Shown: positions 1 through 64,000 of the stretch, piece by piece | Layout of the letters: every line of letters starts with the position of its first letter | How positions within the stretch are numbered: position 1 is the stretch's first letter | Assembly (NCBI GenBank): GCA_025462735.1 | Contig: JAOAPC010000023.1 | Location: forward strand, 1-64,000 | DNA: 64,000 nucleotides | Direction: 5' to 3' | Origin: Acidobacteriaceae bacterium | GTDB lineage: Bacteria > Acidobacteriota > Terriglobia > Terriglobales > Acidobacteriaceae | The notes under the pieces: model-generated | Told to the model about the DNA's origin: nothing | Seen by the model: the letters and a program-made list of their open reading frames with translations, nothing else | The model's database searches: none | Translations under genes and position numbers: made by a program

Positions 1-924
1 AAAGTCTATGAGACCTACCGCGAGGCAGGCGGAAACTTCCTTGACACGGCTAATTTCTACACCGGCGGCACGAGCGAAAAATTTGTGGGTGAGTTCATCA
101 AGGGCCATCGCGAGAGTGTCGTTCTAGCGACGAAATACTCCAACGCTGCGCCCGGCAATGATCCCAACGCGGCGGGCAATCACCGCAAGAGCATGATGCA
201 AGCACTGGAAGCCAGCCTGAAACGATTGCAAACCGACTACATCGATCTGTACTGGGTCCACATCTGGGATGGGATTACACCAGTGGAAGAAGTCATGCGC
301 GGCCTGGACGATATCGTCCGCGAAGGCAAGGTTCTCTACCTCGGCATCTCGGACGCTCCAGCATGGTGGATCGCCCAGGCAAATACTCTAGCCGAGCTTC
401 GAGGTTTGACACAGTTTACCGGGTTGCAGATCGAATACAGCCTGAGCGAACGAACGGTCGAGCGCGAACTTGTTCCGATGGCGCAAGCTTTGAACTTGGG
501 TGTGCTGGCCTGGTCTCCATTGGCGCGTGGAATCCTAACCGGAAAATATCACGGCCGAGGCAAGCCCGACGGCGGGCGGATGACTAATGAAGGAATGAAA
601 GCCTTCCTTCCTGAGGAACAACGCTCGGCGCGGATCATCTCAGCAGTGAAATCGGTCTCCGAACAGGTCGGTCGCAGTATGGCGCAAGTAGCGCTCGCAT
701 GGTTACGCCATCAAACGGTACCGGTAATTCCCATCGTTGGAGCGCGGAAGCAATCTCAACTCCAGGACAATCTGGCCAGTTTGGATCTCGAACTCTCCGC
801 CGAACAGTTAAAATCCCTTGATGGAGCAAGCCGAATCGAACTCGGATTTCCCCAGAGTATTTACGACAAAGAAACGGTTCGTGCAACCAGGTACGGCGGC
901 GTGTGGGATCGCCTCCTGCTTTAA
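1..924 (+). CDS. aldo/keto reductase, 5' end outside window
   Basis: The reading frame is open from base 1, so the N-terminus lies outside the window. NADPH-dependent carbonyl reductase of the aldo/keto reductase superfamily (TIM barrel). The visible tetrad is the Asp and Tyr of FLDTANFY (bases 40-60), the Lys of VVLATKYS and the His of YWVHIWD. The C-terminal half carries the usual GLQIEYSL, LGVLAWSPLARG and VPIVGARKQSQL segments, the last being the cofactor phosphate-binding region. It ends with a complete C-terminus at TAA 922-924. It resembles the YajO/Tas-like general aldo/keto reductases. The substrate cannot be read from sequence. No operon partner is visible, since the next gene starts about 208 bp downstream. 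Confidence 0.93.
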   Translation, partial: KVYETYREAGGNFLDTANFYTGGTSEKFVGEFIKGHRESVVLATKYSNAAPGNDPNAAGNHRKSMMQALEASLKRLQTDYIDLYWVHIWDGITPVEEVMRGLDDIVREGKVLYLGISDAPAWWIAQANTLAELRGLTQFTGLQIEYSLSERTVERELVPMAQALNLGVLAWSPLARGILTGKYHGRGKPDGGRMTNEGMKAFLPEEQRSARIISAVKSVSEQVGRSMAQVALAWLRHQTVPVIPIVGARKQSQLQDNLASLDLELSAEQLKSLDGASRIELGFPQSIYDKETVRATRYGGVWDRLLL

Positions 925-1132
925 AGCGACAGTTTTAGGCAGAATATTGATGCAGGCGATGATCAGGGCGGCGTTTGAGCTCTCCGCTTGGTCTCGAGTG
1001 ACGGGCACTAAGAAAATAAGCAAATTACTTCCTGTTTGGAGTGGGTCGCATTCGAGCGGTTAATCTGCAAGCGAATTTCTTGCGAGATGGCGCCAACAAA
1101 TCCGAATTCCGCGTTAAGGAGTCTATTGAAGT

Positions 1133-2248
1133 ATGCGTTCACGAAGGGTCTTAATTGGTTTCATCGCAATTATTCAGTCGGTGCTTTTTTTAACGCATTT
1201 GCTGCTCTATAAGACGTGGACATTTTCGTCCACAGCGAGCGACACTCACGGGGCGCTGTGGATCAAGATGGTTCTCGGCCTTTTGTCGATCAGCTTTGTT
1301 GTCGCTTCGATACTTGCCTTTCGCTATACCAATGCGGTTCTGCGAGCGTTTTACCGAACTGCTGCAGTTTGGATGGGCCTGCTGAGTTTCCTCTTCATCG
1401 CGGCGGTTTTCTCCTGGGTAATTTTCGGATTTGCGCGCCTCGCTGGGCTGGAGATTAACTTCCATCGGACGGTGGAATTGCTGTTCGCTGCCGCAGTAGT
1501 AGCCGGCCTTTACGGGGTTTTCAACGCGAGCTGGACGCGAATCACGCGAACCACGGTGCGGCTCGCAAACCTCCCGGCAACCTGGCACGGACGAAGAGCG
1601 GCGCTGATCAGCGATCTGCATTTGGGCCATGTGCGAAACGGCAGTTTTCTTCGGCGCATGGTCGCGAACATATTGAAGGAAGAGCCGGACGCGATTTTTA
1701 TTGCCGGAGATCTGTTTGACGGCACAGCCATCGACGCGGGACGAGCAGCGGAGCCATTGAGCGAGCTGACAGCGCCACACGGAGTGTATTTTGTCGCCGG
1801 AAATCACGAGCAATTTAGGGACGACAGCAAGTATCTGCGTGCGATTGCGGCGGCCGGGGTGCGCGTGCTCGACAATGAAAAGGTGGAAGTGGACGGCTTG
1901 CAGATTATTGGCGTGCCATATCGCAATGCCACGCGGGATGGACACTTGGCTTCAGCGCTACACGACATCCACTTAGATCGCGATCGCGCCAGCATTCTCT
2001 TAACCCATGCGCCCGACCATCCGGCAATTGCGGAGGCCGCCGGGGTTTCCCTGCAGCTATCTGGGCACACCCACCTTGGGCAGTTCATTCCTTGGAGTTG
2101 GATCACGCGGCGGATTTACCGGCAGTTTGTGTACGGCTTAAGCCGGATCGGGAAAATGCAAGTCTTCACTTCCAGCGGAGCAGGAACTTGGGGACCGCCG
2201 CTACGGCTAGGATCAAATCCCGAAATCGTAATGCTTGAGTTCCAATAA
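1133..2248 (+). CDS. membrane-anchored metallophosphoesterase
   Basis: 371 aa calcineurin-like phosphoesterase. The first ~140 residues hold four hydrophobic segments (roughly 6-26, 43-65, 77-103, 115-133). The catalytic domain follows with all metal-ligand blocks: ISDLHLGH, IAGDLFDG, VAGNHEQF, LTHAPDHP and LSGHTHLGQ. This layout matches the YaeI/YkuE-like family of membrane phosphodiesterases, some of which act on lipid-linked phosphates at the membrane. The start is supported by AAGGAG about 12 bases upstream. The gene appears monocistronic and is convergent with the GH15 gene. The substrate is unknown. Confidence 0.9.
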   Translation: MRSRRVLIGFIAIIQSVLFLTHLLLYKTWTFSSTASDTHGALWIKMVLGLLSISFVVASILAFRYTNAVLRAFYRTAAVWMGLLSFLFIAAVFSWVIFGFARLAGLEINFHRTVELLFAAAVVAGLYGVFNASWTRITRTTVRLANLPATWHGRRAALISDLHLGHVRNGSFLRRMVANILKEEPDAIFIAGDLFDGTAIDAGRAAEPLSELTAPHGVYFVAGNHEQFRDDSKYLRAIAAAGVRVLDNEKVEVDGLQIIGVPYRNATRDGHLASALHDIHLDRDRASILLTHAPDHPAIAEAAGVSLQLSGHTHLGQFIPWSWITRRIYRQFVYGLSRIGKMQVFTSSGAGTWGPPLRLGSNPEIVMLEFQ

Positions 2249-2303
2249 GTTCGTAGCTCTCGGCCTTCCGTTTCAGAAATACAAAGAGCGACTTGAAACC
2301 AAG

Positions 2304-4142
2304 TTAAACCTGGCTCCCTAGCATTCGATCCAAATTGAACGCAGCGCTGATCAACGCCAGATGAGTAAAGGCCTGGGGGAAATTGCCCAGCGCCTCGCCC
2401 TGGGGTCCGGTTTGCTCTGCATAAAGGCCAAGGTGATTGGCATAGCCGAGCACGCGTTCAAACAGCAGCCTAGCTTGATCCAGCTTCTCGGGATCTGCCA
2501 GACTCGCGCGAGTCAGCGCCTCGACAAGCCAAAACGAACACATGTTGAAAGTGCCTTCCTCGCCCGGAAGTCCGTCAATACGGGGTTGCGGAGGATAGCG
2601 ACGCACCAAGCTGTCGGTTACGAGACCTCCGTCACGAGGACTTTTAAGGATGGCGTCGATCGTACTCAGCATCCGCGGATCGGTCGGGGCCATGAAGAAG
2701 ACTAGCGGCATAATAAGGAGCGACGCGTCCAGGTCATCGCTGCCGTAAAACTGCGTAAATGATTTCCGCTTCTCGTTCCAGCCTTTGCTCATTACTTCTT
2801 CGTAGATGCGGTCTCTTTCGCGTAGCCACTTCGTGCGGTCGCCTGGAAGCGCACGCTTGTCGGCCAGCCGGATGCCGCGATCCAGAGCTACCCAGTTCAT
2901 GACTTTCGAGAAGACGAAATGCTCCTGCCGATTGCGCATCTCCCAAATGCCAGCATCTGGAAGCTGCCAGGTCTCACAGATCCAGTCCAGCCGACCGCGC
3001 ACCTTTACCCAAAGATCGTAAGACGTGGGGCTGACATACTTATTGGATAGATAGAGGGCGTCCATCAACTCGCCGTAAATGTCTTCCTGAAACTGCAAGG
3101 CCGCGGCGTTGCCGATTCGGACCGGACGAGATCCTCGGTACCCTTCCCAGTGGTCAAGCGTCTGCTCGGGAAGTTGATTGTCTCCATTGATCGTATACAT
3201 GACCGGACTGGGCGCGTTCCGGCGAGCGTGCTTGGATGCGTAATTCTCGATCCAACCTAAGAAAGCCGCAGCTTCGTCTCGGAAGCCGAGGCGCAGGAAT
3301 GCATACACAGTGAAGGCCGCATCGCGCATCCAGGTATAGCGGTAATCCCAGTTGCGAACGCCTCCGAGGACTTCAGGTAAGCTCGTGGTTGGGGCGGCAA
3401 TAATCGCTCCGGTAGGCTCAAAGGTAAGGAGCTTCAGTGCCAAGGCTGACCTGTGCACGTACTCCCGCCAGCGGCCGTGATAAGTGCAGGCGGAGAGCCA
3501 GTCGTGCCAGAATTTCACGGTGCCCCGCAACAGTTGCTCAGCGTCCTTTTCAGACGGCGGAGAGGGCGCAGCGCCTTCGTCGCTTTCCCCAAGAATGAAG
3601 ACTTGCGACTGTCCTTCGGTGAGCACGAACTCGCCGGACACCCCACCTCGCCCGTCATCACGGAGCGGCACGGCAGTTGAAAGAGCCAAGGTCAATGCAC
3701 CGGACTTAAATATCGCCCCGTTAGCCCCAATTTGCGTCTGGTGAGTCTGACGTCCGTAATCGAAAGCCGGACGGCAAGCGACGGAAATGCGTACTGCTCC
3801 CCTAACGCAGCGGACGCGGCGGTATACGTGATGGTACTCAGGGGAGTCGGAGGGCAGCCCCGCCGGCATGAAGTCTTCCAGCTCGACAATTCCGTCTTTG
3901 AGCAAGAAGCGTGTCACTAAGACGTTGGTGGAAGGCCAATAAAACTGTTTGTGCCGCGCGTCGTCACCATCGGCAGAAATTTGGAACCGGCCTCCCTTTT
4001 CGTCATCAAGGATCGCGCCGAAAATACTTGGCGAATCGAAGTGGGGATAGCAGTACCAATCGATCGAACCATTCATGCCCACCAGGGCGACGGTTCGCAT
4101 GTTGCCGATGATTCCGTAATTTTCGATGGGCTGATACGACAT
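2304..4142 (-). CDS. glycoside hydrolase family 15 protein (glucoamylase/trehalase-like)
   Basis: 612 aa, the usual length for bacterial GH15 proteins without a signal peptide, so probably cytoplasmic. The N-terminal beta-sandwich begins [20 protein letters not shown] and contains [18 protein letters not shown]. The (alpha/alpha)6 barrel contains [15 protein letters not shown] and, near the C-terminus, [15 protein letters not shown], which carries the candidate catalytic glutamates. Proteins with this form include mycobacterial trehalases as well as glucoamylase and glucodextranase relatives, so hydrolysis of an alpha-glucoside (trehalose, maltodextrin or isomalto-oligosaccharide) is likely and the exact substrate is open. 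It is transcribed alone, away from the sigma-like gene upstream. Confidence 0.92.
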
Positions 4143-4508
4143 CCTTGTCTTTGCCTTTCCCAGGCTTGGCCGAACGTATTTGATTCCGCTCCGAATGATG
4201 CGATGAAGTTTTAGTTCGGTCCGACCACGCCAACGTCAAGCCGCCAGTGTCATTGTTTCAAACTTCAATCATAATCTGGCGTACTGCTAGAGCGATGCCT
4301 GGGTGATCAAGCATATGTCCAATGCCAAAAAACTTTCAGGGTAGGGCGGCAGCTTCGAGGATAGAAGAGATTGCTGGATATTCACTCCACGCTAGAAGAA
4401 TATTCGCGATGATCCTAGCTGATGATGCGACGCTGCGTGGAAAAGGCTATCGACGGCAAGAGCGTCCTGTGACTGCAGAAAAGCAGTTGGAACGCGATTC
4501 TGCCTTAT
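4143..4508. other. 366-bp gap, no gene seen
   Basis: This stretch lies between the GH15 start and the end of the sigma-like gene. Open frames on either strand have no recognisable domains and poor ribosome-binding sites. It should hold the GH15 promoter (reading left), but I could not identify convincing -35/-10 or -24/-12 boxes. Confidence 0.4.
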
Positions 4509-5018
4509 TTACGTGGAGCTTAAGGTCAATTCCGCCGCGCTTCCAACTTGCTGTAAGGCACGAATCCGCGCTTCAACTATGTCCCGCCGCGGATAGCCCA
4601 AGAGGACCGAGCAGTCTTGATCGGAATAGCGTTCAAGGACGGACATCACATACACAAAGCGGTCGAATGGCCTGAGTTCAAGAACGGCGGCAACCTCCGG
4701 AGGCTCCAGTGCCGGCATATTGTCGCTGCGGTGCGAGGTCGAGCGGGCGCCTTCCTCCATTGGGCTTGGGTTGATGACTCGCACTGCACACTGAATGATC
4801 GTTCGTCGAGCCCAGGAACGTGCCCATTCCTTGAAAACGCGGTTTTCGTTCACCGAATTTTCCAATCCGGAGACAAAGCATTGTTTAGCATAATCGTGGT
4901 TCCCAGTCAGCAGGAACGATAGCTGGTACAACTCATCGAGGTCTTCGTCAAAGATCCGGCAGAAATCGCTGCTGCTCGCGTACGATCTCGGGCTCGCGAT
5001 GCGCATTGGGTTGAACAT
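4509..5018 (-). CDS. RNA polymerase sigma-factor-like protein
   Basis: 169 aa. Residues about 25-75 (DELYQLSFLLTGNHDYAKQ, then WARRTIIQCAVRV) resemble sigma-70 region 2 of ECF factors. Residues about 115-155 (RFVYVMSVLERYSDQDCSVL, then RDIVEARIRALQQV) resemble region 4, with the helix-turn-helix part degenerate. It therefore looks like an ECF-type sigma factor or a diverged relative. It starts 2 bp after the stop of the STAS gene, so the two are co-transcribed and probably translationally coupled. A STAS protein next to a sigma-like protein suggests partner-switching control, which is inference. The operon promoter appears to be sigma-54 dependent (5334-5350). Confidence 0.6.
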   Translation of the reverse strand: MFNPMRIASPRSYASSSDFCRIFDEDLDELYQLSFLLTGNHDYAKQCFVSGLENSVNENRVFKEWARSWARRTIIQCAVRVINPSPMEEGARSTSHRSDNMPALEPPEVAAVLELRPFDRFVYVMSVLERYSDQDCSVLLGYPRRDIVEARIRALQQVGSAAELTLSST

Positions 5019-5020
5019 GT

Positions 5021-5317
5021 TTAACTCCCGGGTGATTCCCGTTGTTTCTTCATTGCAAGTTGTTTCAAGACGTAGTTAGTGAGAACGTTACCGCAGGAAA
5101 AGTTCGCGCCTTCCTTTATCAGCTCGAAGATTGCGTTTTCTCCTTCAAGGCTAATGGTGGTCAGATTTCTCAGGTCAACAACAAGTTTGCGTCCGCCTCG
5201 CTCGTTGCACGCATGTTTCCAGGCTGTACAAAACTCATCAACCCAGGCTCCGACGAGTGTTCCTTCAACGACCAGCGTGCGCTGTGAAGGCGTATCGATG
5301 ATAGAAATCTTGAACAT
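5021..5317 (-). CDS. STAS-domain protein (anti-sigma antagonist-like)
   Basis: 98 aa, almost entirely one STAS-like domain: RTLVVEGTLVGAWVDEF, then GRKLVVDLRNLTTISLEGE and a final helix FSCGNVLTNYVLKQLA. In classical antagonists (SpoIIAA/RsbV) a Ser or Thr in the loop after the DL strand is phosphorylated; here LTTISLEGE offers Thr and Ser candidates. It is the first gene of a two-gene unit with the sigma-like gene. A -24/-12 promoter lies so close upstream that the predicted transcript would carry only about 6 nt before the ATG, so either translation is nearly leaderless or the start lies elsewhere. Confidence 0.65.
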   Translation of the reverse strand: MFKISIIDTPSQRTLVVEGTLVGAWVDEFCTAWKHACNERGGRKLVVDLRNLTTISLEGENAIFELIKEGANFSCGNVLTNYVLKQLAMKKQRESPGS

Positions 5318-5333
5318 GTTTAGCCTTTAATAC

Positions 5334-5350
5334 CGCAACACAGTTGCCAA
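5334..5350 (-). promoter_or_regulatory. predicted sigma-54 promoter of the STAS/sigma-like operon
   Basis: On the minus strand the sequence reads TTTGGCAACTGTGTTGCGG. GG is at 5348-5347 and GC at 5336-5335, exactly 10 bases apart as required, with TTGGCA and TTGC both near consensus. The predicted +1 is near 5323. A 30-bp cluster of activator-like half-sites is centred 87 bp upstream of the GG. Confidence 0.65.
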
Positions 5351-5419
5351 AGGCCCCTTCGTTGGCTCTTCAGCAAGCTGTTGAATCCATTAAGCAGAAG
5401 GTAACCTTGGCGGTGGGCG

Positions 5420-5449
5420 TGTCGAAGAATGTCGAAATCAGAATCGACA
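5420..5449 (-). promoter_or_regulatory. enhancer-like cluster of TGTCGA half-sites (site 1)
   Basis: Plus-strand order is TGTCGA (5420-5425), 4 bp, TGTCGA (5430-5435), 8 bp, TCGACA (5444-5449). The same half-site order and spacing recur at 5983-6012 with different spacer bases, which suggests a conserved binding site rather than a copied block. The likely binder is the GAF/AAA+ activator encoded at 6094-7677 (inference). Confidence 0.6.
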
Positions 5450-5565
5450 ATTGTTGAGGTTGGAGAGCCAAAGCGAGGTTTGAAGCTGAACGATCTGGAA
5501 CCGGTTGCGGCACTGCCTGCCAAAGCGGGCACAAGCAGTGAGAACATACTTTCCTTCCGGACGAG

Positions 5566-5871
5566 CTACCGTCGCTGGCGAGCATGTGATGGAGTTTCCC
5601 GGAACGCTGAAGTGCCGGCCAGACCGGAGGCTGATCGGCGAGCACGGTAGCGTCTCCCTATTTCTGAGCGGGACGCGCGGGGATGGTTGATCACTTCAAG
5701 AATATGGTCGATGATCGCCCCGTCGTAGAGATGCATCCGCCACTTTGGCGCGATGCGATCGAGTTGGCTAATGGCTTCAGCTTCACGGAATAGCTTGGGC
5801 TTGGAAACCGACTCACCTTCCTGAACCAGTCTCGGATGACTGCTCGTGTCAATGACAAAAATGTTTGACAT
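5566..5871 (-). CDS. small protein of unknown function
   Basis: About 101 aa starting MSNIFVIDTSSHPRLVQEG. The start at 5871 is chosen because GAGGA lies about 8 bases upstream and a -24/-12 promoter is placed correctly for it; the frame is open further upstream but without support. The N-terminus looks folded (an FVID strand, then helices with RIAPKWRMHLYDGAIIDHIL). The C-terminal 35 residues are Arg/Ser/Ala rich and low in complexity. I do not recognise the family. The best argument that it is real is the promoter and enhancer upstream, shared in architecture with the STAS operon. Confidence 0.45.
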   Translation of the reverse strand: MSNIFVIDTSSHPRLVQEGESVSKPKLFREAEAISQLDRIAPKWRMHLYDGAIIDHILEVINHPRASRSEIGRRYRARRSASGLAGTSAFRETPSHARQRR

Positions 5872-5897
5872 GAGTTCCGTCCTCAGACGGCTGCAAA

Positions 5898-5914
5898 GCA
5901 ATCGGCCGACCAAA
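5898..5914 (-). promoter_or_regulatory. predicted sigma-54 promoter of the small gene at 5566-5871
   Basis: Minus strand reads TTTGGTCGGCCGATTGCTTTG. GG is at 5911-5910 and GC at 5899-5898 with 10 bases between. The -12 element TTGCT is perfect; the -24 element keeps TTGG but loses CACG. Predicted +1 is near 5886, 15 nt before the ATG at 5871. Confidence 0.6.
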
Positions 5915-5982
5915 GCTAGTGCTAGCGGGATCTCACAACACCCCTGATTTTTTAACGAAAAAGAGAAGACCAGGCGGGGAAG

Positions 5983-6012
5983 TGTCGAGTAATGTCGAAA
6001 AGCATGTCGACA
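5983..6012 (-). promoter_or_regulatory. enhancer-like cluster of TGTCGA half-sites (site 2)
   Basis: Plus-strand order is TGTCGA (5983-5988), 4 bp, TGTCGA (5993-5998), 8 bp, TCGACA (6007-6012). Its centre is 87 bp from the GG of the downstream -24 element, the same distance as for site 1. It lies between the small gene it should control and the 3' end of the activator gene. Confidence 0.6.
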
Positions 6013-6093
6013 CCTGTCAATGACAGCAACAGCTACTAAGCCCCAAAGCCGCAGTTCGGAAAGCACAGGGGCCGCAGAGTATCCAAAACGGCG

Positions 6094-7677
6094 TCACAAG
6101 ACTCGTCTGGGGTCGATGCCGAGCTTTTTCATGCGTGAGATCAGCGTCGTGCGTTTGACATCCATCCGCGCGGCGGCTCCGTCGGGGCCTGCTATCCGCC
6201 CATTTGTGATTTTCAAGACGCGGACGATCTCGTCGCGTTCATTGGCCTCCCGCGTGCCAACCACTGGAGCGTGCCTGCCATTGTTGCTCAATGCAGCTAT
6301 TGGAGCTTGCAGCGCCGTGCCATGGGTAAGGATCACCGAACGCTCGATGAAGTTTTCCAGCTCACGAATATTGCCCGGCCAATGCCAACTCGATAGCTTT
6401 CTCAAGGCCGCTGCGGGAATCGATTCAATCTGCTTCTGCATGCGGCGGCCGTACTTTTGCGTGAAGTAGCGGACTAGAAGTGGAATGTCTTCTGGACGTT
6501 CCCGCAAAGGTGGGATGCGGATCGGAAATACGTTCAGGCGATAGTACAAGTCGCTGCGGAACTCCCGATTCTCCATCATTTTTTCCAAGTCGCGATTGGT
6601 CGCTGCTACCAGCCGCACATCGACCTTCTTGGTCCGGTTGCTGCCTAGCCTTTCAAACTCACGTTCCTGCAAAGCCCGCAAGAGCTTTGGCTGGATCTCA
6701 ATGGGAATGTCACCGACTTCGTCCAGAAATAGTGTGCCTCCGTCGGCGAGTTCCAGCCGGCCCATCTTCTGGGCGATTGCGCCGGTGAAGGCGCCTCGTT
6801 CATGCCCGAAAAGCTCGCTCTCCAGCAACCCGGTCGGAATGGCGGCACAGTTAAGCTTTACAAAGGTCCGCTCCTTGCGCCGGCTACGTTCATGGATGGC
6901 GCGCGCAATCAATTCCTTTCCAGTTCCGGTCTCGCCGAGAAGCAACACCGTCGAGTCGCTGAAAGCCACGGTCTCCACGAGATTCAAAACATGGCGGAGA
7001 GCTGAACTCTGACCTACAATTCCTTCAAAGTCCATCTCGCCACGGATTTCGTCTTCCAAATACAGCTTCTCCTGTGCGAGCTTGTCTTTTAATTCGGCGA
7101 TCTCGCGATAGGCCAAGCCGTTCTCGATGGCGATTGCCACTTGCCCGGCCGCTTGCATCAGAAAATCCACGTCGTCCAGGTTAAATGAGTTGGCGACCCG
7201 GCTGGCGAGCGTCAGGACCCCGACCGTTCGCCCCCGGCTGATCAGGGGTAGAGCACACCCGGACTCGAGGGCTTCAGCACGAGCTTCGGGAGACTCCTCG
7301 GGATCCATCTCCTCGCTCATCGCGCCCAAAATGAGCGGTTTGCCGGACTTGAATACCCCACCAATTACGGAGTCCCCGATCGGTTGCAGCAAATCTTCGG
7401 TTATGAATCCTTTGCCCTCGGGGAAGTCCATTGCAAGTTGTCGCAAATGGACCTGTTCGACATCCGGCAGCCACACGCCAGCAGTGTCGCAGTGCATGAC
7501 TTCCCGAATACTTGCCGAGACCACGCGAAGCAGATCGCGACACTCCAAGTTCGAGACGAGTGTGTTCGTCAGGTCCAGGAGCAGCTTCAGTCGCGTGCTT
7601 TCGCTTTGTCGTTCCGGTCGTGGGCTCACCGCCGCCTGCGAGTTGAATACGTAGTCCGATATCAACGAAGAACTCAT
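6094..7677 (-). CDS. GAF-domain sigma-54-dependent transcriptional activator
   Basis: 527 aa enhancer-binding protein. A GAF sensor domain spans about residues 30-185. A linker helix to ~215 leads into the AAA+ domain with Walker A GETGTGKE (248-255), the sigma-54-contacting loop GAFTGA (295-300), Walker B GTLFLDEV and the arginine-finger region FRSDLYYRLNVFPI. A Fis-type helix-turn-helix lies near the C-terminus (GRIAGPDGAAARMDVKRTTL). All motifs needed for ATP-driven sigma-54 activation are intact. The layout matches FhlA/NorR-like activators, whose GAF domains sense small molecules; the signal here is unknown. A GAGG Shine-Dalgarno supports the start. Two sigma-54 target genes flank it, one on each side. 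Confidence 0.93.
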   Translation of the reverse strand: MSSSLISDYVFNSQAAVSPRPERQSESTRLKLLLDLTNTLVSNLECRDLLRVVSASIREVMHCDTAGVWLPDVEQVHLRQLAMDFPEGKGFITEDLLQPIGDSVIGGVFKSGKPLILGAMSEEMDPEESPEARAEALESGCALPLISRGRTVGVLTLASRVANSFNLDDVDFLMQAAGQVAIAIENGLAYREIAELKDKLAQEKLYLEDEIRGEMDFEGIVGQSSALRHVLNLVETVAFSDSTVLLLGETGTGKELIARAIHERSRRKERTFVKLNCAAIPTGLLESELFGHERGAFTGAIAQKMGRLELADGGTLFLDEVGDIPIEIQPKLLRALQEREFERLGSNRTKKVDVRLVAATNRDLEKMMENREFRSDLYYRLNVFPIRIPPLRERPEDIPLLVRYFTQKYGRRMQKQIESIPAAALRKLSSWHWPGNIRELENFIERSVILTHGTALQAPIAALSNNGRHAPVVGTREANERDEIVRVLKITNGRIAGPDGAAARMDVKRTTLISRMKKLGIDPRRVL

Positions 7678-7872
7678 CTTTAAACCTCACGAAGTTCTGT
7701 GTCGCAAATGCCTGCTTGTGTCAATCGCATTGAGCGGTCGCAGCAGCGCGGTTATGTCTACGCTTCTGCGATTGCTAGCGACAAAGTCTTCATGGACTTC
7801 AATTCTTACGGTGATTCGCAGATATATCTACTGGTTCTGATGTAGTGAACCGGCAGAAAGCTTCGAAGAAAA

Positions 7873-7921
7873 TGTCGCAAACTTCGTCACTTGTCGGATT
7901 CGTCTGTCGAAGCGCTCGACA
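7873..7921 (+). promoter_or_regulatory. enhancer-like half-site cluster (site 3)
   Basis: A good dyad, TGTCGA-N5-TCGACA, lies at 7905-7921. A weaker one, TGTCGC-N5-TCGTCA, lies at 7873-7889, 32 bp upstream by centre, or about three helical turns. A further half-site TGTCGG is at 7892-7897, so 7892-7921 is again a 30-bp block with outer half-sites 18 bp apart, as in sites 1 and 2. The good dyad is about 95 bp upstream of the -24 element at 8008. Confidence 0.6.
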
Positions 7922-8004
7922 ATGCTATCCGCTCAGTAGGTTGTTCTTGCAACGTAAACTTCCTGCCGTCAAGTGTTTGAAGACCGCGCAACAACAAACG
8001 CACG

Positions 8005-8022
8005 TTTGGCACAACAGCTGCG
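8005..8022 (+). promoter_or_regulatory. predicted sigma-54 promoter of the outer-membrane protein gene
   Basis: Sequence TTTGGCACAACAGCTGCG: the -24 box TTGGCAC is perfect (GG 8008-8009), 10 bases separate it from GC at 8020-8021, and the -12 box is CTGCG. Predicted +1 is near 8033, giving a leader of about 75 nt. The activator gene is transcribed divergently about 330 bp upstream. Confidence 0.72.
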
Positions 8023-8107
8023 CATATTGAATGCTGAAACGATTTGCGACGCACGGATCATCGCGGCGGGAATCGAAGGCTCACATTCAATATGGAGGAA
8101 TCACACA

Positions 8108-8713
8108 ATGCGGCGAACTGCCATTATGCTCGCAGGTTTTGTCGTGCTATTAACTCTTGGCGCCACGGCCCAGGAAGACCGTTCGGAGATCAGTCTGCAA
8201 GGCACGGGCTTTTTCACGAGGGATACTAACGGGCAGGGAATCTCGCGGACTGCCTCAGACACCGGCGGACTCATGGTGGGATACCGTTATCACTTCAATC
8301 GTTGGCTTTCTGCGGAAGGGAACTACGGCTACGACCGGAACACTCAAAAGTATTTTTCTGGTTTCGGGGAATCGAGAGTTCAGGCTAACGTGCACACCGT
8401 CACAGCGGATTTGGCGGTGAACCTTCCACTGCCCACAAGACGCGTCAGTACTTACTTGCTCGCTGGTGGCGGCGGTCTGATCTTTGATCCCACCCGTAAC
8501 AGAGGCGGATTCGTTCCCGGTGCCGACAATCAGGGCAGAGGTGCTTTCCTCTACGGAGCAGGCGCTGATTATGTCTTTACCCGGCATTTTTCACTACGTG
8601 CCGAATACAGAGGTTTCGTTTACAAGAACCCGGACTTCGGACTCAGGGCGTTGAACACTGACAGTTGGACGCACACGGCACAACCATCCGCCGGAATCGT
8701 CTTCCGGTTCTAA
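8108..8713 (+). CDS. outer-membrane beta-barrel protein
   Basis: 201 aa. The start MRRTAIMLAG is chosen because GGAGG sits just upstream and a signal peptide follows (hydrophobic to ~18, cleavage probably after GATAQ). The mature part is built of alternating amphipathic strands ending in the aromatic PSAGIVFRF, a typical C-terminal outer-membrane insertion signal. Blocks such as MVGYRYHFNRWLSAEGNYGY and FLYGAGADYVFTRHFSLRAEYR are characteristic of OmpA-like eight-stranded barrels. Its function is probably structural or as a surface porin; the exact role is unknown. It is predicted to be switched on by sigma-54 and the activator encoded upstream. Confidence 0.82.
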   Translation: MRRTAIMLAGFVVLLTLGATAQEDRSEISLQGTGFFTRDTNGQGISRTASDTGGLMVGYRYHFNRWLSAEGNYGYDRNTQKYFSGFGESRVQANVHTVTADLAVNLPLPTRRVSTYLLAGGGGLIFDPTRNRGGFVPGADNQGRGAFLYGAGADYVFTRHFSLRAEYRGFVYKNPDFGLRALNTDSWTHTAQPSAGIVFRF

Positions 8714-8928
8714 TCGCACAGGTTTCGCTTGATCGGTTGTATGAGTACAAGCGTTGACGCTGTTTTACATCGTTTTACGACAATACCCGCAACTTCAGGC
8801 TACAGGTTCTCATCTGGTATTTAAGTGAGGCAATTGAGTGTTTGCTCGTTGCAGGATTTGTCGCCACAAAAACTAAAGAACAAACTAAAGAGAAGAATCG
8901 TTTTTCACAACTTATACAGGAGGCAATT

Positions 8929-9303
8929 ATGAAAACGAAGTATTTGCAATACATGGCAGTTCTCTCAACTTTAACCCTGCTATTTCCGCTCGCCGCGTTG
9001 GCACGGGAAAACCAACACTCCGTCGATATTTCTGATGCAGTGCAAATCGGCGGCACACAGCTTACACCTGGCACCTACAAGGTGGAGTGGCAAGGAACCG
9101 GCCCTGCGGTACAGGTGAGTTTCGAGCGGCACGGCGAGACTTTGGTTACGGTGCCAGCAACGTTGAAGACGAATGACCATCAAGTCACACAGGACGCCAT
9201 CGAGACTAGAGGATCAAGTGCAGATAACAGAGCGCTTGAAGAAATAGATTTTGGTCGTCAGAAAGAAGCACTAGTCTTTGACCAGAACCCAGGCGGTATG
9301 TAG
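8929..9303 (+). CDS. small secreted protein of unknown function
   Basis: 124 aa starting MKTKYLQYMAVLSTLTLLFP, a clear signal peptide with cleavage near ALARE. AGGAGG lies 5-6 bases before the ATG. The mature part is beta-rich: VDISDAVQIGGTQLTPGTYK, then VEWQGTGPAVQVSFERHGE and LVTVPATLKTN. The LTPGTYKVEW pattern is common in small periplasmic proteins of Acidobacteria, whose function I do not know. It ends in a Gly-Gly-Met tail. It may be co-transcribed with the outer-membrane protein gene 215 bp upstream, or have its own promoter; I saw no -24/-12 element in that gap. Confidence 0.75.
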   Translation: MKTKYLQYMAVLSTLTLLFPLAALARENQHSVDISDAVQIGGTQLTPGTYKVEWQGTGPAVQVSFERHGETLVTVPATLKTNDHQVTQDAIETRGSSADNRALEEIDFGRQKEALVFDQNPGGM

Positions 9304-9478
9304 TTGCTGAAGGGAGTTGGGCGTCGATCTGCGGCGCCAGCTCCATTCTTTCTTCGGAGCAGGGATCTGCGTTTCGAGAGCCGGAGCTCTTCAGAACGCG
9401 GTTCTATTGGAGTCACTACTACAGCTATTGAACATACGAACGTCGAGCAAACGCCATTAAAGCTTGAAGGATCTGTGA

Positions 9479-9775
9479 ATGCTGGACAGCACTGTTGACT
9501 TGCTGGGCAATCTATTTTTCGCCGCGCTGACTTTATTCATCGGTTCTTGTGTCGTCGGCTCGATTGTTGCGGCCTTGTGGGCGGTAAGCAGTGGAAGTAC
9601 TCGGGCTTATAAGAAGGTGAACGAGGCCTTCGGTTTCGCAGGTCCGACTCGGATCACCGTACCCACGATATTAACCACAGAAGGCAAACGTTCGGAGGAA
9701 ATGTATGGCTGGAGAAGAGCGCAAGAACTGGAGAGAGTTGGCGAACGCCGCGTTGGAAGCAAAGGATCCCGATAA
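9479..9775 (+). CDS. small membrane protein, unknown
   Basis: 98 aa starting MLDSTVDLLGNLFFAALTLF, with one strong transmembrane helix (about residues 10-35, rich in Ala, Gly and Val) followed by a charged tail. A weak AAGGA lies about 10 bases upstream. Its last 70 bases overlap the following small gene in another frame, so the last ~25 residues could be noise and the real protein shorter. No family recognised. Confidence 0.45.
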   Translation: MLDSTVDLLGNLFFAALTLFIGSCVVGSIVAALWAVSSGSTRAYKKVNEAFGFAGPTRITVPTILTTEGKRSEEMYGWRRAQELERVGERRVGSKGSR

Positions 9776-9890
9776 GTTGCTGGAGATCGTTCAGGAGCTC
9801 AACAAGGTCCTAAAACACGAAGAGCAGGTACGTCGTGATTTCAGAGAGGCCGCGAGAGGGAATAAGTTCTTCCGCGAAGTCCGACGATAA
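9705..9890 (+). CDS. small helical protein, conserved-looking
   Basis: 61 aa, MAGEERKNWRELANAALEAK, then PDKLLEIVQELNKVLKHEEQ. It is entirely alpha-helical by pattern, charged and without cysteine. GGAGGA precedes the start at a good distance. Short proteins of the form ERKNWRELCE..DPDKLLELVQELNR are frequent in Acidobacteria and I recognise the pattern, but no function is known to me. It overlaps the end of the membrane-protein frame upstream and is convergent with the protease gene. Confidence 0.6.
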   Translation: MAGEERKNWRELANAALEAKDPDKLLEIVQELNKVLKHEEQVRRDFREAARGNKFFREVRR

Positions 9891-9955
9891 GAATCGAGAG
9901 TACCGCGAAGAAGTGACACCGCGAGGTCTGCGACAGAATGCCGAACAATAAATAC

Positions 9956-11590
9956 TTATTTCATGAGTTCATCGGCATAGCGGACAGGAACCGCCAAGTT
10001 CGAGCCGCCAAAATCAGTAAGAGCCGCGAAGTTCACGCCGATGACCTTGCCATCGCGATTGAAGAGTGGTCCTCCCGAACCGCCGGAGGTTGTCGCTGCA
10101 TCGTAAACAATTTTGTCCATTAAGACATCGCCGATGTGTCCCTGGGTAGTCGTTGGGCGAATGAGGTGCTGCGCCGCCAACTGCGAAACAATCTGGGTTA
10201 CCTCGTGGGCATTTTCCACAACTTTTTGTGTAGTATCGCTTCCCGCACGCGCGAGAATGCCCTCGATCCCTGTCGGGTAGCCAATTAGGACCACCGGATC
10301 GCCGGACACACTGGCTTGACTTCGATCATCGAGCTGCAGTAGTACGGCGCGAGGCGGTGCTGGTGTCTGTAGCTTGAGAGTTGCCAAATCGGCGCGCGCC
10401 GAAATCCGGTCAACCTTAGCCGCGATCCCTTGCAAGGACCCGGGGAAATACGCTGTGTAAGATGCGGCGAACGCCGAAGCACCCCGATCGAGAAGCTGTT
10501 TTAATTCATCGCTACCCCACCAAGGCTCCGCGACGTGATGATTCGTAAGTAGGCGTCCATCGTGTGCAACGAGAAATCCCGTGCCAAAAACATCAATCTG
10601 CAGGGGCGGTCCAGTCCCCTCGGTTTCGAGCGACACCATCCCCTTGTCGTCCACCTGCGGCTTACCCGTGGCATCGGTGGAGATACGAAGCAATTGTCCG
10701 GAATCTTTGTCCCTAAACTCCACGACTACGTGCAACAAGCAGATACTCGGTCCGTAGGTGTGAACAATTGTTTCCGCAACTCGGCCCTCGTTCTCAAGCC
10801 GGCTCAGACGACTCTGCGTTGTTTGAAGTTGGGCCCTCAGGGATTCGACATCGGTATCGCCGCCTGCGGCTATTTTCTTGCGGATCTCTGCGGTTTGCGC
10901 CTTCAAAGACTCGCGAGTTCCCAACGTGTTGCTTGCGGTCAGAGATGCACGCGCCTGTTCTGCGCGGCGCAGCAGTTCTTCCTGCTGCAAAATTCCGCCG
11001 CTTAGCCGCGCGACGTCTGCTTTGAGTTGAAGCGTGTCTTTCCGGCTATAACGATTAGAAATGACGGTTGCGAGTGCAGCCAAAATCACTGCCGCGCTGA
11101 GGACAAAAATCGCCGGAATCAGCCAAACGCGCCGTTTGGCGTTCATGTCGCCACTCAGCGCTTCCACAGCGCTCTCTGCCAAGTGCTCTTTCTGGAGTGC
11201 GTCGTTCAGCTTTGCTTCCAGCTCTAGCTCTGGTTGTCTCTCACGAAATTGAGCCCTGATCCTCGCTGCGAATTCTAACGGTTCAAATGGAAAGGAGATA
11301 ACGTCGTCGGCGCCCAAGTCCAACCCGCGGGCACGTTCCAGGGCGCCATCATGAACGATCATTACAATCTTGAGAGTTCGCGGACCAGGACTTGCCTTAA
11401 TTTGGCTGATCAAACCACAGCAGCTGAGGTCGGATGGTGTTGCTTCTGTGATCAGTACCTCCGGGGAAAGAGCGAGAACTTCATCAACCGTCAGGCCGCG
11501 GTCTGTGATGATTTCATAGCCTTGACCAGATAAGGCATGGTTTACCTCCCGGGTGGACTCCGTACCGAGATCGATTAGCAGAATGCGCAT
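9956..11590 (-). CDS. pseudo-receiver / transmembrane / trypsin-like protease fusion
   Basis: 544 aa. Residues 1-115 have a response-regulator receiver fold (MRILLIDLG, then LGADDVISFPFEPLEFAARI), but the phosphoacceptor position reads VLITEATP, with no Asp. A single transmembrane helix follows (about 155-177), then a coiled coil (about 183-270). A trypsin-like domain has His352 (LLTNHHVAEP), Asp401 (RADLATLKL) and Ser505 (TTSGGSGGPLF). The topology predicts a cytoplasmic receiver-like domain and a periplasmic HtrA-like protease without PDZ domains. A role in envelope proteolysis is inferred. A -24/-12 promoter with activator-like sites lies about 240 bp upstream. Confidence 0.85.
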   Translation of the reverse strand: MRILLIDLGTESTREVNHALSGQGYEIITDRGLTVDEVLALSPEVLITEATPSDLSCCGLISQIKASPGPRTLKIVMIVHDGALERARGLDLGADDVISFPFEPLEFAARIRAQFRERQPELELEAKLNDALQKEHLAESAVEALSGDMNAKRRVWLIPAIFVLSAAVILAALATVISNRYSRKDTLQLKADVARLSGGILQQEELLRRAEQARASLTASNTLGTRESLKAQTAEIRKKIAAGGDTDVESLRAQLQTTQSRLSRLENEGRVAETIVHTYGPSICLLHVVVEFRDKDSGQLLRISTDATGKPQVDDKGMVSLETEGTGPPLQIDVFGTGFLVAHDGRLLTNHHVAEPWWGSDELKQLLDRGASAFAASYTAYFPGSLQGIAAKVDRISARADLATLKLQTPAPPRAVLLQLDDRSQASVSGDPVVLIGYPTGIEGILARAGSDTTQKVVENAHEVTQIVSQLAAQHLIRPTTTQGHIGDVLMDKIVYDAATTSGGSGGPLFNRDGKVIGVNFAALTDFGGSNLAVPVRYADELMK

Positions 11591-11818
11591 CGCTTTTAAC
11601 TTATCACCGAACCGTTTCCACCTTCATCTGGGATGACAATTGACATCAGATAGCAGTCAGTTGTACTTGGCCGGAAGTCTCTGAAGGCGCGTTGTCGAGC
11701 TATTTGGACCCGTTTGACAGATTTTCCGCATAGCTGAAACCTATCCATTTTCACCATCTCATTTCTGAGTTCTTCGTTCTTCGCATATTGGGCTCCTCTA
11801 CCCACAGCAGAAAATGGT

Positions 11819-11835
11819 GCACGGCGCATGCCAAA
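11819..11835 (-). promoter_or_regulatory. predicted sigma-54 promoter upstream of the protease gene
   Basis: Minus strand reads TTTGGCATGCGCCGTGCACC. GG is at 11832-11831 and GC at 11820-11819 with 10 bases between; TTGGCA and TGCA are near consensus. Predicted +1 is near 11807, giving a leader of about 217 nt before the protease ATG. That leader could hold a 53-aa frame (start 11757, stop 11596), which I cannot support further. Confidence 0.58.
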
Positions 11836-11912
11836 TTGCTTCTAACGATATCGACGCTAGGGATAAACGACAGAGGGGCCTGGCCTTGGGGACTACCACC
11901 CGCTGCGACCCG

Positions 11913-11939
11913 TGTCGACGCTATCTCGACAATTGTCGA
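11913..11939 (-). promoter_or_regulatory. enhancer-like half-site cluster (site 4)
   Basis: TGTCGA (11913-11918), 7 bp, TCGACA (11926-11931), 2 bp, TGTCGA (11934-11939). The last two form the perfect palindrome TCGACAATTGTCGA. The TGTCGA-N7-TCGACA dyad is centred about 90 bp upstream of the -24 element at 11831, close to the spacing of sites 1-3. Confidence 0.55.
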
Positions 11940-11962
11940 ACGTCCACCGACACATGGAATCC

Positions 11963-12167
11963 CGTGAACTCGATGTAGTCGTCAGAATCAAACGGTGTGG
12001 ACGGTTCCCGCCGGGTCAAACTCGCGCGCACGCCTACGTGCTTATCGTCCCAACAGGCCATGACGACGTACAGATTGGTGTCGTCGTATCCCAATCCTTG
12101 CTGACCTTGGCGCGCGAGTACCACAGCGTGTCCCACGAGTAATCCGTGCCCTCGCCTTCGGTATACA
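11963..12167 (-). pseudogene. inverted, re-ordered fragment of the DUF5916 gene at 15717-18113
   Basis: Two blocks match the coding strand of the DUF5916 gene in reverse orientation. Block A, 11963-12092, corresponds to 16028-16157 with two differences seen by eye. Block B, 12095-12167, corresponds to 16231-16303 with about four differences. On the minus strand the copy reads B then A, the opposite of the parent order, and the 73 parent bases between them are missing. The A/B junction falls in a GGG shared by both parent ends. Frames are short and broken, so no product is expected. The remaining sequence to 12317 holds only the upstream region of the next gene. Confidence 0.85.
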
Positions 12168-12317
12168 TGCGTGTGTCAGTTTTTCTTGTTTGCGGGATAA
12201 AACGGTAATCTCGTAACATGACTAGTTTGATGAATCCGGCGAGTAATCGCTTTGTGATGCTTGCCGACGGCATCAGTCAGCCGCAAACACGACGAGGAAT
12301 TTCCTCAGTAGGTTCTT

Positions 12318-15300
12318 ATGACAACCTTCACACGCAAGTTCGTGGCGTTAGCCGTATTTTTCGGCATGCTCACGATACCGGCATTTGCGCAGGTACGAGT
12401 TTGGCAAAGGACACTCCTCCTCCCCGCATATGAGGAAGGCCTTCCAGACCCGAACCCGCCATTCGACCAACTGGCTACAACTCGCTTCAACTATCCGTAC
12501 ACGTTGCGCACGAACCTCACGGATCGACGATCCGACCACCAGTGGCGGGCCGTCTTCATTGAAAACGAGTATTTGAAATGCTCCATTCTGCCGGATCTCG
12601 GCGGTCATCTTTACACGTGCATCGACAAGATCAACGGCCGTTCGATGTTTTATGCCAACCCGTCGATCAAGAAAGCGGCTATCGGATATCGCGGAGCTTG
12701 GGCGGCGTTCGGGGTGGAGTACAACTTCCCAGTGTCGCACAATTGGATGTCGCTTTCTCCGATCGATTTTGCTTTCACCAAAAATGCAGACGGTAGCGCC
12801 TCGGTCACGGTGGGGAATGTAGACCGCGTATACGGGATGCAGTGGAGCGTAGAGATGGTGCTGCGTCCTAAGTCAACTGTGTTGGAGCAGCGCGTCACAC
12901 TCAACAACCGCAGCGATGTCCGCCACCGCTTCTACTGGTGGAGCAATGCAGGGGTCGAGGTCTGGGACGATTCACAGATTCAATATCCGATGCGCTTTAC
13001 GGCGAGTCACGGATTTACGGAAGTGCAACCGTGGCCGGTGGACTCCAGCGGGCGCGATTTGAGCATTGTTCGTAACCAGACATCTGGGCCGGTGTCCTTG
13101 TTCGTACACGAAAGCAGAGAACCCTACATGGGTGTGTGGAATCCACATACCAATTCGGGTGCAGTTCACTTCGCAAATTTTGACGAACTGCCGGCCAAGA
13201 AGGCATGGTCATGGGGTGCGGACGCCGACGGACTCGACTGGAGGAAAGCTCTTTCCGATAACAACAGCGCCTACGTGGAAGTGCAAGGCGGCCTCTTTCG
13301 CAATCAAGAAACCTACGCGTTTCTTCAGCCGCGACAGACCATTCACTTTTCTGAGTACTGGATGCCGGTGCGTGACATCGGTGGGATCACCCGCGCAAAT
13401 TTGGCCGGCGTTTTGGCTCTGAAAAGGCAAGGACGCGCCTTGGTCCTTGGTTTCAACGCGAACCAGCCGCTTACCGCTGCGACGATTTCGGTTTCGGATG
13501 GTAGTACCCAGGTTTGGAGCGGGCGCACCGATCTGGCTCCCGAACATACCTGGTCCCATGAAATACCGGTTCCTGACTCGGATCGGAAATATACGATCGT
13601 TGTTCGTGATCAATCCGGCAAAGTCTTAATGCAGCAAACCGAAGGCGAGTATGACTGGACGCCGGCTTCGGATGTCAAAATCGGGCCACAACCCTCATAT
13701 CGAGTTCCTCAGCCGACTACTCGCAGCGAAGACGATTGGATTCAACTCGGCGAAACGCAAGAACTCAACGGCAAGCTTCTGTTTGCGCTGCAGACTTATG
13801 CGGAGCTGCTGAAGAAAAATCCCGCCAGCTACGCAGCTCTGAAGCACGCGGGTAGGCTCTCAGCGACACTGTTGCATTACGAGGACGCGGTCACAATGCT
13901 CGAGCCGGTGCTGAGTCGCAATACGACCGATGCCGAGGCCGCATATTACCTGGGTATCTCGTATGACGGACTCGAACTTTCTAAAAAAGCACGCAATGCT
14001 TTCGAAATTGCGTATCGTACGCCGCAATGGCGGGCTGCGGCCGCGATGCGATTGGCCGAGCTTTCGTCGCGAGAGAAAAACTTGGAGCAGGCAAACTTTT
14101 ATCTGACGAATGCGATGCAGTCGGCCCCCGACGATGCTCGCGGGGCAGAGGAGTTGGTCGCAATCCATCACGCTTTAAGCGGAGAGCGGGATGCCGGCGG
14201 GGCGGCGCGGGACTCGCTGCTGCGGTTCCCACTGAGTGACTTTCTTAGGAATGAAGCCGGAACTGCTGATCCGCAGCATCTCGCAAATGACGTTAGCCGG
14301 ATTCTGAATATCGCAGCCGAATACCTGCGCTTAGGACTTTATCAGCCGGCACTGGATGTTCTCTCCCGTCCGTACCTTGATCCGGTTGCGGATGAGAGTG
14401 AGCCAGGCGCAACCTCGCCTGCTCGTAATCCAATGCTCGCTTACTATCGCGCGTACTGCCGGATGAGAACGGGTCAGTCGGGCACCGAGGACGATCATCT
14501 CGCTGCATCCCTACCTACGGACTACATTTTCCCGAGCGGCGCTCAGGATCTGATCGTGTTGCGAGCGGCAGTCAAGGCAAATGCCGCCGATGCCAATGCC
14601 CACTACCTCCTCGGCACCCTCTACTTCTCGCGCGGACTCACGGACGAAGGTCTTTCAGAGTGGGAGCAAGCGCGAAAGTTGAATCCCAAGATCCTTGTTC
14701 TCGATGCCAGCCTCGGACTAGCGCTGCTGCATGTGAAGCACGACCCCGAAGCCGCGCTCGAAGCCTTTCGCGAAGGCATTCACAGTGATCAGCGGAATGA
14801 GGTGGTCTATCTCGGAGCTGACCAGTCGCTCAGTATCCTAAGAAGGCCCGGCAAGGAGCGCGTAGAGGCACTCGAACTCTATCCCGACCTGGCACAAATG
14901 CCCACTCAACTTGTTTTTGAACTAGCTCTGAACCTGGCCGAATCAGGTGATTTCGACCGCGCTACCGCGCTCTTTCGCAATCGATTCTTCCCTCGCGAGG
15001 AAGGCGGAACAAATGTGCGGCAGGTATGGGTGGAACTCCAATTGCAGCGTGCTCTCGATCAGGCTAAGAATAAACATTGTGAAGAAGCGATCAGGATTGC
15101 AAATACCATGGGTTCTCCGGTTCAAGACATGGCCTTCACAAACGATGGCCTGCAGCCATTTCTTGATTCTGCCCGCACGAAATATTTGCTTGGGGAAATG
15201 TATTCGCAATGCGGAAGACCTGAAGAGGCTCGACAGAATTTCGCAAGTGCGGCAGCGAAGTCCAACGCAGGCGAAATTATTTGGGCGTGGTTTGCCGCCA

Positions 15301-15539
15301 GGCAGTTGCCCGCATTTGACCAGAGTCAGTGGACTGTCCGGCTCGAATCGGCGCTGGAACAAGAGACTGCGATGTCGGAAACCAGCGACCTCTCGGGTTT
15401 GTCGGCTTACAGCCGTGCAATGCTCTATCGTGCGCTCGGCCGCGAGCACGAGGCGGAGGAGGGCTTCCGCCAAGTTTTTCTATTACCTGACAACTTGCTC
15501 TCTTACCACCTAACCCGAGAAGCGTTGACTACACAATAA
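12318..15539 (+). CDS. secreted DUF5107 / TPR-repeat protein
   Basis: 1073 aa. Signal peptide at residues 1-25 (KFVALAVFFGMLTIPAFAQV). Residues ~35-350 form a DUF5107 domain related to galactose-mutarotase-like sandwiches: YLKCSILPDLGGHLYTCIDK, GVEYNFPVSHNW, FYWWSNAGVEVWDDSQIQYP. A short beta domain follows (~360-450), then tetratricopeptide-type helical repeats from ~480 to the end (for example YYLGISYDGLELSKKARNAF and HYLLGTLYFSRGLTDEGLSE). It probably binds carbohydrate in the periplasm or at the surface, with the repeats serving as a protein-binding scaffold; enzymatic activity is unproven. TAGG before ATG supports the start. It opens the saccharolytic island. Confidence 0.85.
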   Translation: MTTFTRKFVALAVFFGMLTIPAFAQVRVWQRTLLLPAYEEGLPDPNPPFDQLATTRFNYPYTLRTNLTDRRSDHQWRAVFIENEYLKCSILPDLGGHLYTCIDKINGRSMFYANPSIKKAAIGYRGAWAAFGVEYNFPVSHNWMSLSPIDFAFTKNADGSASVTVGNVDRVYGMQWSVEMVLRPKSTVLEQRVTLNNRSDVRHRFYWWSNAGVEVWDDSQIQYPMRFTASHGFTEVQPWPVDSSGRDLSIVRNQTSGPVSLFVHESREPYMGVWNPHTNSGAVHFANFDELPAKKAWSWGADADGLDWRKALSDNNSAYVEVQGGLFRNQETYAFLQPRQTIHFSEYWMPVRDIGGITRANLAGVLALKRQGRALVLGFNANQPLTAATISVSDGSTQVWSGRTDLAPEHTWSHEIPVPDSDRKYTIVVRDQSGKVLMQQTEGEYDWTPASDVKIGPQPSYRVPQPTTRSEDDWIQLGETQELNGKLLFALQTYAELLKKNPASYAALKHAGRLSATLLHYEDAVTMLEPVLSRNTTDAEAAYYLGISYDGLELSKKARNAFEIAYRTPQWRAAAAMRLAELSSREKNLEQANFYLTNAMQSAPDDARGAEELVAIHHALSGERDAGGAARDSLLRFPLSDFLRNEAGTADPQHLANDVSRILNIAAEYLRLGLYQPALDVLSRPYLDPVADESEPGATSPARNPMLAYYRAYCRMRTGQSGTEDDHLAASLPTDYIFPSGAQDLIVLRAAVKANAADANAHYLLGTLYFSRGLTDEGLSEWEQARKLNPKILVLDASLGLALLHVKHDPEAALEAFREGIHSDQRNEVVYLGADQSLSILRRPGKERVEALELYPDLAQMPTQLVFELALNLAESGDFDRATALFRNRFFPREEGGTNVRQVWVELQLQRALDQAKNKHCEEAIRIANTMGSPVQDMAFTNDGLQPFLDSARTKYLLGEMYSQCGRPEEARQNFASAAAKSNAGEIIWAWFAARQLPAFDQSQWTVRLESALEQETAMSETSDLSGLSAYSRAMLYRALGREHEAEEGFRQVFLLPDNLLSYHLTREALTTQ

Positions 15540-15716
15540 GAACTTCCACAACCTTCTTGCAACGGGCTATCCCGCCTTCGACGATAAATCCGTAATGTCG
15601 TTGGGGCACCAGACCTGAATAACAGCTAACCCCGGCTGCATCCTGACGTCCAAGACACAGTTGCCTAATTTGGGGCGCGCGCGCAACACCGGAGCTGCGT
15701 GACGCCAGGAGAAAGT

Positions 15717-18113
15717 GTGCTTCGAAAGTGGCGTCGAATCCTGCCAGGTTGCGCGGTAATTGCGCTTTCATTCACCGTAGCAAGTTTCGGTCAGGCGGCC
15801 GACGGTACCCCGCCTTCTGGGATTACCATCCCCGGGGCCACAACTCCCGCCACGATCCCGGGCATTCCCACAATTAAGATTCCCCGCGTTACGCAGGCGC
15901 CGAAGCTGGAAGATTTCGAAGGCATGGTTCCGAATGGCGCCGCAACACAGCTGCAAAGGGTTACAAATTTCATTCAGAACCAGCCTGCGGATGGAAAGCC
16001 AGCCACTGAACGGACCGAAGGCTATGTGGGATACGACGACACCAATCTGTACGTCGTCATGGTCTGTTGGGACGATAAGCACGTAGGCGTGCGCGCGAGT
16101 TTGACCCGGCGGGAACCGTCCACACCGTTTGATTCCGACGACTACATCGAGTTCACGCTCGACACGTTTCGAGATCAGCGCCACGCATTCCTGTTTGACG
16201 TAAATCCGCGCGGCGTTCAGGCGGACGCGCTGTATACCGAAGGCGAGGGCAGGGATTACTCCTGGGATACGCTGTGGTACTCGCGCGCCAAGGTAAGCAA
16301 GGACGGGTACGTAATCTGGACGGCGATTCCGTTTCGGAGCCTGCGTTTTCATCCCAGTGGCGAGAATCACTGGGGAATCATGTTGACCCGCTACATCGCG
16401 CAGAACAATGAATTCGACAACTGGCCGGAGTTGTCGCCCCGGCTATCTGGCCGACTGAATCAGGAAGCCACTGCGACAGGTTTTGACAACATCTCCCCTA
16501 GCCGGAACATGCAGTTCATTCCTTATGTGGAGTCGCGAACATTCCGCGGCCTCGATACCCGCGATCCGGCGCAGCCACGATTCGATTCGGCGAATTTTCG
16601 CGGAAAGGCAGGACTGGATTCGAAGTTTGTTTTTCATGACAGCCTGGTGTTGGATGCGACCGTAAATCCGGATTTCGCGCAGGTGGAGTCGGATGAGCCG
16701 CAGAACACGATCAACCAGAGATTCGAAGTTTTCTTTCCGGAGAAGCGGCCATTCTTCATGGAAAACTCGAATTTCTTCGAAGCGTCACTGATTGGCTTTG
16801 GATCGCTGCAACCACGTCTGGTCTTCACCCGGCGCATCGCTGATCCGACGTTTGGGGTGCGGCTGACTGGTAAGCAAGGCCCCTGGAACATGGGCTTTCT
16901 TGTAGCGGATGACCGGTCGCCGGGGTTGATCGTTCCTGATAATGATCCGGCGCACGGACAGCGGGCTTACTTTGCCATTGGAAGAGTCAGTCATGATCTA
17001 GGTGAACAGTCCAGCATCGGCGCTATGTTCACGGACCGTGAATTTATGGGGCAGTTCAATCGGGTCGGCGGTCTCGATGGCACGTTTAAGTTAAATAAGA
17101 ATTGGGATGCCAGTTATCGCGGATACATGAGCTCGACGCGCGACACAGTCGGTTATTCGTTTGGACAGAACCACGACGCGGTCCTGGTCGGCTCGGGACG
17201 CCGCTTCGCATTCAACCTGGAATATCTGGACATTACGCCGAAATTCCTAACTGAGACAGGGTTTGTTCCGCGCGTGGACCAACGTGCAATCAATCAATAC
17301 TGGCACTTCTACTGGCGGCTGGAAGGGAAGTACCTGGTGTTTCATGGGCCCGAGGAAAACGCCACCCAAATGTGGGACCACCACAATCAGACGGTGCAAC
17401 AAGTAGCCAGCGCCGATTACGTATTTGGTTTCCAGCGGAGCATTATTCTCGCCCCTATTATTGTCTATCAGGCGGACACGCTTCGGCCGATAGATTTTTT
17501 TGGGCTTCCGAATAATCGTGAGTTTGCGCAGACCGGCGGCGGACTCGTATTTAAAGGGAGTCCGTGGCGTGTGTTTAGCTGGAACACGCGGATTTTCCGC
17601 CAAGGCACAGTCGTCGTGGTACCGTCCGCGGGACAACTTCCGTACACCGGCGATGAAACCGCTATTTTCCAAACCATCGGCATCAAGCCAATCAACCGGC
17701 TACAAATAGATAACACTTATATTTTGGACCGGGTGGACAATGGTTTGGCGCATCACGCGGTGTTCAATAACCACATCGTGCGCTCGAAGTGGAACTACCA
17801 GTTCACGCCTGAGTTCTCGTTGCGGTTCATCGCGCAGTACAACGGATTGCTGGCAAATCCGAGGTTCTCTTCTTTGCAGACCACGAAGAACATGAACTTC
17901 GATGTTCTGTTCACGTACTTGCTGCATCCGGGCACGGCGGTTTACGTCGGATATAACTCGAACCTGGAGAATGTTGATCCGAGTCTCTGTGTACATCTGC
18001 CGGGATCTGAGCAGTGTGATCCGAATGGCCCGGGACTGCTACGCTCTCCCTATCGGCTAACCAATGACGGCCGGCAGTTGTTTATCAAAATCAGCTATCT
18101 ATTCCGGAGGTAG
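15717..18113 (+). CDS. DUF5916 outer-membrane protein with CBM9-like domain
   Basis: About 798 aa. GTG 15717 is preferred because AGGAG lies 5 bases upstream; GTG 15699 is also in frame. A signal peptide (LPGCAVIALSFTVASFGQA) is followed by a Pro/Thr/Ile-rich linker. A CBM9-like sandwich follows (GYDDTNLYVVMVCWDD, STPFDSDDYIEFTLDTF), then the long DUF5916 region with FFPEKRPFFMENSNFFE and a C-terminal beta-barrel-like part ending ISYLFRR. Proteins of this family sit in the outer membrane beside carbohydrate-use genes; their function is not established. Parts of its 5' third are duplicated, inverted and shuffled at 11963-12167. Confidence 0.82.
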   Translation: MLRKWRRILPGCAVIALSFTVASFGQAADGTPPSGITIPGATTPATIPGIPTIKIPRVTQAPKLEDFEGMVPNGAATQLQRVTNFIQNQPADGKPATERTEGYVGYDDTNLYVVMVCWDDKHVGVRASLTRREPSTPFDSDDYIEFTLDTFRDQRHAFLFDVNPRGVQADALYTEGEGRDYSWDTLWYSRAKVSKDGYVIWTAIPFRSLRFHPSGENHWGIMLTRYIAQNNEFDNWPELSPRLSGRLNQEATATGFDNISPSRNMQFIPYVESRTFRGLDTRDPAQPRFDSANFRGKAGLDSKFVFHDSLVLDATVNPDFAQVESDEPQNTINQRFEVFFPEKRPFFMENSNFFEASLIGFGSLQPRLVFTRRIADPTFGVRLTGKQGPWNMGFLVADDRSPGLIVPDNDPAHGQRAYFAIGRVSHDLGEQSSIGAMFTDREFMGQFNRVGGLDGTFKLNKNWDASYRGYMSSTRDTVGYSFGQNHDAVLVGSGRRFAFNLEYLDITPKFLTETGFVPRVDQRAINQYWHFYWRLEGKYLVFHGPEENATQMWDHHNQTVQQVASADYVFGFQRSIILAPIIVYQADTLRPIDFFGLPNNREFAQTGGGLVFKGSPWRVFSWNTRIFRQGTVVVVPSAGQLPYTGDETAIFQTIGIKPINRLQIDNTYILDRVDNGLAHHAVFNNHIVRSKWNYQFTPEFSLRFIAQYNGLLANPRFSSLQTTKNMNFDVLFTYLLHPGTAVYVGYNSNLENVDPSLCVHLPGSEQCDPNGPGLLRSPYRLTNDGRQLFIKISYLFRR

Positions 18114-18176
18114 CCAGCGGCGTTAAACTGCGGACCAGCCACAGGGAGCAGAATTAGACGCGAATCTTCCTATAGC

Positions 18177-20348
18177 TTATTTTTTCGCTTCAAAAAAAAT
18201 CAGCTCGGAGCTTTGCGGATTCGGCAACGTGACCTTCAAACCAGTTGTGAGCAGTTCCCTACCGGTGACACTACGATCGTGCGAACTGTGATCATGGAAA
18301 TGCAGCTGGTATGCCGCAGTCGCAGCGAGTCCCTTCAGCTCAAAGTTGTGGGTTGATTCCGATTTTGCAGATCCGCGAAAAACATATACGACGCCGTGTG
18401 AGCTTTTCGGATCGAAGTACTCGATCGCGTCCCAACGAATTCCATCGGGGCGCAAAGAGATGTGATAGAGATCGGCATCGCGGATCAACGGCCGCAAGTC
18501 TTTTTTGTATAGCTGAAATTCATCTTTAGCGAGTGCATGTTGTTCTGAGGTCCAAGAGGTTGTATCCATCATGACTGCCAGCCAGCCCATCATTCCACTG
18601 CGCAACATATAGAGAAAATTCTCTGGCCGCGGCGCCGGCCACTTCTCAACGTAATTCTCGAGCATCGCGCTGGGTAGGACATGGCTCGCGTCGTAAAAAG
18701 CCCGCCGGTTCGAGAGTGGATCGTAGGTATCGGTGACTGAAAAATAGTCAGCGTGCGCAGCACTGCCAAAGTCCACCATGCGTCCGCCGTCATCGCAGAC
18801 TTCCAATAGAAGCCCGGGATGGTCCTTTCTCAATTTCGAATAAATATCGTAATAAGCACGAACTGCGTGATAGCTGACGTCGGTCGAATTTGAACTATCA
18901 ACAAAATAGGAGCCCCAGGCTTTGTAGATGCACTTGTTCCAGTTATCTGGTGGCGCGTGAGGATGGTCGGTTCGGTCGCAGCCTTGAGTGACCAGGTAGC
19001 CGTCATGTTCCAGCATGTCGAGGTGGTAGTCATCGACGATGCGCTCGACTTCGCGCTGGGCCCATTCCTTGGCTGCGGGTACGCCAAGATCAATGGTCTG
19101 ACCTTTGAAGTCCTCCGGTTTCCAATCGGGCGGAAGGTCGGTCACCATCCAGTCGCGTACTTTGGGATCGCGGGCATTCAAGGCTCCCGGTTCGGTGCCA
19201 AATGCAGCCTGCGTCCAGTCGACCCATAGACCAAACTTCATTCCGTGCTGATGAGCGTCGTCAGCAACAACCACGAGTCCATTGGGAAACTTGTTTGCAT
19301 TGGGGTACCAGTCTCCAACGCCGCGGAACCAGCCCGCGTCCAAATGGAACATCTCGAGGCCGAGCTCTGACGCGTCTCGGATCATGTCGCGCGCGATGGA
19401 TTCACTCACGTTCATTCCGCCCCCCCAACTGTTATTCACGAGCAGCGGATACTTAGGGTTGTCCCAAGTCAGCGGATTTCCAAGCACCGTGCGAACCCAG
19501 CGCCGAAGCACGTTGCCGGTTGCATCCGGTCCTCCCTTCGAGGCTCCCAGAAAAACAATCGGGGTATCGAAACTGTCGCCGGGTTCCAGACGAGTGCGAA
19601 ATGGCTCGGGGTCGGAGTTCAATCCAGCACTTCCTTTGAGTGATTCGGTTGATCGCTCGATGGCCAATTGTGTGCGCCCGCTAAATTCGATCCCGATGTA
19701 CCACCCGTCCTTCGAGTCCCCGCTTTTTTCGAGAAGAAACCACGGAATAATTTCACGAGGTTCGTCTGCTTTGGGATGCGCATACGTACTCGATGTTCCC
19801 CTCCATTTGTAGCCGCCGGGCACTGCCACCAGATGAGTACCCACCTCTGAGGGAGTGTTTGCCCCTTTTTCTATGTAGATCTGTTCCAGGCCGACATCCG
19901 GTTTAAGTGACCAATTGAATTGAATGCTGTCTTGAAGCGGAAGCCACAATTCGCGATCACTAAGATTCTCGATATGAATCTGGTGCTCCACAGGACCGAA
20001 AGCTGCTCGCGATTGCCACTCCCAGCTCAGCCGGAGCCTGGGCGATTCACTTTCATATACGAACGTAACTCGGTGGGCTTCGATGCGACTGGCGCCTTTG
20101 TTGAATTGCCAATTAACGGCAGTCTCCTGGCCATCTATTTCGACCGAGTTAATCAGTTGTTCCGCCAAACCGTTATGCCAAGCTGGACGCAGTGGGGAAG
20201 AAATTGTCAGGAGCTGTGGCGCCTTCGATCCCGCCTGCAGCTGGATTGTGGTATCGGCAGTCTGCAATGGCACGGTTGTCTGTGCCGCCAGCAGCTCGGC
20301 ACTGCACAATAGCCAAACAACGCAGCATGCAGCCAAAGGTCGAAGCAT
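18177..20348 (-). CDS. GH36-like alpha-galactosidase family protein, secreted
   Basis: About 723 aa from MLRPLAACCVVWLLCSAELL, a signal peptide; the frame is open 30 codons further upstream, but AGAGGA supports 20348. The N-terminal beta-supersandwich runs to ~300. The TIM barrel carries LEMFHLDAGWFRGVGDWYPN, GMKFGLWVDW, LDMLEHDGYL (candidate nucleophile Asp) and LLLEVCDDGGRMVDFG (candidate acid/base region). This is the clan GH-D pattern of alpha-galactosidases and alpha-N-acetylgalactosaminidases. A C-terminal beta domain follows. It is downstream of and in line with the GH3 gene (87-bp gap), so the two are probably co-transcribed. Confidence 0.82.
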   Translation of the reverse strand: MLRPLAACCVVWLLCSAELLAAQTTVPLQTADTTIQLQAGSKAPQLLTISSPLRPAWHNGLAEQLINSVEIDGQETAVNWQFNKGASRIEAHRVTFVYESESPRLRLSWEWQSRAAFGPVEHQIHIENLSDRELWLPLQDSIQFNWSLKPDVGLEQIYIEKGANTPSEVGTHLVAVPGGYKWRGTSSTYAHPKADEPREIIPWFLLEKSGDSKDGWYIGIEFSGRTQLAIERSTESLKGSAGLNSDPEPFRTRLEPGDSFDTPIVFLGASKGGPDATGNVLRRWVRTVLGNPLTWDNPKYPLLVNNSWGGGMNVSESIARDMIRDASELGLEMFHLDAGWFRGVGDWYPNANKFPNGLVVVADDAHQHGMKFGLWVDWTQAAFGTEPGALNARDPKVRDWMVTDLPPDWKPEDFKGQTIDLGVPAAKEWAQREVERIVDDYHLDMLEHDGYLVTQGCDRTDHPHAPPDNWNKCIYKAWGSYFVDSSNSTDVSYHAVRAYYDIYSKLRKDHPGLLLEVCDDGGRMVDFGSAAHADYFSVTDTYDPLSNRRAFYDASHVLPSAMLENYVEKWPAPRPENFLYMLRSGMMGWLAVMMDTTSWTSEQHALAKDEFQLYKKDLRPLIRDADLYHISLRPDGIRWDAIEYFDPKSSHGVVYVFRGSAKSESTHNFELKGLAATAAYQLHFHDHSSHDRSVTGRELLTTGLKVTLPNPQSSELIFFEAKK

Positions 20349-20434
20349 AATAATGGGGTCCTCTGTGTAAGTTGCCGCGGGGTATTTTTGCGGAATCCCG
20401 GCAAACGTTTTTTCCGCCAAATCAAAGAGTTCGT

Positions 20435-22933
20435 TCATGGCGTCAGCGTGTACTTACTCCGCAACTGGATGTTGTCCGAAGAACCGCCGACGAGAATCGT
20501 GAAGTCACCGGGCTCAGCACTCCAGGCTTTTTTCTTGACGTCGTAAAAGGAGAACGCTCTACGATCGAGCGTCAAAGTTACGCGTTTCGTCTCGCCCGGG
20601 CCCAGGTTTATTTTTGCGAATCCCTTCAACTCTTTAACAGGGCGCGGAACTGAGGCGTGAGAGTCGCCAATATACAATTCCGCGATTTCCGCTGCTGCAC
20701 GCTTACCCGTGTTCTTCACATCGAATGAGACGGAAACAGGCCCACGCAAGGTTCCCGTCTGCGGCGTCACCGAAAGATTGCTGTATGCGAATGTCGTGTA
20801 GCTCAGGCCGTATCCGAATGCAAATAACGGTTTGGTTTCCGAACGATCGAAGTGGCGGTAGCCGAGGAAAACGCCTTCCGAATACGAAACCCGATTTTCG
20901 CCTGTTTTTGGGTAGTAGCTATGAAACGTTGGATTATCTTCCCAGCGTCGCTCAAAAGATGCAGGCAGTTTGCCGGAAGGGCTGTAATCGCCAAAAAGGA
21001 TTTGAGCCAACGCTGTCCCGCCTTCCTGACCCGGATACCAAGCGTCTAGAACGACGGGAACATTGTCAATCCACCGAGTCATGTCCACGTTTCCGCCAGC
21101 GGTGAGCACGACGATGGTGTTCTTGTTGACAGCGCTGATCTGCTGGATGAGCTCGTCTTGTCCACCCGGAAGCTGAAACGTGCGGTCGGAACCTTCGCTT
21201 TCGGTTTTAGGATCGAAGCCAACACAGATGATGACAGCATCAGCTTTCGCGGCCAAAGGCTTGGTTTCGCGACCCATATACTCCTCGGCTCGAGTCACGC
21301 CGAAACCAACAATGGCGCTGCCTACGTCCTCAAAATATTCAAGCCTTATCTTGTATGCCTTGCCGGCTTCCAGATGTTTGGCGTAAGAATCCACGGTCTG
21401 TGAGTGCGGTAACCAGTCATCGATTCCGAGTACATCATCGACGTAGAGTCGAACTCCATCGTCCGCCGAGGTAAAGAACGTGTAGTCGCCGGCCGTCTTC
21501 GGCACAAAATAACCTGTCCAGCGAATCGAGAAATGATCGATAGGCTGGCCTTGGGAAAAGCTGCCCTCCCCGAAATCGAAGTGAACATGCTTGTCGGTGC
21601 GAGCCAGAGCTGGACTGCCCGTCAGATCCTGAGTGCTGAAATATTCGCCCTTGAGTCCGCTCTCGCCTCCGGGCGCAGTAACGAATTCGGAGTTCTCAAA
21701 AACTTCGTCCAGAGGAGGAGTATCAACCGCATATAAAACTTTCGCCTTTGTACCAAGACGATTGCTGATCCCTTCCAAATAGCTGACGGCGTTGAACGGC
21801 TTAGTTTCTGCGCTGCCGCCACCGCTGACCACGGCCGGGTATGCTTCTGGTCCAATAACAGCTATGGTTTTCGTTTTGTCGGAGTTCAGCGGAAGAAGAC
21901 TATTTGAATTTTTCAAAAGCACCATGCCGCTCCTAGCCTCCTCGAGAGCTACGTTCCTTCCTTCCTGACTCAAGGTTGGAATATCCCTATCTTCCTGCTG
22001 CTGGTCAAAGAAACCGAACTCGATCGCCTTTCGCAGAATTCGTCTTACTTTGTCATCCAGTGTCGCGGTTGTGACTCTGCCATCTTTCAGGGCTCGGAGC
22101 AGCGTGTCCCGATTCATAAAACTTGGAGAGGGCATTTCAAGATCGAGACCTCCGTTAAAGGCCGCAATTCCGTCATGCGTCGCGCCCCAATCTGACATGA
22201 GAATTCCATCGAATCCCCACTCCTTCTTCAAAATGTCATTATTGAGATGATTGTTCGCCGTCATGTAAGTGCCATTCACGAGGTTGTAGGCGTCCATAAC
22301 GGCCCCGACCTTTCCTTCTTTCACCGAGGCCTCAAATGCAGGCAGGTAGATTTCGCGCAACGTCCTTTCATCGATATCGGAGCTAAGAGTCATGCGTGCG
22401 AATTCCGAGTTGTTACCAGCAAAGTGCTTTGCCGTCGCTATGACGCGTTGTTCCTGAATGCCGTTGATCACCGAGACTGCCATTCTCGACGCCAGGAAGG
22501 GATCCTCACCGAAGTATTCAAAGTTGCGGCCATTCATCGGAGCGCGATAGATATTCATTCCAGGGCCAAGAATAAAATGGACTCCGCGGGCGCGTGCGTC
22601 TTTGCCCATGGAGGCTCCAACTCGGTGCGCAAGTTCGCGATCCCATGAGGCCGCAAGAGCAATTCCGGCGGGATATGCGGTGGTCAGGCCGTAATCGTGA
22701 ACACCCATGGGGCCGTCGGACATTTTAAGGGCGGGAATCCCAAGTCGCGGAATCGGACGCGTGTAAAAGTCATTGATGCCACCAATGATCTCGATCTTCT
22801 CGTCCTGCGTCATCTGATTAAGGATTGAATCAACACGTTTCTCTATGTCGGCCTTAGACAACGTGACTTGCGCAATCCCACATTGCGCAGCAAAGAGAAG
22901 GACGACCGCTACGGCTAAACGCCGCTTGTTCAT
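20435..22933 (-). CDS. GH3 beta-glycosidase with PA14 domain, secreted
   Basis: About 832 aa from MNKRRLAVAVVLLFAAQCGI (signal peptide); GGAG upstream supports this start over two in-frame ATGs further up. The GH3 N-terminal barrel carries KHFAGNNSEF and the nucleophile region GILMSDWGATHDG. The (alpha/beta)6 sandwich is interrupted by a PA14 domain (~400-550: GLKGEYFSTQDLTG, AGDYTFFTSADDGVRLYVDD). An FnIII-like C-terminal domain ends KYTLTP. PA14-containing GH3 enzymes are mostly beta-glucosidases that bind oligosaccharides; other beta-glycosides are possible. It is probably periplasmic and is the first gene of the unit with the GH36-like gene, divergent from GH2. Confidence 0.92.
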   Translation of the reverse strand: MNKRRLAVAVVLLFAAQCGIAQVTLSKADIEKRVDSILNQMTQDEKIEIIGGINDFYTRPIPRLGIPALKMSDGPMGVHDYGLTTAYPAGIALAASWDRELAHRVGASMGKDARARGVHFILGPGMNIYRAPMNGRNFEYFGEDPFLASRMAVSVINGIQEQRVIATAKHFAGNNSEFARMTLSSDIDERTLREIYLPAFEASVKEGKVGAVMDAYNLVNGTYMTANNHLNNDILKKEWGFDGILMSDWGATHDGIAAFNGGLDLEMPSPSFMNRDTLLRALKDGRVTTATLDDKVRRILRKAIEFGFFDQQQEDRDIPTLSQEGRNVALEEARSGMVLLKNSNSLLPLNSDKTKTIAVIGPEAYPAVVSGGGSAETKPFNAVSYLEGISNRLGTKAKVLYAVDTPPLDEVFENSEFVTAPGGESGLKGEYFSTQDLTGSPALARTDKHVHFDFGEGSFSQGQPIDHFSIRWTGYFVPKTAGDYTFFTSADDGVRLYVDDVLGIDDWLPHSQTVDSYAKHLEAGKAYKIRLEYFEDVGSAIVGFGVTRAEEYMGRETKPLAAKADAVIICVGFDPKTESEGSDRTFQLPGGQDELIQQISAVNKNTIVVLTAGGNVDMTRWIDNVPVVLDAWYPGQEGGTALAQILFGDYSPSGKLPASFERRWEDNPTFHSYYPKTGENRVSYSEGVFLGYRHFDRSETKPLFAFGYGLSYTTFAYSNLSVTPQTGTLRGPVSVSFDVKNTGKRAAAEIAELYIGDSHASVPRPVKELKGFAKINLGPGETKRVTLTLDRRAFSFYDVKKKAWSAEPGDFTILVGGSSDNIQLRSKYTLTP

Positions 22934-23191
22934 ATCAGATCGCTCCATAAAAAACCTAAAGAGTAATGACGTCCGTTCGGATGCTATCAGCCCAGGCAAG
23001 GGGAAGTGGTGCAAAAAGCTTGGTTAGGACATCATGTGATCCCAATTAACGTCCGGTCATCAAGGTCAATTTCGTGAAAGCCATTAGAGCAGCAATGATT
23101 TATTTCCGATATCTATCCGAAAGAAGTAGGTCGAGTTTGACACTGGAAACAGAGTGCTGGTTTACTGCATCGGGCAAATCCATATACCCGA

Positions 23192-25297
23192 ATGTCTACG
23201 CGCAGGAAATTTCTAACCGGTTCAGCGGGAGCAACTGCGGGCGCACTTGTTGCTCCCAAACTTCGAGCGGCGGCGACGACAACGCAGGTGTGCAATACCG
23301 AAATAATCAGCCTCTGCGGGGAATGGCTATTTCGTCTTGACCCCGAGAATCGAGGCGCGAAGGAAAATTGGCATGGCGCGAGCGTTCCAGGTGAAGGTTG
23401 GCGAGCAGTCATTGTGCCTCATACCTGGCAGGTGGAAGCTCCGCTGGCTGACTATCGTGGAATCGCTTGGTATTGGCGTTCATGTGACATTCCGATCCGA
23501 TGGCAAGGGCGCGCCGTGCGGGTAGAGTTTGAGGCCGTCTTCCACACGGCGACAGTGTGGGTAAATGGTCAACTCGTCGGAGAACATGCGCGTAAGGGCT
23601 ACACCGCCTTCACTCTTGATATTACGAACGCGCTGCAGGGCGGAAAGGCTAACAGTATTGCCGTCCGCGTGGACAACGCTTTTAACCGACACATGTTGCC
23701 GCGTGGAGATTCAAGCGACTGGGCGAATGATGGGGGGATTTTTCGTCCGGTACAACTTTTGATTACGCCAAAGACCTTTGTCGAACGCGTGGAGGTAAAT
23801 GCGGTGCCCGATCTTGCGAGCGGGCAGGCCAAGGTTACCGTCAGCGCATATATTCGCAATACGGGATCAGAATCGTGGAGTGGAGTGGCGGCCTTCCACA
23901 TTGCGGACGACGAAAATTCCCTGAGCGTACTAGCGGACTCGCCAAACAAAGGTTTTTCCGTTGGCGCAAATGCAGTCGAAAAGCTCATTTTCGCAATTAC
24001 TTTGCCGCAGCCTAAGCTTTGGCACTTTGATCATCCCAATCTGTACTACCTCGAGTTTTCGATTTCAGGAGATCGCGATGTACACCGCTTCACCACCAAC
24101 TTTGGGGTCCGCAAGTTAGAAGTTAAGAATGGCGCATTCTATTTAAATGGCGAGCGCGTTCGGCTTATGGGGGTGGAACGCATGGCCGGCAGCAATCCAG
24201 AGTTCGGCATGGCGGAACCGGCAGAATGGATTACGCACGATCATGCGGACATGAAGCATTTGAACTGCGTGTTTACGCGTGTCCACTGGCCCCAGGACAA
24301 GCGAGTTCTTGATTACTGTGACCGACACGGCATCCTCATGCAAACCGAAGTCCCAGCTTGGGGAGGAGCGACCTTCGATGGAATGACGAACCATCCTGAT
24401 GCGGACATAATGGAAAACGGGCTGGAGCAGTTGCGCGAGATGATTGCGCGTGACCGGAATCATCCATCGGTTGTGGTGTGGGGCCTGGGCAACGAGATTT
24501 CAGGACAAAATCCTCCGGCTTACCAGTTCGCCAAGCGGATGTTGGAAGAGGCCAAGCGGCTGGATCCGGGCCGTCTCTGCTCCTACGCTTCAAACTCGTT
24601 GGGTTCGACTCCGCAGCGCGACGTCGCTGGGTTGATGGATATTATTGAGACAAACGAATATTACGGGAGCTGGGCCCCAGGAACCTCAGATGACGTAGCG
24701 CGTCACTTAGATGAAATTCACGCGGCATTTCCAGGTAAGCCCATAGTAATTTCCGAGTATGGATACTGTGCTTGCACACCAGACCGACCGGAGGGTGATC
24801 AGCAAAGGACGGAGATATTGCACTCGCATGACATTGCAATCCGGTCGAAGGAGTTCGTCAGTGGCGCAATTTTCTTCTGCTACAACGATTACCGTACCCA
24901 TGTTGGCGATCGCGGGGTCGGTCCTTTGCGGCAGCGCGCACACGGTGTGGTCGACGTCTATGGCGCGCACAAAGCGTCTTATGAACTTCTGCGGCGAGAA
25001 TCGAGCCCAGTTGAATCGGTTAAGGTGGAGCACCAACTGAACAAATTCGAAGTGCTGATCAGAACGCGGGGTGATCTTCCGATGTACACGTTGCGCGGCT
25101 ACAAGCTGCGAGGTTTGTTCTTTGGACAAGGTAACATTCCAATCGAGCAACAAGAAGTGGCTCTGCCAGAGACCGCGCCTGGCAGCGAGGTGAAATTGGA
25201 ATTGCTATTTACTCAGTCCGAGCCGCCGACTCACATCCAGATTGATGTGCTGCGCCCAACAGATTTTTCGACGTTCTCGTTAGATTGGAAACCTTAG
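23192..25297 (+). CDS. GH2 beta-glycosidase with Tat signal
   Basis: 701 aa. The N-terminus STRRKFLTGSAGATAGALVA is a twin-arginine signal, so the enzyme is exported folded. Sugar-binding, immunoglobulin-like and TIM-barrel domains follow in GH2 order: VPHTWQ, YRGIAWYWR, NDGGIFRPVQL, FGVRKLEVKNGAFYLNGERV. Acid/base Glu435 is in WGLGNEIS and nucleophile Glu522 in VISEYGY. It is a beta-galactosidase, beta-glucuronidase or beta-mannosidase relative; the NHPS and GNE context fits galactosidase or glucuronidase, and I cannot separate them. It lies directly upstream of the GH20 gene in the same direction (about 110 bp), a likely operon. Confidence 0.9.
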   Translation: MSTRRKFLTGSAGATAGALVAPKLRAAATTTQVCNTEIISLCGEWLFRLDPENRGAKENWHGASVPGEGWRAVIVPHTWQVEAPLADYRGIAWYWRSCDIPIRWQGRAVRVEFEAVFHTATVWVNGQLVGEHARKGYTAFTLDITNALQGGKANSIAVRVDNAFNRHMLPRGDSSDWANDGGIFRPVQLLITPKTFVERVEVNAVPDLASGQAKVTVSAYIRNTGSESWSGVAAFHIADDENSLSVLADSPNKGFSVGANAVEKLIFAITLPQPKLWHFDHPNLYYLEFSISGDRDVHRFTTNFGVRKLEVKNGAFYLNGERVRLMGVERMAGSNPEFGMAEPAEWITHDHADMKHLNCVFTRVHWPQDKRVLDYCDRHGILMQTEVPAWGGATFDGMTNHPDADIMENGLEQLREMIARDRNHPSVVVWGLGNEISGQNPPAYQFAKRMLEEAKRLDPGRLCSYASNSLGSTPQRDVAGLMDIIETNEYYGSWAPGTSDDVARHLDEIHAAFPGKPIVISEYGYCACTPDRPEGDQQRTEILHSHDIAIRSKEFVSGAIFFCYNDYRTHVGDRGVGPLRQRAHGVVDVYGAHKASYELLRRESSPVESVKVEHQLNKFEVLIRTRGDLPMYTLRGYKLRGLFFGQGNIPIEQQEVALPETAPGSEVKLELLFTQSEPPTHIQIDVLRPTDFSTFSLDWKP

Positions 25298-25406
25298 GAT
25301 TTGTACCCTACGACTAGAACTCTTAGTTTTGAAGCAGCGGCAGTTCGAAGCGAAAACAACTTTAATAATTCCACGATCCCAAAGCTGGAGCATTCTTTTC
25401 GAATCT

Positions 25407-27449
25407 ATGCGAACTCTCATTGCTATCACCCTTCTTTTGCTTGCGACGCTTGCTGCAGGGCAAACCCCGCGGCAACTCAATGTCATGCCGATGCCATCCA
25501 GCGTGCAACTCGGCACGGGACAGTTGCTGATCAACCAATCCTTCTCGGTTGCAATTTCAGGTTACCTGGACGGCACACTGGAACGCGGCGTACAACGATT
25601 TATCGCTGAGGTCTCCCAGCAAACGGGAATGCGACTCAAGCCAACAGCCGCGCAAGACAGCGGTGCCACTCTTGTCGTACACGCCGAACATGGAAGCGAG
25701 GCAGTGGAAAAACTTGGCGAGGATGAGTCTTACGAACTCGCCATAAGCGACTCTGGCGCGAAACTCACGGCTCAAAATCCGCTGGGCATTCTGCACGGCC
25801 TCCAAACATTGTTGCAGTTGGTCGAAACCGGCACGGACGGATTCTCAGTGCCAGTGATCACAATAAAGGATCAACCGCGGTTTGCTTGGCGCGGTCTGCT
25901 GATCGATGTTGGCCGCCATTTCATTCCGCTGGACATACTCAAACGCAACTTGGATGGAATGGCAGCGGTGAAGATGAATGTGCTGCACCTTCACTTGTCC
26001 GACAACGAAGGCTTCCGGGTGGAGAGCAAGCGCTTTCCGAAGCTGCACGAGATGGGCTCCGATGGCCTCTATTACACGCAAAGTGATATTCGTGACCTCG
26101 TGGCTTACGCGCGCGATCGCGGCATCCGGGTAATGCCTGAATTTGATATTCCGGCGCACAGCCGGTCATGGTTCGTTGGATATCCCGAACTGGCCAGTAC
26201 TCCGGGCATTTACAAAATCGAGCCGGGTGGGGTTGACACGGTGATGGATCCCACGCAGGAGGGAACCTACAAGTTCTTAGACAAGTTCATCGCGGAGATG
26301 GCGAAGCTTTTCCCGGACGCCTATTTTCATATTGGCGGGGACGAAGTTAACGGTAAGCCGTGGGATGAGAATCCAAAAATCCAGGCCTTCATCCATTCTC
26401 ACGGCATGAAAAACAATCAAGACCTGCAGGCATATTTCAATCAACGTCTGCAGAAAATGCTGACCAAGCACCACAAAATTATGGTGGGATGGGATGAGGT
26501 GTTGCGCCCTGATTTGCCAAAAAGCATTGTCGTGCAGTCGTGGCGCGGACAAGAATCGCTGGCCACGGCCGCGCAGCAAGGTTACAGCGGCCTACTTTCC
26601 TTCGGATATTATCTCGACCTGATGTGGCCGGCCGCGCGGCACTATGCCGTCGATCCCATGTCGGGTGCCGCTTCTACGCTCACCCCTGTGGAGAAGAGCC
26701 GCATCCTCGGAGGCGAGGCGTGCATGTGGGGGGAGTGGATTAGCCCCGAGAACCTCGATTCGCGAGTATGGCCGCGCACCGCTGCGATTGCCGAACGATT
26801 GTGGTCTCCTCAAGAAGTTCAGGAGGCAGGTTCAATGTACAGCCGGCTTAACGAGTTGAGTTGGCGGCTTGAGTGGCTGGGCCTGACACACAGATCGCAT
26901 GAAGTCCCAATGTTGCACAGAATGGCGGGAGTTGACAACATTGCAGCGCTGCGCACACTAGCGGATGTGGTTGAACCAGTAAAGGACTACACGCGTTTCG
27001 AAAATGTAAAGACGGTGTGGGACTTCCGAGCTCCGTTAAATCGGCTCATCGATGACGCCAACCCGGAAAGCGAAACGGGACGGAAATTTCAGGACCTTGT
27101 GCAGAAGTATATTCAGAGCGGGTATCAGGACCGTGGGGCCGAAGCCGAAATCCGTACATCGCTTACGAGGTGGCGTGATAACGACGCGAAATTACATCCG
27201 GTTTTACAAGGATCTTTTCTGCTGCACGAGATTGCGCCACTCTCTGACGAACTGTCTAGCCTGGGAGCGGCGGGCTTAGCTGCACTGGACTATCTTGATA
27301 AATCCGACGTTCCGTCAGAATCGTGGCGAGTGCAGCAACTCGCGCAAACTGACACGGCAAAGACCCCCAAAGCCGACCTCTTGCTGGTAGTCGTTGAACC
27401 GGTGCGGAGGTTAGTAGAAGCAACCGCGCGGCAGACTGCGAAACCGTGA
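25407..27449 (+). CDS. GH20 beta-N-acetylhexosaminidase, secreted
   Basis: About 680 aa from MRTLIAITLLLLATLAAGQT, a signal peptide. The GH20b N-terminal domain (residues ~25-140) precedes the catalytic barrel with PRFAWRGLLIDVGRHFIP, KMNVLHLHLSDNEGFRVESK, VMPEFDIPAHS and the catalytic pair Asp312-Glu313 in FHIGGDEVNGKPW. GGEACMWGEW and RTAAIAERLW near the end are also family signatures. It removes terminal beta-linked GlcNAc or GalNAc, using the substrate acetamido group. A long C-terminal helical extension of ~170 residues follows the barrel. It is downstream of GH2 and convergent with the sugar-isomerase gene. Confidence 0.93.
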   Translation: MRTLIAITLLLLATLAAGQTPRQLNVMPMPSSVQLGTGQLLINQSFSVAISGYLDGTLERGVQRFIAEVSQQTGMRLKPTAAQDSGATLVVHAEHGSEAVEKLGEDESYELAISDSGAKLTAQNPLGILHGLQTLLQLVETGTDGFSVPVITIKDQPRFAWRGLLIDVGRHFIPLDILKRNLDGMAAVKMNVLHLHLSDNEGFRVESKRFPKLHEMGSDGLYYTQSDIRDLVAYARDRGIRVMPEFDIPAHSRSWFVGYPELASTPGIYKIEPGGVDTVMDPTQEGTYKFLDKFIAEMAKLFPDAYFHIGGDEVNGKPWDENPKIQAFIHSHGMKNNQDLQAYFNQRLQKMLTKHHKIMVGWDEVLRPDLPKSIVVQSWRGQESLATAAQQGYSGLLSFGYYLDLMWPAARHYAVDPMSGAASTLTPVEKSRILGGEACMWGEWISPENLDSRVWPRTAAIAERLWSPQEVQEAGSMYSRLNELSWRLEWLGLTHRSHEVPMLHRMAGVDNIAALRTLADVVEPVKDYTRFENVKTVWDFRAPLNRLIDDANPESETGRKFQDLVQKYIQSGYQDRGAEAEIRTSLTRWRDNDAKLHPVLQGSFLLHEIAPLSDELSSLGAAGLAALDYLDKSDVPSESWRVQQLAQTDTAKTPKADLLLVVVEPVRRLVEATARQTAKP

Positions 27450-27520
27450 CGTGCAACAAAGGATGAAGCAATGCTCAAGTATCGATCAGGATTAGCCGTG
27501 TCACGGCGTGGTTCGTGCAC

Positions 27521-28474
27521 TTACGAAAGAGATCTTACTGTTTGCTCGACCAGGTCTGCTGTCGGCTTGTACGGATCGCCGGGAGCATCATATTCAATCG
27601 AGCAGTATCCTTTATACCCGTGCTGTTTGAGAATCCCAAACGTCCGCGCTAAGTCCACATGCACGGCCTTGCCCTGCTCATTTACTTCGCCATCCTTCAC
27701 ATGGCAGATCCCAAAGGCATGGGCAAACATCGCTTCAATGGCACGATACCCGAAGTGCTCGCCGTGGGCGGCCAATGAGTTGCCAAAATCCGGCAACGCG
27801 CGAAGCCAGGGGCTGTTCACCTTTTCGACGACTTGCACAATAAAAAATGGATCCTCGCTCACGGGATTATCGTTTTCCAAGTGCACCACAACATTCTTCT
27901 TCGAGGCGTAGTCAGCCACTTCCTGAAAAGTTTCAGCGGCACGGCTTACGTCCGGCTTCGACTGCTTCGGGCCCTCAATGTGGATGCGAATGCTGGGCGA
28001 GCCGAGCGCGGCTCCTACGTCCACCCAATGCTTGCTGAAAATCAGCGCGCGCCCCCGTTCGGCGGCGTCGCTCGAGTATTGACTGTCCTCGCCATCTACC
28101 GCGATATCTAACACCGCGGACCCGGGTTTGTCGACCGCAGCGCGGAGCTGCTCAAGATACGTCGGCTCGGTCGAGGGAAATACTTGGCTCCAAGGCTCGA
28201 TCTTATGAATGTTAAATTTCTCGGCAACATGCGCCGCAAAGTCTTTCAGTTCGATTTGCTGCGCGGCAGGAATTGAACTCGGAGATTTGCCGTCCCAGCC
28301 CTTCCAGCCCACGATGAACTCGCGAAACGGATACGCCGCTACCGCCACTCGCTCCCGCGGGTCCGAAGGAAATTGGACCGAAGGGCTAGCGCTTGCCGCG
28401 CGCGCCAAGGCAGGCAAAAGGGTGGCCCCAGCCGCAGCGCCAGCGCACACTTCAACGAATTGCCTTCGGTTCAT
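27521..28474 (-). CDS. sugar phosphate isomerase/epimerase family protein with Tat-like signal
   Basis: About 317 aa from MNRRQFVEVCAGAAAGATLL, a twin-arginine-type signal; in-frame codons further upstream overlap the preceding gene and lack support. The rest is a xylose-isomerase-like TIM barrel (AP endonuclease 2 family): VAAYPFREFIVGW, SIRIHIEGPK, VVVHLENDNPVSEDP, LPDFGNS, CHVKDGEVNEQ, GYCSIEYDAPGDP. The His/Glu/Asp set that holds the divalent metal is present. It is third in a three-gene unit with the oxidoreductase and the DUF1080 protein, a set that fits periplasmic 3-keto-sugar metabolism. Confidence 0.85.
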   Translation of the reverse strand: MNRRQFVEVCAGAAAGATLLPALARAASASPSVQFPSDPRERVAVAAYPFREFIVGWKGWDGKSPSSIPAAQQIELKDFAAHVAEKFNIHKIEPWSQVFPSTEPTYLEQLRAAVDKPGSAVLDIAVDGEDSQYSSDAAERGRALIFSKHWVDVGAALGSPSIRIHIEGPKQSKPDVSRAAETFQEVADYASKKNVVVHLENDNPVSEDPFFIVQVVEKVNSPWLRALPDFGNSLAAHGEHFGYRAIEAMFAHAFGICHVKDGEVNEQGKAVHVDLARTFGILKQHGYKGYCSIEYDAPGDPYKPTADLVEQTVRSLS

Positions 28475-28518
28475 GGTGCTGATCGCGCGAATCTCACGAA
28501 GACTCGGCGAGACAGTGT

Positions 28519-29871
28519 TCAACTCTTGATGCTCTTCGAGGCCTCGTCCCAAGTGACCGGAGCCTTACGAAAATACGATTCATTCGCCATGTGGCAGGCC
28601 AGTGCGGCGTTATGACCGAACACCGCATCTTCGACCACTGGCTTGCGCGAACGCACGGCTTGGAAAAACGCCCACAGGTGCGGCTTCAGGTCATCGTAAT
28701 CCGGACCACGGAAGCTCACAGATTCAGACATCGACTCTTGACCAATCTTGGGATCGTTTTCCGCGTGCCATTTCTTCTCGTACGCGGCACGCATTGCGTG
28801 TGGGAAACTGCCCGCGTAGTAGCTGGGGGCCGAATCTGTGCCCGATTGAGGCGTGAAGCTGAGACCGAATTCCGTGACTTCCAGAACGCCCTTTGATCCC
28901 TGGAAGCGGTAAGTCTCCGGCATTTCCGTACCCTGATTAAGCCGCATGTAAGCCGGCAGATCGCTGTAGTAGAAGAGGGTGGCATGGACGTCGGGCATGT
29001 TACGGCCGTCTTTCCAACGCCGGATTCCGCCAATCGCCATCGCTTGCCTCGGCGCTTCATTGATGCTCATCATGAACATCATTCCGCTGACCAAATGCAC
29101 TAGAAGATCACCGGCCAAGCCCGTGCCGTATTCTCTCCAACAACGCCAGCGCGCAAACGTATACGGATCGAAAGGCTTCTTAGGCACCGTTCCCTGCCAC
29201 GTGTCCCAATCGAGATTTTGAGGCGACAGGTCTGGGGGTGGCGGGTATTCCCACGCTCCGGTCGGATCGTTTCGACCTAACCATCCTTCGACCAACATCA
29301 TGTCGCCAAGCATTCCTTGCGAGATCATCTCTTTGGCTTTGGCGCAAATTAAGGAACTGACTCGCTGCGAACCGATTTGCACGATGCGCCCGGTACGCTT
29401 GGTGGCTTCGACCATCGCGATGCCGTCGGCCGGACTGTGCGACATCGGCTTTTCACAGTAAATGTCCTTGCCTGCGGTTACGGCGTCTACCACGACCTGT
29501 TTGTGCCAGTGGTCGGGGACCGCTGCGACAATACAGTCGATGTCTTTGTTGGCCAGCAGTTCCTGATACCGGCGGGTTGCTGGAAGCGTCGGGTTGTTGG
29601 TGATTTCGCGTGCCAAAGTGTGGCGCCCATCGTAGAGGTCGCAAGCAGCCACACACTCAACCCCTGGAAGTTCTATAGACTGGGCCAACAGATTCGAACC
29701 CTGCATTCCGATTCCGAGCATCCCGAAGCGAACTCGATCGCTACCTGAAACAGCGTTAGCGGCTAGAAGTGGTTCCGGATTAAGAAGCAGAGTCTTGGCG
29801 CCAAGGGTCGCGCTCGCAGCGGCGGCGCTCATACCCAAAAACGTGCGACGAGAGTAGGTGCTGGATTTCAT
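28519..29871 (-). CDS. Tat-exported Gfo/Idh/MocA oxidoreductase
   Basis: About 450 aa. The start is ATG 29871 (MKSSTYSRRTFLGMSAAAAS) with AGGAGG upstream; the twin-arginine signal SRRTFLG implies export with bound NAD(P). The Rossmann fold has GMLGIGMQGSN, and the family EKP motif is CEKPMSHSP. The substrate domain includes GLAGDLLVHLVSGMMFM. Tat-exported members of this family oxidise or reduce the sugar C3 of glycosides, which are then cut by DUF1080 lyase/hydrolases; that pathway is established in Bacteroidetes and soil bacteria, and its application here rests on gene order. Flanked by the isomerase (44 bp) and DUF1080 genes. Confidence 0.87.
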   Translation of the reverse strand: MKSSTYSRRTFLGMSAAAASATLGAKTLLLNPEPLLAANAVSGSDRVRFGMLGIGMQGSNLLAQSIELPGVECVAACDLYDGRHTLAREITNNPTLPATRRYQELLANKDIDCIVAAVPDHWHKQVVVDAVTAGKDIYCEKPMSHSPADGIAMVEATKRTGRIVQIGSQRVSSLICAKAKEMISQGMLGDMMLVEGWLGRNDPTGAWEYPPPPDLSPQNLDWDTWQGTVPKKPFDPYTFARWRCWREYGTGLAGDLLVHLVSGMMFMMSINEAPRQAMAIGGIRRWKDGRNMPDVHATLFYYSDLPAYMRLNQGTEMPETYRFQGSKGVLEVTEFGLSFTPQSGTDSAPSYYAGSFPHAMRAAYEKKWHAENDPKIGQESMSESVSFRGPDYDDLKPHLWAFFQAVRSRKPVVEDAVFGHNAALACHMANESYFRKAPVTWDEASKSIKS

Positions 29872-29918
29872 TTTCAACCACCTCCTGAGCTCTTAGGTTA
29901 TATGTTTTCGCGACAGCG

Positions 29919-30899
29919 TTATTTCACCGCCGGCGTGATAACGATGTTTCGAAAAGCCACGTGTCCGTCTTCGCTGCCCTGTAAATAAATCGGACCCGGC
30001 AGTTCCTCGTGACTGTCAAGAGCGCCTCCGGTGATGCCCGGAATTTCCTGGTGATCAATAATGGTCTGACCATTCTGAACAACAGTGATCATTCGCCCTA
30101 CCAGGGTGATGTCGAAAGTTTGCCACTCTCCGGCTTTTCGCGGCAGTTCTGGCGAAGGCGCAATAAATCCGTATACCCCGCCGGTATGGTGGCTAGGAGG
30201 TTCCTCGGCGGAATTGGTTTCAACCTGGAGTTCATAGCGCCCGCGCAAATAAATACCGCTATTGGATTTCTCGTCACACTTGAACTCAACGTGCAGCTTG
30301 AAATCCTCAAACTTGGAATTATTAATCAGCTCTGGCCCGTGCCCCGGGCTGATAAGCGTGCCCTCTGCGACCTTCCAGTCCGGGTGAAAGTTAGGTGTGT
30401 CGGGTCTCCAGCCAGCCAGGTCTTTGCCATTGAATAACGAAATCGGCTTACCCCACTTCGGGTCGCTGACTCGCTTTAAAGCCGGCGCTCTTCGTCCGCT
30501 CCACTGCCACGGAGTTCCGTCCGGTCCAGTCGTCGTCCCCGATAGAGTCTTACCAGTTAGTGCTCCCTCAAAGACCATGTCGTCCTTGCGATCCTCGTCT
30601 GCCTTGGGCGAAACAAATCTAAGGTGACCGGTCGTGACTGTGATCTCGGGAAGCGGACGGGCATGTCCCCAGCGACTGACCATCTGAGCTTTCAGCTCTC
30701 CATTTTCTTGCCGGATTTCTATCCATGAAGGGTATTCGCGGTCTGGAGCTTTTAAGGTCAAGTCCCACCGGCCGAGGAAAGGTTTCACCGCCGCGTCCGA
30801 CACGGAAGAGGTGCTGGCCGATGAAGTAGGCTGCAAATATGCGTAGGTTAGGGCGAGGGAGCAAAATATTAGAGCGCGGAAGACTCTATGAGGCTGCAT
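29919..30899 (-). CDS. DUF1080 (3-keto-disaccharide hydrolase-like) protein, secreted
   Basis: 326 aa. Signal peptide at 1-29 (ALIFCSLALTYAYLQ). Residues ~30-135 form a small beta domain (GRWDLTLKAPDREYPSWIEI). Residues ~150-326 are a DUF1080 concanavalin-like domain: LFNGKDLAGWRP, LHVEFKCDEKSNSGIYLRGR, GEWQTFDITLVGR, GPIYLQGSEDGHVAFRNI. DUF1080 proteins are reported to cleave 3-keto-glycosides. As first gene of the unit it would supply the cleavage step, with the oxidoreductase supplying 3-keto sugar chemistry. A LacI-type operator overlaps its start region. Confidence 0.85.
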   Translation of the reverse strand: MQPHRVFRALIFCSLALTYAYLQPTSSASTSSVSDAAVKPFLGRWDLTLKAPDREYPSWIEIRQENGELKAQMVSRWGHARPLPEITVTTGHLRFVSPKADEDRKDDMVFEGALTGKTLSGTTTGPDGTPWQWSGRRAPALKRVSDPKWGKPISLFNGKDLAGWRPDTPNFHPDWKVAEGTLISPGHGPELINNSKFEDFKLHVEFKCDEKSNSGIYLRGRYELQVETNSAEEPPSHHTGGVYGFIAPSPELPRKAGEWQTFDITLVGRMITVVQNGQTIIDHQEIPGITGGALDSHEELPGPIYLQGSEDGHVAFRNIVITPAVK

Positions 30900-30909
30900 A
30901 ATCGTTTTT

Positions 30910-30923
30910 TTGAACCGGTTTCA
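30910..30923 (-). promoter_or_regulatory. LacI-type operator candidate
   Basis: TTGAACCGGTTTCA matches the LacI/GalR-family consensus TGAAACCGGTTTCA at 12 of 14 positions and contains the perfect palindrome AACCGGTT. It lies 11 bp before the DUF1080 start codon, where a bound repressor would block initiation. No LacI-type gene is in the window. Confidence 0.5.
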
Positions 30924-31065
30924 GAAATTGGCTCACGTCTTTTTTCCACATCACCGGCAGTTTGTCAAGGATGCCATTGTGACGGCGGACGGAAAACGCA
31001 CGGTGCGATCAAACGCCCTACAATGTTTTGACTGACTTTACCCCACTGCCTGTTGGGAGGAGTTC

Positions 31066-32901
31066 ATGCCACGCCGTTCCGTAACCCGCCGAAAGTTTTT
31101 GGAATCCGCAACGCTCTCGGTTGCAGGTGGAACCATCATTCCATCGAGATTGAAGTTCAATCTCTCACCAACAGCTACGCCACTCGCGGCACCTCTCGAT
31201 GAGTTCGGCTATGACCAGATCGCACTGACCAGTGAACCGCACGAAGCACAATTGCAACACTGCGTTTCGGTTTTGATGGGACTCAATGAAGACAGTCTGC
31301 TGAGGCCGATGCGACAAATGGGCGGTCGATCCGCGCCTGGAGAGAATTTAGGGGGCTGGTACAACTACGAGCCGAATTATGACTATCACACATTCGATGC
31401 GGGATTCGCGCCCGGCGCGACCTTCGGACAATGGGTCTCAGCCCTGGCTCGCGCATTCGCTATCACCAAGTCAACGGAGATACACAAGAAAGTTCTTCGC
31501 TTAAACTGGCTCTACGCAGAATCCATCTCGGATGGTTTTTACGAAAAGAACCGGTTCCCTGCATACTGCTATGACAAGTTGGTCTGCGGCCTCATCGATT
31601 CGCACCGTTGGGCCGGCGATCCCGATGCATTCAACATCCTGCAGCGCACAACCGATACCGCGCTGCGGCATATGCCCGAACACGCGGTAGAACATGGACA
31701 AAGCTGGCGACCAGGAACCGATGAATCCTATACCTGGGATGAGTCTTACACGATTCCGGAAAACCTATTCATTGCGTACCAGCGCGGGGCCGGCGAAAGA
31801 TACAGGCAACTTGGCGTGCGGTATCTAAACGATAAATTTTTCGCACCGCTCGCGGTTGGAGAAAATGTGTTCGCCGGCAGACATGCGTACAGTCATGTGA
31901 ACTCTCTGTCCTCGGCGATGCAGGCTTACCTGACACTCGGAAGCGAAAAGCATTTGCGCGCTGCGAAGAATGGTTTTGACATGTTGGTAGCGCAGAGCTT
32001 TGTGACTGGAGGCTGGGGTCCAGATGAGCAGCTCCGTGCTCCAGGCAGCGCAGACGTAGCTGCCAGTTTGACCGGTACGCACTCCAGTTTTGAGACGCCG
32101 TGTGGTTCCTACGCTCATTTCAAGCTTACACGATATCTTTTGCGCGTCACCCGTGACTCGAAGTACGGCGACAGCATGGAACGAGTGATGTACAACACTG
32201 TTCTCGGAGCCAAGCCGCTCCAGCCGGACGGACACACCTTCTACTACTCCGACTACAACTTCGACGGACGTAAAGTCTATTCGGACCACCGCTGGCCATG
32301 CTGCTCGGGGACACTGCCACAGGTGGCCACGGACTATGGAATCAACACTTATTTTCGCGATGCCCAAGGCGTCTTTGTAAACCTCTACATACCTTCAAGC
32401 TTGCACTGGAAGCACAACGGCTCGGAGGTCACGCTCGTTCAGAAAACTTCGTACCCGAATGATGGGATGATTGAATTTGAATTCTCGCTTTCGAAGCCCA
32501 CCGAACTTATCGCAAACTTTCGAATCCCGGCCTGGGCCGAAGGCGCTTCAATTTCCATCAACGGTAAACGCGTGACCACTCCGATTCTGCCCGGAAGTTT
32601 TGCAACGCTGCGTCGGGAGTGGAAGAATGGCGACCGTGTCGTGCTCGAACTACCAATGAGAATGCGTCTCGAAGCAGTTGATGCGCGAAACCCAGACACG
32701 GTAGCCCTGCTGAGAGGACCGTTAGTGTTGTTTCCGATTGCGCCCGCTTCGCGAAAAATCACCCGCCAGCAATTGCTTAAGGCAAGGGACACGGGCACTG
32801 GCAAATGGCAGGTTGAAACTGCTAGTACGCCGATGACGATGCTGCCTTTTACCGCGATCGATGACCAGCACTATTCCACATATTTGAAAGTCAGCGGATA
32901 A
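31066..32901 (+). CDS. GH127-family (DUF1680) beta-L-arabinofuranosidase-like, Tat signal
   Basis: 611 aa. The N-terminus PRRSVTRRKFLESATLSVAG is a twin-arginine signal. The (alpha/alpha)6 barrel of GH127 follows: GGWYNYEPNYDYHTFDAGFA, YCYDKLVCGLIDSHR, HAYSHVNSLSSAMQAYL, SFETPCGSYAHFKLTRYLLR, then HRWPCCSGTLPQVATDYG. In this family a Glu and three Cys bind zinc and one Cys is the nucleophile; the CCSG pair and ETPCG supply these residues. C-terminal beta domains complete it. The predicted activity is removal of beta-L-arabinofuranose, though related families act on other sugars. GGAGG supports the start; the gene is divergent from the DUF1080 unit. Confidence 0.87.
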   Translation: MPRRSVTRRKFLESATLSVAGGTIIPSRLKFNLSPTATPLAAPLDEFGYDQIALTSEPHEAQLQHCVSVLMGLNEDSLLRPMRQMGGRSAPGENLGGWYNYEPNYDYHTFDAGFAPGATFGQWVSALARAFAITKSTEIHKKVLRLNWLYAESISDGFYEKNRFPAYCYDKLVCGLIDSHRWAGDPDAFNILQRTTDTALRHMPEHAVEHGQSWRPGTDESYTWDESYTIPENLFIAYQRGAGERYRQLGVRYLNDKFFAPLAVGENVFAGRHAYSHVNSLSSAMQAYLTLGSEKHLRAAKNGFDMLVAQSFVTGGWGPDEQLRAPGSADVAASLTGTHSSFETPCGSYAHFKLTRYLLRVTRDSKYGDSMERVMYNTVLGAKPLQPDGHTFYYSDYNFDGRKVYSDHRWPCCSGTLPQVATDYGINTYFRDAQGVFVNLYIPSSLHWKHNGSEVTLVQKTSYPNDGMIEFEFSLSKPTELIANFRIPAWAEGASISINGKRVTTPILPGSFATLRREWKNGDRVVLELPMRMRLEAVDARNPDTVALLRGPLVLFPIAPASRKITRQQLLKARDTGTGKWQVETASTPMTMLPFTAIDDQHYSTYLKVSG

Positions 32902-32958
32902 GATCGGACTGTGGGGCCATCAGAATCTCCGGTTAGCCAGTTCTGTTTCGAGGGCACT

Positions 32959-33174
32959 ATGAAACGAATGTTTGTATCCGTACTGTTCTTCTTGAGTGTC
33001 GCGCTGCCCATTCCGACAAGAGCGCAAATTTACCGAGGCGCAGACAGCGCGCAACGGGCCCAGCACGCGGCCAAGAAAGATCAAAAGAGAGCAGCGAAGA
33101 TCCAGCGGAAAGCCGCAAAGAAATATCGGAAGGCCCAACACAAGGCAGCAAAGAGGCAGAAACATCGCACTTAA
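32959..33174 (+). CDS. tiny secreted, very lysine-rich protein
   Basis: About 71 aa from MKRMFVSVLFFLSVALPIPT, a signal peptide with cleavage near RAQ. The mature ~45 residues are almost only Lys, Arg, Ala, Gln and His, in repeats such as KRAAKIQRKAAKKYRKAQHK, so they form a strongly basic helix. No family recognised. Its charge suggests binding to an acidic polymer such as DNA, acidic polysaccharide or the cell surface (inference). It sits between the saccharolytic island and the exopolysaccharide cluster, 58 bp after the GH127 gene. Confidence 0.55.
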   Translation: MKRMFVSVLFFLSVALPIPTRAQIYRGADSAQRAQHAAKKDQKRAAKIQRKAAKKYRKAQHKAAKRQKHRT

Positions 33175-33261
33175 ATCTGGAAATGAATAGCCCTATGAAC
33201 TTATGAGGTTCGGATCAGATCGTATCTAGAGCGTCATTTAACCAGACCTTCGTCTTTGTAG

Positions 33262-34308
33262 TTAATCGGAAGCGGCGCTCAAACCCATCGCCGGTCGATG
33301 CTCACTAATACTGGTCACTGGCGTGGGAGCGCTCTTCTGAGTTTTCCTGAGCCAGTCGGCCGCCGTCTTCTCAGCGTAGAGGAGTTGTTCCATTGTCATG
33401 GTCATGCTGAAGTTCTTGCTAATTCGCGAGATCTGCGCACTAGCGATCAAGCACCATTTATACGCCAGTAGTTTGTCTGTGGCATTGGACTGGCGAGTCC
33501 AGTAGAGCTGGGCCAGAATTAATTGTGCGATCGCCGAACCTTTCTCCGCAGATTGCTGACATTCAGTCAGCATAGAATCGTCAGAGAGGCTTCCGTCGGT
33601 ACAGTTCTTTAATAGGCAGCTAAAAACAGACTGCGAGGTGCTTTCCTGGCTGAGAGTCATGAACAGAAGTTCGACACGGCTTGAAACTCCGAGTTTGTCG
33701 AAAATTCTAAACAGGTAATTCTTAACCGTATGCTGGCTCAAGCTCAACCGTTCAGCAATTTCGCGGTTAGTCATTCCTTCTGCCAGGCTCTGAACGATCT
33801 CTTTCTCTCGCTTTGAAAGCAAATTCAGGCCATTCGCGTCCACCGCATTCACGGTAGGTGCCGAGGCTAGAGCTTCCAAGGCTAGTGACATTTCGTGGCT
33901 ATTGGCCCACACCTGCCCGTCATGCACGCATCGAATGCACTTGCTTAACTTGTCGACCGACTCAGACCGGCTGAAGACTCCTCTGGCCCCAGCCCGGAAC
34001 GCATCCAGAACAAATTTAGGTTTGCATGAGTCCAGCAGCACTACTGCGCGAACATTTGGACGGGAGCCGCGCAGTTGGCGCAGTACCTCAAGACCGCGGC
34101 AGGTTTGCTCTTCGAGGTTGGCGCCAATCACGAGCACATCAATTGCGCAGTCCATCACGGTTTTCATCACAGCTTGCGCGGAATCCAGGCTGATCACGTC
34201 CAAAGCTCGATCGCGACGCAAGGCCTCAGCGAGCAATTGTGTGTGAATTGCGGAACCATCAAGAACCAATACTCGAATCTGTCGCTCTGCGGCCACTGCG
34301 CGTTCCAT
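33262..34308 (-). CDS. LuxR/NarL-type regulator with Asp-less receiver and C-terminal repeat-like tail
   Basis: 348 aa. Residues ~10-130 have a receiver fold (IRVLVLDGSAIHTQLLAEAL, FVLDAFRAGARGVFSRSES), but the phosphorylation strand reads DVLVIGANLEE with no Asp at the acceptor position, so control by phosphorylation is unlikely. A GerE/LuxR helix-turn-helix follows (~163-220: LLSKREKEIVQSLAEGMTNR). The last ~110 residues form helices resembling one or two Sel1-like repeats (SAEKGSAIAQLILAQLYW). It is divergent from the NusG-led exopolysaccharide operon and is a candidate regulator of it. Confidence 0.8.
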   Translation of the reverse strand: MERAVAAERQIRVLVLDGSAIHTQLLAEALRRDRALDVISLDSAQAVMKTVMDCAIDVLVIGANLEEQTCRGLEVLRQLRGSRPNVRAVVLLDSCKPKFVLDAFRAGARGVFSRSESVDKLSKCIRCVHDGQVWANSHEMSLALEALASAPTVNAVDANGLNLLSKREKEIVQSLAEGMTNREIAERLSLSQHTVKNYLFRIFDKLGVSSRVELLFMTLSQESTSQSVFSCLLKNCTDGSLSDDSMLTECQQSAEKGSAIAQLILAQLYWTRQSNATDKLLAYKWCLIASAQISRISKNFSMTMTMEQLLYAEKTAADWLRKTQKSAPTPVTSISEHRPAMGLSAASD

Positions 34309-34491
34309 ATCGTCTCCCCGAAACGAAATTCTCGTAACAAAGGCTCGAACGGTTTACATGTCCAGAAATAAGGACGGCCCGATTTCTACTTTGGCGTTCT
34401 AAACCGCGAGCATATTTTGGTGTTGCTTACTTGGGGGAGGTGGGTCGAAGGTGATGAAATCTACAGCACTTAGTGTATGGACTATACAGTG

Positions 34492-34505
34492 GTTACCGTA
34501 GTAAC
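34492..34505 (+). promoter_or_regulatory. short dyad, possible regulator site
   Basis: GTTAC-CGTA-GTAAC, a perfect 5-4-5 inverted repeat inside TGGTTACCGTAGTAACAC. Its centre lies about 116 bp upstream of the GG of the -24-like element, a normal enhancer distance. It does not resemble the TGTCGA sites of the 5-12 kb regulon. Confidence 0.3.
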
Positions 34506-34611
34506 ACAAGCATCAAAATCATTTCTTTCACTCTTACATCTGATTTGCAGCCCTGTGCAACCGTCTGCAACTCCCGGATCGCAAAGCTAGTTGAGCGGCC
34601 CACGCAGCACA

Positions 34612-34628
34612 ATGGCACGAAAGTGGCC
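34612..34628 (+). promoter_or_regulatory. sigma-54-like promoter upstream of the NusG paralogue
   Basis: ATGGCACGAAAGTGGCC: TGGCACG is a perfect -24 core (GG 34614-34615), followed after 10 bases by GC at 34626-34627. The -12 box is weak (TGGC rather than TTGC). Confidence 0.45.
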
Positions 34629-35065
34629 CCTGTAGCCCAAAGCGGCTATTCCATCGCTCTCGCTTTTCAACGAGTTACAAGGTCCGGGATTTCGCGACGG
34701 AGACCCCTTCGAAGTCTGGCACTTTGCCCTTCCACACCCCGGCCTTTCATCTCTGTAGCTAGAGAACTGCTACTCCGGCGCGAGTTACCGGATAAGCGCG
34801 TCGTTCGACTCTGGCGCGCCTGAGAAAACCTCCAACGAGAGCTTGTACCTCTTGCAGCGAACTGCACTCGCCTCTAATCTCCGTTCATCGCCAGCAACAA
34901 ACTCTTCGGAGTCCATCCCCCTTGCTCGGTGATTTAGAAGGTTTGCCGGACTGCTTAATCGCATCCGTCTCCTAAAATTTCCCGTGGTTCTTGCCATCGC
35001 GGCATTCGGGCGAAATTCTGCACTTTTAAGGGTCAAGCAGGCGCTGTGACCCAGAGGGCGAAGCT

Positions 35066-35620
35066 ATGAGCACACTTACTCAATCCTGGCAAAGCGCGGC
35101 TGCGACCCTGATAACTGCAGCCGAGGAGCAAAACTGGTACGCACTGCTCACCCGCGCTCGTCACGAAAGAGTTGTGGCTCAGCGGCTTGGCGAGGTAGGA
35201 GTTACATCCTTCCTCCCCACAGTTACGCAGGAACGCAAGTGGAGCGATCGCAAAAAGCTGGTTGAGTTTCCCCTCTTTAGTTGCTACGTCTTCGCAAAGT
35301 TGTGTCCAACGAATGAAGGACGTCTGAAGGCACTGCGAATCGATGGCGTGTATAGCCTAGTCGGAACTCGCGGAGAAGGCACCACGATCCCTGACGACCA
35401 GATTGAAGCGGTCCGTAGAATCACCGAGGAACAATTCGCGTGGCACTCTCATCCTTTTCTCAAAATTGGGCAGCGTGTACGCATCCGTAGCGGCGCGTTG
35501 GATGGAGTCGAAGGCATTCTCGTCGCCCGCAGCGGTGAGTCCACTTTGGTCGTGTCCGTCGATGCAATTCAAAGATCATTGTCCGTACGCATCGAGGGAT
35601 ACGACGTCGAACCGGTCTAA
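35066..35620 (+). CDS. NusG-like transcription elongation/antitermination factor
   Basis: 184 aa. The NGN domain begins EEQNWYALLTRARHERVVAQ and ends around FVFAKL-type text (FSCYVFAKLCPTNEGRLKAL). A KOW domain follows at the C-terminus (KIGQRVRIRSGALDGVEGIL). This is a specialised NusG paralogue of the RfaH/UpxY/LoaP type rather than housekeeping NusG, inferred from its position as first gene of a polysaccharide operon and not between secE and rplK. Such factors let RNA polymerase read through long polysaccharide operons. A GAGGG Shine-Dalgarno precedes the ATG. The two-component-like gene follows 11 bp later. Confidence 0.88.
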   Translation: MSTLTQSWQSAAATLITAAEEQNWYALLTRARHERVVAQRLGEVGVTSFLPTVTQERKWSDRKKLVEFPLFSCYVFAKLCPTNEGRLKALRIDGVYSLVGTRGEGTTIPDDQIEAVRRITEEQFAWHSHPFLKIGQRVRIRSGALDGVEGILVARSGESTLVVSVDAIQRSLSVRIEGYDVEPV

Positions 35621-35631
35621 CCGACTTTCCA

Positions 35632-37164
35632 TTGTTTGCTTCAAAAACTGGTAATCACGTGAGAGAAAACGCGACTGCAACCGTTCGTCTGCTGGTTGTG
35701 AGTAGGGAGCCTGCGGTGCTCCGGCCTCTATGGTCAGTTGGCGAGTCCAATTCATGGCACCTGGAGACCGCGGGTAGCGGTTGGGAAGCGCTGGAGCGCA
35801 TTCAGTCCGGCGCTGTACCCGACTTGCTCTTACTCGATTTACCGCGTGGCGACGCCGACACTTTGCACGTCCTGCGGTGGGTGCGCCGGTTACGTCCTGA
35901 GCTTCCGATTATTTTGCTTTCATATGCAGAGGATGCCTCCCGCGAAAAAGAAGCAGTCCGGCTTGGCGCTCAGGATTTCCTGGTTCGGCCATTCGACGAA
36001 CATCAACTGGAAACCGCCATTCGACGCCATCTTGCTTCTCTGCGCGATCTCGCTGTTGGCGATTGCGCCAGTGAAGACGTGGAGGAGCTTGGCGAAGATG
36101 CGTTCTTTGTTGGCGTCAGCCCAGTAATGCAGAAGCTTCGTGCCCAAGCCGAGTTGCTGTCTCAGGCTGATGTGCCCGTCCTTATCGTTGGTGAGTCCGG
36201 AGCCGGCCGGGAAACTACCGCGCGGCTGATTCACAAGCTGTCCGTCCGCTCCGGCTTCAGGTTCCTCAAAGTAAATTGTGCAGCTTTGCCCGGCGACCTT
36301 CTTGAGAAGGAACTGTTCGGCTACGGGGGGCGCCTAGCCAACAGAGGCGAACCTTCGGTTGTCGGGAAGCTGGAACTCTGCGAGAAAGGAACTATCTTCC
36401 TCGATGAAATCGTCGAGATGCCACTCAGCCTCCAGGAAAAATTGCTCCAGGTGCTCCAGGAGAAGCAGTTCCTTAAGCCGGGGACGGCCAACTACATCGA
36501 CGTTGATGTGCGAGTGGTTGTCTCCAGCGACGTCAACATCGAGCGCGCGCCATCGGAAAATAAGCTTCGTGAAGACCTTTACTACCGGCTGAGCGCGTTT
36601 ACGGTTCATGTGCCGGCATTGCGCCAGCGCCGGGACGAGATTCATATCCTGCTGCAACACTTTATGCATAAACTGGCCAGACATTACGGCCTTCCGGCAC
36701 GTGATTTCTCGCCCGCGGTGCTGACTGAGTGTCAACAATACTCATGGCCTGGCAACGTTAGTGAACTCGAGAATTTTGTGAAGCGTTACCTGATGGTTGG
36801 TGACGAAGAATTCAATTTGTCAGGCTCCGGCGAACACGGATCCGCTGGAAACGTTTCAACGCGCGCAACTTCAAGCAATGGGATGGGGAAGGCGAGAGCT
36901 GAGTACGAGGGATCCAGCAAGTCGCTGAAGTCCTTGATACGCGATGTGAAATCTCAGGCGGAACGAAACGCCATTGCTGCCGCGCTCGAAAGGACCGGAT
37001 GGAACCGTAAGGCTGCGGCGCGCTTGCTGAAGGTCAGCTACCGGACCATGTTGTACAAGATCGAGCAATACCGGATGAGTTCCTCCGATCCTTTCTCCCT
37101 TCCGTTCGTAAGCGGGAACGGGCTCAAAGGAAATGGTCATCCGCTCAAAGACAAAGCCAACTAA
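35632..37164 (+). CDS. NtrC-like regulator with degenerate AAA+ domain (no GAFTGA)
   Basis: 510 aa from TTG 35632; GTG 35659 is an alternative. The receiver domain (~17-130) keeps the phospho-acceptor Asp69 in DLLLLDLPRGD. The AAA+ domain (~155-390) has Walker A GESGAGRE, where Arg193 replaces the catalytic Lys. Walker B TIFLDEI and the arginine-finger segment REDLYYRLSAF are intact. The segment that should hold GAFTGA reads ELFGYGGRLANRGEPSVVGK, so the sigma-54 contact loop is missing. A Fis-type helix-turn-helix follows (GWNRKAAARLLKVSYRTMLY). It resembles PrsR-type regulators of polysaccharide clusters but probably does not activate sigma-54 conventionally. Confidence 0.85.
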   Translation: MFASKTGNHVRENATATVRLLVVSREPAVLRPLWSVGESNSWHLETAGSGWEALERIQSGAVPDLLLLDLPRGDADTLHVLRWVRRLRPELPIILLSYAEDASREKEAVRLGAQDFLVRPFDEHQLETAIRRHLASLRDLAVGDCASEDVEELGEDAFFVGVSPVMQKLRAQAELLSQADVPVLIVGESGAGRETTARLIHKLSVRSGFRFLKVNCAALPGDLLEKELFGYGGRLANRGEPSVVGKLELCEKGTIFLDEIVEMPLSLQEKLLQVLQEKQFLKPGTANYIDVDVRVVVSSDVNIERAPSENKLREDLYYRLSAFTVHVPALRQRRDEIHILLQHFMHKLARHYGLPARDFSPAVLTECQQYSWPGNVSELENFVKRYLMVGDEEFNLSGSGEHGSAGNVSTRATSSNGMGKARAEYEGSSKSLKSLIRDVKSQAERNAIAAALERTGWNRKAAARLLKVSYRTMLYKIEQYRMSSSDPFSLPFVSGNGLKGNGHPLKDKAN

Positions 37165-37207
37165 CCGGAAACCAGTCGTAAGGCGGCCGAACGATTTAGG
37201 AGTACCT

Positions 37208-37867
37208 ATGCGATCTAATCTTAGAAGCGTCCTCAAACAAACGATCCTCGCCATGAGCGTAATGTCTTCTGGGTGGGTGTGGGCTCAAAATGCACTGCCG
37301 ACGAGTGCGAAAACTGAAGCTCCGGTAACCGTCGCCTCACTTGCTCAGGTCGTCGAGGCTCCGGTCAGCAAGCCGCATGATGACAGTTTTGTGATCGGGG
37401 CCAACGACGTGCTCGCGATCAATGTTTGGAAAGAGCCGGACGTTTCCCGTTCAGTTCCGGTGCGTTCGGATGGAAAGATCTCGCTCCCGCTGGCCGGAGA
37501 AGTACAGGCTGCGGGCGTAACGCCCCTGAAATTGGAACAGGATATTGCCAGTAAATTGCAGAACTACATTTCTGAGCCGGAAGTTACAGTCATCGTCCAA
37601 CAGATTAACAGTCAAAAGTTCAACATCCTAGGCATGGTTAACCGACCCGGCTCGTATTCCTTATCTAATTCCTCGACAGTCTTGGACGCTGTTGCGGTTG
37701 CCGGTGGTTTCCGGGACTTTGCCAAGCAGAAGTCGATCTACGTTCTTCGCCAGAATCCAGACGGCACGCATTCACGCATGCCTTTCAATTACAAAGACGT
37801 AGTCAAGGGAAAGAACTCCACACAAAATGTGAAGCTTCAGCCGAACGACACTATTGTTATTCCGTAG
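37208..37867 (+). CDS. polysaccharide export protein (Wza-like)
   Basis: 219 aa from MRSNLRSVLKQTILAMSVMS, chosen for AGGAG upstream; the frame is open further but overlaps the regulator gene. Signal peptide with cleavage near VWAQ. A Poly_export domain (IGANDVLAINVWKEPDVSRS, VPVRSDGKISLPLAGEVQAA) is followed by one SLBB domain (FNILGMVNRPGSYSLSNSST). It is shorter than Wza and closest in size to export proteins of XrtA-type loci. There is no lipobox Cys. It forms the periplasmic/outer-membrane exit with the following barrel gene (6 bp gap). Confidence 0.92.
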   Translation: MRSNLRSVLKQTILAMSVMSSGWVWAQNALPTSAKTEAPVTVASLAQVVEAPVSKPHDDSFVIGANDVLAINVWKEPDVSRSVPVRSDGKISLPLAGEVQAAGVTPLKLEQDIASKLQNYISEPEVTVIVQQINSQKFNILGMVNRPGSYSLSNSSTVLDAVAVAGGFRDFAKQKSIYVLRQNPDGTHSRMPFNYKDVVKGKNSTQNVKLQPNDTIVIP

Positions 37868-37873
37868 GTTTAT

Positions 37874-39223
37874 ATGACTACTCGTACTTCACTGCTCGTA
37901 CTGATCTTGCTGGCGGCTGTGCCGCTTTGGTCGCAGGATGATGCCGCCCCAACCAGCGAACCATCCATGGCGGGGAACGACTCGCAAATGGCCGTCCCGC
38001 CTCCGGTGAGCGCCGAATCATATCCGACTGTCACTGGTTCTGAAGCGCGATCGAATTACTTGCGCACTGGACTCACGGTGACTTCGACCTACAGTGATAA
38101 CCTTCTCGGCGGGATAAGCCCGCGTCCAGTCAGCGACGAGAGCTATTCCATTGCACCCTACATCGCATTGGATGAAACTACTTCTCGCCTGCACTCGACT
38201 CTGACTTTTGCTCCGGGGTTTACCTTTTATCAGCACACCAGTAATCGGAACGAAGCCGACGAAAATGCCGGCTTGGATGTGTCGTACCGCTTGAGTCCGC
38301 ATGTGACCCTGAGCCTGGTTGACACATTCCGTAAATCGTCAAACCTGCTGAATCAACCGAATAGTTTCGGAAACTCTGTATTTGGCTCGGGACAGGCATC
38401 GCCAGTGACCGTGATTGCGCCAGTTGCAGACCAACTCAGTAACACCGGAACAGCGCAACTTACATACCAGTTCGGCCTCAATGCTATGGTTGGTGTCAGC
38501 GGAACATTTACTAATCTGCACTATTCGAATCCTGCGGAAGTTCATGGGCTCTACGATTCAGGATCAAGAGGCGGCTCTGCCTTCTACACTCACCGCCTTT
38601 CCGGCAGGCACTATGTCGGCGCCACATACCAATACCAGATGCTGCTCGCAGATCCCGTCGGATTTCGGGCTGAGACACAAACGCACGCGCTGATGCTCTT
38701 CTACACTTTGTACCTGAAACCTACGCTTTCGCTTTCACTCTTTGGTGGCCCGCAATACTCCGATACACAAGAGTCGATTGCGCCCAGGTTGCGTACATGG
38801 TCACCCGCGACGGGAGCCAGTCTGGCCTGGCAAGAACGACAGACGAACTTTGCGATTGGCTATTCACGCATGATTGCGCCTGGTGGTGGATTGATTGGCG
38901 CCGTGCACCAAGACGCGGGAACCGTGTCGGTGCGCCGTCAACTGGCCCGCACAATGAGCGTCGGTCTACAAGGGCAGTACGCGAACAACCGGCTTCTCGA
39001 CACTAAATTGCTTCAGGCAGTTGGAGGATTCAGTGGTAGCGGACATTCGATTTCCGGAACTGCATCGATCCAGCGGCAATTGGGAGAGCATTTTGCGTTA
39101 GACCTGGGATACTCGCGGATCCACCAGAGCTATAGCAACATCGCCGCTGTATCCAACGCGCCCGATACAAATCGCGGCTGGATATCAGTTTCCTACCAAT
39201 TTGCGAAACCGCTCGGTAGATAA
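37874..39223 (+). CDS. outer-membrane beta-barrel protein of the exopolysaccharide operon
   Basis: 449 aa. Signal peptide TSLLVLILLAAVPLWSQ. From residue ~55 the protein is alternating amphipathic strands with aromatic girdles (LRTGLTVTSTYSDNLLGG, RHYVGATYQYQMLLADPVGF, ALDLGYSRIHQSY) and ends VSYQFAKPLGR. It is analogous to the TIGR03016-type outer-membrane proteins of PEP-CTERM/XrtA polysaccharide loci, by position and architecture only. It may form the outer-membrane channel that the short Wza-like protein lacks. Translation is tightly packed with its neighbours. Confidence 0.82.
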   Translation: MTTRTSLLVLILLAAVPLWSQDDAAPTSEPSMAGNDSQMAVPPPVSAESYPTVTGSEARSNYLRTGLTVTSTYSDNLLGGISPRPVSDESYSIAPYIALDETTSRLHSTLTFAPGFTFYQHTSNRNEADENAGLDVSYRLSPHVTLSLVDTFRKSSNLLNQPNSFGNSVFGSGQASPVTVIAPVADQLSNTGTAQLTYQFGLNAMVGVSGTFTNLHYSNPAEVHGLYDSGSRGGSAFYTHRLSGRHYVGATYQYQMLLADPVGFRAETQTHALMLFYTLYLKPTLSLSLFGGPQYSDTQESIAPRLRTWSPATGASLAWQERQTNFAIGYSRMIAPGGGLIGAVHQDAGTVSVRRQLARTMSVGLQGQYANNRLLDTKLLQAVGGFSGSGHSISGTASIQRQLGEHFALDLGYSRIHQSYSNIAAVSNAPDTNRGWISVSYQFAKPLGR

Positions 39224-39233
39224 ATCTCGGACA

Positions 39234-40850
39234 ATGACCTCAATGACGCAAGATATAGAAGAGCGGAGTTCCGGCGGATTCACACCAGATCAACTTCTGG
39301 ACATCGCACGCCGCCGACACTTTCATTTTCTGATTCCGTTGTTTCTGGGCTGGCTGGCAGTGTGGGGATCCAGTTGGTTCCTCGCGCCGCGGTACCGTTC
39401 CGCCACGCTGATTTTGGTGGAGCAGCAAGCGATGCCGAAAAATTATGTGACCCCGAACGTATCGGACGATCTCCAAGCGCGCCTGCAGACCATCACCCAG
39501 CAGATTCTTAGCCGGACGCGCCTCTTGCATATTATTGACGAACTCCATTTGTACCCTGGCACGCAGTCGAACCAGGATGAGAAAGTCGAGCGTATGCGCA
39601 AGGATATCGAAATCGCATTAGTGCGTGACGCTGGCGATCGGGTAACTGCATTTAACGTCTATTACTCTTCCGGTGATCCTTATACGGCGCAGCAGGCAAC
39701 CAGCGAACTGACTAATCTTTTTATCAATGAGAATCTCGAAGTAAGGCAACAGCAATCGGAAGGTACCACTAGGTTTCTAGTCGATCAGCTTGAAACCGCG
39801 CGAAAAAGTTTGGCTGACCAGGAAGAAAAAGTCCGTGAGTTCAAAAGCCAACATATGGGTGAGTTGCCCGGGCAGCTTGGGACGAACCTGCAAATTCTGA
39901 GCGGGCTGCAAGGCCAACTGCAGTCTGAGGCTGATGCGATCAATGCTGCCAAGCAGCAGCACGCGTATTTACAGACCCTGGTGGATCAATACCGTGCTCT
40001 GCAGGCAGCCCCCAAGACTGCTGACGGGGCTCCGATGGGGCTACCGGCGCTGGACGAAGAACTGGAAAAGCTGAAGGGACAATTGGCGGACCTCAGCTCA
40101 CGGTATACCGACCGCCATCCCGATGTTCGCAAGCTAAAACAGCAGATTGCCAAGACCGAAAAGATCCGGCAGCAGATCTCCGCTGATCTGAAGACGAGAA
40201 GCGCCGCTGTCCAAAACGATAACAGCGCTGCCTCGTCAGCTCCGGAAGCGCTTAACGCCAACGGCACCCCGTCACCGATGGCCCAAATTCACAGCCAGTT
40301 GCAGGCCAATGAGTTTGAAATTTCGAATCGCGAACACGCGGTGGCGGACCTTAAAAATAAGATCGCAGATTACCAGACGCGTTTGAATCAGGAGCCGGTG
40401 CGTGAGCAGCAGCTTACAGATCTGAGCCGTGGCTACGACCAATCAAAAGCCAACTACGACGATCTTCTGAAAAAGAAGAACGAATCCGCCATGGCCACCA
40501 GCATGGAGTTGCTGCAGCAGGGCGAGCGTTTTCGGATTATTGATCCGCCTAGCTTGCCGCTTAAACCTGATTTCCCGAACCGTCTGAAGTTCTGCGGGAT
40601 AGGACTGGCAGTTGGCCTTGCGCTTGGGGCCGGCGTAGTTGCTGGTTTCGAGATGCTCGATGACAGGCTTTATAGCGAGAAAGAAATTCAGGAGATGATC
40701 CCGGCACCCGTGATCTCAGAAATTCCCGTTATCGTTAATCTGTGTGACGAGCAAAGCGCAAAGGAGAAACTTTGGCTGGGATGGGCCACAGCAGCAGTTG
40801 TGGTCCTTAGCATTGTTGCGGGATCTGCCTTCAGCTATTTGCGCGGCTAA
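39234..40850 (+). CDS. chain-length determinant protein (Wzz/GumC type)
   Basis: About 538 aa from MTSMTQDIEERSSGG; a start 33 bases upstream overlaps the barrel gene. Inner-membrane co-polymerase: first transmembrane helix ~30-50 (FLIPLFLGWLAVWGSSWFLA), periplasmic Wzz domain and long coiled coils to ~440 (QLETARKSLADQEEKVREFK, HPDVRKLKQQIAKTEKIRQQ), the GNVR-like region IIDPPSLPLKPDFPNR, second helix (GIGLAVGLALGAGVVAGF) and a third hydrophobic stretch at the C-terminus. There is no kinase domain; the kinase is the separate gene two positions downstream. It controls polymer length and bridges to the export protein. Confidence 0.92.
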   Translation: MTSMTQDIEERSSGGFTPDQLLDIARRRHFHFLIPLFLGWLAVWGSSWFLAPRYRSATLILVEQQAMPKNYVTPNVSDDLQARLQTITQQILSRTRLLHIIDELHLYPGTQSNQDEKVERMRKDIEIALVRDAGDRVTAFNVYYSSGDPYTAQQATSELTNLFINENLEVRQQQSEGTTRFLVDQLETARKSLADQEEKVREFKSQHMGELPGQLGTNLQILSGLQGQLQSEADAINAAKQQHAYLQTLVDQYRALQAAPKTADGAPMGLPALDEELEKLKGQLADLSSRYTDRHPDVRKLKQQIAKTEKIRQQISADLKTRSAAVQNDNSAASSAPEALNANGTPSPMAQIHSQLQANEFEISNREHAVADLKNKIADYQTRLNQEPVREQQLTDLSRGYDQSKANYDDLLKKKNESAMATSMELLQQGERFRIIDPPSLPLKPDFPNRLKFCGIGLAVGLALGAGVVAGFEMLDDRLYSEKEIQEMIPAPVISEIPVIVNLCDEQSAKEKLWLGWATAAVVVLSIVAGSAFSYLRG

Positions 40851-40859
40851 GTTCAACCT

Positions 40860-41837
40860 ATGTACGAAAGCTTTTACAACCTGAAACGCGGCCCGTTCGA
40901 TATTACTCCGGACCCCTCGTTTCTTTTTTCTACCAAGCGGCACAACGAAGCCCTGGCAGCTTTGTACTATGGTGTGCGCTGGCGCAAAGGGTTCGTCGTG
41001 CTGACCGGGCAGGTTGGTACAGGCAAAACGCTGCTGCTCCGATGCCTACTTCAGTTACTCAAGCAAAGCAAAGACGTTGCTTACGCCTATCTGTTCAGTA
41101 GCCGGCTTTCGCCAACTGAATTTCTGCAGTACATTGTCAGCGACTTCGGACTCCCGTCCGGCGGGAAGAACAAAGGTGAGCTGCTGTTCGATCTCTGCAA
41201 CTTCGTCGTAAATCGTGGCCTCAACGGGCTCACGACTGTACTCATCGTGGACGAAGCCCATCACCTTTCCGCAGAGACACTCGAAGAAGTCCGCTTACTT
41301 ACAAACCTCGAAACCGCCGAGCAGAAGCTGTTGCAGATAGTACTCGTGGGCCAGCCTGAGCTGGATGACAAGCTCGATTCGGTCAAACTTACGCAATTAA
41401 AACAGAGGATCGCGATTCGTTCGCATTTAGAGCCGCTGGACCAAGAAGATACAAAAGGCTATATTGAGAGCCGTCTGCGATTGGTTAGAGCCAACTCGCA
41501 TACCGAAATCCTGTTTCCTGACAAAACCATCGCTGCCGTATTTCGCCACTCTCGCGGCATTCCACGACTGATCAATACCATCTGCGAAAACGCGCTTCTC
41601 TCGTGCTATGCCAAGCAGTTGCCGAGTGTTACGCCGGAAGTGATCGATGAAGTTGCCCGCGACTTTCGTCTTAACGTAGTTCGCCCAGCGGAAGTCGACA
41701 AACTTGGCGGTTTTGATGAAATCGACCTGCAGCGAGCGGCAAGGATTCTGTTGGATCTGTACAGCTCGATGAATAGACCTCTCACGCGCGATATTGATGC
41801 GCCCTCGCCAGTAGCCGCTCGAGCTCGACAAGCATGA
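40860..41837 (+). CDS. AAA ATPase of ExeA/TIGR03015 type
   Basis: 325 aa. It begins YESFYNLKRGPFDITPDPSF, the typical opening of ExeA-like and XrtA-locus ATPases. Walker A GQVGTGKT, Walker B TVLIVDEAHHLS and sensor region VLVGQPELDDKL are intact. The C-terminal lid has RGIPRLINTICENALLSCYA. ATPases of this kind are found in most XrtA/PEP-CTERM polysaccharide operons, where their exact role is unclear. It lacks the C-terminal peptidoglycan-binding domain of ExeA. The stop overlaps the start of the kinase gene in ATGA (41834-41837), which suggests translational coupling. Confidence 0.88.
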   Translation: MYESFYNLKRGPFDITPDPSFLFSTKRHNEALAALYYGVRWRKGFVVLTGQVGTGKTLLLRCLLQLLKQSKDVAYAYLFSSRLSPTEFLQYIVSDFGLPSGGKNKGELLFDLCNFVVNRGLNGLTTVLIVDEAHHLSAETLEEVRLLTNLETAEQKLLQIVLVGQPELDDKLDSVKLTQLKQRIAIRSHLEPLDQEDTKGYIESRLRLVRANSHTEILFPDKTIAAVFRHSRGIPRLINTICENALLSCYAKQLPSVTPEVIDEVARDFRLNVVRPAEVDKLGGFDEIDLQRAARILLDLYSSMNRPLTRDIDAPSPVAARARQA

Positions 41838-42817
41838 GTCATATATTTGACGCTTTACAAAAATCGGCCGGTGAAGACACCGATCTAAATATCCCTTCGG
41901 CATTGCTGGCTACGCAGCTGCTGGAAGCAACCGAGCGCAAGACCGCAGCCGCACGAGCCAGTACCGCGGTTTTCGAAGAGCCGTCGCTGCCACCTGAGAT
42001 AGCGGCCATTGTCGGGCTGAGGGCTCCTCTTAATTCTGCGGCGTCGAGTCGCGTAGCAATCGAGCTGCCGGGCACAACCGACTCGCCTGTAGGCCGACCC
42101 AGCGTTGACCAGTTCAGCCAGTTTCAATCTCTCAAAGTATTAGTCCCGCCGCAAAGCCGTGTGGTTTGCGTCACTGACAAGGAAAGTCTGGCTGCCGAAA
42201 AGTTCCGCTTCCTTAGTGTTCGCCTTCGGCAGCTTCAGCAAAGCCGTTCGTTGAAAAAGGTGTTGATCACCAGCACGATCCCGCAGGAAGGCAAGAGCAT
42301 GGTTGCCGCCAACCTAGCGTGCACCCTGGCGCGGAGAACGCAACAAAAGACATTGCTTCTGGACGGAGACTGGCGTCGACCTTCGGTAGCGCGGCTGTTC
42401 GGCCTAGGAAAAACTCCCGGAATCAGTGAATGGCTACAAGGCGAGCGCGGCCCCATGACGAGCATTTATCACCTCGAAGAGGCGGGCTTATGGGTGCTGC
42501 CGGCGGGCAATGCACCCAGGAATCCTCTGGAGCTGATGCAGTCGGGCCGATTATCCAGTCTGATGGACCAGCTGACCGCATGGTTCGATTGGGTGGTTAT
42601 CGATTCGCCTCCAGTGCTGCCGCTTGCCGACACCAGCGTCTGGATGAGGCTTGCCGACGGCGTTCTCCTGGTTACTCGACAGGGAACTACTGAAAGAGAA
42701 CAACTCAAGCGCGGACTTCAAGCCCTCGAGCCTTCAAAGCTCCTTGGATCGATCTTAAACTGCTCCGCAAAATCAGCTCAAAGCGACTGTTACTACCAGC
42801 TTCCAGCACAATCTTAG
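41834..42817 (+). CDS. bacterial tyrosine kinase, CpsD/CapB type
   Basis: 327 aa cytoplasmic BY-kinase. Walker A TSTIPQEGKSMVAANLA, Walker A' LLLDGDWRRPS and Walker B WVVIDSPPVLPLAD are intact. The C-terminal tail has a small Tyr cluster (SDCYYQLPAQS), fewer than the usual four to seven tyrosines. The first ~95 residues are a variable linker that should dock on the Wzz-like protein. Cycles of tail phosphorylation control polymerisation and export. It lies directly downstream of the ATPase (4-bp overlap) and ends the export block. Confidence 0.9.
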   Translation: MSHIFDALQKSAGEDTDLNIPSALLATQLLEATERKTAAARASTAVFEEPSLPPEIAAIVGLRAPLNSAASSRVAIELPGTTDSPVGRPSVDQFSQFQSLKVLVPPQSRVVCVTDKESLAAEKFRFLSVRLRQLQQSRSLKKVLITSTIPQEGKSMVAANLACTLARRTQQKTLLLDGDWRRPSVARLFGLGKTPGISEWLQGERGPMTSIYHLEEAGLWVLPAGNAPRNPLELMQSGRLSSLMDQLTAWFDWVVIDSPPVLPLADTSVWMRLADGVLLVTRQGTTEREQLKRGLQALEPSKLLGSILNCSAKSAQSDCYYQLPAQS

Positions 42818-42871
42818 TCTGACTCCTCCGCAAGCAATTCCAAAAACAAATTCAATCGGGAGAATGAACTT

Positions 42872-43945
42872 ATGTCTAATCTGAGAATCGCTGTCGTCGG
42901 TTGCGGGTACTGGGGCCAGAACCTGCTGCGAAATTTCTGTGAACTGGAAGAAGCCGAAGTTGTGCTAGTGTGCGACTTCGACTCACGCGCCTTAGGTAGA
43001 GCCAAGCGCCGCTATCCGGCGATTGAGGTGACCCAGAGCTATAGCGAAGTTTTGGCGGATCCGCGAGTAGACGCTGTGGTACTGGCGACGCCGGTCTCAA
43101 CGCATTACCCATTCGCTAAACAGGCCCTGCAAGCCGACAAACATGTACTTGTCGAAAAACCACTAGCTCAGAGCACTGCTCAGGTGTTGGATCTGATTGA
43201 GCTCGCGGAATCGAAGGGCAAGATCCTGATGGTGGACCATACCTTCTTGTACACCGGAGCAGTTCGCCGCATGAAGGCGATGGTAGATTCGGGCGAGATC
43301 GGACAACTTCTGTATTTCGATTCCGTCCGCATCAGCCTCGGCCTGGTGCAAAGCGATATCAACGTTCTCTGGGACCTCGCCCCGCACGATCTTTCGATCA
43401 TGGATTATTTGTTCGAGCGAGAACCGATTTCGATCTCAGCGACCGGAGTGAAACATCTCAACACGCCTCACGAAAACATCGCCTATGTGACTGTGCAATT
43501 TGAAGGAAATCTGATTGCGCACTTCCATGTGAATTGGCTGGCTCCAGTCAAAGTTCGCCGGACCTTGGTTGGCGGCAGCAAAAAGATGGTGGTTTATGAC
43601 GACACCGAGAACAGCGAAAAGATCAAGGTGTACGACAAGGGAGTCATTCAAACCCAGGACCCGGAGCGCCGCGAAAAAATGCTCACCGGCTATCGCAACG
43701 GAGACATGCTGGCGCCGCAACTCGACACCGGCGAAGCCTTACGCCTGATGGCTCGAGAATTTGTGGCCTCAATTAACGAGAAGCGGGCACCTTTAAGTGA
43801 TGGCTACGCAGGTTACCGCGTGGTGCGCCTGCTGGAAGCCGCGCAACGCTCGATTGAGCAGAACGGCCGAATGATCAGCCTGCGAGACGAGCACTTTTCG
43901 ACCAGCGCAATTCTTAACACATCAAACGTTGCCGCAGCTGATTAG
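42872..43945 (+). CDS. Gfo/Idh/MocA nucleotide-sugar dehydrogenase (WbpB/WlbA-like)
   Basis: 357 aa. NAD-binding Rossmann fold GCGYWGQNLLRNFCEL, catalytic EKPLAQS (Lys of EKP) and DHTFLYTGAVRRMKAM, which is characteristic of UDP-GlcNAcA 3-dehydrogenases. These oxidise C3 of UDP-N-acetylglucosaminuronate before transamination. The two genes downstream, a hexapeptide N-acetyltransferase and a PLP aminotransferase, supply the remaining steps, so the assignment rests on motif plus context. GGGAG precedes the start. No signal peptide, unlike the Tat-exported homologue at 28519-29871. Confidence 0.82.
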   Translation: MSNLRIAVVGCGYWGQNLLRNFCELEEAEVVLVCDFDSRALGRAKRRYPAIEVTQSYSEVLADPRVDAVVLATPVSTHYPFAKQALQADKHVLVEKPLAQSTAQVLDLIELAESKGKILMVDHTFLYTGAVRRMKAMVDSGEIGQLLYFDSVRISLGLVQSDINVLWDLAPHDLSIMDYLFEREPISISATGVKHLNTPHENIAYVTVQFEGNLIAHFHVNWLAPVKVRRTLVGGSKKMVVYDDTENSEKIKVYDKGVIQTQDPERREKMLTGYRNGDMLAPQLDTGEALRLMAREFVASINEKRAPLSDGYAGYRVVRLLEAAQRSIEQNGRMISLRDEHFSTSAILNTSNVAAAD

Positions 43946-43990
43946 TTCCGTAGTCGCCTCGCCGTAACTCGATAACCACCAGGAGAATGT

Positions 43991-44473
43991 ATGCGTGAGT
44001 TTTGCAGAATCGCCCCGGACGTGAGGTTGGGGGAGAACGTTTCAATCCATGCATTTGTGAATTTGTATGGATGTTCGATCGGGGACAACAGCCGGGTAGG
44101 GGCATTCGTCGAAATACAGAAGAATGCTTTCGTCGGAAAGAACGTAAAGGTGTCAAGTCACACGTTCGTCTGCGAGGGCGTGACCATTGAAGATGACGTT
44201 TTCGTCGGCCACAACGTTTCCTTTATCAACGACAAATATCCTCGGGCCACCAACCAGGACGGCAATCCGCAGTCAGAAGCTGACTGGGGAGTGGTCAAAA
44301 CTGTGGTCAAGCGGGGGGCGTCGATCGGCACCAGCACGACGATCCTATGTGGCGTGACCATTGGCGAAAACGCAATTATCGGAGCGGGCAGTGTGGTTAC
44401 ACGTGATGTACCCGACAACGCTATCGTTGCCGGCAATCCAGCTCGCATGATGAGAAAGGTGATCGCAGTATGA
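43991..44473 (+). CDS. hexapeptide-repeat N-acetyltransferase (WbpD/WlbB-like)
   Basis: 160 aa left-handed beta-helix of hexapeptide repeats (LGENVSIHAFVNLYGCSIGD, VTIGENAIIGAGSVVTRDVP, IVAGNPARMMRKV). Size and the FVCEGVTIEDDVFVGHNVSF/NDKYPRA segment match the WbpD/WlbB acetyl-CoA-dependent N-acetyltransferases that acetylate the 3-amino group of UDP-GlcNAc3NA. AGGAG lies before the ATG. It overlaps the aminotransferase gene by 4 bp (ATGA), so the two are co-translated. It follows the WbpB-like gene after 45 bp. Confidence 0.85.
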   Translation: MREFCRIAPDVRLGENVSIHAFVNLYGCSIGDNSRVGAFVEIQKNAFVGKNVKVSSHTFVCEGVTIEDDVFVGHNVSFINDKYPRATNQDGNPQSEADWGVVKTVVKRGASIGTSTTILCGVTIGENAIIGAGSVVTRDVPDNAIVAGNPARMMRKVIAV

Positions 44474-45603
44474 ACAAAGTAGCATTTGTTGACTTATACC
44501 AGCAGCACCAGGCGATTGAAGAGGAGTTAGTCGAGGTATTTCGCCGCGTACTCCGGAAATCATCCTTTATATTGGGCCCTGAAGTAGTGGGTTTCGAGCA
44601 GGAATTCGCGTCTTATGTTGGGGCGTCAGAATGCATTGCGGTTAACAACGGGACAACGGCATTACAACTAGTGTTGGCAGCCCTTGGAATCGGACCTGGC
44701 GATGAGGTGATCACGGTCGCGAACACCTTCATTGCCACGGCTGAAGCGATTAGCGCGGTTGGCGCGCGCCCGGTGTTCGTGGACGTCGATCCCGTTTCGT
44801 ACACAATGGATCCGCAGCTGGTCGAAGCGGCAATCACGCGGAACACCAAGGCCGTGCTGCCGGTTCACCTCTACGGGCAGGCCGCAGATGTCGATGCTCT
44901 TCTGGAAATTGCGCGTCGTCACAATCTTTACCTCATTGAAGATGCCTGCCAAGCGCACGGCGCCACATATAAGGGACGCAAGGTCGGTGCCTTGGGGGTT
45001 GCGGGTTGCTTCAGCTTTTATCCTGGCAAGAATCTTGGTTGCCTGGGTGAAGGGGGCGCGGTCATTACCAATGACCCCGAACTTGCCCAGCGGATGCGAA
45101 TGCTGCGCGATCACGGCTCGATCAAAAAGTACGAACACAGCCTCCCAGGCTACAATTTTCGGCTTGAAGGACTGCAGGGCGGCTTTCTTTCTGTCAAATT
45201 GAGGCACTTGGATCGCTGGAATGCGCGCCGTCGCGAAGTTGCCAAACTGTACCAGGAGCTGCTGTCGGAAACGTCTCTAGGGTTGCCGGTCGAAATGGGA
45301 TGGGGCGAGCACGTCTATCATCTTTATGTAATCCAGGCCGATGATCGCGAAGCGCTTCGCCAGGCGCTTGGGGCCGGGGGAATTGAGTGTGGTCTTCACT
45401 ATCCTGTCCCACTACATCTGCAGGCGGCATACGCGGACCTGGGCTACGAAAAAGGACGGTTCCCGGTTTCAGAGCACCTTTCCAGTCACATTCTTTCGCT
45501 GCCCATGCATCCGTACATCACGGATGAGGAAGTGAAGCGCGTCGCATCAGTTCTCCTGGAGACTCTGCAATGTCAGTCGAATCAGCAAACGGTAACGAGC
45601 TAA
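44470..45603 (+). CDS. PLP-dependent sugar aminotransferase (WbpE/WlbC-like)
   Basis: 377 aa DegT/DnrJ/EryC1 family enzyme. NNGTTALQLVLAALGIGPGD binds the cofactor phosphate, EDACQAHGA carries the pyridine-binding Asp, and the Schiff-base Lys is in FSFYPGKNLGCLGEGGA. It transfers an amino group to a keto-sugar nucleotide; between a C3 dehydrogenase and an N-acetyltransferase the likely substrate is UDP-3-keto-GlcNAcA. Other keto-sugars cannot be excluded. It overlaps both neighbours (4 bp upstream, 34 bp downstream). Confidence 0.87.
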   Translation: MNKVAFVDLYQQHQAIEEELVEVFRRVLRKSSFILGPEVVGFEQEFASYVGASECIAVNNGTTALQLVLAALGIGPGDEVITVANTFIATAEAISAVGARPVFVDVDPVSYTMDPQLVEAAITRNTKAVLPVHLYGQAADVDALLEIARRHNLYLIEDACQAHGATYKGRKVGALGVAGCFSFYPGKNLGCLGEGGAVITNDPELAQRMRMLRDHGSIKKYEHSLPGYNFRLEGLQGGFLSVKLRHLDRWNARRREVAKLYQELLSETSLGLPVEMGWGEHVYHLYVIQADDREALRQALGAGGIECGLHYPVPLHLQAAYADLGYEKGRFPVSEHLSSHILSLPMHPYITDEEVKRVASVLLETLQCQSNQQTVTS

Positions 45604-46280
45604 CTCTTCGCCAGGTCGCGGCCACTTTCGGCCTGCGGGAGACGCGCGAAGACCCAGCGTGGGAAGGGGACTTCTCGGCATGGCTGAAATCTTCCCGAAC
45701 TCGTGAACAATTAGTTGAAATGTTCGGGCAGTTTCGCTCGGGCGAGAGCGTGTTCGACAGCCTGATGCGCCGAGTCATCATGCGCTCGCTATGCAAATCA
45801 GTTGGGAGCGATCTGCAGGTGGCGTCTTCGGTTGTGCTAAAACATCCCGAAACCATTGAATTCGGAGATTCAGTCTTTATCGGTTCTCAGACCATGATTC
45901 AGGGAAGGTTCGATGGCAGCTGTCGAATTGGCAATCATGTTTGGATTGGACCACAAGCTTATTTCGATGCTCGTGATTTAGTGCTGGAGGATTACGTGGG
46001 CTGGGGTCCTGGCGCGAAGGTTCTCGGATCAACTCATACCGGAGAACCGCGAAGCATGCCCATCATCACCACCGAGCTGGTCATAAAGCCGGTGCACATC
46101 GGCTTCGGGGCTGATATCGGAATGAACGCGAGCATTTTGCCTGGCGTTAAGATTGGCGCTCACTCTATCGTCGGAACGGGATCAGTGGTTACTCGCGACG
46201 TTCCAGACTACGCGATCGTGGCGGGTACGCCGGCCAAAATACTGCGGTTCCGCACAGATGAGGAAAAACCACGTGTCTAA
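45570..46280 (+). CDS. hexapeptide-repeat acyltransferase
   Basis: 236 aa. The N-terminal ~75 residues are helical (FGLRETREDPAWEGDFSAWL). A left-handed beta-helix of the maltose/galactoside O-acetyltransferase type follows (FGDSVFIGSQTMIQGRFDGS, NASILPGVKIGAHSIVGTGS, TRDVPDYAIVAGTPAKILRF). Probably acetylates a sugar of the polymer or of a precursor; acceptor unknown. It starts inside the end of the aminotransferase gene with GGAG upstream, and lies 31 bp before the epimerase. Confidence 0.83.
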   Translation: MSVESANGNELTLRQVAATFGLRETREDPAWEGDFSAWLKSSRTREQLVEMFGQFRSGESVFDSLMRRVIMRSLCKSVGSDLQVASSVVLKHPETIEFGDSVFIGSQTMIQGRFDGSCRIGNHVWIGPQAYFDARDLVLEDYVGWGPGAKVLGSTHTGEPRSMPIITTELVIKPVHIGFGADIGMNASILPGVKIGAHSIVGTGSVVTRDVPDYAIVAGTPAKILRFRTDEEKPRV

Positions 46281-46311
46281 CTCTGAGCCGCCAGCGAACA
46301 ACGGAGGGAAG

Positions 46312-47295
46312 ATGAATCGGATCGAGGGATCATGCTGCCTGGTCACCGGAGGCGCGGGCTTTATCGGGAGCACCATCGTTGACCAGTTGCTGGACGCCGG
46401 CGCCGGCGAAGTCCGTGTGCTCGATAATTTTGTTCGGGGCAGTTGGGGCAATTTGGAATCAGCGATGGACCGCGGGAATGTCAGAGTCACAGACGGTGAC
46501 ATCAGAAACGCCGCATTAGTAGACAGGCTATGTGACGGGGTGGACTACATCTTCCATGAGGCCGCCCTGCGAATCACTCGTTGCGCGGAAGCCCCGCGAG
46601 AGGCGGTCGAAGTTCTCATCGACGGCATGCTTAATCTTTTGGAAGCGGCGGTTCATCACAATGTCAAGAAGGTAATCGCTGCCTCATCAGCGTCTGTTTA
46701 CGGCGAGCCTTCCTACCTGCCGATCGATGAAGAGCATCCCTTCAACAATCGAACCATGTACGGAGCCGGGAAAATTGCGAATGAACAAATGCTACGGGCC
46801 TACTACACGACCTTCGGGCTCCCTTACGTAGTTTTCCGATATTTCAATGCCTACGGTCCGCGGATGGATACGGTTGGAGTTTATACGGAAGTGATGATCC
46901 GCTGGCTCGATGCCATTGAAGCCAATCAGCCGCCCTTAATTTTCGGCCACGGCAAACAATCGATGGATTTCGTTTTTATAAATGACATCGCCCGCGCAAA
47001 TCTTCTGGCTGCCCAAAGCGATGTAACAGATGAAGTATTTAATGTGGGCACCGGAATCCAGACCAGCCTGAACGAGTTGTGTCACCTAATGCTCGAACTC
47101 AGCGATTCTCCGTTGCAACCCGAATATCGTGAAGCTCGTGCGGTGGGAAACGTGCAAGCGCGCCGGGCCACGATCGAAAAGGCCGAGAAACTGCTCGGCT
47201 TCAGAAGTGAAGTCACACTGGAAGAAGGATTGCGCCGGCTGATCGAATGGAAGCGCACGGTTGCGCCAGTGACCGTTGCCACGGAGGTTAGATGA
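46312..47295 (+). CDS. NAD-dependent nucleotide-sugar epimerase/dehydratase
   Basis: 327 aa extended SDR from MNRIEGSCCLVTGGAGFIGS; GGAGGG upstream fixes this start, while a longer in-frame version would run inside the acyltransferase gene. NAD-binding GGAGFIGS, catalytic SSASVYGE and YGAGK (Tyr/Lys). Sequence blocks (FRYFNAYGPRMD, DFVFINDIARANLLAAQ) fit UDP-sugar 4-epimerases or related 4,6-dehydratases; the exact reaction is not decidable. The 3' end overlaps the next aminotransferase by 4 bp. Confidence 0.85.
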   Translation: MNRIEGSCCLVTGGAGFIGSTIVDQLLDAGAGEVRVLDNFVRGSWGNLESAMDRGNVRVTDGDIRNAALVDRLCDGVDYIFHEAALRITRCAEAPREAVEVLIDGMLNLLEAAVHHNVKKVIAASSASVYGEPSYLPIDEEHPFNNRTMYGAGKIANEQMLRAYYTTFGLPYVVFRYFNAYGPRMDTVGVYTEVMIRWLDAIEANQPPLIFGHGKQSMDFVFINDIARANLLAAQSDVTDEVFNVGTGIQTSLNELCHLMLELSDSPLQPEYREARAVGNVQARRATIEKAEKLLGFRSEVTLEEGLRRLIEWKRTVAPVTVATEVR

Positions 47296-48449
47296 GCACC
47301 GCGACATTAACCAAAACGATTCCTGTTGCCCGTCCGTTCATCGGAAGGGAAGAGGAGGCAGCGGTCCTCGAAGTGCTCCGCAGCGGTTGGGTGAGCCAGG
47401 GTCCGCGAGTCGCAGAGTTTGAGCGACGCTTCGCCGAGTATGTGGGCGCGGCGCATGCGATTGCAGTTTCATCCTGCACTACCGCTTTGCACCTGGCACT
47501 AGTTACGGCTGGCGTTGGACCGGGAGATGAAGTTCTATGCCCCACCCTTTCTTTTATCGCCACCGCGAATTCGATCAGATATGCCGCCGCAGCGCCCGTT
47601 TTCGTCGACGTCGATCCTGCAACCTACAACATGGATCCGGCTTGCATCGAAGCTGCGATCACCCCTCGAACCAGAGCAATCCTGATTGTGCATCAGATCG
47701 GCTTGCCCGCGGCCATTTCTGAGATTTGCGAAATCGCCTCGCGATACGGCTTAGCTGTAATCGAAGACGCGGCGTGTGCGATCGGTTCTGAATACCAAGG
47801 TCGACGCATTGGGCAACCGCATACCCTAATGGCATGTTTCAGTTTTCATCCGCGCAAGATTCTTACCACCGGCGAAGGCGGCATGATTACCACCGCCGAT
47901 GAGAAACTGGCTGACCGCATTCGCAAGTTGCGGCAACACGCTATGAGCGTCTCCGACTTAACGAGGCACAGCTCTTCGCAGATCGTTACAGAGAGTTACC
48001 CGGAAGTCGGCTTTAACTACCGTATGACTGACATGCAGGCAGCGCTGGGGCTCGTGCAATTACAGCGGTTAGACGACATGATCGCGCGCAGACGCTACCT
48101 GGCTGCCCGCTACTCCGAAGCACTGGCTCAGTTCGAGTGGCTGCTTCCTCCCGTGGAACCGTCCGGGTCGCGGCACAACTTTCAGTCATACATGGTTCGT
48201 CTGGCGGATAGTGCACCACTAAGTCGCGACCAGTTGATGCAGGAAATGCTCGACCGTGGTATCTCGACGCGTAGAGGGATCATGGCCATTCATCGCGAAT
48301 CTCCATACTCCGATCGACGCCCGACTAGTTACTTTCCAGAAACCGAGTCTGTAACTGACAACTGCATTATTCTTCCTCTCTTCCACACCATGACAGAGGA
48401 AGAACAGGACTGCGTGATCGACTGTATTCGACAGCTCTCACAACCGTAA
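47292..48449 (+). CDS. second DegT/DnrJ/EryC1 aminotransferase
   Basis: 385 aa. SSCTTALHLALVTAGVGPGD, EDAACAIGSEY and the PLP-Lys segment CFSFHPRKILTTGEGG are intact; the HPRK form is frequent in perosamine-synthetase-like C4 aminotransferases. With the epimerase/dehydratase-like gene directly upstream (ATGA overlap) it could make a 4-amino sugar nucleotide. It is only distantly similar to the aminotransferase at 44470-45603 and so probably uses a different substrate. Confidence 0.85.
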   Translation: MSTATLTKTIPVARPFIGREEEAAVLEVLRSGWVSQGPRVAEFERRFAEYVGAAHAIAVSSCTTALHLALVTAGVGPGDEVLCPTLSFIATANSIRYAAAAPVFVDVDPATYNMDPACIEAAITPRTRAILIVHQIGLPAAISEICEIASRYGLAVIEDAACAIGSEYQGRRIGQPHTLMACFSFHPRKILTTGEGGMITTADEKLADRIRKLRQHAMSVSDLTRHSSSQIVTESYPEVGFNYRMTDMQAALGLVQLQRLDDMIARRRYLAARYSEALAQFEWLLPPVEPSGSRHNFQSYMVRLADSAPLSRDQLMQEMLDRGISTRRGIMAIHRESPYSDRRPTSYFPETESVTDNCIILPLFHTMTEEEQDCVIDCIRQLSQP

Positions 48450-48586
48450 CCATACGAAATTCCCGTCAACCAAATTCTGAAGCAATGTTATATGTCCATT
48501 TTGCAGCCCAGTCCTCCCCCAGGATTGCAAGAGTCCAGCAAACTGCGCTTGTTCAAGCCCGAAATCTGCAACTAGGAGAGTGACTC

Positions 48587-49780
48587 GTGAATTCCTGCCG
48601 TATGAGTAACGCAGTTAATGCCGGAGTAGCCCCGGCTCTGTCAACCCCCGTCTGCGATCGCGTGGTGTTGAACGATGAAGCATTTCAGAGGACGCTGTCG
48701 CTCGAACGCAAGCGGACCGAAAGATCGCGCAAGCCGTTTCTGCTCATGCTGCTCGAGTTTGGCGATGTTTTGCCATCTGAAAACGGTCACAGAGCGCTCG
48801 GCAAAATTGTCTCCGCGCTCTCGACTTCCACGCGAGCCACCGATGTGGTCGGCTGGTACAAGGATCGTTCTGTGGCAGGCGTTTTGTTCACGGAGATCAT
48901 CATCGACGACCAAAGCTCGATTATCAGTACAATGATGGCGCGAGTAAGTGAAACCCTCAGTAAGACGCTCAGCCTGGACCAGTTTAATCAGGTCAGAATG
49001 TCATTTCACCTCTTTCCCGAGCCGTGGGACGGCAGCATGTTTGATCGCCCCAGCAATCCCATGTTGTATCCAGATTTTTCGGATCAGGACGATCGCCGAA
49101 AATACAGGTTTGCTGTCAAGAGAATCATCGACATTGTGGGTAGCGGGATCGGACTTCTTGTAAGCGCTCCTATTTTCCTTGTGCTTGCGGCCTCGATCAA
49201 ATTGACCTCCAAAGGCCCGATATTTTTCCGGCAGCAACGGATCGGGCAACACGGCACTCCGTTCACATTCCTGAAGTTCAGAACCATGTTCACAAATAAT
49301 GATCACAGCCTGCACAAGGAGTTCGTCAAGAAACTCATCGCGGGTGAGGTCGGGCCTAGTTCAAACGGTAACGGGAACGGAAGCGGCAATGGAAACGGCA
49401 ATGGAAACGGGAACGGCCATGGTGTTTACAAGATCATGGGCGATCCGAGAGTAACTCGAATCGGCTCGTTCCTGCGAAGATCAAGCCTCGACGAGCTGCC
49501 TCAGCTGGTCAATGTTCTTAAGGGTGAGATGTCGTTAGTTGGCCCAAGGCCTCCAGTTGCGTATGAAGTCGAGGCTTACGAGATTTGGCACCGCGGACGC
49601 TTGATCGAAGCCAAGCCCGGCATCACTGGGCTTTGGCAGGTGAACGGCCGTAGCCGCGTCAAGTTTGACGACATGGTGCGTTTGGATATTCGCTACGCAC
49701 GAAACTGGTCTATCTGGCTTGATCTTAAGATACTCATTCAAACGCCGCATGCCGTACTTCTCGGTGAAGGCGCTTACTGA
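48587..49780 (+). CDS. priming sugar transferase with degenerate GGDEF-like N-terminus
   Basis: 397 aa from GTG with AGGAG upstream. Residues ~170-397 are a bacterial sugar transferase (PF02397): one membrane helix (IIDIVGSGIGLLVSAPIFLV), FFRQQRIGQHGTPFTFLKFR, RRSSLDELPQLVNVLKGEMS, GPRPPVAYEV, GLWQVNGRSR. It starts the repeat unit by moving a sugar-1-phosphate to undecaprenyl phosphate. The four-helix N-terminus of WcaJ is absent. Instead residues ~30-150 look like a GGDEF-related fold without the signature (LERKRTERSRKPFLLMLLEF; GWYKDRSVAGVLFTE where GGDEF would be). A Gly/Asn repeat interrupts the domain near residue 270. Confidence 0.85.
   Translation: MNSCRMSNAVNAGVAPALSTPVCDRVVLNDEAFQRTLSLERKRTERSRKPFLLMLLEFGDVLPSENGHRALGKIVSALSTSTRATDVVGWYKDRSVAGVLFTEIIIDDQSSIISTMMARVSETLSKTLSLDQFNQVRMSFHLFPEPWDGSMFDRPSNPMLYPDFSDQDDRRKYRFAVKRIIDIVGSGIGLLVSAPIFLVLAASIKLTSKGPIFFRQQRIGQHGTPFTFLKFRTMFTNNDHSLHKEFVKKLIAGEVGPSSNGNGNGSGNGNGNGNGNGHGVYKIMGDPRVTRIGSFLRRSSLDELPQLVNVLKGEMSLVGPRPPVAYEVEAYEIWHRGRLIEAKPGITGLWQVNGRSRVKFDDMVRLDIRYARNWSIWLDLKILIQTPHAVLLGEGAY
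49364..49419 (+). repeat. in-frame Asn-Gly microsatellite-like repeat
   Basis: A run of 6-bp units of the form AAYGGN encodes alternating Asn-Gly, about ten pairs with one Ser. It is inside the sugar transferase domain between KKLIAGE and YKIMGDPRVTRIG, an exposed loop in the family. Repeats of this sort change length by slippage without frameshift because the unit is two codons. Confidence 0.85.
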
Positions 49781-49814
49781 TCTAAACGCTTCATCCCCGG
49801 ACAAAGATTAATTT

Positions 49815-51470
49815 ATGGCAGCTACATCCGAAGCCCTAATTGTGCCGGCTGCAACGTCTTCGCCTGAAACGGCTACTAAGGCGGCAGAAAAGCACAGCTA
49901 TGGCGAAATCCTGAAGTCTTCTGTACTAGTTGGCGGCTCGACCTTTCTGAACATTGCCATCAGTATTGTTCGCACCAAAGCCATGGCAATGCTGCTAGGT
50001 CCAGCCGGGTTCGGATTATTTGGCCTCTACGGATCCATTGCGAACCTTACGCAGACTATAGCCGGCATGGGCATTAACAGCAGCGGCGTTCGCCAGATTG
50101 CTGAGGCGGTCGGATCAGGCGACAACGCTCGGATCGCGCAAACGGCAGCGGTGCTTCGACGCACGTCAATCGTGCTCGGACTGCTCGGAGCTATGTTGCT
50201 TTTGGTGTTTTCCCGCCAAGTGTCTAGATTCACGTTCGCCAGTACGGAGAGGACCGGCGCTGTATCTCTCCTATCGATAGCCATTTTTTTGACTCTCATT
50301 TCAGCAGGCCAAGGAGCCCTGATCCAGGGCATGCGGCGCATTGCCGATCTTGCCAAAATGAGTGTGCTGGGAGCCTTCTTCGGAACGTGCATCAGCATTC
50401 CGCTGGTTTATTTCTTAGGGGAACAAGGTGTGGTGCCGTCGTTGATCGGCGTGGCCGCCATGACGATCCTCACCTCGTGGTGGTACAGCCGGAAGATAGA
50501 CGTTGAAAGGGTCACAATCACAATCTCCCAGCTCCGGCAGGAAACGTCTGCACTCCTGAAGCTTGGCTCCGCATTCATGGCTAGCGGCTTCATGATGATG
50601 GGAGTCGCGTACGTCGTCCGGGTCATAGTGCTGCGCAAGATCGGCTTCGAGGCAACGGGGTTATATCAATCTGCGTGGACTCTAGGCGGACTTTATGTGG
50701 GCTTCATCCTGCAAGCGATGGGAGCCGACTTTTATCCGCGTCTGACGGCAACCATTAACAATGACGGTGAGTGCAATCGGCTCGTTAATGAGCAGACACT
50801 CGTAGGGTTGTTGTTAGCGGGCCCAGGTGTGTTAGCTACCCTCACGTTTGCACCGCTAGTAATCGCAATCTTTTACAGCGCGAAGTTCGGTGCAGCAGTA
50901 GAAATTTTGCGCTGGATATCTCTGGGAACGACTCTCCAAGTTATTACCTGGCCTATGGGTTTTATTGTCGTCGCAAAGGGTAAGCCGGCTATTTTCTTCT
51001 GCGCGGAACTAGCTTGGACGATTGTCGCGATCAGTCTCGCTTGGACATGTATGGCGTTCTTCGGTCTGAACGGGGCGGGCATCGCTTTCTTTGGTTCCTA
51101 TGTATTTCATGGGTTCCTGATTTATCCTATTGTGGGTCATCTCAGCGGCTTTCGCTGGTCCACACAGAACATCCGCACGGGTGGATTTTTCCTTTGTTTG
51201 ATCGCGGCGGTGTTCTCCAGTTACTACATCCTGCCGCCTTTGGTTGCTGCCGGAGTCGGCTCACTTGCGGCAATCCTGAGCGGTGTTTACTCGATTCGAC
51301 TTCTTGTCAGACTGGTTTCTCTGGATCGAATGCCACCTTTCATAAGGCGATTGATTACGGCACCCGGCTTTGCTCCTTCAATCGTCCACGGTACTTCACA
51401 GCGCGGGCCTGGACCCAATCAGTCGTCTGAAACAATCAGTTCCAGGTTGATCAACGAATATCGAGGTTGA
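49815..51470 (+). CDS. Wzx-like polysaccharide flippase
   Basis: 551 aa integral membrane protein of the MOP/PST superfamily with about 12-14 hydrophobic helices (SVLVGGSTFLNIAISIVRTK, GLFGLYGSIANLTQTIAGMG, FAPLVIAIFYSAKFGAAVEI, GSLAAILSGVYSIRLLVRLV). The amino-terminal layout matches O-antigen/exopolysaccharide translocases of the WzxE type, which flip lipid-linked repeat units across the inner membrane. The stop overlaps a TTG start of the next gene (TTGA). No Wzy-like polymerase was recognised in this window. Confidence 0.87.
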   Translation: MAATSEALIVPAATSSPETATKAAEKHSYGEILKSSVLVGGSTFLNIAISIVRTKAMAMLLGPAGFGLFGLYGSIANLTQTIAGMGINSSGVRQIAEAVGSGDNARIAQTAAVLRRTSIVLGLLGAMLLLVFSRQVSRFTFASTERTGAVSLLSIAIFLTLISAGQGALIQGMRRIADLAKMSVLGAFFGTCISIPLVYFLGEQGVVPSLIGVAAMTILTSWWYSRKIDVERVTITISQLRQETSALLKLGSAFMASGFMMMGVAYVVRVIVLRKIGFEATGLYQSAWTLGGLYVGFILQAMGADFYPRLTATINNDGECNRLVNEQTLVGLLLAGPGVLATLTFAPLVIAIFYSAKFGAAVEILRWISLGTTLQVITWPMGFIVVAKGKPAIFFCAELAWTIVAISLAWTCMAFFGLNGAGIAFFGSYVFHGFLIYPIVGHLSGFRWSTQNIRTGGFFLCLIAAVFSSYYILPPLVAAGVGSLAAILSGVYSIRLLVRLVSLDRMPPFIRRLITAPGFAPSIVHGTSQRGPGPNQSSETISSRLINEYRG

Positions 51471-52708
51471 TTCTTGAACGCAGGATACCTCATGGTGAAT
51501 TGCACACCAAATCGTACTACGTCAATAACATCGGCCATAGAGGACCGAGAGTGAAGGTCGTCGTATACCCTCATCAACTCGCCATTGGTGGGAGTCAGAT
51601 CAATGCGATCGATCTGGCCGCCGCAATTAGCGGACTCGGCCACGAAGTCATCGTGTACGCGCTGCCCGGTCCGCTCGAGGATTACGTCGCGGCCAAGGGA
51701 CTGCGTTACATTCCCGCCCACCGCTTTTGCTATCGGCTGGGCCTCAGCCACATTGTTCAGCTTGCTGCCTTGGTGCGGAAAGAGAAGATCGATCTTGTGC
51801 ACGCATATGAGTGGCCGCCCTGTCTTGATGCCTTCTTCGGGCCCGCTCTGTTATTCAAAGTGCCTGTCGTATGCACAGTCCTGAGTATGTCGGTGATGCC
51901 TATCGTCCCACGTGTGTTGCCCCTGATCATGGGCACGGAAGAATTGGCTGAGGCAGCCCAAGCCACCCAGAGAGGCACGGTTACCGTGATGGAGCCGCCG
52001 ATTGACACCGAGAGTGACAGCCCGGCAAATGACGGTACGGGTTTTCGAGCGACCTACGGAATAGGTTCCGACGAAATGCTTGTAGTCACGGTATCGCGGC
52101 TAGCAATCGACCTGAAGCTCGACGCGCTCAACGATGCGATCGACGCCATCGATGAGCTGGCGACTTCCTGGCGTGTGCGACTTATCATCGTTGGCGACGG
52201 TGAAGCCGCGCCGCAGCTTCGCGCCCGTGCGGCCGCCGTGAATCAACGCCACAGGCGCGAGTTAGTGATACTGGCTGGAGCGGCACTCGACCCCCGATGT
52301 GCGTACGCTGCTGCCGACGTTGTTGTGGGGATGGGCAGTTCGGCTCTGCGCGCGCTCGCCCATGCAAAACCAGTGATAGTGCAGGGGGAGCGAGGGTTCA
52401 ACGCGCCGTTCAACTCACATCACGAGTCTCTGTTCTTTCGGCAGGGCTTCTACGGTATAGGCGACGGCACGCCAGGCGGTCCGCGCCTCGCTGAACACGT
52501 CGCTGCGCTGCTGGCCGATCCGGCACGGCGCGCCACCCTAGGCGCCCGGGGCCGCGAGGTGGTTGTGCGCCGCTACAGTCTGCGTGCAGCCGCGGCCCAG
52601 CTCGTCCTCGTCTATCGTGACGCCATCGCCGGCCGTCTGAGCCGGCGTGCCATGTTTCCCGACGCAGCGCGTGCGGCGTGGCTTAGGGCCCGCGTTGAGC
52701 TGACATGA
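51467..52708 (+). CDS. family 4 glycosyltransferase, high-GC
   Basis: 413 aa from TTG; GTG 51551 (MKVVVYPHQLAIGGSQINAI if read as Met) with AGGA upstream is a better fit to family N-termini. GT-B fold: IGGSQINAIDLAAAI near the start, then the C-terminal donor domain with VTVSRLAIDLKLDALNDAID, LIIVGDGEAAPQLR and ADVVVGMGSSALRALAHAKP. The last 500 bases are visibly richer in G+C, with more Arg/Ala codons, than the flanking genes, suggesting recent acquisition. Donor and acceptor sugars are unknown. Followed by a 225-bp gap. Confidence 0.82.
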   Translation: MILERRIPHGELHTKSYYVNNIGHRGPRVKVVVYPHQLAIGGSQINAIDLAAAISGLGHEVIVYALPGPLEDYVAAKGLRYIPAHRFCYRLGLSHIVQLAALVRKEKIDLVHAYEWPPCLDAFFGPALLFKVPVVCTVLSMSVMPIVPRVLPLIMGTEELAEAAQATQRGTVTVMEPPIDTESDSPANDGTGFRATYGIGSDEMLVVTVSRLAIDLKLDALNDAIDAIDELATSWRVRLIIVGDGEAAPQLRARAAAVNQRHRRELVILAGAALDPRCAYAAADVVVGMGSSALRALAHAKPVIVQGERGFNAPFNSHHESLFFRQGFYGIGDGTPGGPRLAEHVAALLADPARRATLGARGREVVVRRYSLRAAAAQLVLVYRDAIAGRLSRRAMFPDAARAAWLRARVELT

Positions 52709-52933
52709 TTTCAATAATCATTCAGGTAAATTGAACATGGCCGCGCGCGCAGCTCAATTTGGAATGCCTCATTGGGGTTTAGAGCAGCCCAGATTATCAG
52801 GAGATATGAGCATGTTAAGAAGTTGCAAATCGCACCGGAGAACAGAGGAAAAAGGAAGGGTATCGTGCGACACTCGACCGGAATGATCGCTCACGTGCAC
52901 GGAGTCAATGAGAGCTGATTAACAGAGGATAAA

Positions 52934-54313
52934 ATGAAAATCTCAGTAGTTGGTGCGGGTTACGTAGGGTTAACCACAGCCGCTTGTCTGGCGGAGCTCG
53001 GGCATCATGTGTTTTGTGCAGAATCGGATGTTCGGAAGCTGGCGATGCTTCGTGCGGGCGAGCTACCCTTTTTCGAGCCCTATTTAGATGACATTGTCGT
53101 GCGCAACCGCGCTGCGGACCGACTCGAGTTCGGTGCGACCGAAGAGGCGATCCATCGTAGCGATGTTATTTTTATCTGCGTCGGAACACCGCCCCTCGAA
53201 AATGGGGAGGCGGACCTTTCCGCCATCGAAACCGTAGCACGCAGTGTTGCTAAGCTCGCGCGAGGCTATAGGTTGATTGTCGAGAAGAGCACGGTGCCCG
53301 TCCAGACGGCTCGCCAATTGCGTAAGTATCTTGCTCTGCAGAATTCGAATCACCTGACGTGCGATATCGTGTCGAACCCAGAATTCTTGCGTGAAGGCTC
53401 AGCTGTTGAGGATTTTTTCCATCCAGACCGGATTGTGGTTGGTGTGGAAGAAATCGGGGCAGCCGAGCAGATGCGCGAAATTTACCGACCCGTCCTGGAA
53501 AAAACAGTAGCCTGCCCCGTGCATCGGAGCTGCAGTCAAACACAAGAGGCTCGGTTTGTAGTTACCGATACAAACAGCGCAGAGTTAATCAAACATGCAT
53601 CGAACTCCTTCTTAGCAACAAAGATATCGTTTATCAATATGGTCGCGGACCTCTGCGAGGCAGCAGGTGCCGACATTGGCAAGGTCGCAGAGGGCATTGG
53701 TTTGGATTCTCGTATCGGCCCTTCCTTCCTGCGGCCGGGCATAGGCTTTGGGGGGTTTTGCTTTCCGAAAGACTTGCAGGCATTTGTCCGGATTGCGGAA
53801 AAATTCGGTTGCGACTTCAATCTTCTGAAAGAAGTCGAACGTATAAATCATCGTCGTGTGGTGAAGTTTGTAGAGAAAATCAAAAATGAGCTTTGGGTTC
53901 TACGTGGAAAGCGGGTCTGTGTCTGGGGTTTGGCATTCAAACCTGAAACTGATGATGTCCGCTTCGCGCCACCGCTAGCAATTATTCGGAACTTGTTGGC
54001 GGAAGGGGCAACCGTGCGGGCCTATGATCCTGAGGCAATGCAGAAGGCAAGTAGGGAGTTGACGGAAGTAACGTTTTGCCGAGACCTTTATGATGCGGCT
54101 GAGCGTGCAGATGTGATTGTGCTCCTTACAGAGTGGCAGGAATTTCAGAGAGCGGATTGGACTCGCCTAAGTGGTCTGGTTGAACGAGCGCTGATCATCG
54201 ATGGACGGAACACTTTACCTATCGAGGACGTCGTTGCGAGCGGCTTCCAATATGTTGGCATCGGCGGTGTGGCACGGTCACCTGAAACGGTGGAAGTGGC
54301 CGTTGCCGTTTAG
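52934..54313 (+). CDS. UDP-sugar 6-dehydrogenase (UDP-glucose/UDP-GlcNAc type)
   Basis: 459 aa. N-terminal NAD domain VVGAGYVGLTTAACLAELGH, STVPVQTARQL, NPEFLREGSAVEDFFHPDRI, the helical linker with NSAELIKHASNSFLATKISF, catalytic Cys in GIGFGGFCFPKDLQAF (Ser of the usual GGSCFPKD is Phe here), and C-terminal UDP-binding domain (VWGLAFKPETDDVRFAPPLA). It oxidises a UDP-hexose to the uronate. With the WbpB/D/E-like genes it would complete a UDP-diacetamido-glucuronate route if it takes UDP-GlcNAc, although the sequence is closer to UDP-glucose dehydrogenases. Confidence 0.9.
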   Translation: MKISVVGAGYVGLTTAACLAELGHHVFCAESDVRKLAMLRAGELPFFEPYLDDIVVRNRAADRLEFGATEEAIHRSDVIFICVGTPPLENGEADLSAIETVARSVAKLARGYRLIVEKSTVPVQTARQLRKYLALQNSNHLTCDIVSNPEFLREGSAVEDFFHPDRIVVGVEEIGAAEQMREIYRPVLEKTVACPVHRSCSQTQEARFVVTDTNSAELIKHASNSFLATKISFINMVADLCEAAGADIGKVAEGIGLDSRIGPSFLRPGIGFGGFCFPKDLQAFVRIAEKFGCDFNLLKEVERINHRRVVKFVEKIKNELWVLRGKRVCVWGLAFKPETDDVRFAPPLAIIRNLLAEGATVRAYDPEAMQKASRELTEVTFCRDLYDAAERADVIVLLTEWQEFQRADWTRLSGLVERALIIDGRNTLPIEDVVASGFQYVGIGGVARSPETVEVAVAV

Positions 54314-54346
54314 CATCTAAGTAAAAAGTGTCGTACTGGTGTTGCT

Positions 54347-55336
54347 ATGAAACTATCAATCGTAATCCTCTGCTGGAATGATCTAAAGGTAATCGACGGG
54401 TGTTTGCGTTCTATTTTCGATGAAACCCGCGATATATACTTCGAAGTTATTGTTTCTGATAATGGCTCTACAGACGGTTCAGTTGAGTACATTAAGAACC
54501 ACTACCCCCAAGTTCACATCATCGAGAACAGTACAAACCTGGGTTTCGCCAAAGGGAACAATGTTGGAATCTGTCATAGTACCGGTGAGTACGTTCTCAT
54601 TCTGAATCCCGATACGATTATCCAGGATCATGCACTTGAGAAGCTCGTGGCATTTGCTGACGGTCGGTCGGAAGCGGGAGCATTTGGATGCCAGGTGCTG
54701 AATCGTGATGGTTCATATCAAGGTCCGGCCCGGCCATTTCCCACTATATGGAGGAATTGGATTGCGGCTTTGTATCTACGGCCCTTGGCATATTTATCCG
54801 ATCTGTTCATCTCCGATACCTACACTGGGTGGAAAGGCAAGACAGAGCGTTTGATCGACTGGCAATCTGGTTGTTGCGTGATGTTCCGAAGCAGTGTGCT
54901 TAAGCCTCTAGGGGGATTTGACGCTCAATTTTTTTATCATTTTGAAGAAGTCGATTTGTGCCGACGTGTTTGGGACGCCGGGTACCCCATTCTCTACACT
55001 CCGCGAGCGGTAATCACGCATCTAGGCGGTCAGTCCGTCAAGCGTTTTCCCATACGGTTTGAGCTGGAGAAATACAGGAGTCGTTACCGGTACTTCTACA
55101 AGCATTTCGGTACGAAGGGAGCGCGGCATTGCCGGCACACGGTTTTGGCTTGGATCAGAATTCGTCAGATCGGATGGAGCCTATTGGGCCTGTTCTCCAC
55201 GTCGGAGATATTGCACGATCGGTTGGAAATGTATCGTTTGACAGCGGATTGGAATAAGAAAATCGACCCAGTGCGTTTCGTGGAAAGCGGCAATCAACCG
55301 GACGTTGTGAAGCAAATGGCAGTGCAGCCTTTCTAA
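54347..55336 (+). CDS. family 2 glycosyltransferase (rhamnosyltransferase-like)
   Basis: 329 aa GT-A enzyme. SIVILCWNDLKVIDGCLRSI, VSDNGSTDGSVEYIK, NLGFAKGNNVGI, the metal-binding LILNPDTIIQ and the acceptor-side FYHFEEVDLCRRVWDAGY are the standard blocks of WsaF/RfbF-like transferases. It adds one sugar of the repeat unit at the cytoplasmic face; the sugar is unknown. Base composition is lower in GC than the 51467-52708 gene. No clear Shine-Dalgarno, so it may be read from the upstream transcript. Confidence 0.88.
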   Translation: MKLSIVILCWNDLKVIDGCLRSIFDETRDIYFEVIVSDNGSTDGSVEYIKNHYPQVHIIENSTNLGFAKGNNVGICHSTGEYVLILNPDTIIQDHALEKLVAFADGRSEAGAFGCQVLNRDGSYQGPARPFPTIWRNWIAALYLRPLAYLSDLFISDTYTGWKGKTERLIDWQSGCCVMFRSSVLKPLGGFDAQFFYHFEEVDLCRRVWDAGYPILYTPRAVITHLGGQSVKRFPIRFELEKYRSRYRYFYKHFGTKGARHCRHTVLAWIRIRQIGWSLLGLFSTSEILHDRLEMYRLTADWNKKIDPVRFVESGNQPDVVKQMAVQPF

Positions 55337-55376
55337 AAGAAATAGGATCACCTCTACAGAAAAGGGGAATGAGTAT

Positions 55377-56396
55377 ATGTGCGTTTCATTGGTGACTGGC
55401 GGCGCCGGCTTCATGGGATCTCACGTAGTGGAGTATCTCTTAAAAGTCGGCCACAATGTGGTCGTACTGGATGACCTGAGTGGCGGCTTCGTGGAAAACA
55501 TCCCTGAGACCGCTCACTTTGTCGAGGGTTCGGTATTGGATCACAAACTTCTTCACCAGCTCTTTGAAAAATATAATTTCACATACGTTTATCACCTCGC
55601 GGCGTATGCCGCGGAGGGACTTAGTCACTTCATTAAACGCTTCAACTATCAGAACAACCTAGTCGGTTCAGTAAACCTCATCAATGAGTCGGTAAATCAC
55701 GATGTGAAATGTTTCGTGTTCACTTCGTCGATTGCTGTTTACGGCGCAGGACAAACTCCTTTGACGGAAGACATGGTTCCCATGCCGGAAGATTCATATG
55801 GAATTGCCAAGCTGGCGGTCGAGCAGGAGCTTAGAGTCAGTCACGAGATGTTCGGATTGGAGTATGTTATCTTCCGTCCACATAATGTCTACGGTGAGAA
55901 ACAGAATATCGGGGATCGTTATCGTAATGTAGTAGGTATCTTCATGAATCAGTTGCTCAAGGGAGAGCCTATGACAATCTTCGGAGATGGCAAGCAGCAA
56001 CGTGCCTTCACCTATATCAATGATGTGGCACCCATCATTGCAAATTCCGTTTCTGTTCCCGCAGCACGCAATGAGGTGTTCAATTTGGGAGCGGATGTCC
56101 CTTACACTGTGAATGATTTAGCGAAGTGCGTTGCCCAAGCTATGGGCAAGGAAAGCCGGATAAAGTACTTGGATCCGCGTAATGAGGTCAAAGTGGCATT
56201 TTCCGATCACACTAAGGTTGAGCGGGTCTTCGGAGGGGGTAAGAAGGTGGCACTATCCGACGGAATAAAGGCTATGGCTGAGTGGGTCAAACAACATGGG
56301 GCGCGTGAGAGCTGTATCTTCGAAAACATCGAGATTGTGCAGAACATGCCTAGTAGCTGGGCCGCCGCTATCGAAGATGTAACCGTACCCTCATGA
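55377..56396 (+). CDS. NAD-dependent epimerase (UDP-glucose 4-epimerase-like)
   Basis: 339 aa extended SDR. VTGGAGFMGSHVVEYLLKVG, VVLDDLSGGFVENIP, SSIAVYGAGQTPLTEDMVPM, catalytic YGIAK (Tyr/Lys), FRPHNVYGEKQNIGDRYRNV, FTYINDVAPIIANSV. It resembles GalE and WbpP/CapD-like epimerases; the YRNV/NQLL segment is typical of UDP-glucose/GlcNAc 4-epimerases in polysaccharide loci. GGGGA upstream supports the start. Its reaction would convert gluco- and galacto-configured sugar nucleotides. Confidence 0.88.
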   Translation: MCVSLVTGGAGFMGSHVVEYLLKVGHNVVVLDDLSGGFVENIPETAHFVEGSVLDHKLLHQLFEKYNFTYVYHLAAYAAEGLSHFIKRFNYQNNLVGSVNLINESVNHDVKCFVFTSSIAVYGAGQTPLTEDMVPMPEDSYGIAKLAVEQELRVSHEMFGLEYVIFRPHNVYGEKQNIGDRYRNVVGIFMNQLLKGEPMTIFGDGKQQRAFTYINDVAPIIANSVSVPAARNEVFNLGADVPYTVNDLAKCVAQAMGKESRIKYLDPRNEVKVAFSDHTKVERVFGGGKKVALSDGIKAMAEWVKQHGARESCIFENIEIVQNMPSSWAAAIEDVTVPS

Positions 56397-56674
56397 TTCG
56401 GATCTTTAGTGCAAGATGTCCTCGATGAACACCTATCCGCGCTGGAAGTTGTGCGCTGCCAGAAGGTAGCTGCTCGTATATTGCTTTGCTCGCCGGTGCT
56501 ATTCGGCTGGAGAATCAAGGCCTCACAAACCACTGCCCCTGAAATAGGCAAAGGCGACTCTGTCCCCGACAAACCTAGAGACGCACGTCGGCTGGCGTGT
56601 CGCCACGAACATTCGCTACTCCGCTGCGGAGCTCATCAATAGAGGTCACTTTCTTTTTACGGAGGGTACACGTC

Positions 56675-57454
56675 GTGAGTAGAAACAGCAAGATTGTCGT
56701 AGTTGGACTAGGGGAGATTGGGAAACCGCTGCTCCAGCTTATTTCCGAATATTACGAGGCCGTCGGTGTGGATATCTCGCCAGTGGGGCCGATCGGTGAA
56801 GTGGATGTCCTGCATGTGTGCTACCCATTCCAGATAGACGACTTTGTCGGCGAGACCGCGAGATACATCGCGCTTTTCAATCCAGCCATCACCGTGATCA
56901 ACAGCACGGTAGCGGTCGGAACGACGCGAGCAATCGCCGTCCGAACCGGCACTCCGGTAGTCAACAGCCCAGTGCGGGGTAAGCACGCACACATGCTGGA
57001 AGAGCTTCGTTCTTATACGAAGTTTCTGGGTGCGCTTGATTCCGCAGGTGCTGAAAAAGCCAGGCACCATTTCGAATCGCTTGGCCTGAATACGAAAATA
57101 CTTTCTTCGCCGGAAGCCACCGAACTTGCCAAACTCACTGAAACTACCTACTTCGGGCTGATGATCGCGTGGGCGCAGGAGTTGGAACGATACTGTGACC
57201 AATCGGGACAGGACTACGAGGAAATCACTTCGTTCTACGACGAAATCAAGTTCTTTCCACAGGTAAAATACTTTCCTGGAGTGATCGGCGGGCACTGTGT
57301 GATGCCGAATATCGAAATCCTCTCCAGCTTTAAGCAATCTGTGGTACTCCAAGCTATAGAAGCGTCCAACCGACTGAAGATCGAAAAGGAAAACCACAGA
57401 AGGGGTGACGTGGTCTCCCCATCCTTTAACAGGATTGAAAAAGTCGCAATATAG
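56675..57454 (+). CDS. short nucleotide-sugar-dehydrogenase-like protein without UDP-binding domain
   Basis: 259 aa from GTG (VSRNSKIVVVGLGEIGKPLL) with GGAGG upstream; the open frame runs 26 codons further without support. It has an NAD-binding fold, INSTVAVGTTRAIA (like the STV motif of UDP-glucose dehydrogenase) and VIGGHCVMPN, which matches the GGHC catalytic-Cys segment of UDP-GlcNAc/ManNAc dehydrogenases. The C-terminal UDP-binding domain is absent and the whole is half normal length. It may be a distinct oxidoreductase family that carries only the dehydrogenase core. 8 bp separate it from the next glycosyltransferase. Confidence 0.65.
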   Translation: MSRNSKIVVVGLGEIGKPLLQLISEYYEAVGVDISPVGPIGEVDVLHVCYPFQIDDFVGETARYIALFNPAITVINSTVAVGTTRAIAVRTGTPVVNSPVRGKHAHMLEELRSYTKFLGALDSAGAEKARHHFESLGLNTKILSSPEATELAKLTETTYFGLMIAWAQELERYCDQSGQDYEEITSFYDEIKFFPQVKYFPGVIGGHCVMPNIEILSSFKQSVVLQAIEASNRLKIEKENHRRGDVVSPSFNRIEKVAI

Positions 57455-57461
57455 GGGGAAC

Positions 57462-58778
57462 GTGAGTACGACTACCACTTTTGAGAGTTGCAGCGGTCCG
57501 GCATCGGATCATGCATGTATGTCCGGTTCCGCGGATTCCGGAGATTCAATTCGAGCGATTCGATCCGACCTTTGCGGAAAACGGATAGGAATGGTTGTCT
57601 TGTCTTGTTATCCCGCCGATCCACGTCCGCGCCGTGCCGTCGAGGCGCTCCTTAAAGAAGGAGCGCACGTGGACTTAATTTGCAGTCAGGATAATAAATC
57701 GCCAAAGCGGGAACAGTTCGGCAGCCTGGAAGTCTTCCGTATCCCGATTACACATCATCGAGGTGGCAAGCTTTCTTATGTTTACGAGTATTCGGCCTTC
57801 GTTCTGATAGCTACGGGTATCCTCGCTTGGCGCTCTCTCAGGCGGAGATATGACCTCATATACATACACAACATGCCCGACATTCTCGTCCTGAGTGCGT
57901 TGTTACCCAAAGTAGGCGGGGCCAAGGTAATCCTCGATCAGCACGACCCGATGCCTGAACTCATGATGACGATCTTCAATCTTGAAGCGACCAGCCTTGG
58001 GGTTAGGGTCATACGCAAACTTGAGAAATGGAGCATCGCGTGCGCGCATTTGGTGATTACAGTCAACATAGCTTGTAAACGGATCTTCGCCGCTCGTAGT
58101 TGCCATTCGGAGAAGATCGGAATTGTTATGAATTCACCCGATGGCAAAGTTTTTCCTTACAGGACCGCGCGCTCTTATCCCGCCTCGGAACCAGCTTCCA
58201 GGAAACCCTTCGTGATCATGTATCATGGCTCGCTGGTTAAGCGAAACGGTCTCGAAGTTGCCGTGGACGCACTCGCAAAAGTACGTGAAGCTATTCCTAG
58301 GGCGGAACTTAGGGTTTATGGTCCCGCAACCGTCTATCTTGAGAGAGTTCTACAGTCTGCCTGCAATCGCGGTCTAGAGGAGGCAATCCGGTATCTGGGA
58401 CCCAAGCGACTCGAGGATCTTGCAGGGGAAATTGAACAATGTGATGTCGGCGTGATTCCGAATTACGGGAACGCTTTTACTGAAATTAACACTCCAACTC
58501 GTATTTTCGAATATTTAGCATTAGGAAAACCAGTGGTCGCTCCGCGCACATCAGGAATCCGGGACTACTTCGGCCCCGAGTCAATGCTTTTTTTTGAGCC
58601 TGGCAACTCGAAAGAATTAGCCCAGCAGATCGTGTATGTATCTGCCCATCGCGATGAGGCGATAGAGATCGCCGAGCGGGGGCAGCAGGTGTACCTAGCA
58701 CACACATGGTCTCGAGAGAGAGAGACTTTAGTGAGTCTTGTCAGTGGGCTTCTAAAGGGAGAACAGCCGGCGTTGTAA
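57462..58778 (+). CDS. family 4 glycosyltransferase
   Basis: About 438 aa from GTG 57462 with GGGGG upstream. GT-B fold with N-terminal GMVVLSCYPADPRPRRAVEA, and C-terminal donor domain IMYHGSLVKRNGLEVAVDAL, LRVYGPATVYLERVL and the Glu-containing FTEINTPTRIFEYLALGKPV. The FExALGKPV form is typical of GT4 enzymes using UDP- or GDP-sugars. Seven bp after the short dehydrogenase-like gene, so the two are probably co-translated. Confidence 0.88.
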   Translation: MSTTTTFESCSGPASDHACMSGSADSGDSIRAIRSDLCGKRIGMVVLSCYPADPRPRRAVEALLKEGAHVDLICSQDNKSPKREQFGSLEVFRIPITHHRGGKLSYVYEYSAFVLIATGILAWRSLRRRYDLIYIHNMPDILVLSALLPKVGGAKVILDQHDPMPELMMTIFNLEATSLGVRVIRKLEKWSIACAHLVITVNIACKRIFAARSCHSEKIGIVMNSPDGKVFPYRTARSYPASEPASRKPFVIMYHGSLVKRNGLEVAVDALAKVREAIPRAELRVYGPATVYLERVLQSACNRGLEEAIRYLGPKRLEDLAGEIEQCDVGVIPNYGNAFTEINTPTRIFEYLALGKPVVAPRTSGIRDYFGPESMLFFEPGNSKELAQQIVYVSAHRDEAIEIAERGQQVYLAHTWSRERETLVSLVSGLLKGEQPAL

Positions 58779-58937
58779 GTCGTACTCGATCCGAGTGGAA
58801 CGTTCGTGTCATGCATGAGGTTTGGCAAAACGAGCTTTGCGATTGTGAGCCGGAGGGCAATATCTTGGTCCTTGTTCCTATATCCCAATGCCGCGTTTCT
58901 ATGTGTTCAAAAGCGCAGAAGGTTCGTAACTTAACCC

Positions 58938-59807
58938 ATGCCTAGGTACGCGGTCATAAGTCCAGTTTTCAATGAAGCTGAGTTCGTTGGTCCCATGATT
59001 GCCTCGATTCTGTGTCAAGACGTCGTGCCTGCGAAGTGGATATTCGTGGATGACGGTTCGACGGATGGGACGGTTCAGGTGTTGAACGATCTCGCATCGC
59101 TTTCTGGCTTGATCGAGGTCGTGCGCTTGCCGGCCAAAAGTCAACGTCGTCCCGGCGGCGAAGGAATCATCCAACACGCGCTGAAACGCCTGGATCTTGA
59201 TGATTACGAATATCTGGCTCGGTTTGACGCCGACCTCCTGTTTGACAAACATTACATGCTTCGCCTGTTCCAAGAGTTCGACGGTAATCCCAAACTGGGA
59301 ATAGCGGGAGGCGAGCTTTTCATTGAGCGCCGCAACGGAACGCTCCAGCCGGAGAAGCAGCCAGTAACCCATGTGCGCGGGGCCTTGAAGATGTATCGTA
59401 TGGCTTGCTTTAAAGACATCGGAGGTCTCGCCGCAGACGTAGGCTGGGACATGATTGACGAAACCGATGCTTGGACGAAAGGCTGGGAGACGAGAAGTTT
59501 TCCTCAGTGCAAAGCTATCCATCGGCGTCCCACCGGAGAAGGCATTTCGCGCCTACGTTACTTCTGGCAAAACGGCAGAGCTGAGTATTTGAGTTGGGCG
59601 GACCCTCTGTTTGTCATTCTGAAAGCTGCAAAAATATTTGTGCTCGATAGGGTACCATTGGGCGCACTCTTCTTTGCTGCTGCTTTCTTCTTTTGTTACA
59701 TCCACGGCGTCTCTCGACTGCAAGAGCCTCAATTCGTTGCTTCACGCCGCAAATACCACAGAAGCCGTCTGCGTTCCTGGTTTACCGCTCGGCATGACCA
59801 AGCGTAG
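58938..59807 (+). CDS. family 2 glycosyltransferase with C-terminal hydrophobic region
   Basis: 289 aa. RYAVISPVFNEAEFVGPMIA, FVDDGSTDGTVQVLND, RFDADLLFDKHYML (DXD metal site) and HRRPTGEGISRLRYFWQNG. A hydrophobic segment (VPLGALFFAAAFFFCYIHGV) near residue 245 could anchor it to the membrane. Similar proteins in EPS loci add a sugar to a lipid-linked precursor. Ribosome-binding site not obvious. The preceding 159 bp show no gene. Confidence 0.85.
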   Translation: MPRYAVISPVFNEAEFVGPMIASILCQDVVPAKWIFVDDGSTDGTVQVLNDLASLSGLIEVVRLPAKSQRRPGGEGIIQHALKRLDLDDYEYLARFDADLLFDKHYMLRLFQEFDGNPKLGIAGGELFIERRNGTLQPEKQPVTHVRGALKMYRMACFKDIGGLAADVGWDMIDETDAWTKGWETRSFPQCKAIHRRPTGEGISRLRYFWQNGRAEYLSWADPLFVILKAAKIFVLDRVPLGALFFAAAFFFCYIHGVSRLQEPQFVASRRKYHRSRLRSWFTARHDQA

Positions 59808-60096
59808 TGTGAACACACAGCAATACGCTCTGTGCCGGGGAAAGAGCCGGACGACCGTTGATACTCGATGGATTTATTGCTCAAGATGCGTCCTGCGGGC
59901 CGGGCAAATGCGCCTACCAAGTCAAAGGAGCTATCCTCCAACGCAGTTGCACGCTGATCAGCACCATACTTCGCGGAGTTACAGTTGCTAAGATGACTAT
60001 GGTAATTCGGTAGAGCCGTCTCTGGCTGCAAGTTAGTGTTCGGGATTCAAGTTGCTATATAGCCGGAAACTCAGCCGGGCCTCTTACCGGAATTCT
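59808..60096. other. intergenic stretch, nothing recognised
   Basis: Short open frames exist on both strands but have no domain, no good Shine-Dalgarno and no consistent codon use. No hairpin-plus-T terminator was seen. Confidence 0.35.
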
Positions 60097-60288
60097 ATGA
60101 ATGAGAAACTCATTGAGGTTCCTGTAGATGGCCCCGTTTATAGTAAAAGAGCTTGTTTTACTAATGGTCCACGAGTTATCGTGTCGGACATTTCGGATCG
60201 GGGCTCGACTATGATTTCAGCACATGTCGCACTACTTGCCATTTCATCGGTCCAAATTGGACTCAGCCAATCAAGTAGGGTTGCATGA
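60097..60288 (+). CDS. possible short coupled reading frame, unknown
   Basis: 63 aa from ATG 60097 (MNEKLIEVPVDGPVYSKRAC). The only argument for it is that its stop overlaps the next start in ATGA (60285-60288), the pattern of translational coupling seen elsewhere in this cluster. No Shine-Dalgarno and no family recognised. It could equally be untranslated leader. Confidence 0.3.
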   Translation: MNEKLIEVPVDGPVYSKRACFTNGPRVIVSDISDRGSTMISAHVALLAISSVQIGLSQSSRVA

Positions 60289-61946
60289 TTGGTGTACTTT
60301 CAAATGACGGTGAGTCGCGGGCGGTGCGGGAGTTCTTTCAGTTATTTAAAACGCCTTGGGAATTCTGTGTACCGCGTAAACATTACGATCTGGTCATCGT
60401 GACTCGGAAAGAGATACCAGAAAACCTGAGCGCCGGTGCAGTCGTGATTTACAATTCACGCTCGATCGGACTCGATGACACGTTTGGTTTGATCACGACG
60501 TCACGGGGAAGATGCGGGTGGGTGGAATGGCAGGGCATCGAGTTCCCGGTCTACGGAGATTTGGCGACCTTTGAACCGACGGGCGAGTCGTTAGTAAAGC
60601 TACAGCAAACGTCCGAGGCGGTAGGAAGCGTGCTTCGAGGTGCGGAACGCCCAACAGTGCGCATCGGGATTGATCTATTTTGCGAAGTCCTCCTCTTACT
60701 AAGCAAGGGGCAGCCAGCAGAGAACGCGCAAGTCCCGACCTTAGACATGCACATTTCACTGCTTCGGGAGATCATGGTTCGTCTAGGTGTGCCTTTTGTC
60801 GAGGTGCCGCCTGTGCCGGACGGCTATGACTTTATGGCATGTCTCACGCACGATGTTGATTTTTTAGGCATACGTGATCACAAGTGGGACCGTACTATGT
60901 GGGGATTCCTTTATCGTGCGACAGTTGGTTCGTTTCTGAAGGCCTTTGCAGGTAAACTTCCTTGGTCCAAATGTCTGCAGAACTGGGCCGCTGCCTTTTC
61001 TCTTCCTTTTGTACATCTTGGTTTTCGAGATGATTTCTGGCTGGAGTTCACTCGCTACGTAGACATTGAAAAAGAGCTCGGATCAACTTTTTTTTTTATT
61101 CCACTCAAGAATGTAGCTGGAAAGTTGGGGCAATCGGGAGCCCCTAAATCCCGGGCGGCAAAATATGACTTGACTAAAATTAAGGAGCAGGTCCTGGGAT
61201 TGGTAAATAGTGGCTGCGAAGTGGGGCTTCATGGGATTGATGCCTGGCATGATCTTCCGAGCGCCCAATTAGAACAGCGCCGGATTTGCGAAATAACAGG
61301 ACAACGTGATGTGGGAACTCGCATGCACTGGCTTTATTGGGAGGAAGGTTCGGCGAAGACCCTTGAAAAGGCGGGGTTCACCTACGATTCTACCTCCGGC
61401 TACAATGATGCCATTGGTTTCCGCGCCGGAACAACTCAGCCGTTCTGCCCATTGAGCACTGAATCCCTTCTTGAGCTTCAACTCAATATTCAGGATTCCG
61501 CGATGTTTTATTCGGACCGGATGGCGTTGTCAGAAATTGAAGCTCTCGAAGCTTGCAGGGATGTGATCAGCTCGATGTCCTTACTAGGTGGTGCACTTAC
61601 GCTGAACTGGCACACTAGAAGTTTGTCCCCTGAGAGACTTTGGGGAGACTTCTACGCCAGACTCTTGAACGAAGTTCGGACACACCGCGTATGCTTCGGG
61701 ACGGCTGGTGAAATTGTCGAGTGGTTTCGCAGAAGGCGTGCGCTCTGCTTCGAGTCTGTAGATTTTAAGGATACAGGCGTGCGGGTAGCGCTAAATAGTC
61801 CGAACGGGTATTCGGAACCCTTTTCGTTCACTCTAAGAATTCACGGTTCAAGGTTTGTCTCGGGTGAATCGAGATTTCGAGTTTCTACGCCAAAACAAAC
61901 GGACAATCCATGGAGCGGTGAAAAAGTCCTAGATATACCGTACTAA
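60285..61946 (+). CDS. NodB-like polysaccharide deacetylase-family protein
   Basis: 553 aa, no signal peptide. The N-terminal ~165 residues are unfamiliar. The deacetylase-like barrel follows: LTHDVDFLGI (metal Asp motif), STFFFIP, GCEVGLHGIDAWHDLPSAQL (His motif), RMHWLYW and LTLNWHTRSLSPERLWGDFY. Blocks are those of long CE4-related proteins found in polysaccharide loci of XrtA type, where they may de-N-acetylate the polymer; a cytoplasmic location would be unusual for that. A C-terminal beta domain ends VLDIPY. Confidence 0.78.
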   Translation: MIGVLSNDGESRAVREFFQLFKTPWEFCVPRKHYDLVIVTRKEIPENLSAGAVVIYNSRSIGLDDTFGLITTSRGRCGWVEWQGIEFPVYGDLATFEPTGESLVKLQQTSEAVGSVLRGAERPTVRIGIDLFCEVLLLLSKGQPAENAQVPTLDMHISLLREIMVRLGVPFVEVPPVPDGYDFMACLTHDVDFLGIRDHKWDRTMWGFLYRATVGSFLKAFAGKLPWSKCLQNWAAAFSLPFVHLGFRDDFWLEFTRYVDIEKELGSTFFFIPLKNVAGKLGQSGAPKSRAAKYDLTKIKEQVLGLVNSGCEVGLHGIDAWHDLPSAQLEQRRICEITGQRDVGTRMHWLYWEEGSAKTLEKAGFTYDSTSGYNDAIGFRAGTTQPFCPLSTESLLELQLNIQDSAMFYSDRMALSEIEALEACRDVISSMSLLGGALTLNWHTRSLSPERLWGDFYARLLNEVRTHRVCFGTAGEIVEWFRRRRALCFESVDFKDTGVRVALNSPNGYSEPFSFTLRIHGSRFVSGESRFRVSTPKQTDNPWSGEKVLDIPY

Positions 61947-62089
61947 CGCCGCGCCTACCTTGTACCCCAGATGCTGCACTTCCGATTGTTGTTCAGAGGG
62001 AACGCCCGTGTTAGCTTCGAAAATGCCGAGACCGCGTTTCTATGCAGCTAAAGTCTTGGCAAACAACACGAAAGGCCAAGGCAACCCCC

Positions 62090-63514
62090 ATGCGCAAGTC
62101 TCATCTGGGATTAGCGGTCTTAGTCGCGATGCTGTGCGGGCTCAGTTCTTCCGCGGTGGGCACCACGTTCTATGTGGATTCTTCAGTCTCGTCTTCAGGT
62201 AACGGGCAGTCGTGGGCTACCGCTTGGAGAACTTTCAGCAACATTACCGGGCTTCAGCCCGGAGATACAATATACGTGAGCGGTGGCACCACCTCGCAGA
62301 CTTATACTCTGGATTCATGGATGCCAAGTGGCGGTACTTCTGCAAGCCCTATCAGCTACAAAGTCGGGCAGGATGCAGGGCACAACGGCACGGTTATTTT
62401 TCAGGGAGGCAATCACTGGCTTGGCAGCGGTGGTACTGGTACTCTGCAATACATCACCATCAACGGGATAGGTTCTGATGGCACTAATCACATGACGGTA
62501 CAGGGTTATAGCGACTACGTAGTTTATTGCGAAAGTAGCACGAATTGTAGGCACATTTCGATTCAGCACGTCAATTTTCCCAACATGAAAGCTGGATTTC
62601 GCTTCGGTAATTCGGCTGGCGTGGATCTAGGGTATAACAAGATATATAAGGTTTATTGGGGCTCAGATGGAACACACGATGACGTCATCTGGGCGTGCCA
62701 GGAATCGTCTTCGGGAGCTTACGATTGTTTAATTCACGATAACTATATCTCCATTCCAGCCTGGTCTGGGAATTCAGCACTTGGCGACGACGGCATCAAA
62801 TGGGGCTCAGGAATTTCTTTTTACAACAATCACGTCAAGGTAGCGTTAACTGCCAGCTACTCAAGCAACCAGAGCACGTCACAACACGCTGACGGATTTC
62901 AGATAAACGAATCACATTACAAGATTTATAGCAATGTATTTGAGGATATAGGCGAATCGAATATTTATCACGACGATTTTGATACTCCCCGCAACATAAG
63001 CGGAATATATATTTATAACAACTTGTTTGTGCAGTCACATGTTCCGGGTACCAACGTGCCACGAGGCATAGACATTCTCCCAGAGTCTGGGGGAATAGGC
63101 ACGACTTTCACCGATGTTGTCATCGCTAACAACGAATGGGTAGATGCGTCGGGATATATGTATACGGTGCGCTTTGAAAGCATCGCCAGTTGCACCAATT
63201 GCCGGTTTCAAAACAATATTGACAAGGATAATGTCGGCACGGATATTGTTGGTGTCCCCGTCACAGTTTCGAACAATACTGCCTCCGCGAATTGGGTTTC
63301 CTATAATCGATATGCTGTCAGCACCAATGATCTGCATCTTGCTTCGAGCGATACGGTCAATATCAATCACGGAATAAACTTGTCGACTTGGTTTTCTGCC
63401 GACAAGGATGGCAACAGTAGACCACAAAGTTCGGTGTGGGACATTGGAGCGTATGAATCTGGCAGCACTGCTGCGATCTCGCCTCCCACAGGCCTTAGTG
63501 CCGTGGTTCAGTAA
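62090..63514 (+). CDS. secreted right-handed parallel beta-helix protein
   Basis: About 474 aa from MRKSHLGLAVLVAMLCGLSS, a signal peptide; the frame is open 16 codons further up. The mature part opens TTFYVDSSVSSSGNGQSW, followed by many short strands with Asn ladders (ISIQHVNFPNMKAGFRFGNS, IYIYNNLFVQS, VVIANNEWVD), the pattern of pectate-lyase-like beta-helices. The end, ISPPTGLSAVVQ, is the usual linker into an FnIII or anchor domain but then stops, so an anchor may be lost. It probably acts on, or binds, the secreted polymer (polysaccharide lyase or hydrolase); no catalytic residues can be assigned with confidence. Confidence 0.8.
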   Translation: MRKSHLGLAVLVAMLCGLSSSAVGTTFYVDSSVSSSGNGQSWATAWRTFSNITGLQPGDTIYVSGGTTSQTYTLDSWMPSGGTSASPISYKVGQDAGHNGTVIFQGGNHWLGSGGTGTLQYITINGIGSDGTNHMTVQGYSDYVVYCESSTNCRHISIQHVNFPNMKAGFRFGNSAGVDLGYNKIYKVYWGSDGTHDDVIWACQESSSGAYDCLIHDNYISIPAWSGNSALGDDGIKWGSGISFYNNHVKVALTASYSSNQSTSQHADGFQINESHYKIYSNVFEDIGESNIYHDDFDTPRNISGIYIYNNLFVQSHVPGTNVPRGIDILPESGGIGTTFTDVVIANNEWVDASGYMYTVRFESIASCTNCRFQNNIDKDNVGTDIVGVPVTVSNNTASANWVSYNRYAVSTNDLHLASSDTVNINHGINLSTWFSADKDGNSRPQSSVWDIGAYESGSTAAISPPTGLSAVVQ

Positions 63515-63722
63515 GGAAGCTCTCTAGATTTAAGACTGGCTACGGGTTATAACGACTATGCAAGAACGCGCAGTGGTTGGTAGCCAGAGGTAGCGTTTTC
63601 CTGTTTCGACGGCATTGTCATTTCAAATGTGACTAGCAGCCCATTCAGGCGACATCGCAGCTTATCAGCCTGCAAAATCCCTTTCTGTCTTTCTCGATGC
63701 TAATCGATGAAATTTGTTTGCC

Positions 63723-64000
63723 GTGAGTAGCCTAGGAATTGTGCGCAGTGAGGTGGATGTGTCAGTCCCCAATCCCGTTACATTTGTAGTCGCGGTCAAC
63801 AACAGGGAGCTGTTCGAACAAAACTTTTTGGCGTCGCCATGCTTGCGACAATCACACGATCACCAGATCCTCATTCGGGAGAACTTTAGCTCAGCTGCCA
63901 AAGCATATAACGATGCCATCGACCGGTCCGCCAATGACCTCATTGTTTTCTGTCACCAGGACGTTGTTCTGCCAGAAGCGTGGCTATCTCAATTGCAGGG
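63723..64000 (+). CDS. glycosyltransferase, 3' end outside window
   Basis: The frame is open from GTG 63723 to the window edge; GTG 63759, with GAGG upstream, is the more likely start. The visible segment reads TFVVAVNNRELFEQNFLASP, NFSSAAKAYNDAI and NDLIVFCHQDVVLPEAWL. This matches the StrF/Glyco_tranf_2_5-type GT-A domain, whose HQDV supplies the metal-binding acidic residue. At least one more glycosyltransferase therefore continues the cluster to the right. Confidence 0.75.
   Translation, partial: MSSLGIVRSEVDVSVPNPVTFVVAVNNRELFEQNFLASPCLRQSHDHQILIRENFSSAAKAYNDAIDRSANDLIVFCHQDVVLPEAWLSQLQ

Follow-up and report, generated by a model that had tools for sequence, protein, structure and literature searches.

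The window analysed here, a stretch of 64,000 nucleotides from an Acidobacteriaceae bacterium, contains a gene in which a receiver-like signalling domain is joined to a trypsin-like protease, which raises the question of what a receiver does on a membrane-bound proteolytic enzyme. The gene occupies positions 9956-11590 of the minus strand, starts with ATG and, according to the ORF call and its translation, encodes a protein of 544 amino acids; its closest larger neighbours among the ORFs, 9479-9772 and 12318-15536, both lie on the plus strand. The domains follow in the order receiver, transmembrane helix, helical stalk and HtrA-like trypsin domain. This anatomy is confirmed far beyond chance and is that of a conserved family of Acidobacteriota, and the protein is best explained as a bitopic, membrane-anchored HtrA-like serine protease without a detected PDZ domain.

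The N-terminal domain (residues 1-118, positions 11237-11590, minus strand) has a (beta-alpha)5 fold by sequence and model. Pfam Response_reg matches it weakly in the window protein, under the cut-off (E 0.19), and the NCBIfam PhoB profile matches the window protein at 5.5e-10, yet with 38.9 bits it lies below the whole-protein cut-off of 296.2. PhoB from the PDB matches the receiver in a single stretch (3.1e-8), and PleD (PDB) at 2.2e-10 summed over two stretches, the best single stretch giving 6e-4. Among the family members, Response_reg was detected in 27/36 at E 0.01 (best 1.9e-12), the window protein not being one of them. The AlphaFold model of residues 1-135 has a pLDDT of 87.8 and a pTM of 0.82 and matches PleD with Z 16.2 and rmsd 2.3 over 132 aligned residues; TadZ and CpaE2 are also found among its structural matches. 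A receiver profile built from the family also picks up ordinary receivers: at five own-genome loci, the best one is found at between 4e-19 and 8e-26. The PhoB and PleD matches, the presence of Response_reg in 27/36 members and the confident separate model settle the fold. The sequence-only reading of residues 1-120 as a receiver-like domain is thereby borne out by structure prediction.

The receiver counts given below refer to the 36 relatives that are full-length and have a readable receiver, L066 being excluded for its frameshifted N-terminus. Glu49 of the window protein (positions 11444-11446, minus strand) aligns to Asp53 of PleD (9g85 numbering), which we take to be the phospho-acceptor. 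This site is represented by Gly in 22 relatives, Glu in 10, Asn in three and Arg in one, and Asp is found in 0/36, in agreement with the earlier claim that the domain has no phospho-acceptor Asp. No relative retains the second Asp of the metal pair, expected at position 8, or the switch Lys, expected at position 100 (0/36 each), and position 79 is Ser in 14/36. The pocket of the window protein retains D7, and its other residues are L8, E49, V79 and F100; a phosphorylatable response regulator has Asp at the acceptor site, an acidic pair, Thr/Ser and Lys, a set that neither the window protein nor the family retains in full. As a control, seven other receiver matches were taken from five loci of the own genome; six are readable, and all six have Asp at the acceptor site and at position 8. 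Judged by these residues, the family receiver has presumably lost the capacity for phosphorylation at the usual site, and the domain of the window protein can be classed, by its modelled fold and absent acceptor Asp, as a pseudo-receiver. L8 and E49 coincide with both sites mutated in D10A/D53E, a constitutively active form of PhoB (2jb9), position 8 being equated with PhoB D10 by extending the PhoB alignment. Phosphomimicry by Glu49 was rejected as a family-wide mechanism, the acceptor site being Gly in 22/36 relatives.

At least 90% conservation was found at 17 positions of residues 1-118, and 12 of them fall within residues 83-116, the α4-β5-α5 face (positions 11243-11344, minus strand). 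This clustering has P 1.3e-4 for residues 83-116 and 7e-4 for residues 80-118, with bounds chosen after the data had been seen. By the PhoB alignment, the pairs R91-E111, D101-R115 and E96-K117 of PhoB correspond to R86-E106, D96-R110 and D91-R112 of the window protein, opposite charges being retained in 36/36, 36/36 and 33/36 relatives, respectively; all three charged pairs of the OmpR/PhoB-type α4-β5-α5 receiver dimer are present. Charged pairs hold the dimers of OmpR/PhoB receivers, and two central ones are described as crucial for PhoB dimerization in the available part of PMC2586830; Arg91-Glu111' bridges the PhoB dimer and Arg117-Asp103' the BfmR dimer (PMC4888885, in excerpt). The BfmR pair was taken as PhoB R115-D101 by our own renumbering, and the ArcA pair E94/R115 (PMC2586830, in excerpt) was equated with PhoB E96-K117 on the basis of spacing alone. 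The position of a fourth contact, PhoB Arg122 at the end of α5, which touches the partner subunit in the dimer (PMC4888885, in excerpt), is occupied by Glu117 in the window protein and by Arg in 0/36 relatives (E in 15, N in eight, other residues in the rest), while Arg122 is kept in 3/5 ordinary receivers of the own genome. Since the three charged pairs also occur in these ordinary receivers (5/5, 5/5 and 4/5), the face represents a partial retention of the dimer surface and not an innovation. The family receiver has thus kept most of its pairing surface while losing its phospho-pocket.

A pair of cysteines, Cys57-Cys58 (positions 11417-11422, minus strand), adjoins the former phospho-site; each is present in 32/36 relatives, including the deep-branching rows L024 and L059, and both are absent from the six ordinary own-genome receivers that are readable there. 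The dN/dS ratio of the receiver is 0.06-0.25 in six readable pairs, values that are rough, as synonymous change reaches 1.2 per site; the pair L001-L038, reading out of register, was left out. On these ratios, the receiver is under purifying selection and hence maintained.

From the receiver, the long α5 helix (residues 104-146, positions 11153-11281, minus strand) extends towards the membrane in the model. The best 19-mer of the window protein, residues 155-173 (positions 11072-11128, minus strand; model helix 157-182), has a mean hydropathy of 2.62, and the corresponding segment is the best one in 37/37 relatives, at 1.96-2.96, while the highest segment elsewhere reaches 1.76. A strongly hydrophobic segment at this place in all 37 relatives agrees with the single membrane helix proposed at about residues 155-177. 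It is followed by a helical stalk, a putative coiled coil (residues 203-282, positions 10745-10984, minus strand), modelled as helices 203-219, 223-241 and 248-282. The modelled path from the receiver to the protease is mostly helical, and confidence is low at the membrane junction, where residues 147-156 and 178-185 fall under pLDDT 50. The flanks of the membrane segment carry a charge of +1 before and +2 after it in the window protein, and both sides are positive in most of the 37 relatives, so that the positive-inside rule, tried as a topology test, was uninformative. The most likely topology is N-in/C-out, with a cytoplasmic receiver and a catalytic domain facing the periplasm.

The C-terminal domain (residues 271-544, positions 9959-10780, minus strand) matches Pfam Trypsin_2 at 4.4e-19 and has the HtrA/Deg fold (best Foldseek match 1.2e-13; VIA matches to the HtrA fold, among those listed, with Z 21.6-23.1 and rmsd 1.9-5.1 over 164-200 residues). 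The catalytic residues are His352 (positions 10535-10537), Asp401 (10388-10390) and Ser505 in the motif GGSGGP (10076-10078), all on the minus strand, and this triad is invariant in 37/37 relatives; the window protein has an HtrA-fold chymotrypsin-like domain with a His-Asp-Ser triad. The 37 relatives were kept of 44 after removal of seven identical copies; L066 is included in the triad and membrane-segment counts, and the partial or broken genes L025, L055, L064, L065, L067, L068 and L070-L072 were left out. Pfam searches of 36 members (E 0.01) gave no PDZ match, and nothing follows the protease domain in the chain, so the description of a complete His-Asp-Ser protease without PDZ stands.

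The window protein resembles DegS and HtrA/Do in having an N-terminal membrane anchor, as DegS has, and an HtrA-fold trypsin domain with an intact triad; unlike them, it has no PDZ domain among its matches, and it carries a cytoplasmic part of 150 amino acids with the receiver, and a stalk. MarP (Rv3671c), a membrane-bound trypsin-like protease without PDZ, is a structural match (3k6y, Z 22.2, rmsd 4.8 over 187 residues); MarP has several transmembrane helices and, unlike the window protein, no receiver. The curated scores were missed for DegS (TIGR02038, 24.9 vs 422.95 bits), Do (TIGR02037, 49.5 vs 416.2 bits) and MarP (NF033740, 27.4 vs 250). Accordingly, by these scores and the lack of a PDZ match, the window protein is not a member of DegS, Do or MarP.

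Of 298 genomes in the own order, 18 contain receiver-type genes, in one case split over two frames; such genes also occur on contigs labelled Acidoferrales, Acidiferrum and gp2. One genome contains two receiver-type copies (L009, G112:C1:143639-145150), 78% and 43% identical to that of the window. The family profile matches 59/396 genomes of the phylum at E <=1e-30, mostly over the protease part, a count that includes the own genome and short forms and in which genomes beyond the fetched loci are known by frame lengths only. In 194 genomes of Verrucomicrobiota, the family was found in the centre genome alone, a second contig of that label, L039, lying outside the search; with one genome of 194, L070 probably represents a contig binned in error or else a rare transfer. 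The genes L067, L070 and L071 are broken near the stalk at differing places, and further breaks occur in L064 and L068; a programmed frameshift was rejected on these grounds, assembly error or pseudogenes being likelier than recoding.

Besides the own locus, 29 loci of the phylum were analysed; an FHA-like N-terminus is present in 27 of them, and two, L076 and L081, have a short N-terminus without an FHA region and do not enter the FHA count, while for L077 and L092, whose start codon is uncertain, the whole open frame was used. Pfam matches in the 29 members of the FHA-type set are Yop-YscD_cpl in 15 and FHA in eight, figures that may overlap, the rest being assigned by alignment. In FHA domains, the Arg after the conserved Gly of the core binds phosphothreonine; this Arg is found in 0/27, and in L090 the Gly itself is replaced. 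The family profile, of 549 positions, matches the FHA type from position 147 (L074) or 139 (L075) onward; the part comprising the membrane helix, stalk and protease is homologous to that of the window protein, whose receiver stands in place of the FHA-like cytosolic domain. Two unrelated phospho-signalling folds, both without phospho-chemistry, thus share one protease chassis. A third, short form consists of the membrane helix and protease only; it is widespread within the own order, and the own genome has a paralogous example, L002 (C14:34705-35328), which lacks any cytosolic domain and is 40% identical in the protease. A similar FHA-like/transmembrane/trypsin protein, with FHA-likeness judged by eye, is encoded on a Ruegeria plasmid (L123:3326-4918). 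This protein, WP_172978531.1, is annotated from 3779 with about 380 amino acids, which is too short; the open frame starts about 150 codons earlier, and the extended frame takes in a hydrophobic helix as well as the FHA-like stretch.

In trees of the protease domain, the 36 receiver rows group together as a single clade (SH-aLRT 96-97), and the minimum number of label changes is two; the HtrA outgroup L008 filled only 23% of the tree columns. A single clade of FHA rows was not rejected (p-AU 0.37), which keeps the tree from deciding in which direction FHA and receiver were exchanged. An origin of the receiver type from the FHA type would rest on breadth of distribution rather than on the tree.

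Ten ORFs neighbouring the gene in the window were scanned, among them genes for a GAF/sigma-54 activator, an outer-membrane barrel, DUF5107/TPR and DUF5916 proteins, GH36 and GH3; none of the ten points to a partner. The GAF and sigma-54 activator gene (6097-7677) lies towards the upstream side of the window from the protease gene, on the same strand, and has no receiver in its Pfam matches; adjacent genes for GH36-type (melibiase) and GH3/PA14 glycosidases occupy 18180-23014 on the minus strand. For the receiver type, no neighbour family was found in more than 6/34 loci, with flanks of at most 5 kb and many contigs shorter; for the FHA type, no neighbour family besides the protease was found in more than 4/20 regions, the ORF picker having missed the protease gene itself in 3/20 (L104, L106, L111). 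Neighbour genes of the relatives were clustered rather than annotated; the designations caspase-like, kinase and ABC transporter were given by eye. A gene named in this way as caspase-like lies near the FHA-type protease in 4/20 regions (L104, L105, L110, L115).

Receiver folds without a usable acceptor, acting or presumed to act via a surface or a ligand, are described in the available texts for FrzS, RitR, ShkA and ChxR; these sit on kinases, DNA-binding or motility proteins, whereas the receiver of the window sits on a protease. The words protease, peptidase and transmembrane do not occur in a 2025 review of pseudo-receivers, and in the accessible part of a 2015 survey of aspartate-less receivers, protease occurs as a laboratory reagent only. 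The FHA-type proteins are linked to SctD (MxiG) of type III secretion by the Yop-YscD_cpl match in 15/29 members of the set. The periplasmic part of SctD (MxiG) is not a protease. SctD is likewise bitopic, with a non-canonical cytoplasmic FHA domain for protein docking (PMC12358396, in excerpt). NP_811686.1 of Bacteroides (FHA-FHA-Tryp), with FHA N-terminal to trypsin, was reported in 2008 (PMC2605481, in excerpt); it differs in its two FHA domains and belongs to another phylum, and the terms receiver and response regulator have no occurrence in the main text of that paper. In open-access PMC, judged by titles and abstract openings, no paper was found for a receiver and trypsin in one chain, and none was found there for the combination of FHA, trypsin-like, Acidobacteria and membrane. 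What these searches did not turn up in print is a membrane-anchored HtrA-like protease and a pseudo-receiver in one chain, both parts being of known kinds.

With its switch parts lost, most of its pairing surface kept and its FHA-like counterpart disabled, the domain probably serves to hold or place the protease and not to sense phosphate. The account that we put first, tentatively and at a little below an even chance, is that the receiver serves as a phosphorylation-independent handle for self-association or docking, by which the periplasmic protease is assembled or placed. The receiver would pair constitutively via the α4-β5-α5 face, or would dock a partner on that face; the long α5, the membrane helix and the stalk may then bring protease domains together or fix the place of the protease in the inner membrane. 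The domain would be a phosphate-free assembly or positioning handle and not a switch, and the FHA-like domain might fulfil that role in other lineages. As a rule, HtrA domains are trimeric, an arrangement to which a simple receiver dimer is a poor fit. Precedents are FrzS, a pseudo-receiver that acts through its output face and controls polar localisation (PMC1974792, in excerpt), and MxiG, in which the non-canonical cytoplasmic FHA of a bitopic protein binds MxiK (PMC12358396, in excerpt). The proposal that the degenerate receiver is an anchor or control element fits these data, while the inside-out control of proteolysis that went with it is a possibility. In its stronger form, which we regard as doubtful, interchangeable phosphate-free handles, FHA-like in many Acidobacteriota and receivers in Terriglobia, would pass the cytoplasmic assembly state across the membrane and so govern or place proteolysis on the far side, making the enzyme a true inside-out protease.

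Somewhat less probable again is a switch in which the pseudo-receiver binds a cytoplasmic partner or a small molecule, for example c-di-GMP, and the rod of α5, membrane helix and stalk passes a change of conformation on to the periplasmic protease. The mostly helical path of the model would suit such transmission, and HtrA-type proteases, DegS for example, are switched allosterically. The pseudo-receiver of ShkA, which binds c-di-GMP and activates its kinase, is a further precedent (PMC7010744, in excerpt), but neither a ligand site nor a partner was identified, the neighbourhoods of relatives are not conserved, and the model has low confidence precisely at the membrane junction. That the receiver is purely a localisation tag, bound to a scaffold at the pole, septum or secretion site and leaving activity unaffected, is unlikely, since no partner is known and the exchange with an FHA-like domain would need explaining. 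Its structural matches TadZ and CpaE2 have a localisation role and point in this direction, as does the FrzS pseudo-receiver that governs polar localisation (PMC1974792, in excerpt). A redox switch, in which Cys57-Cys58 senses the thiol state and shifts the conformation of the receiver, is consistent with the retention of each cysteine in 32/36 relatives, including L024 and L059, and their absence from the ordinary receivers, and also with cysteine-containing aspartate-less receivers, some of which lie beside redox or iron genes (PMC4395418, in excerpt); we consider it improbable, each cysteine being missing in four of 36, and adjacent cysteines could be structural.

A reversed topology, with the receiver outside and the protease cytoplasmic, or with both at one face, would be compatible with the positive charges on both flanks of the membrane segment in most rows. 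It is quite improbable, as the window protein has no hydrophobic N-terminal segment, its protease is structurally closest to the HtrA/Deg enzymes, most of which belong to the envelope, and receivers are cytoplasmic. Least credible of all is that the receiver represents a decaying, functionless relic of a recent fusion: its active-site residues are gone and Pfam stays below threshold in the window protein, but purifying selection in 6/6 readable pairs, surface residues invariant across the family and the single clade of the 36 receiver rows on the protease tree argue against it.

The mechanisms by which bacterial pseudo-receivers are activated and inactivated are called a mystery in the accessible text of the 2025 review. 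A receiver that is dead but largely conserved in its pairing face, and that sits on an enzyme whose activity can be measured, represents a clean natural test case, and its comparison with the dead FHA-like domain at the same place in relatives could show why phosphate-free signalling folds are kept. The receiver and FHA-like modules could together reveal whether the state of the cytoplasm can control a protease of the cell envelope.
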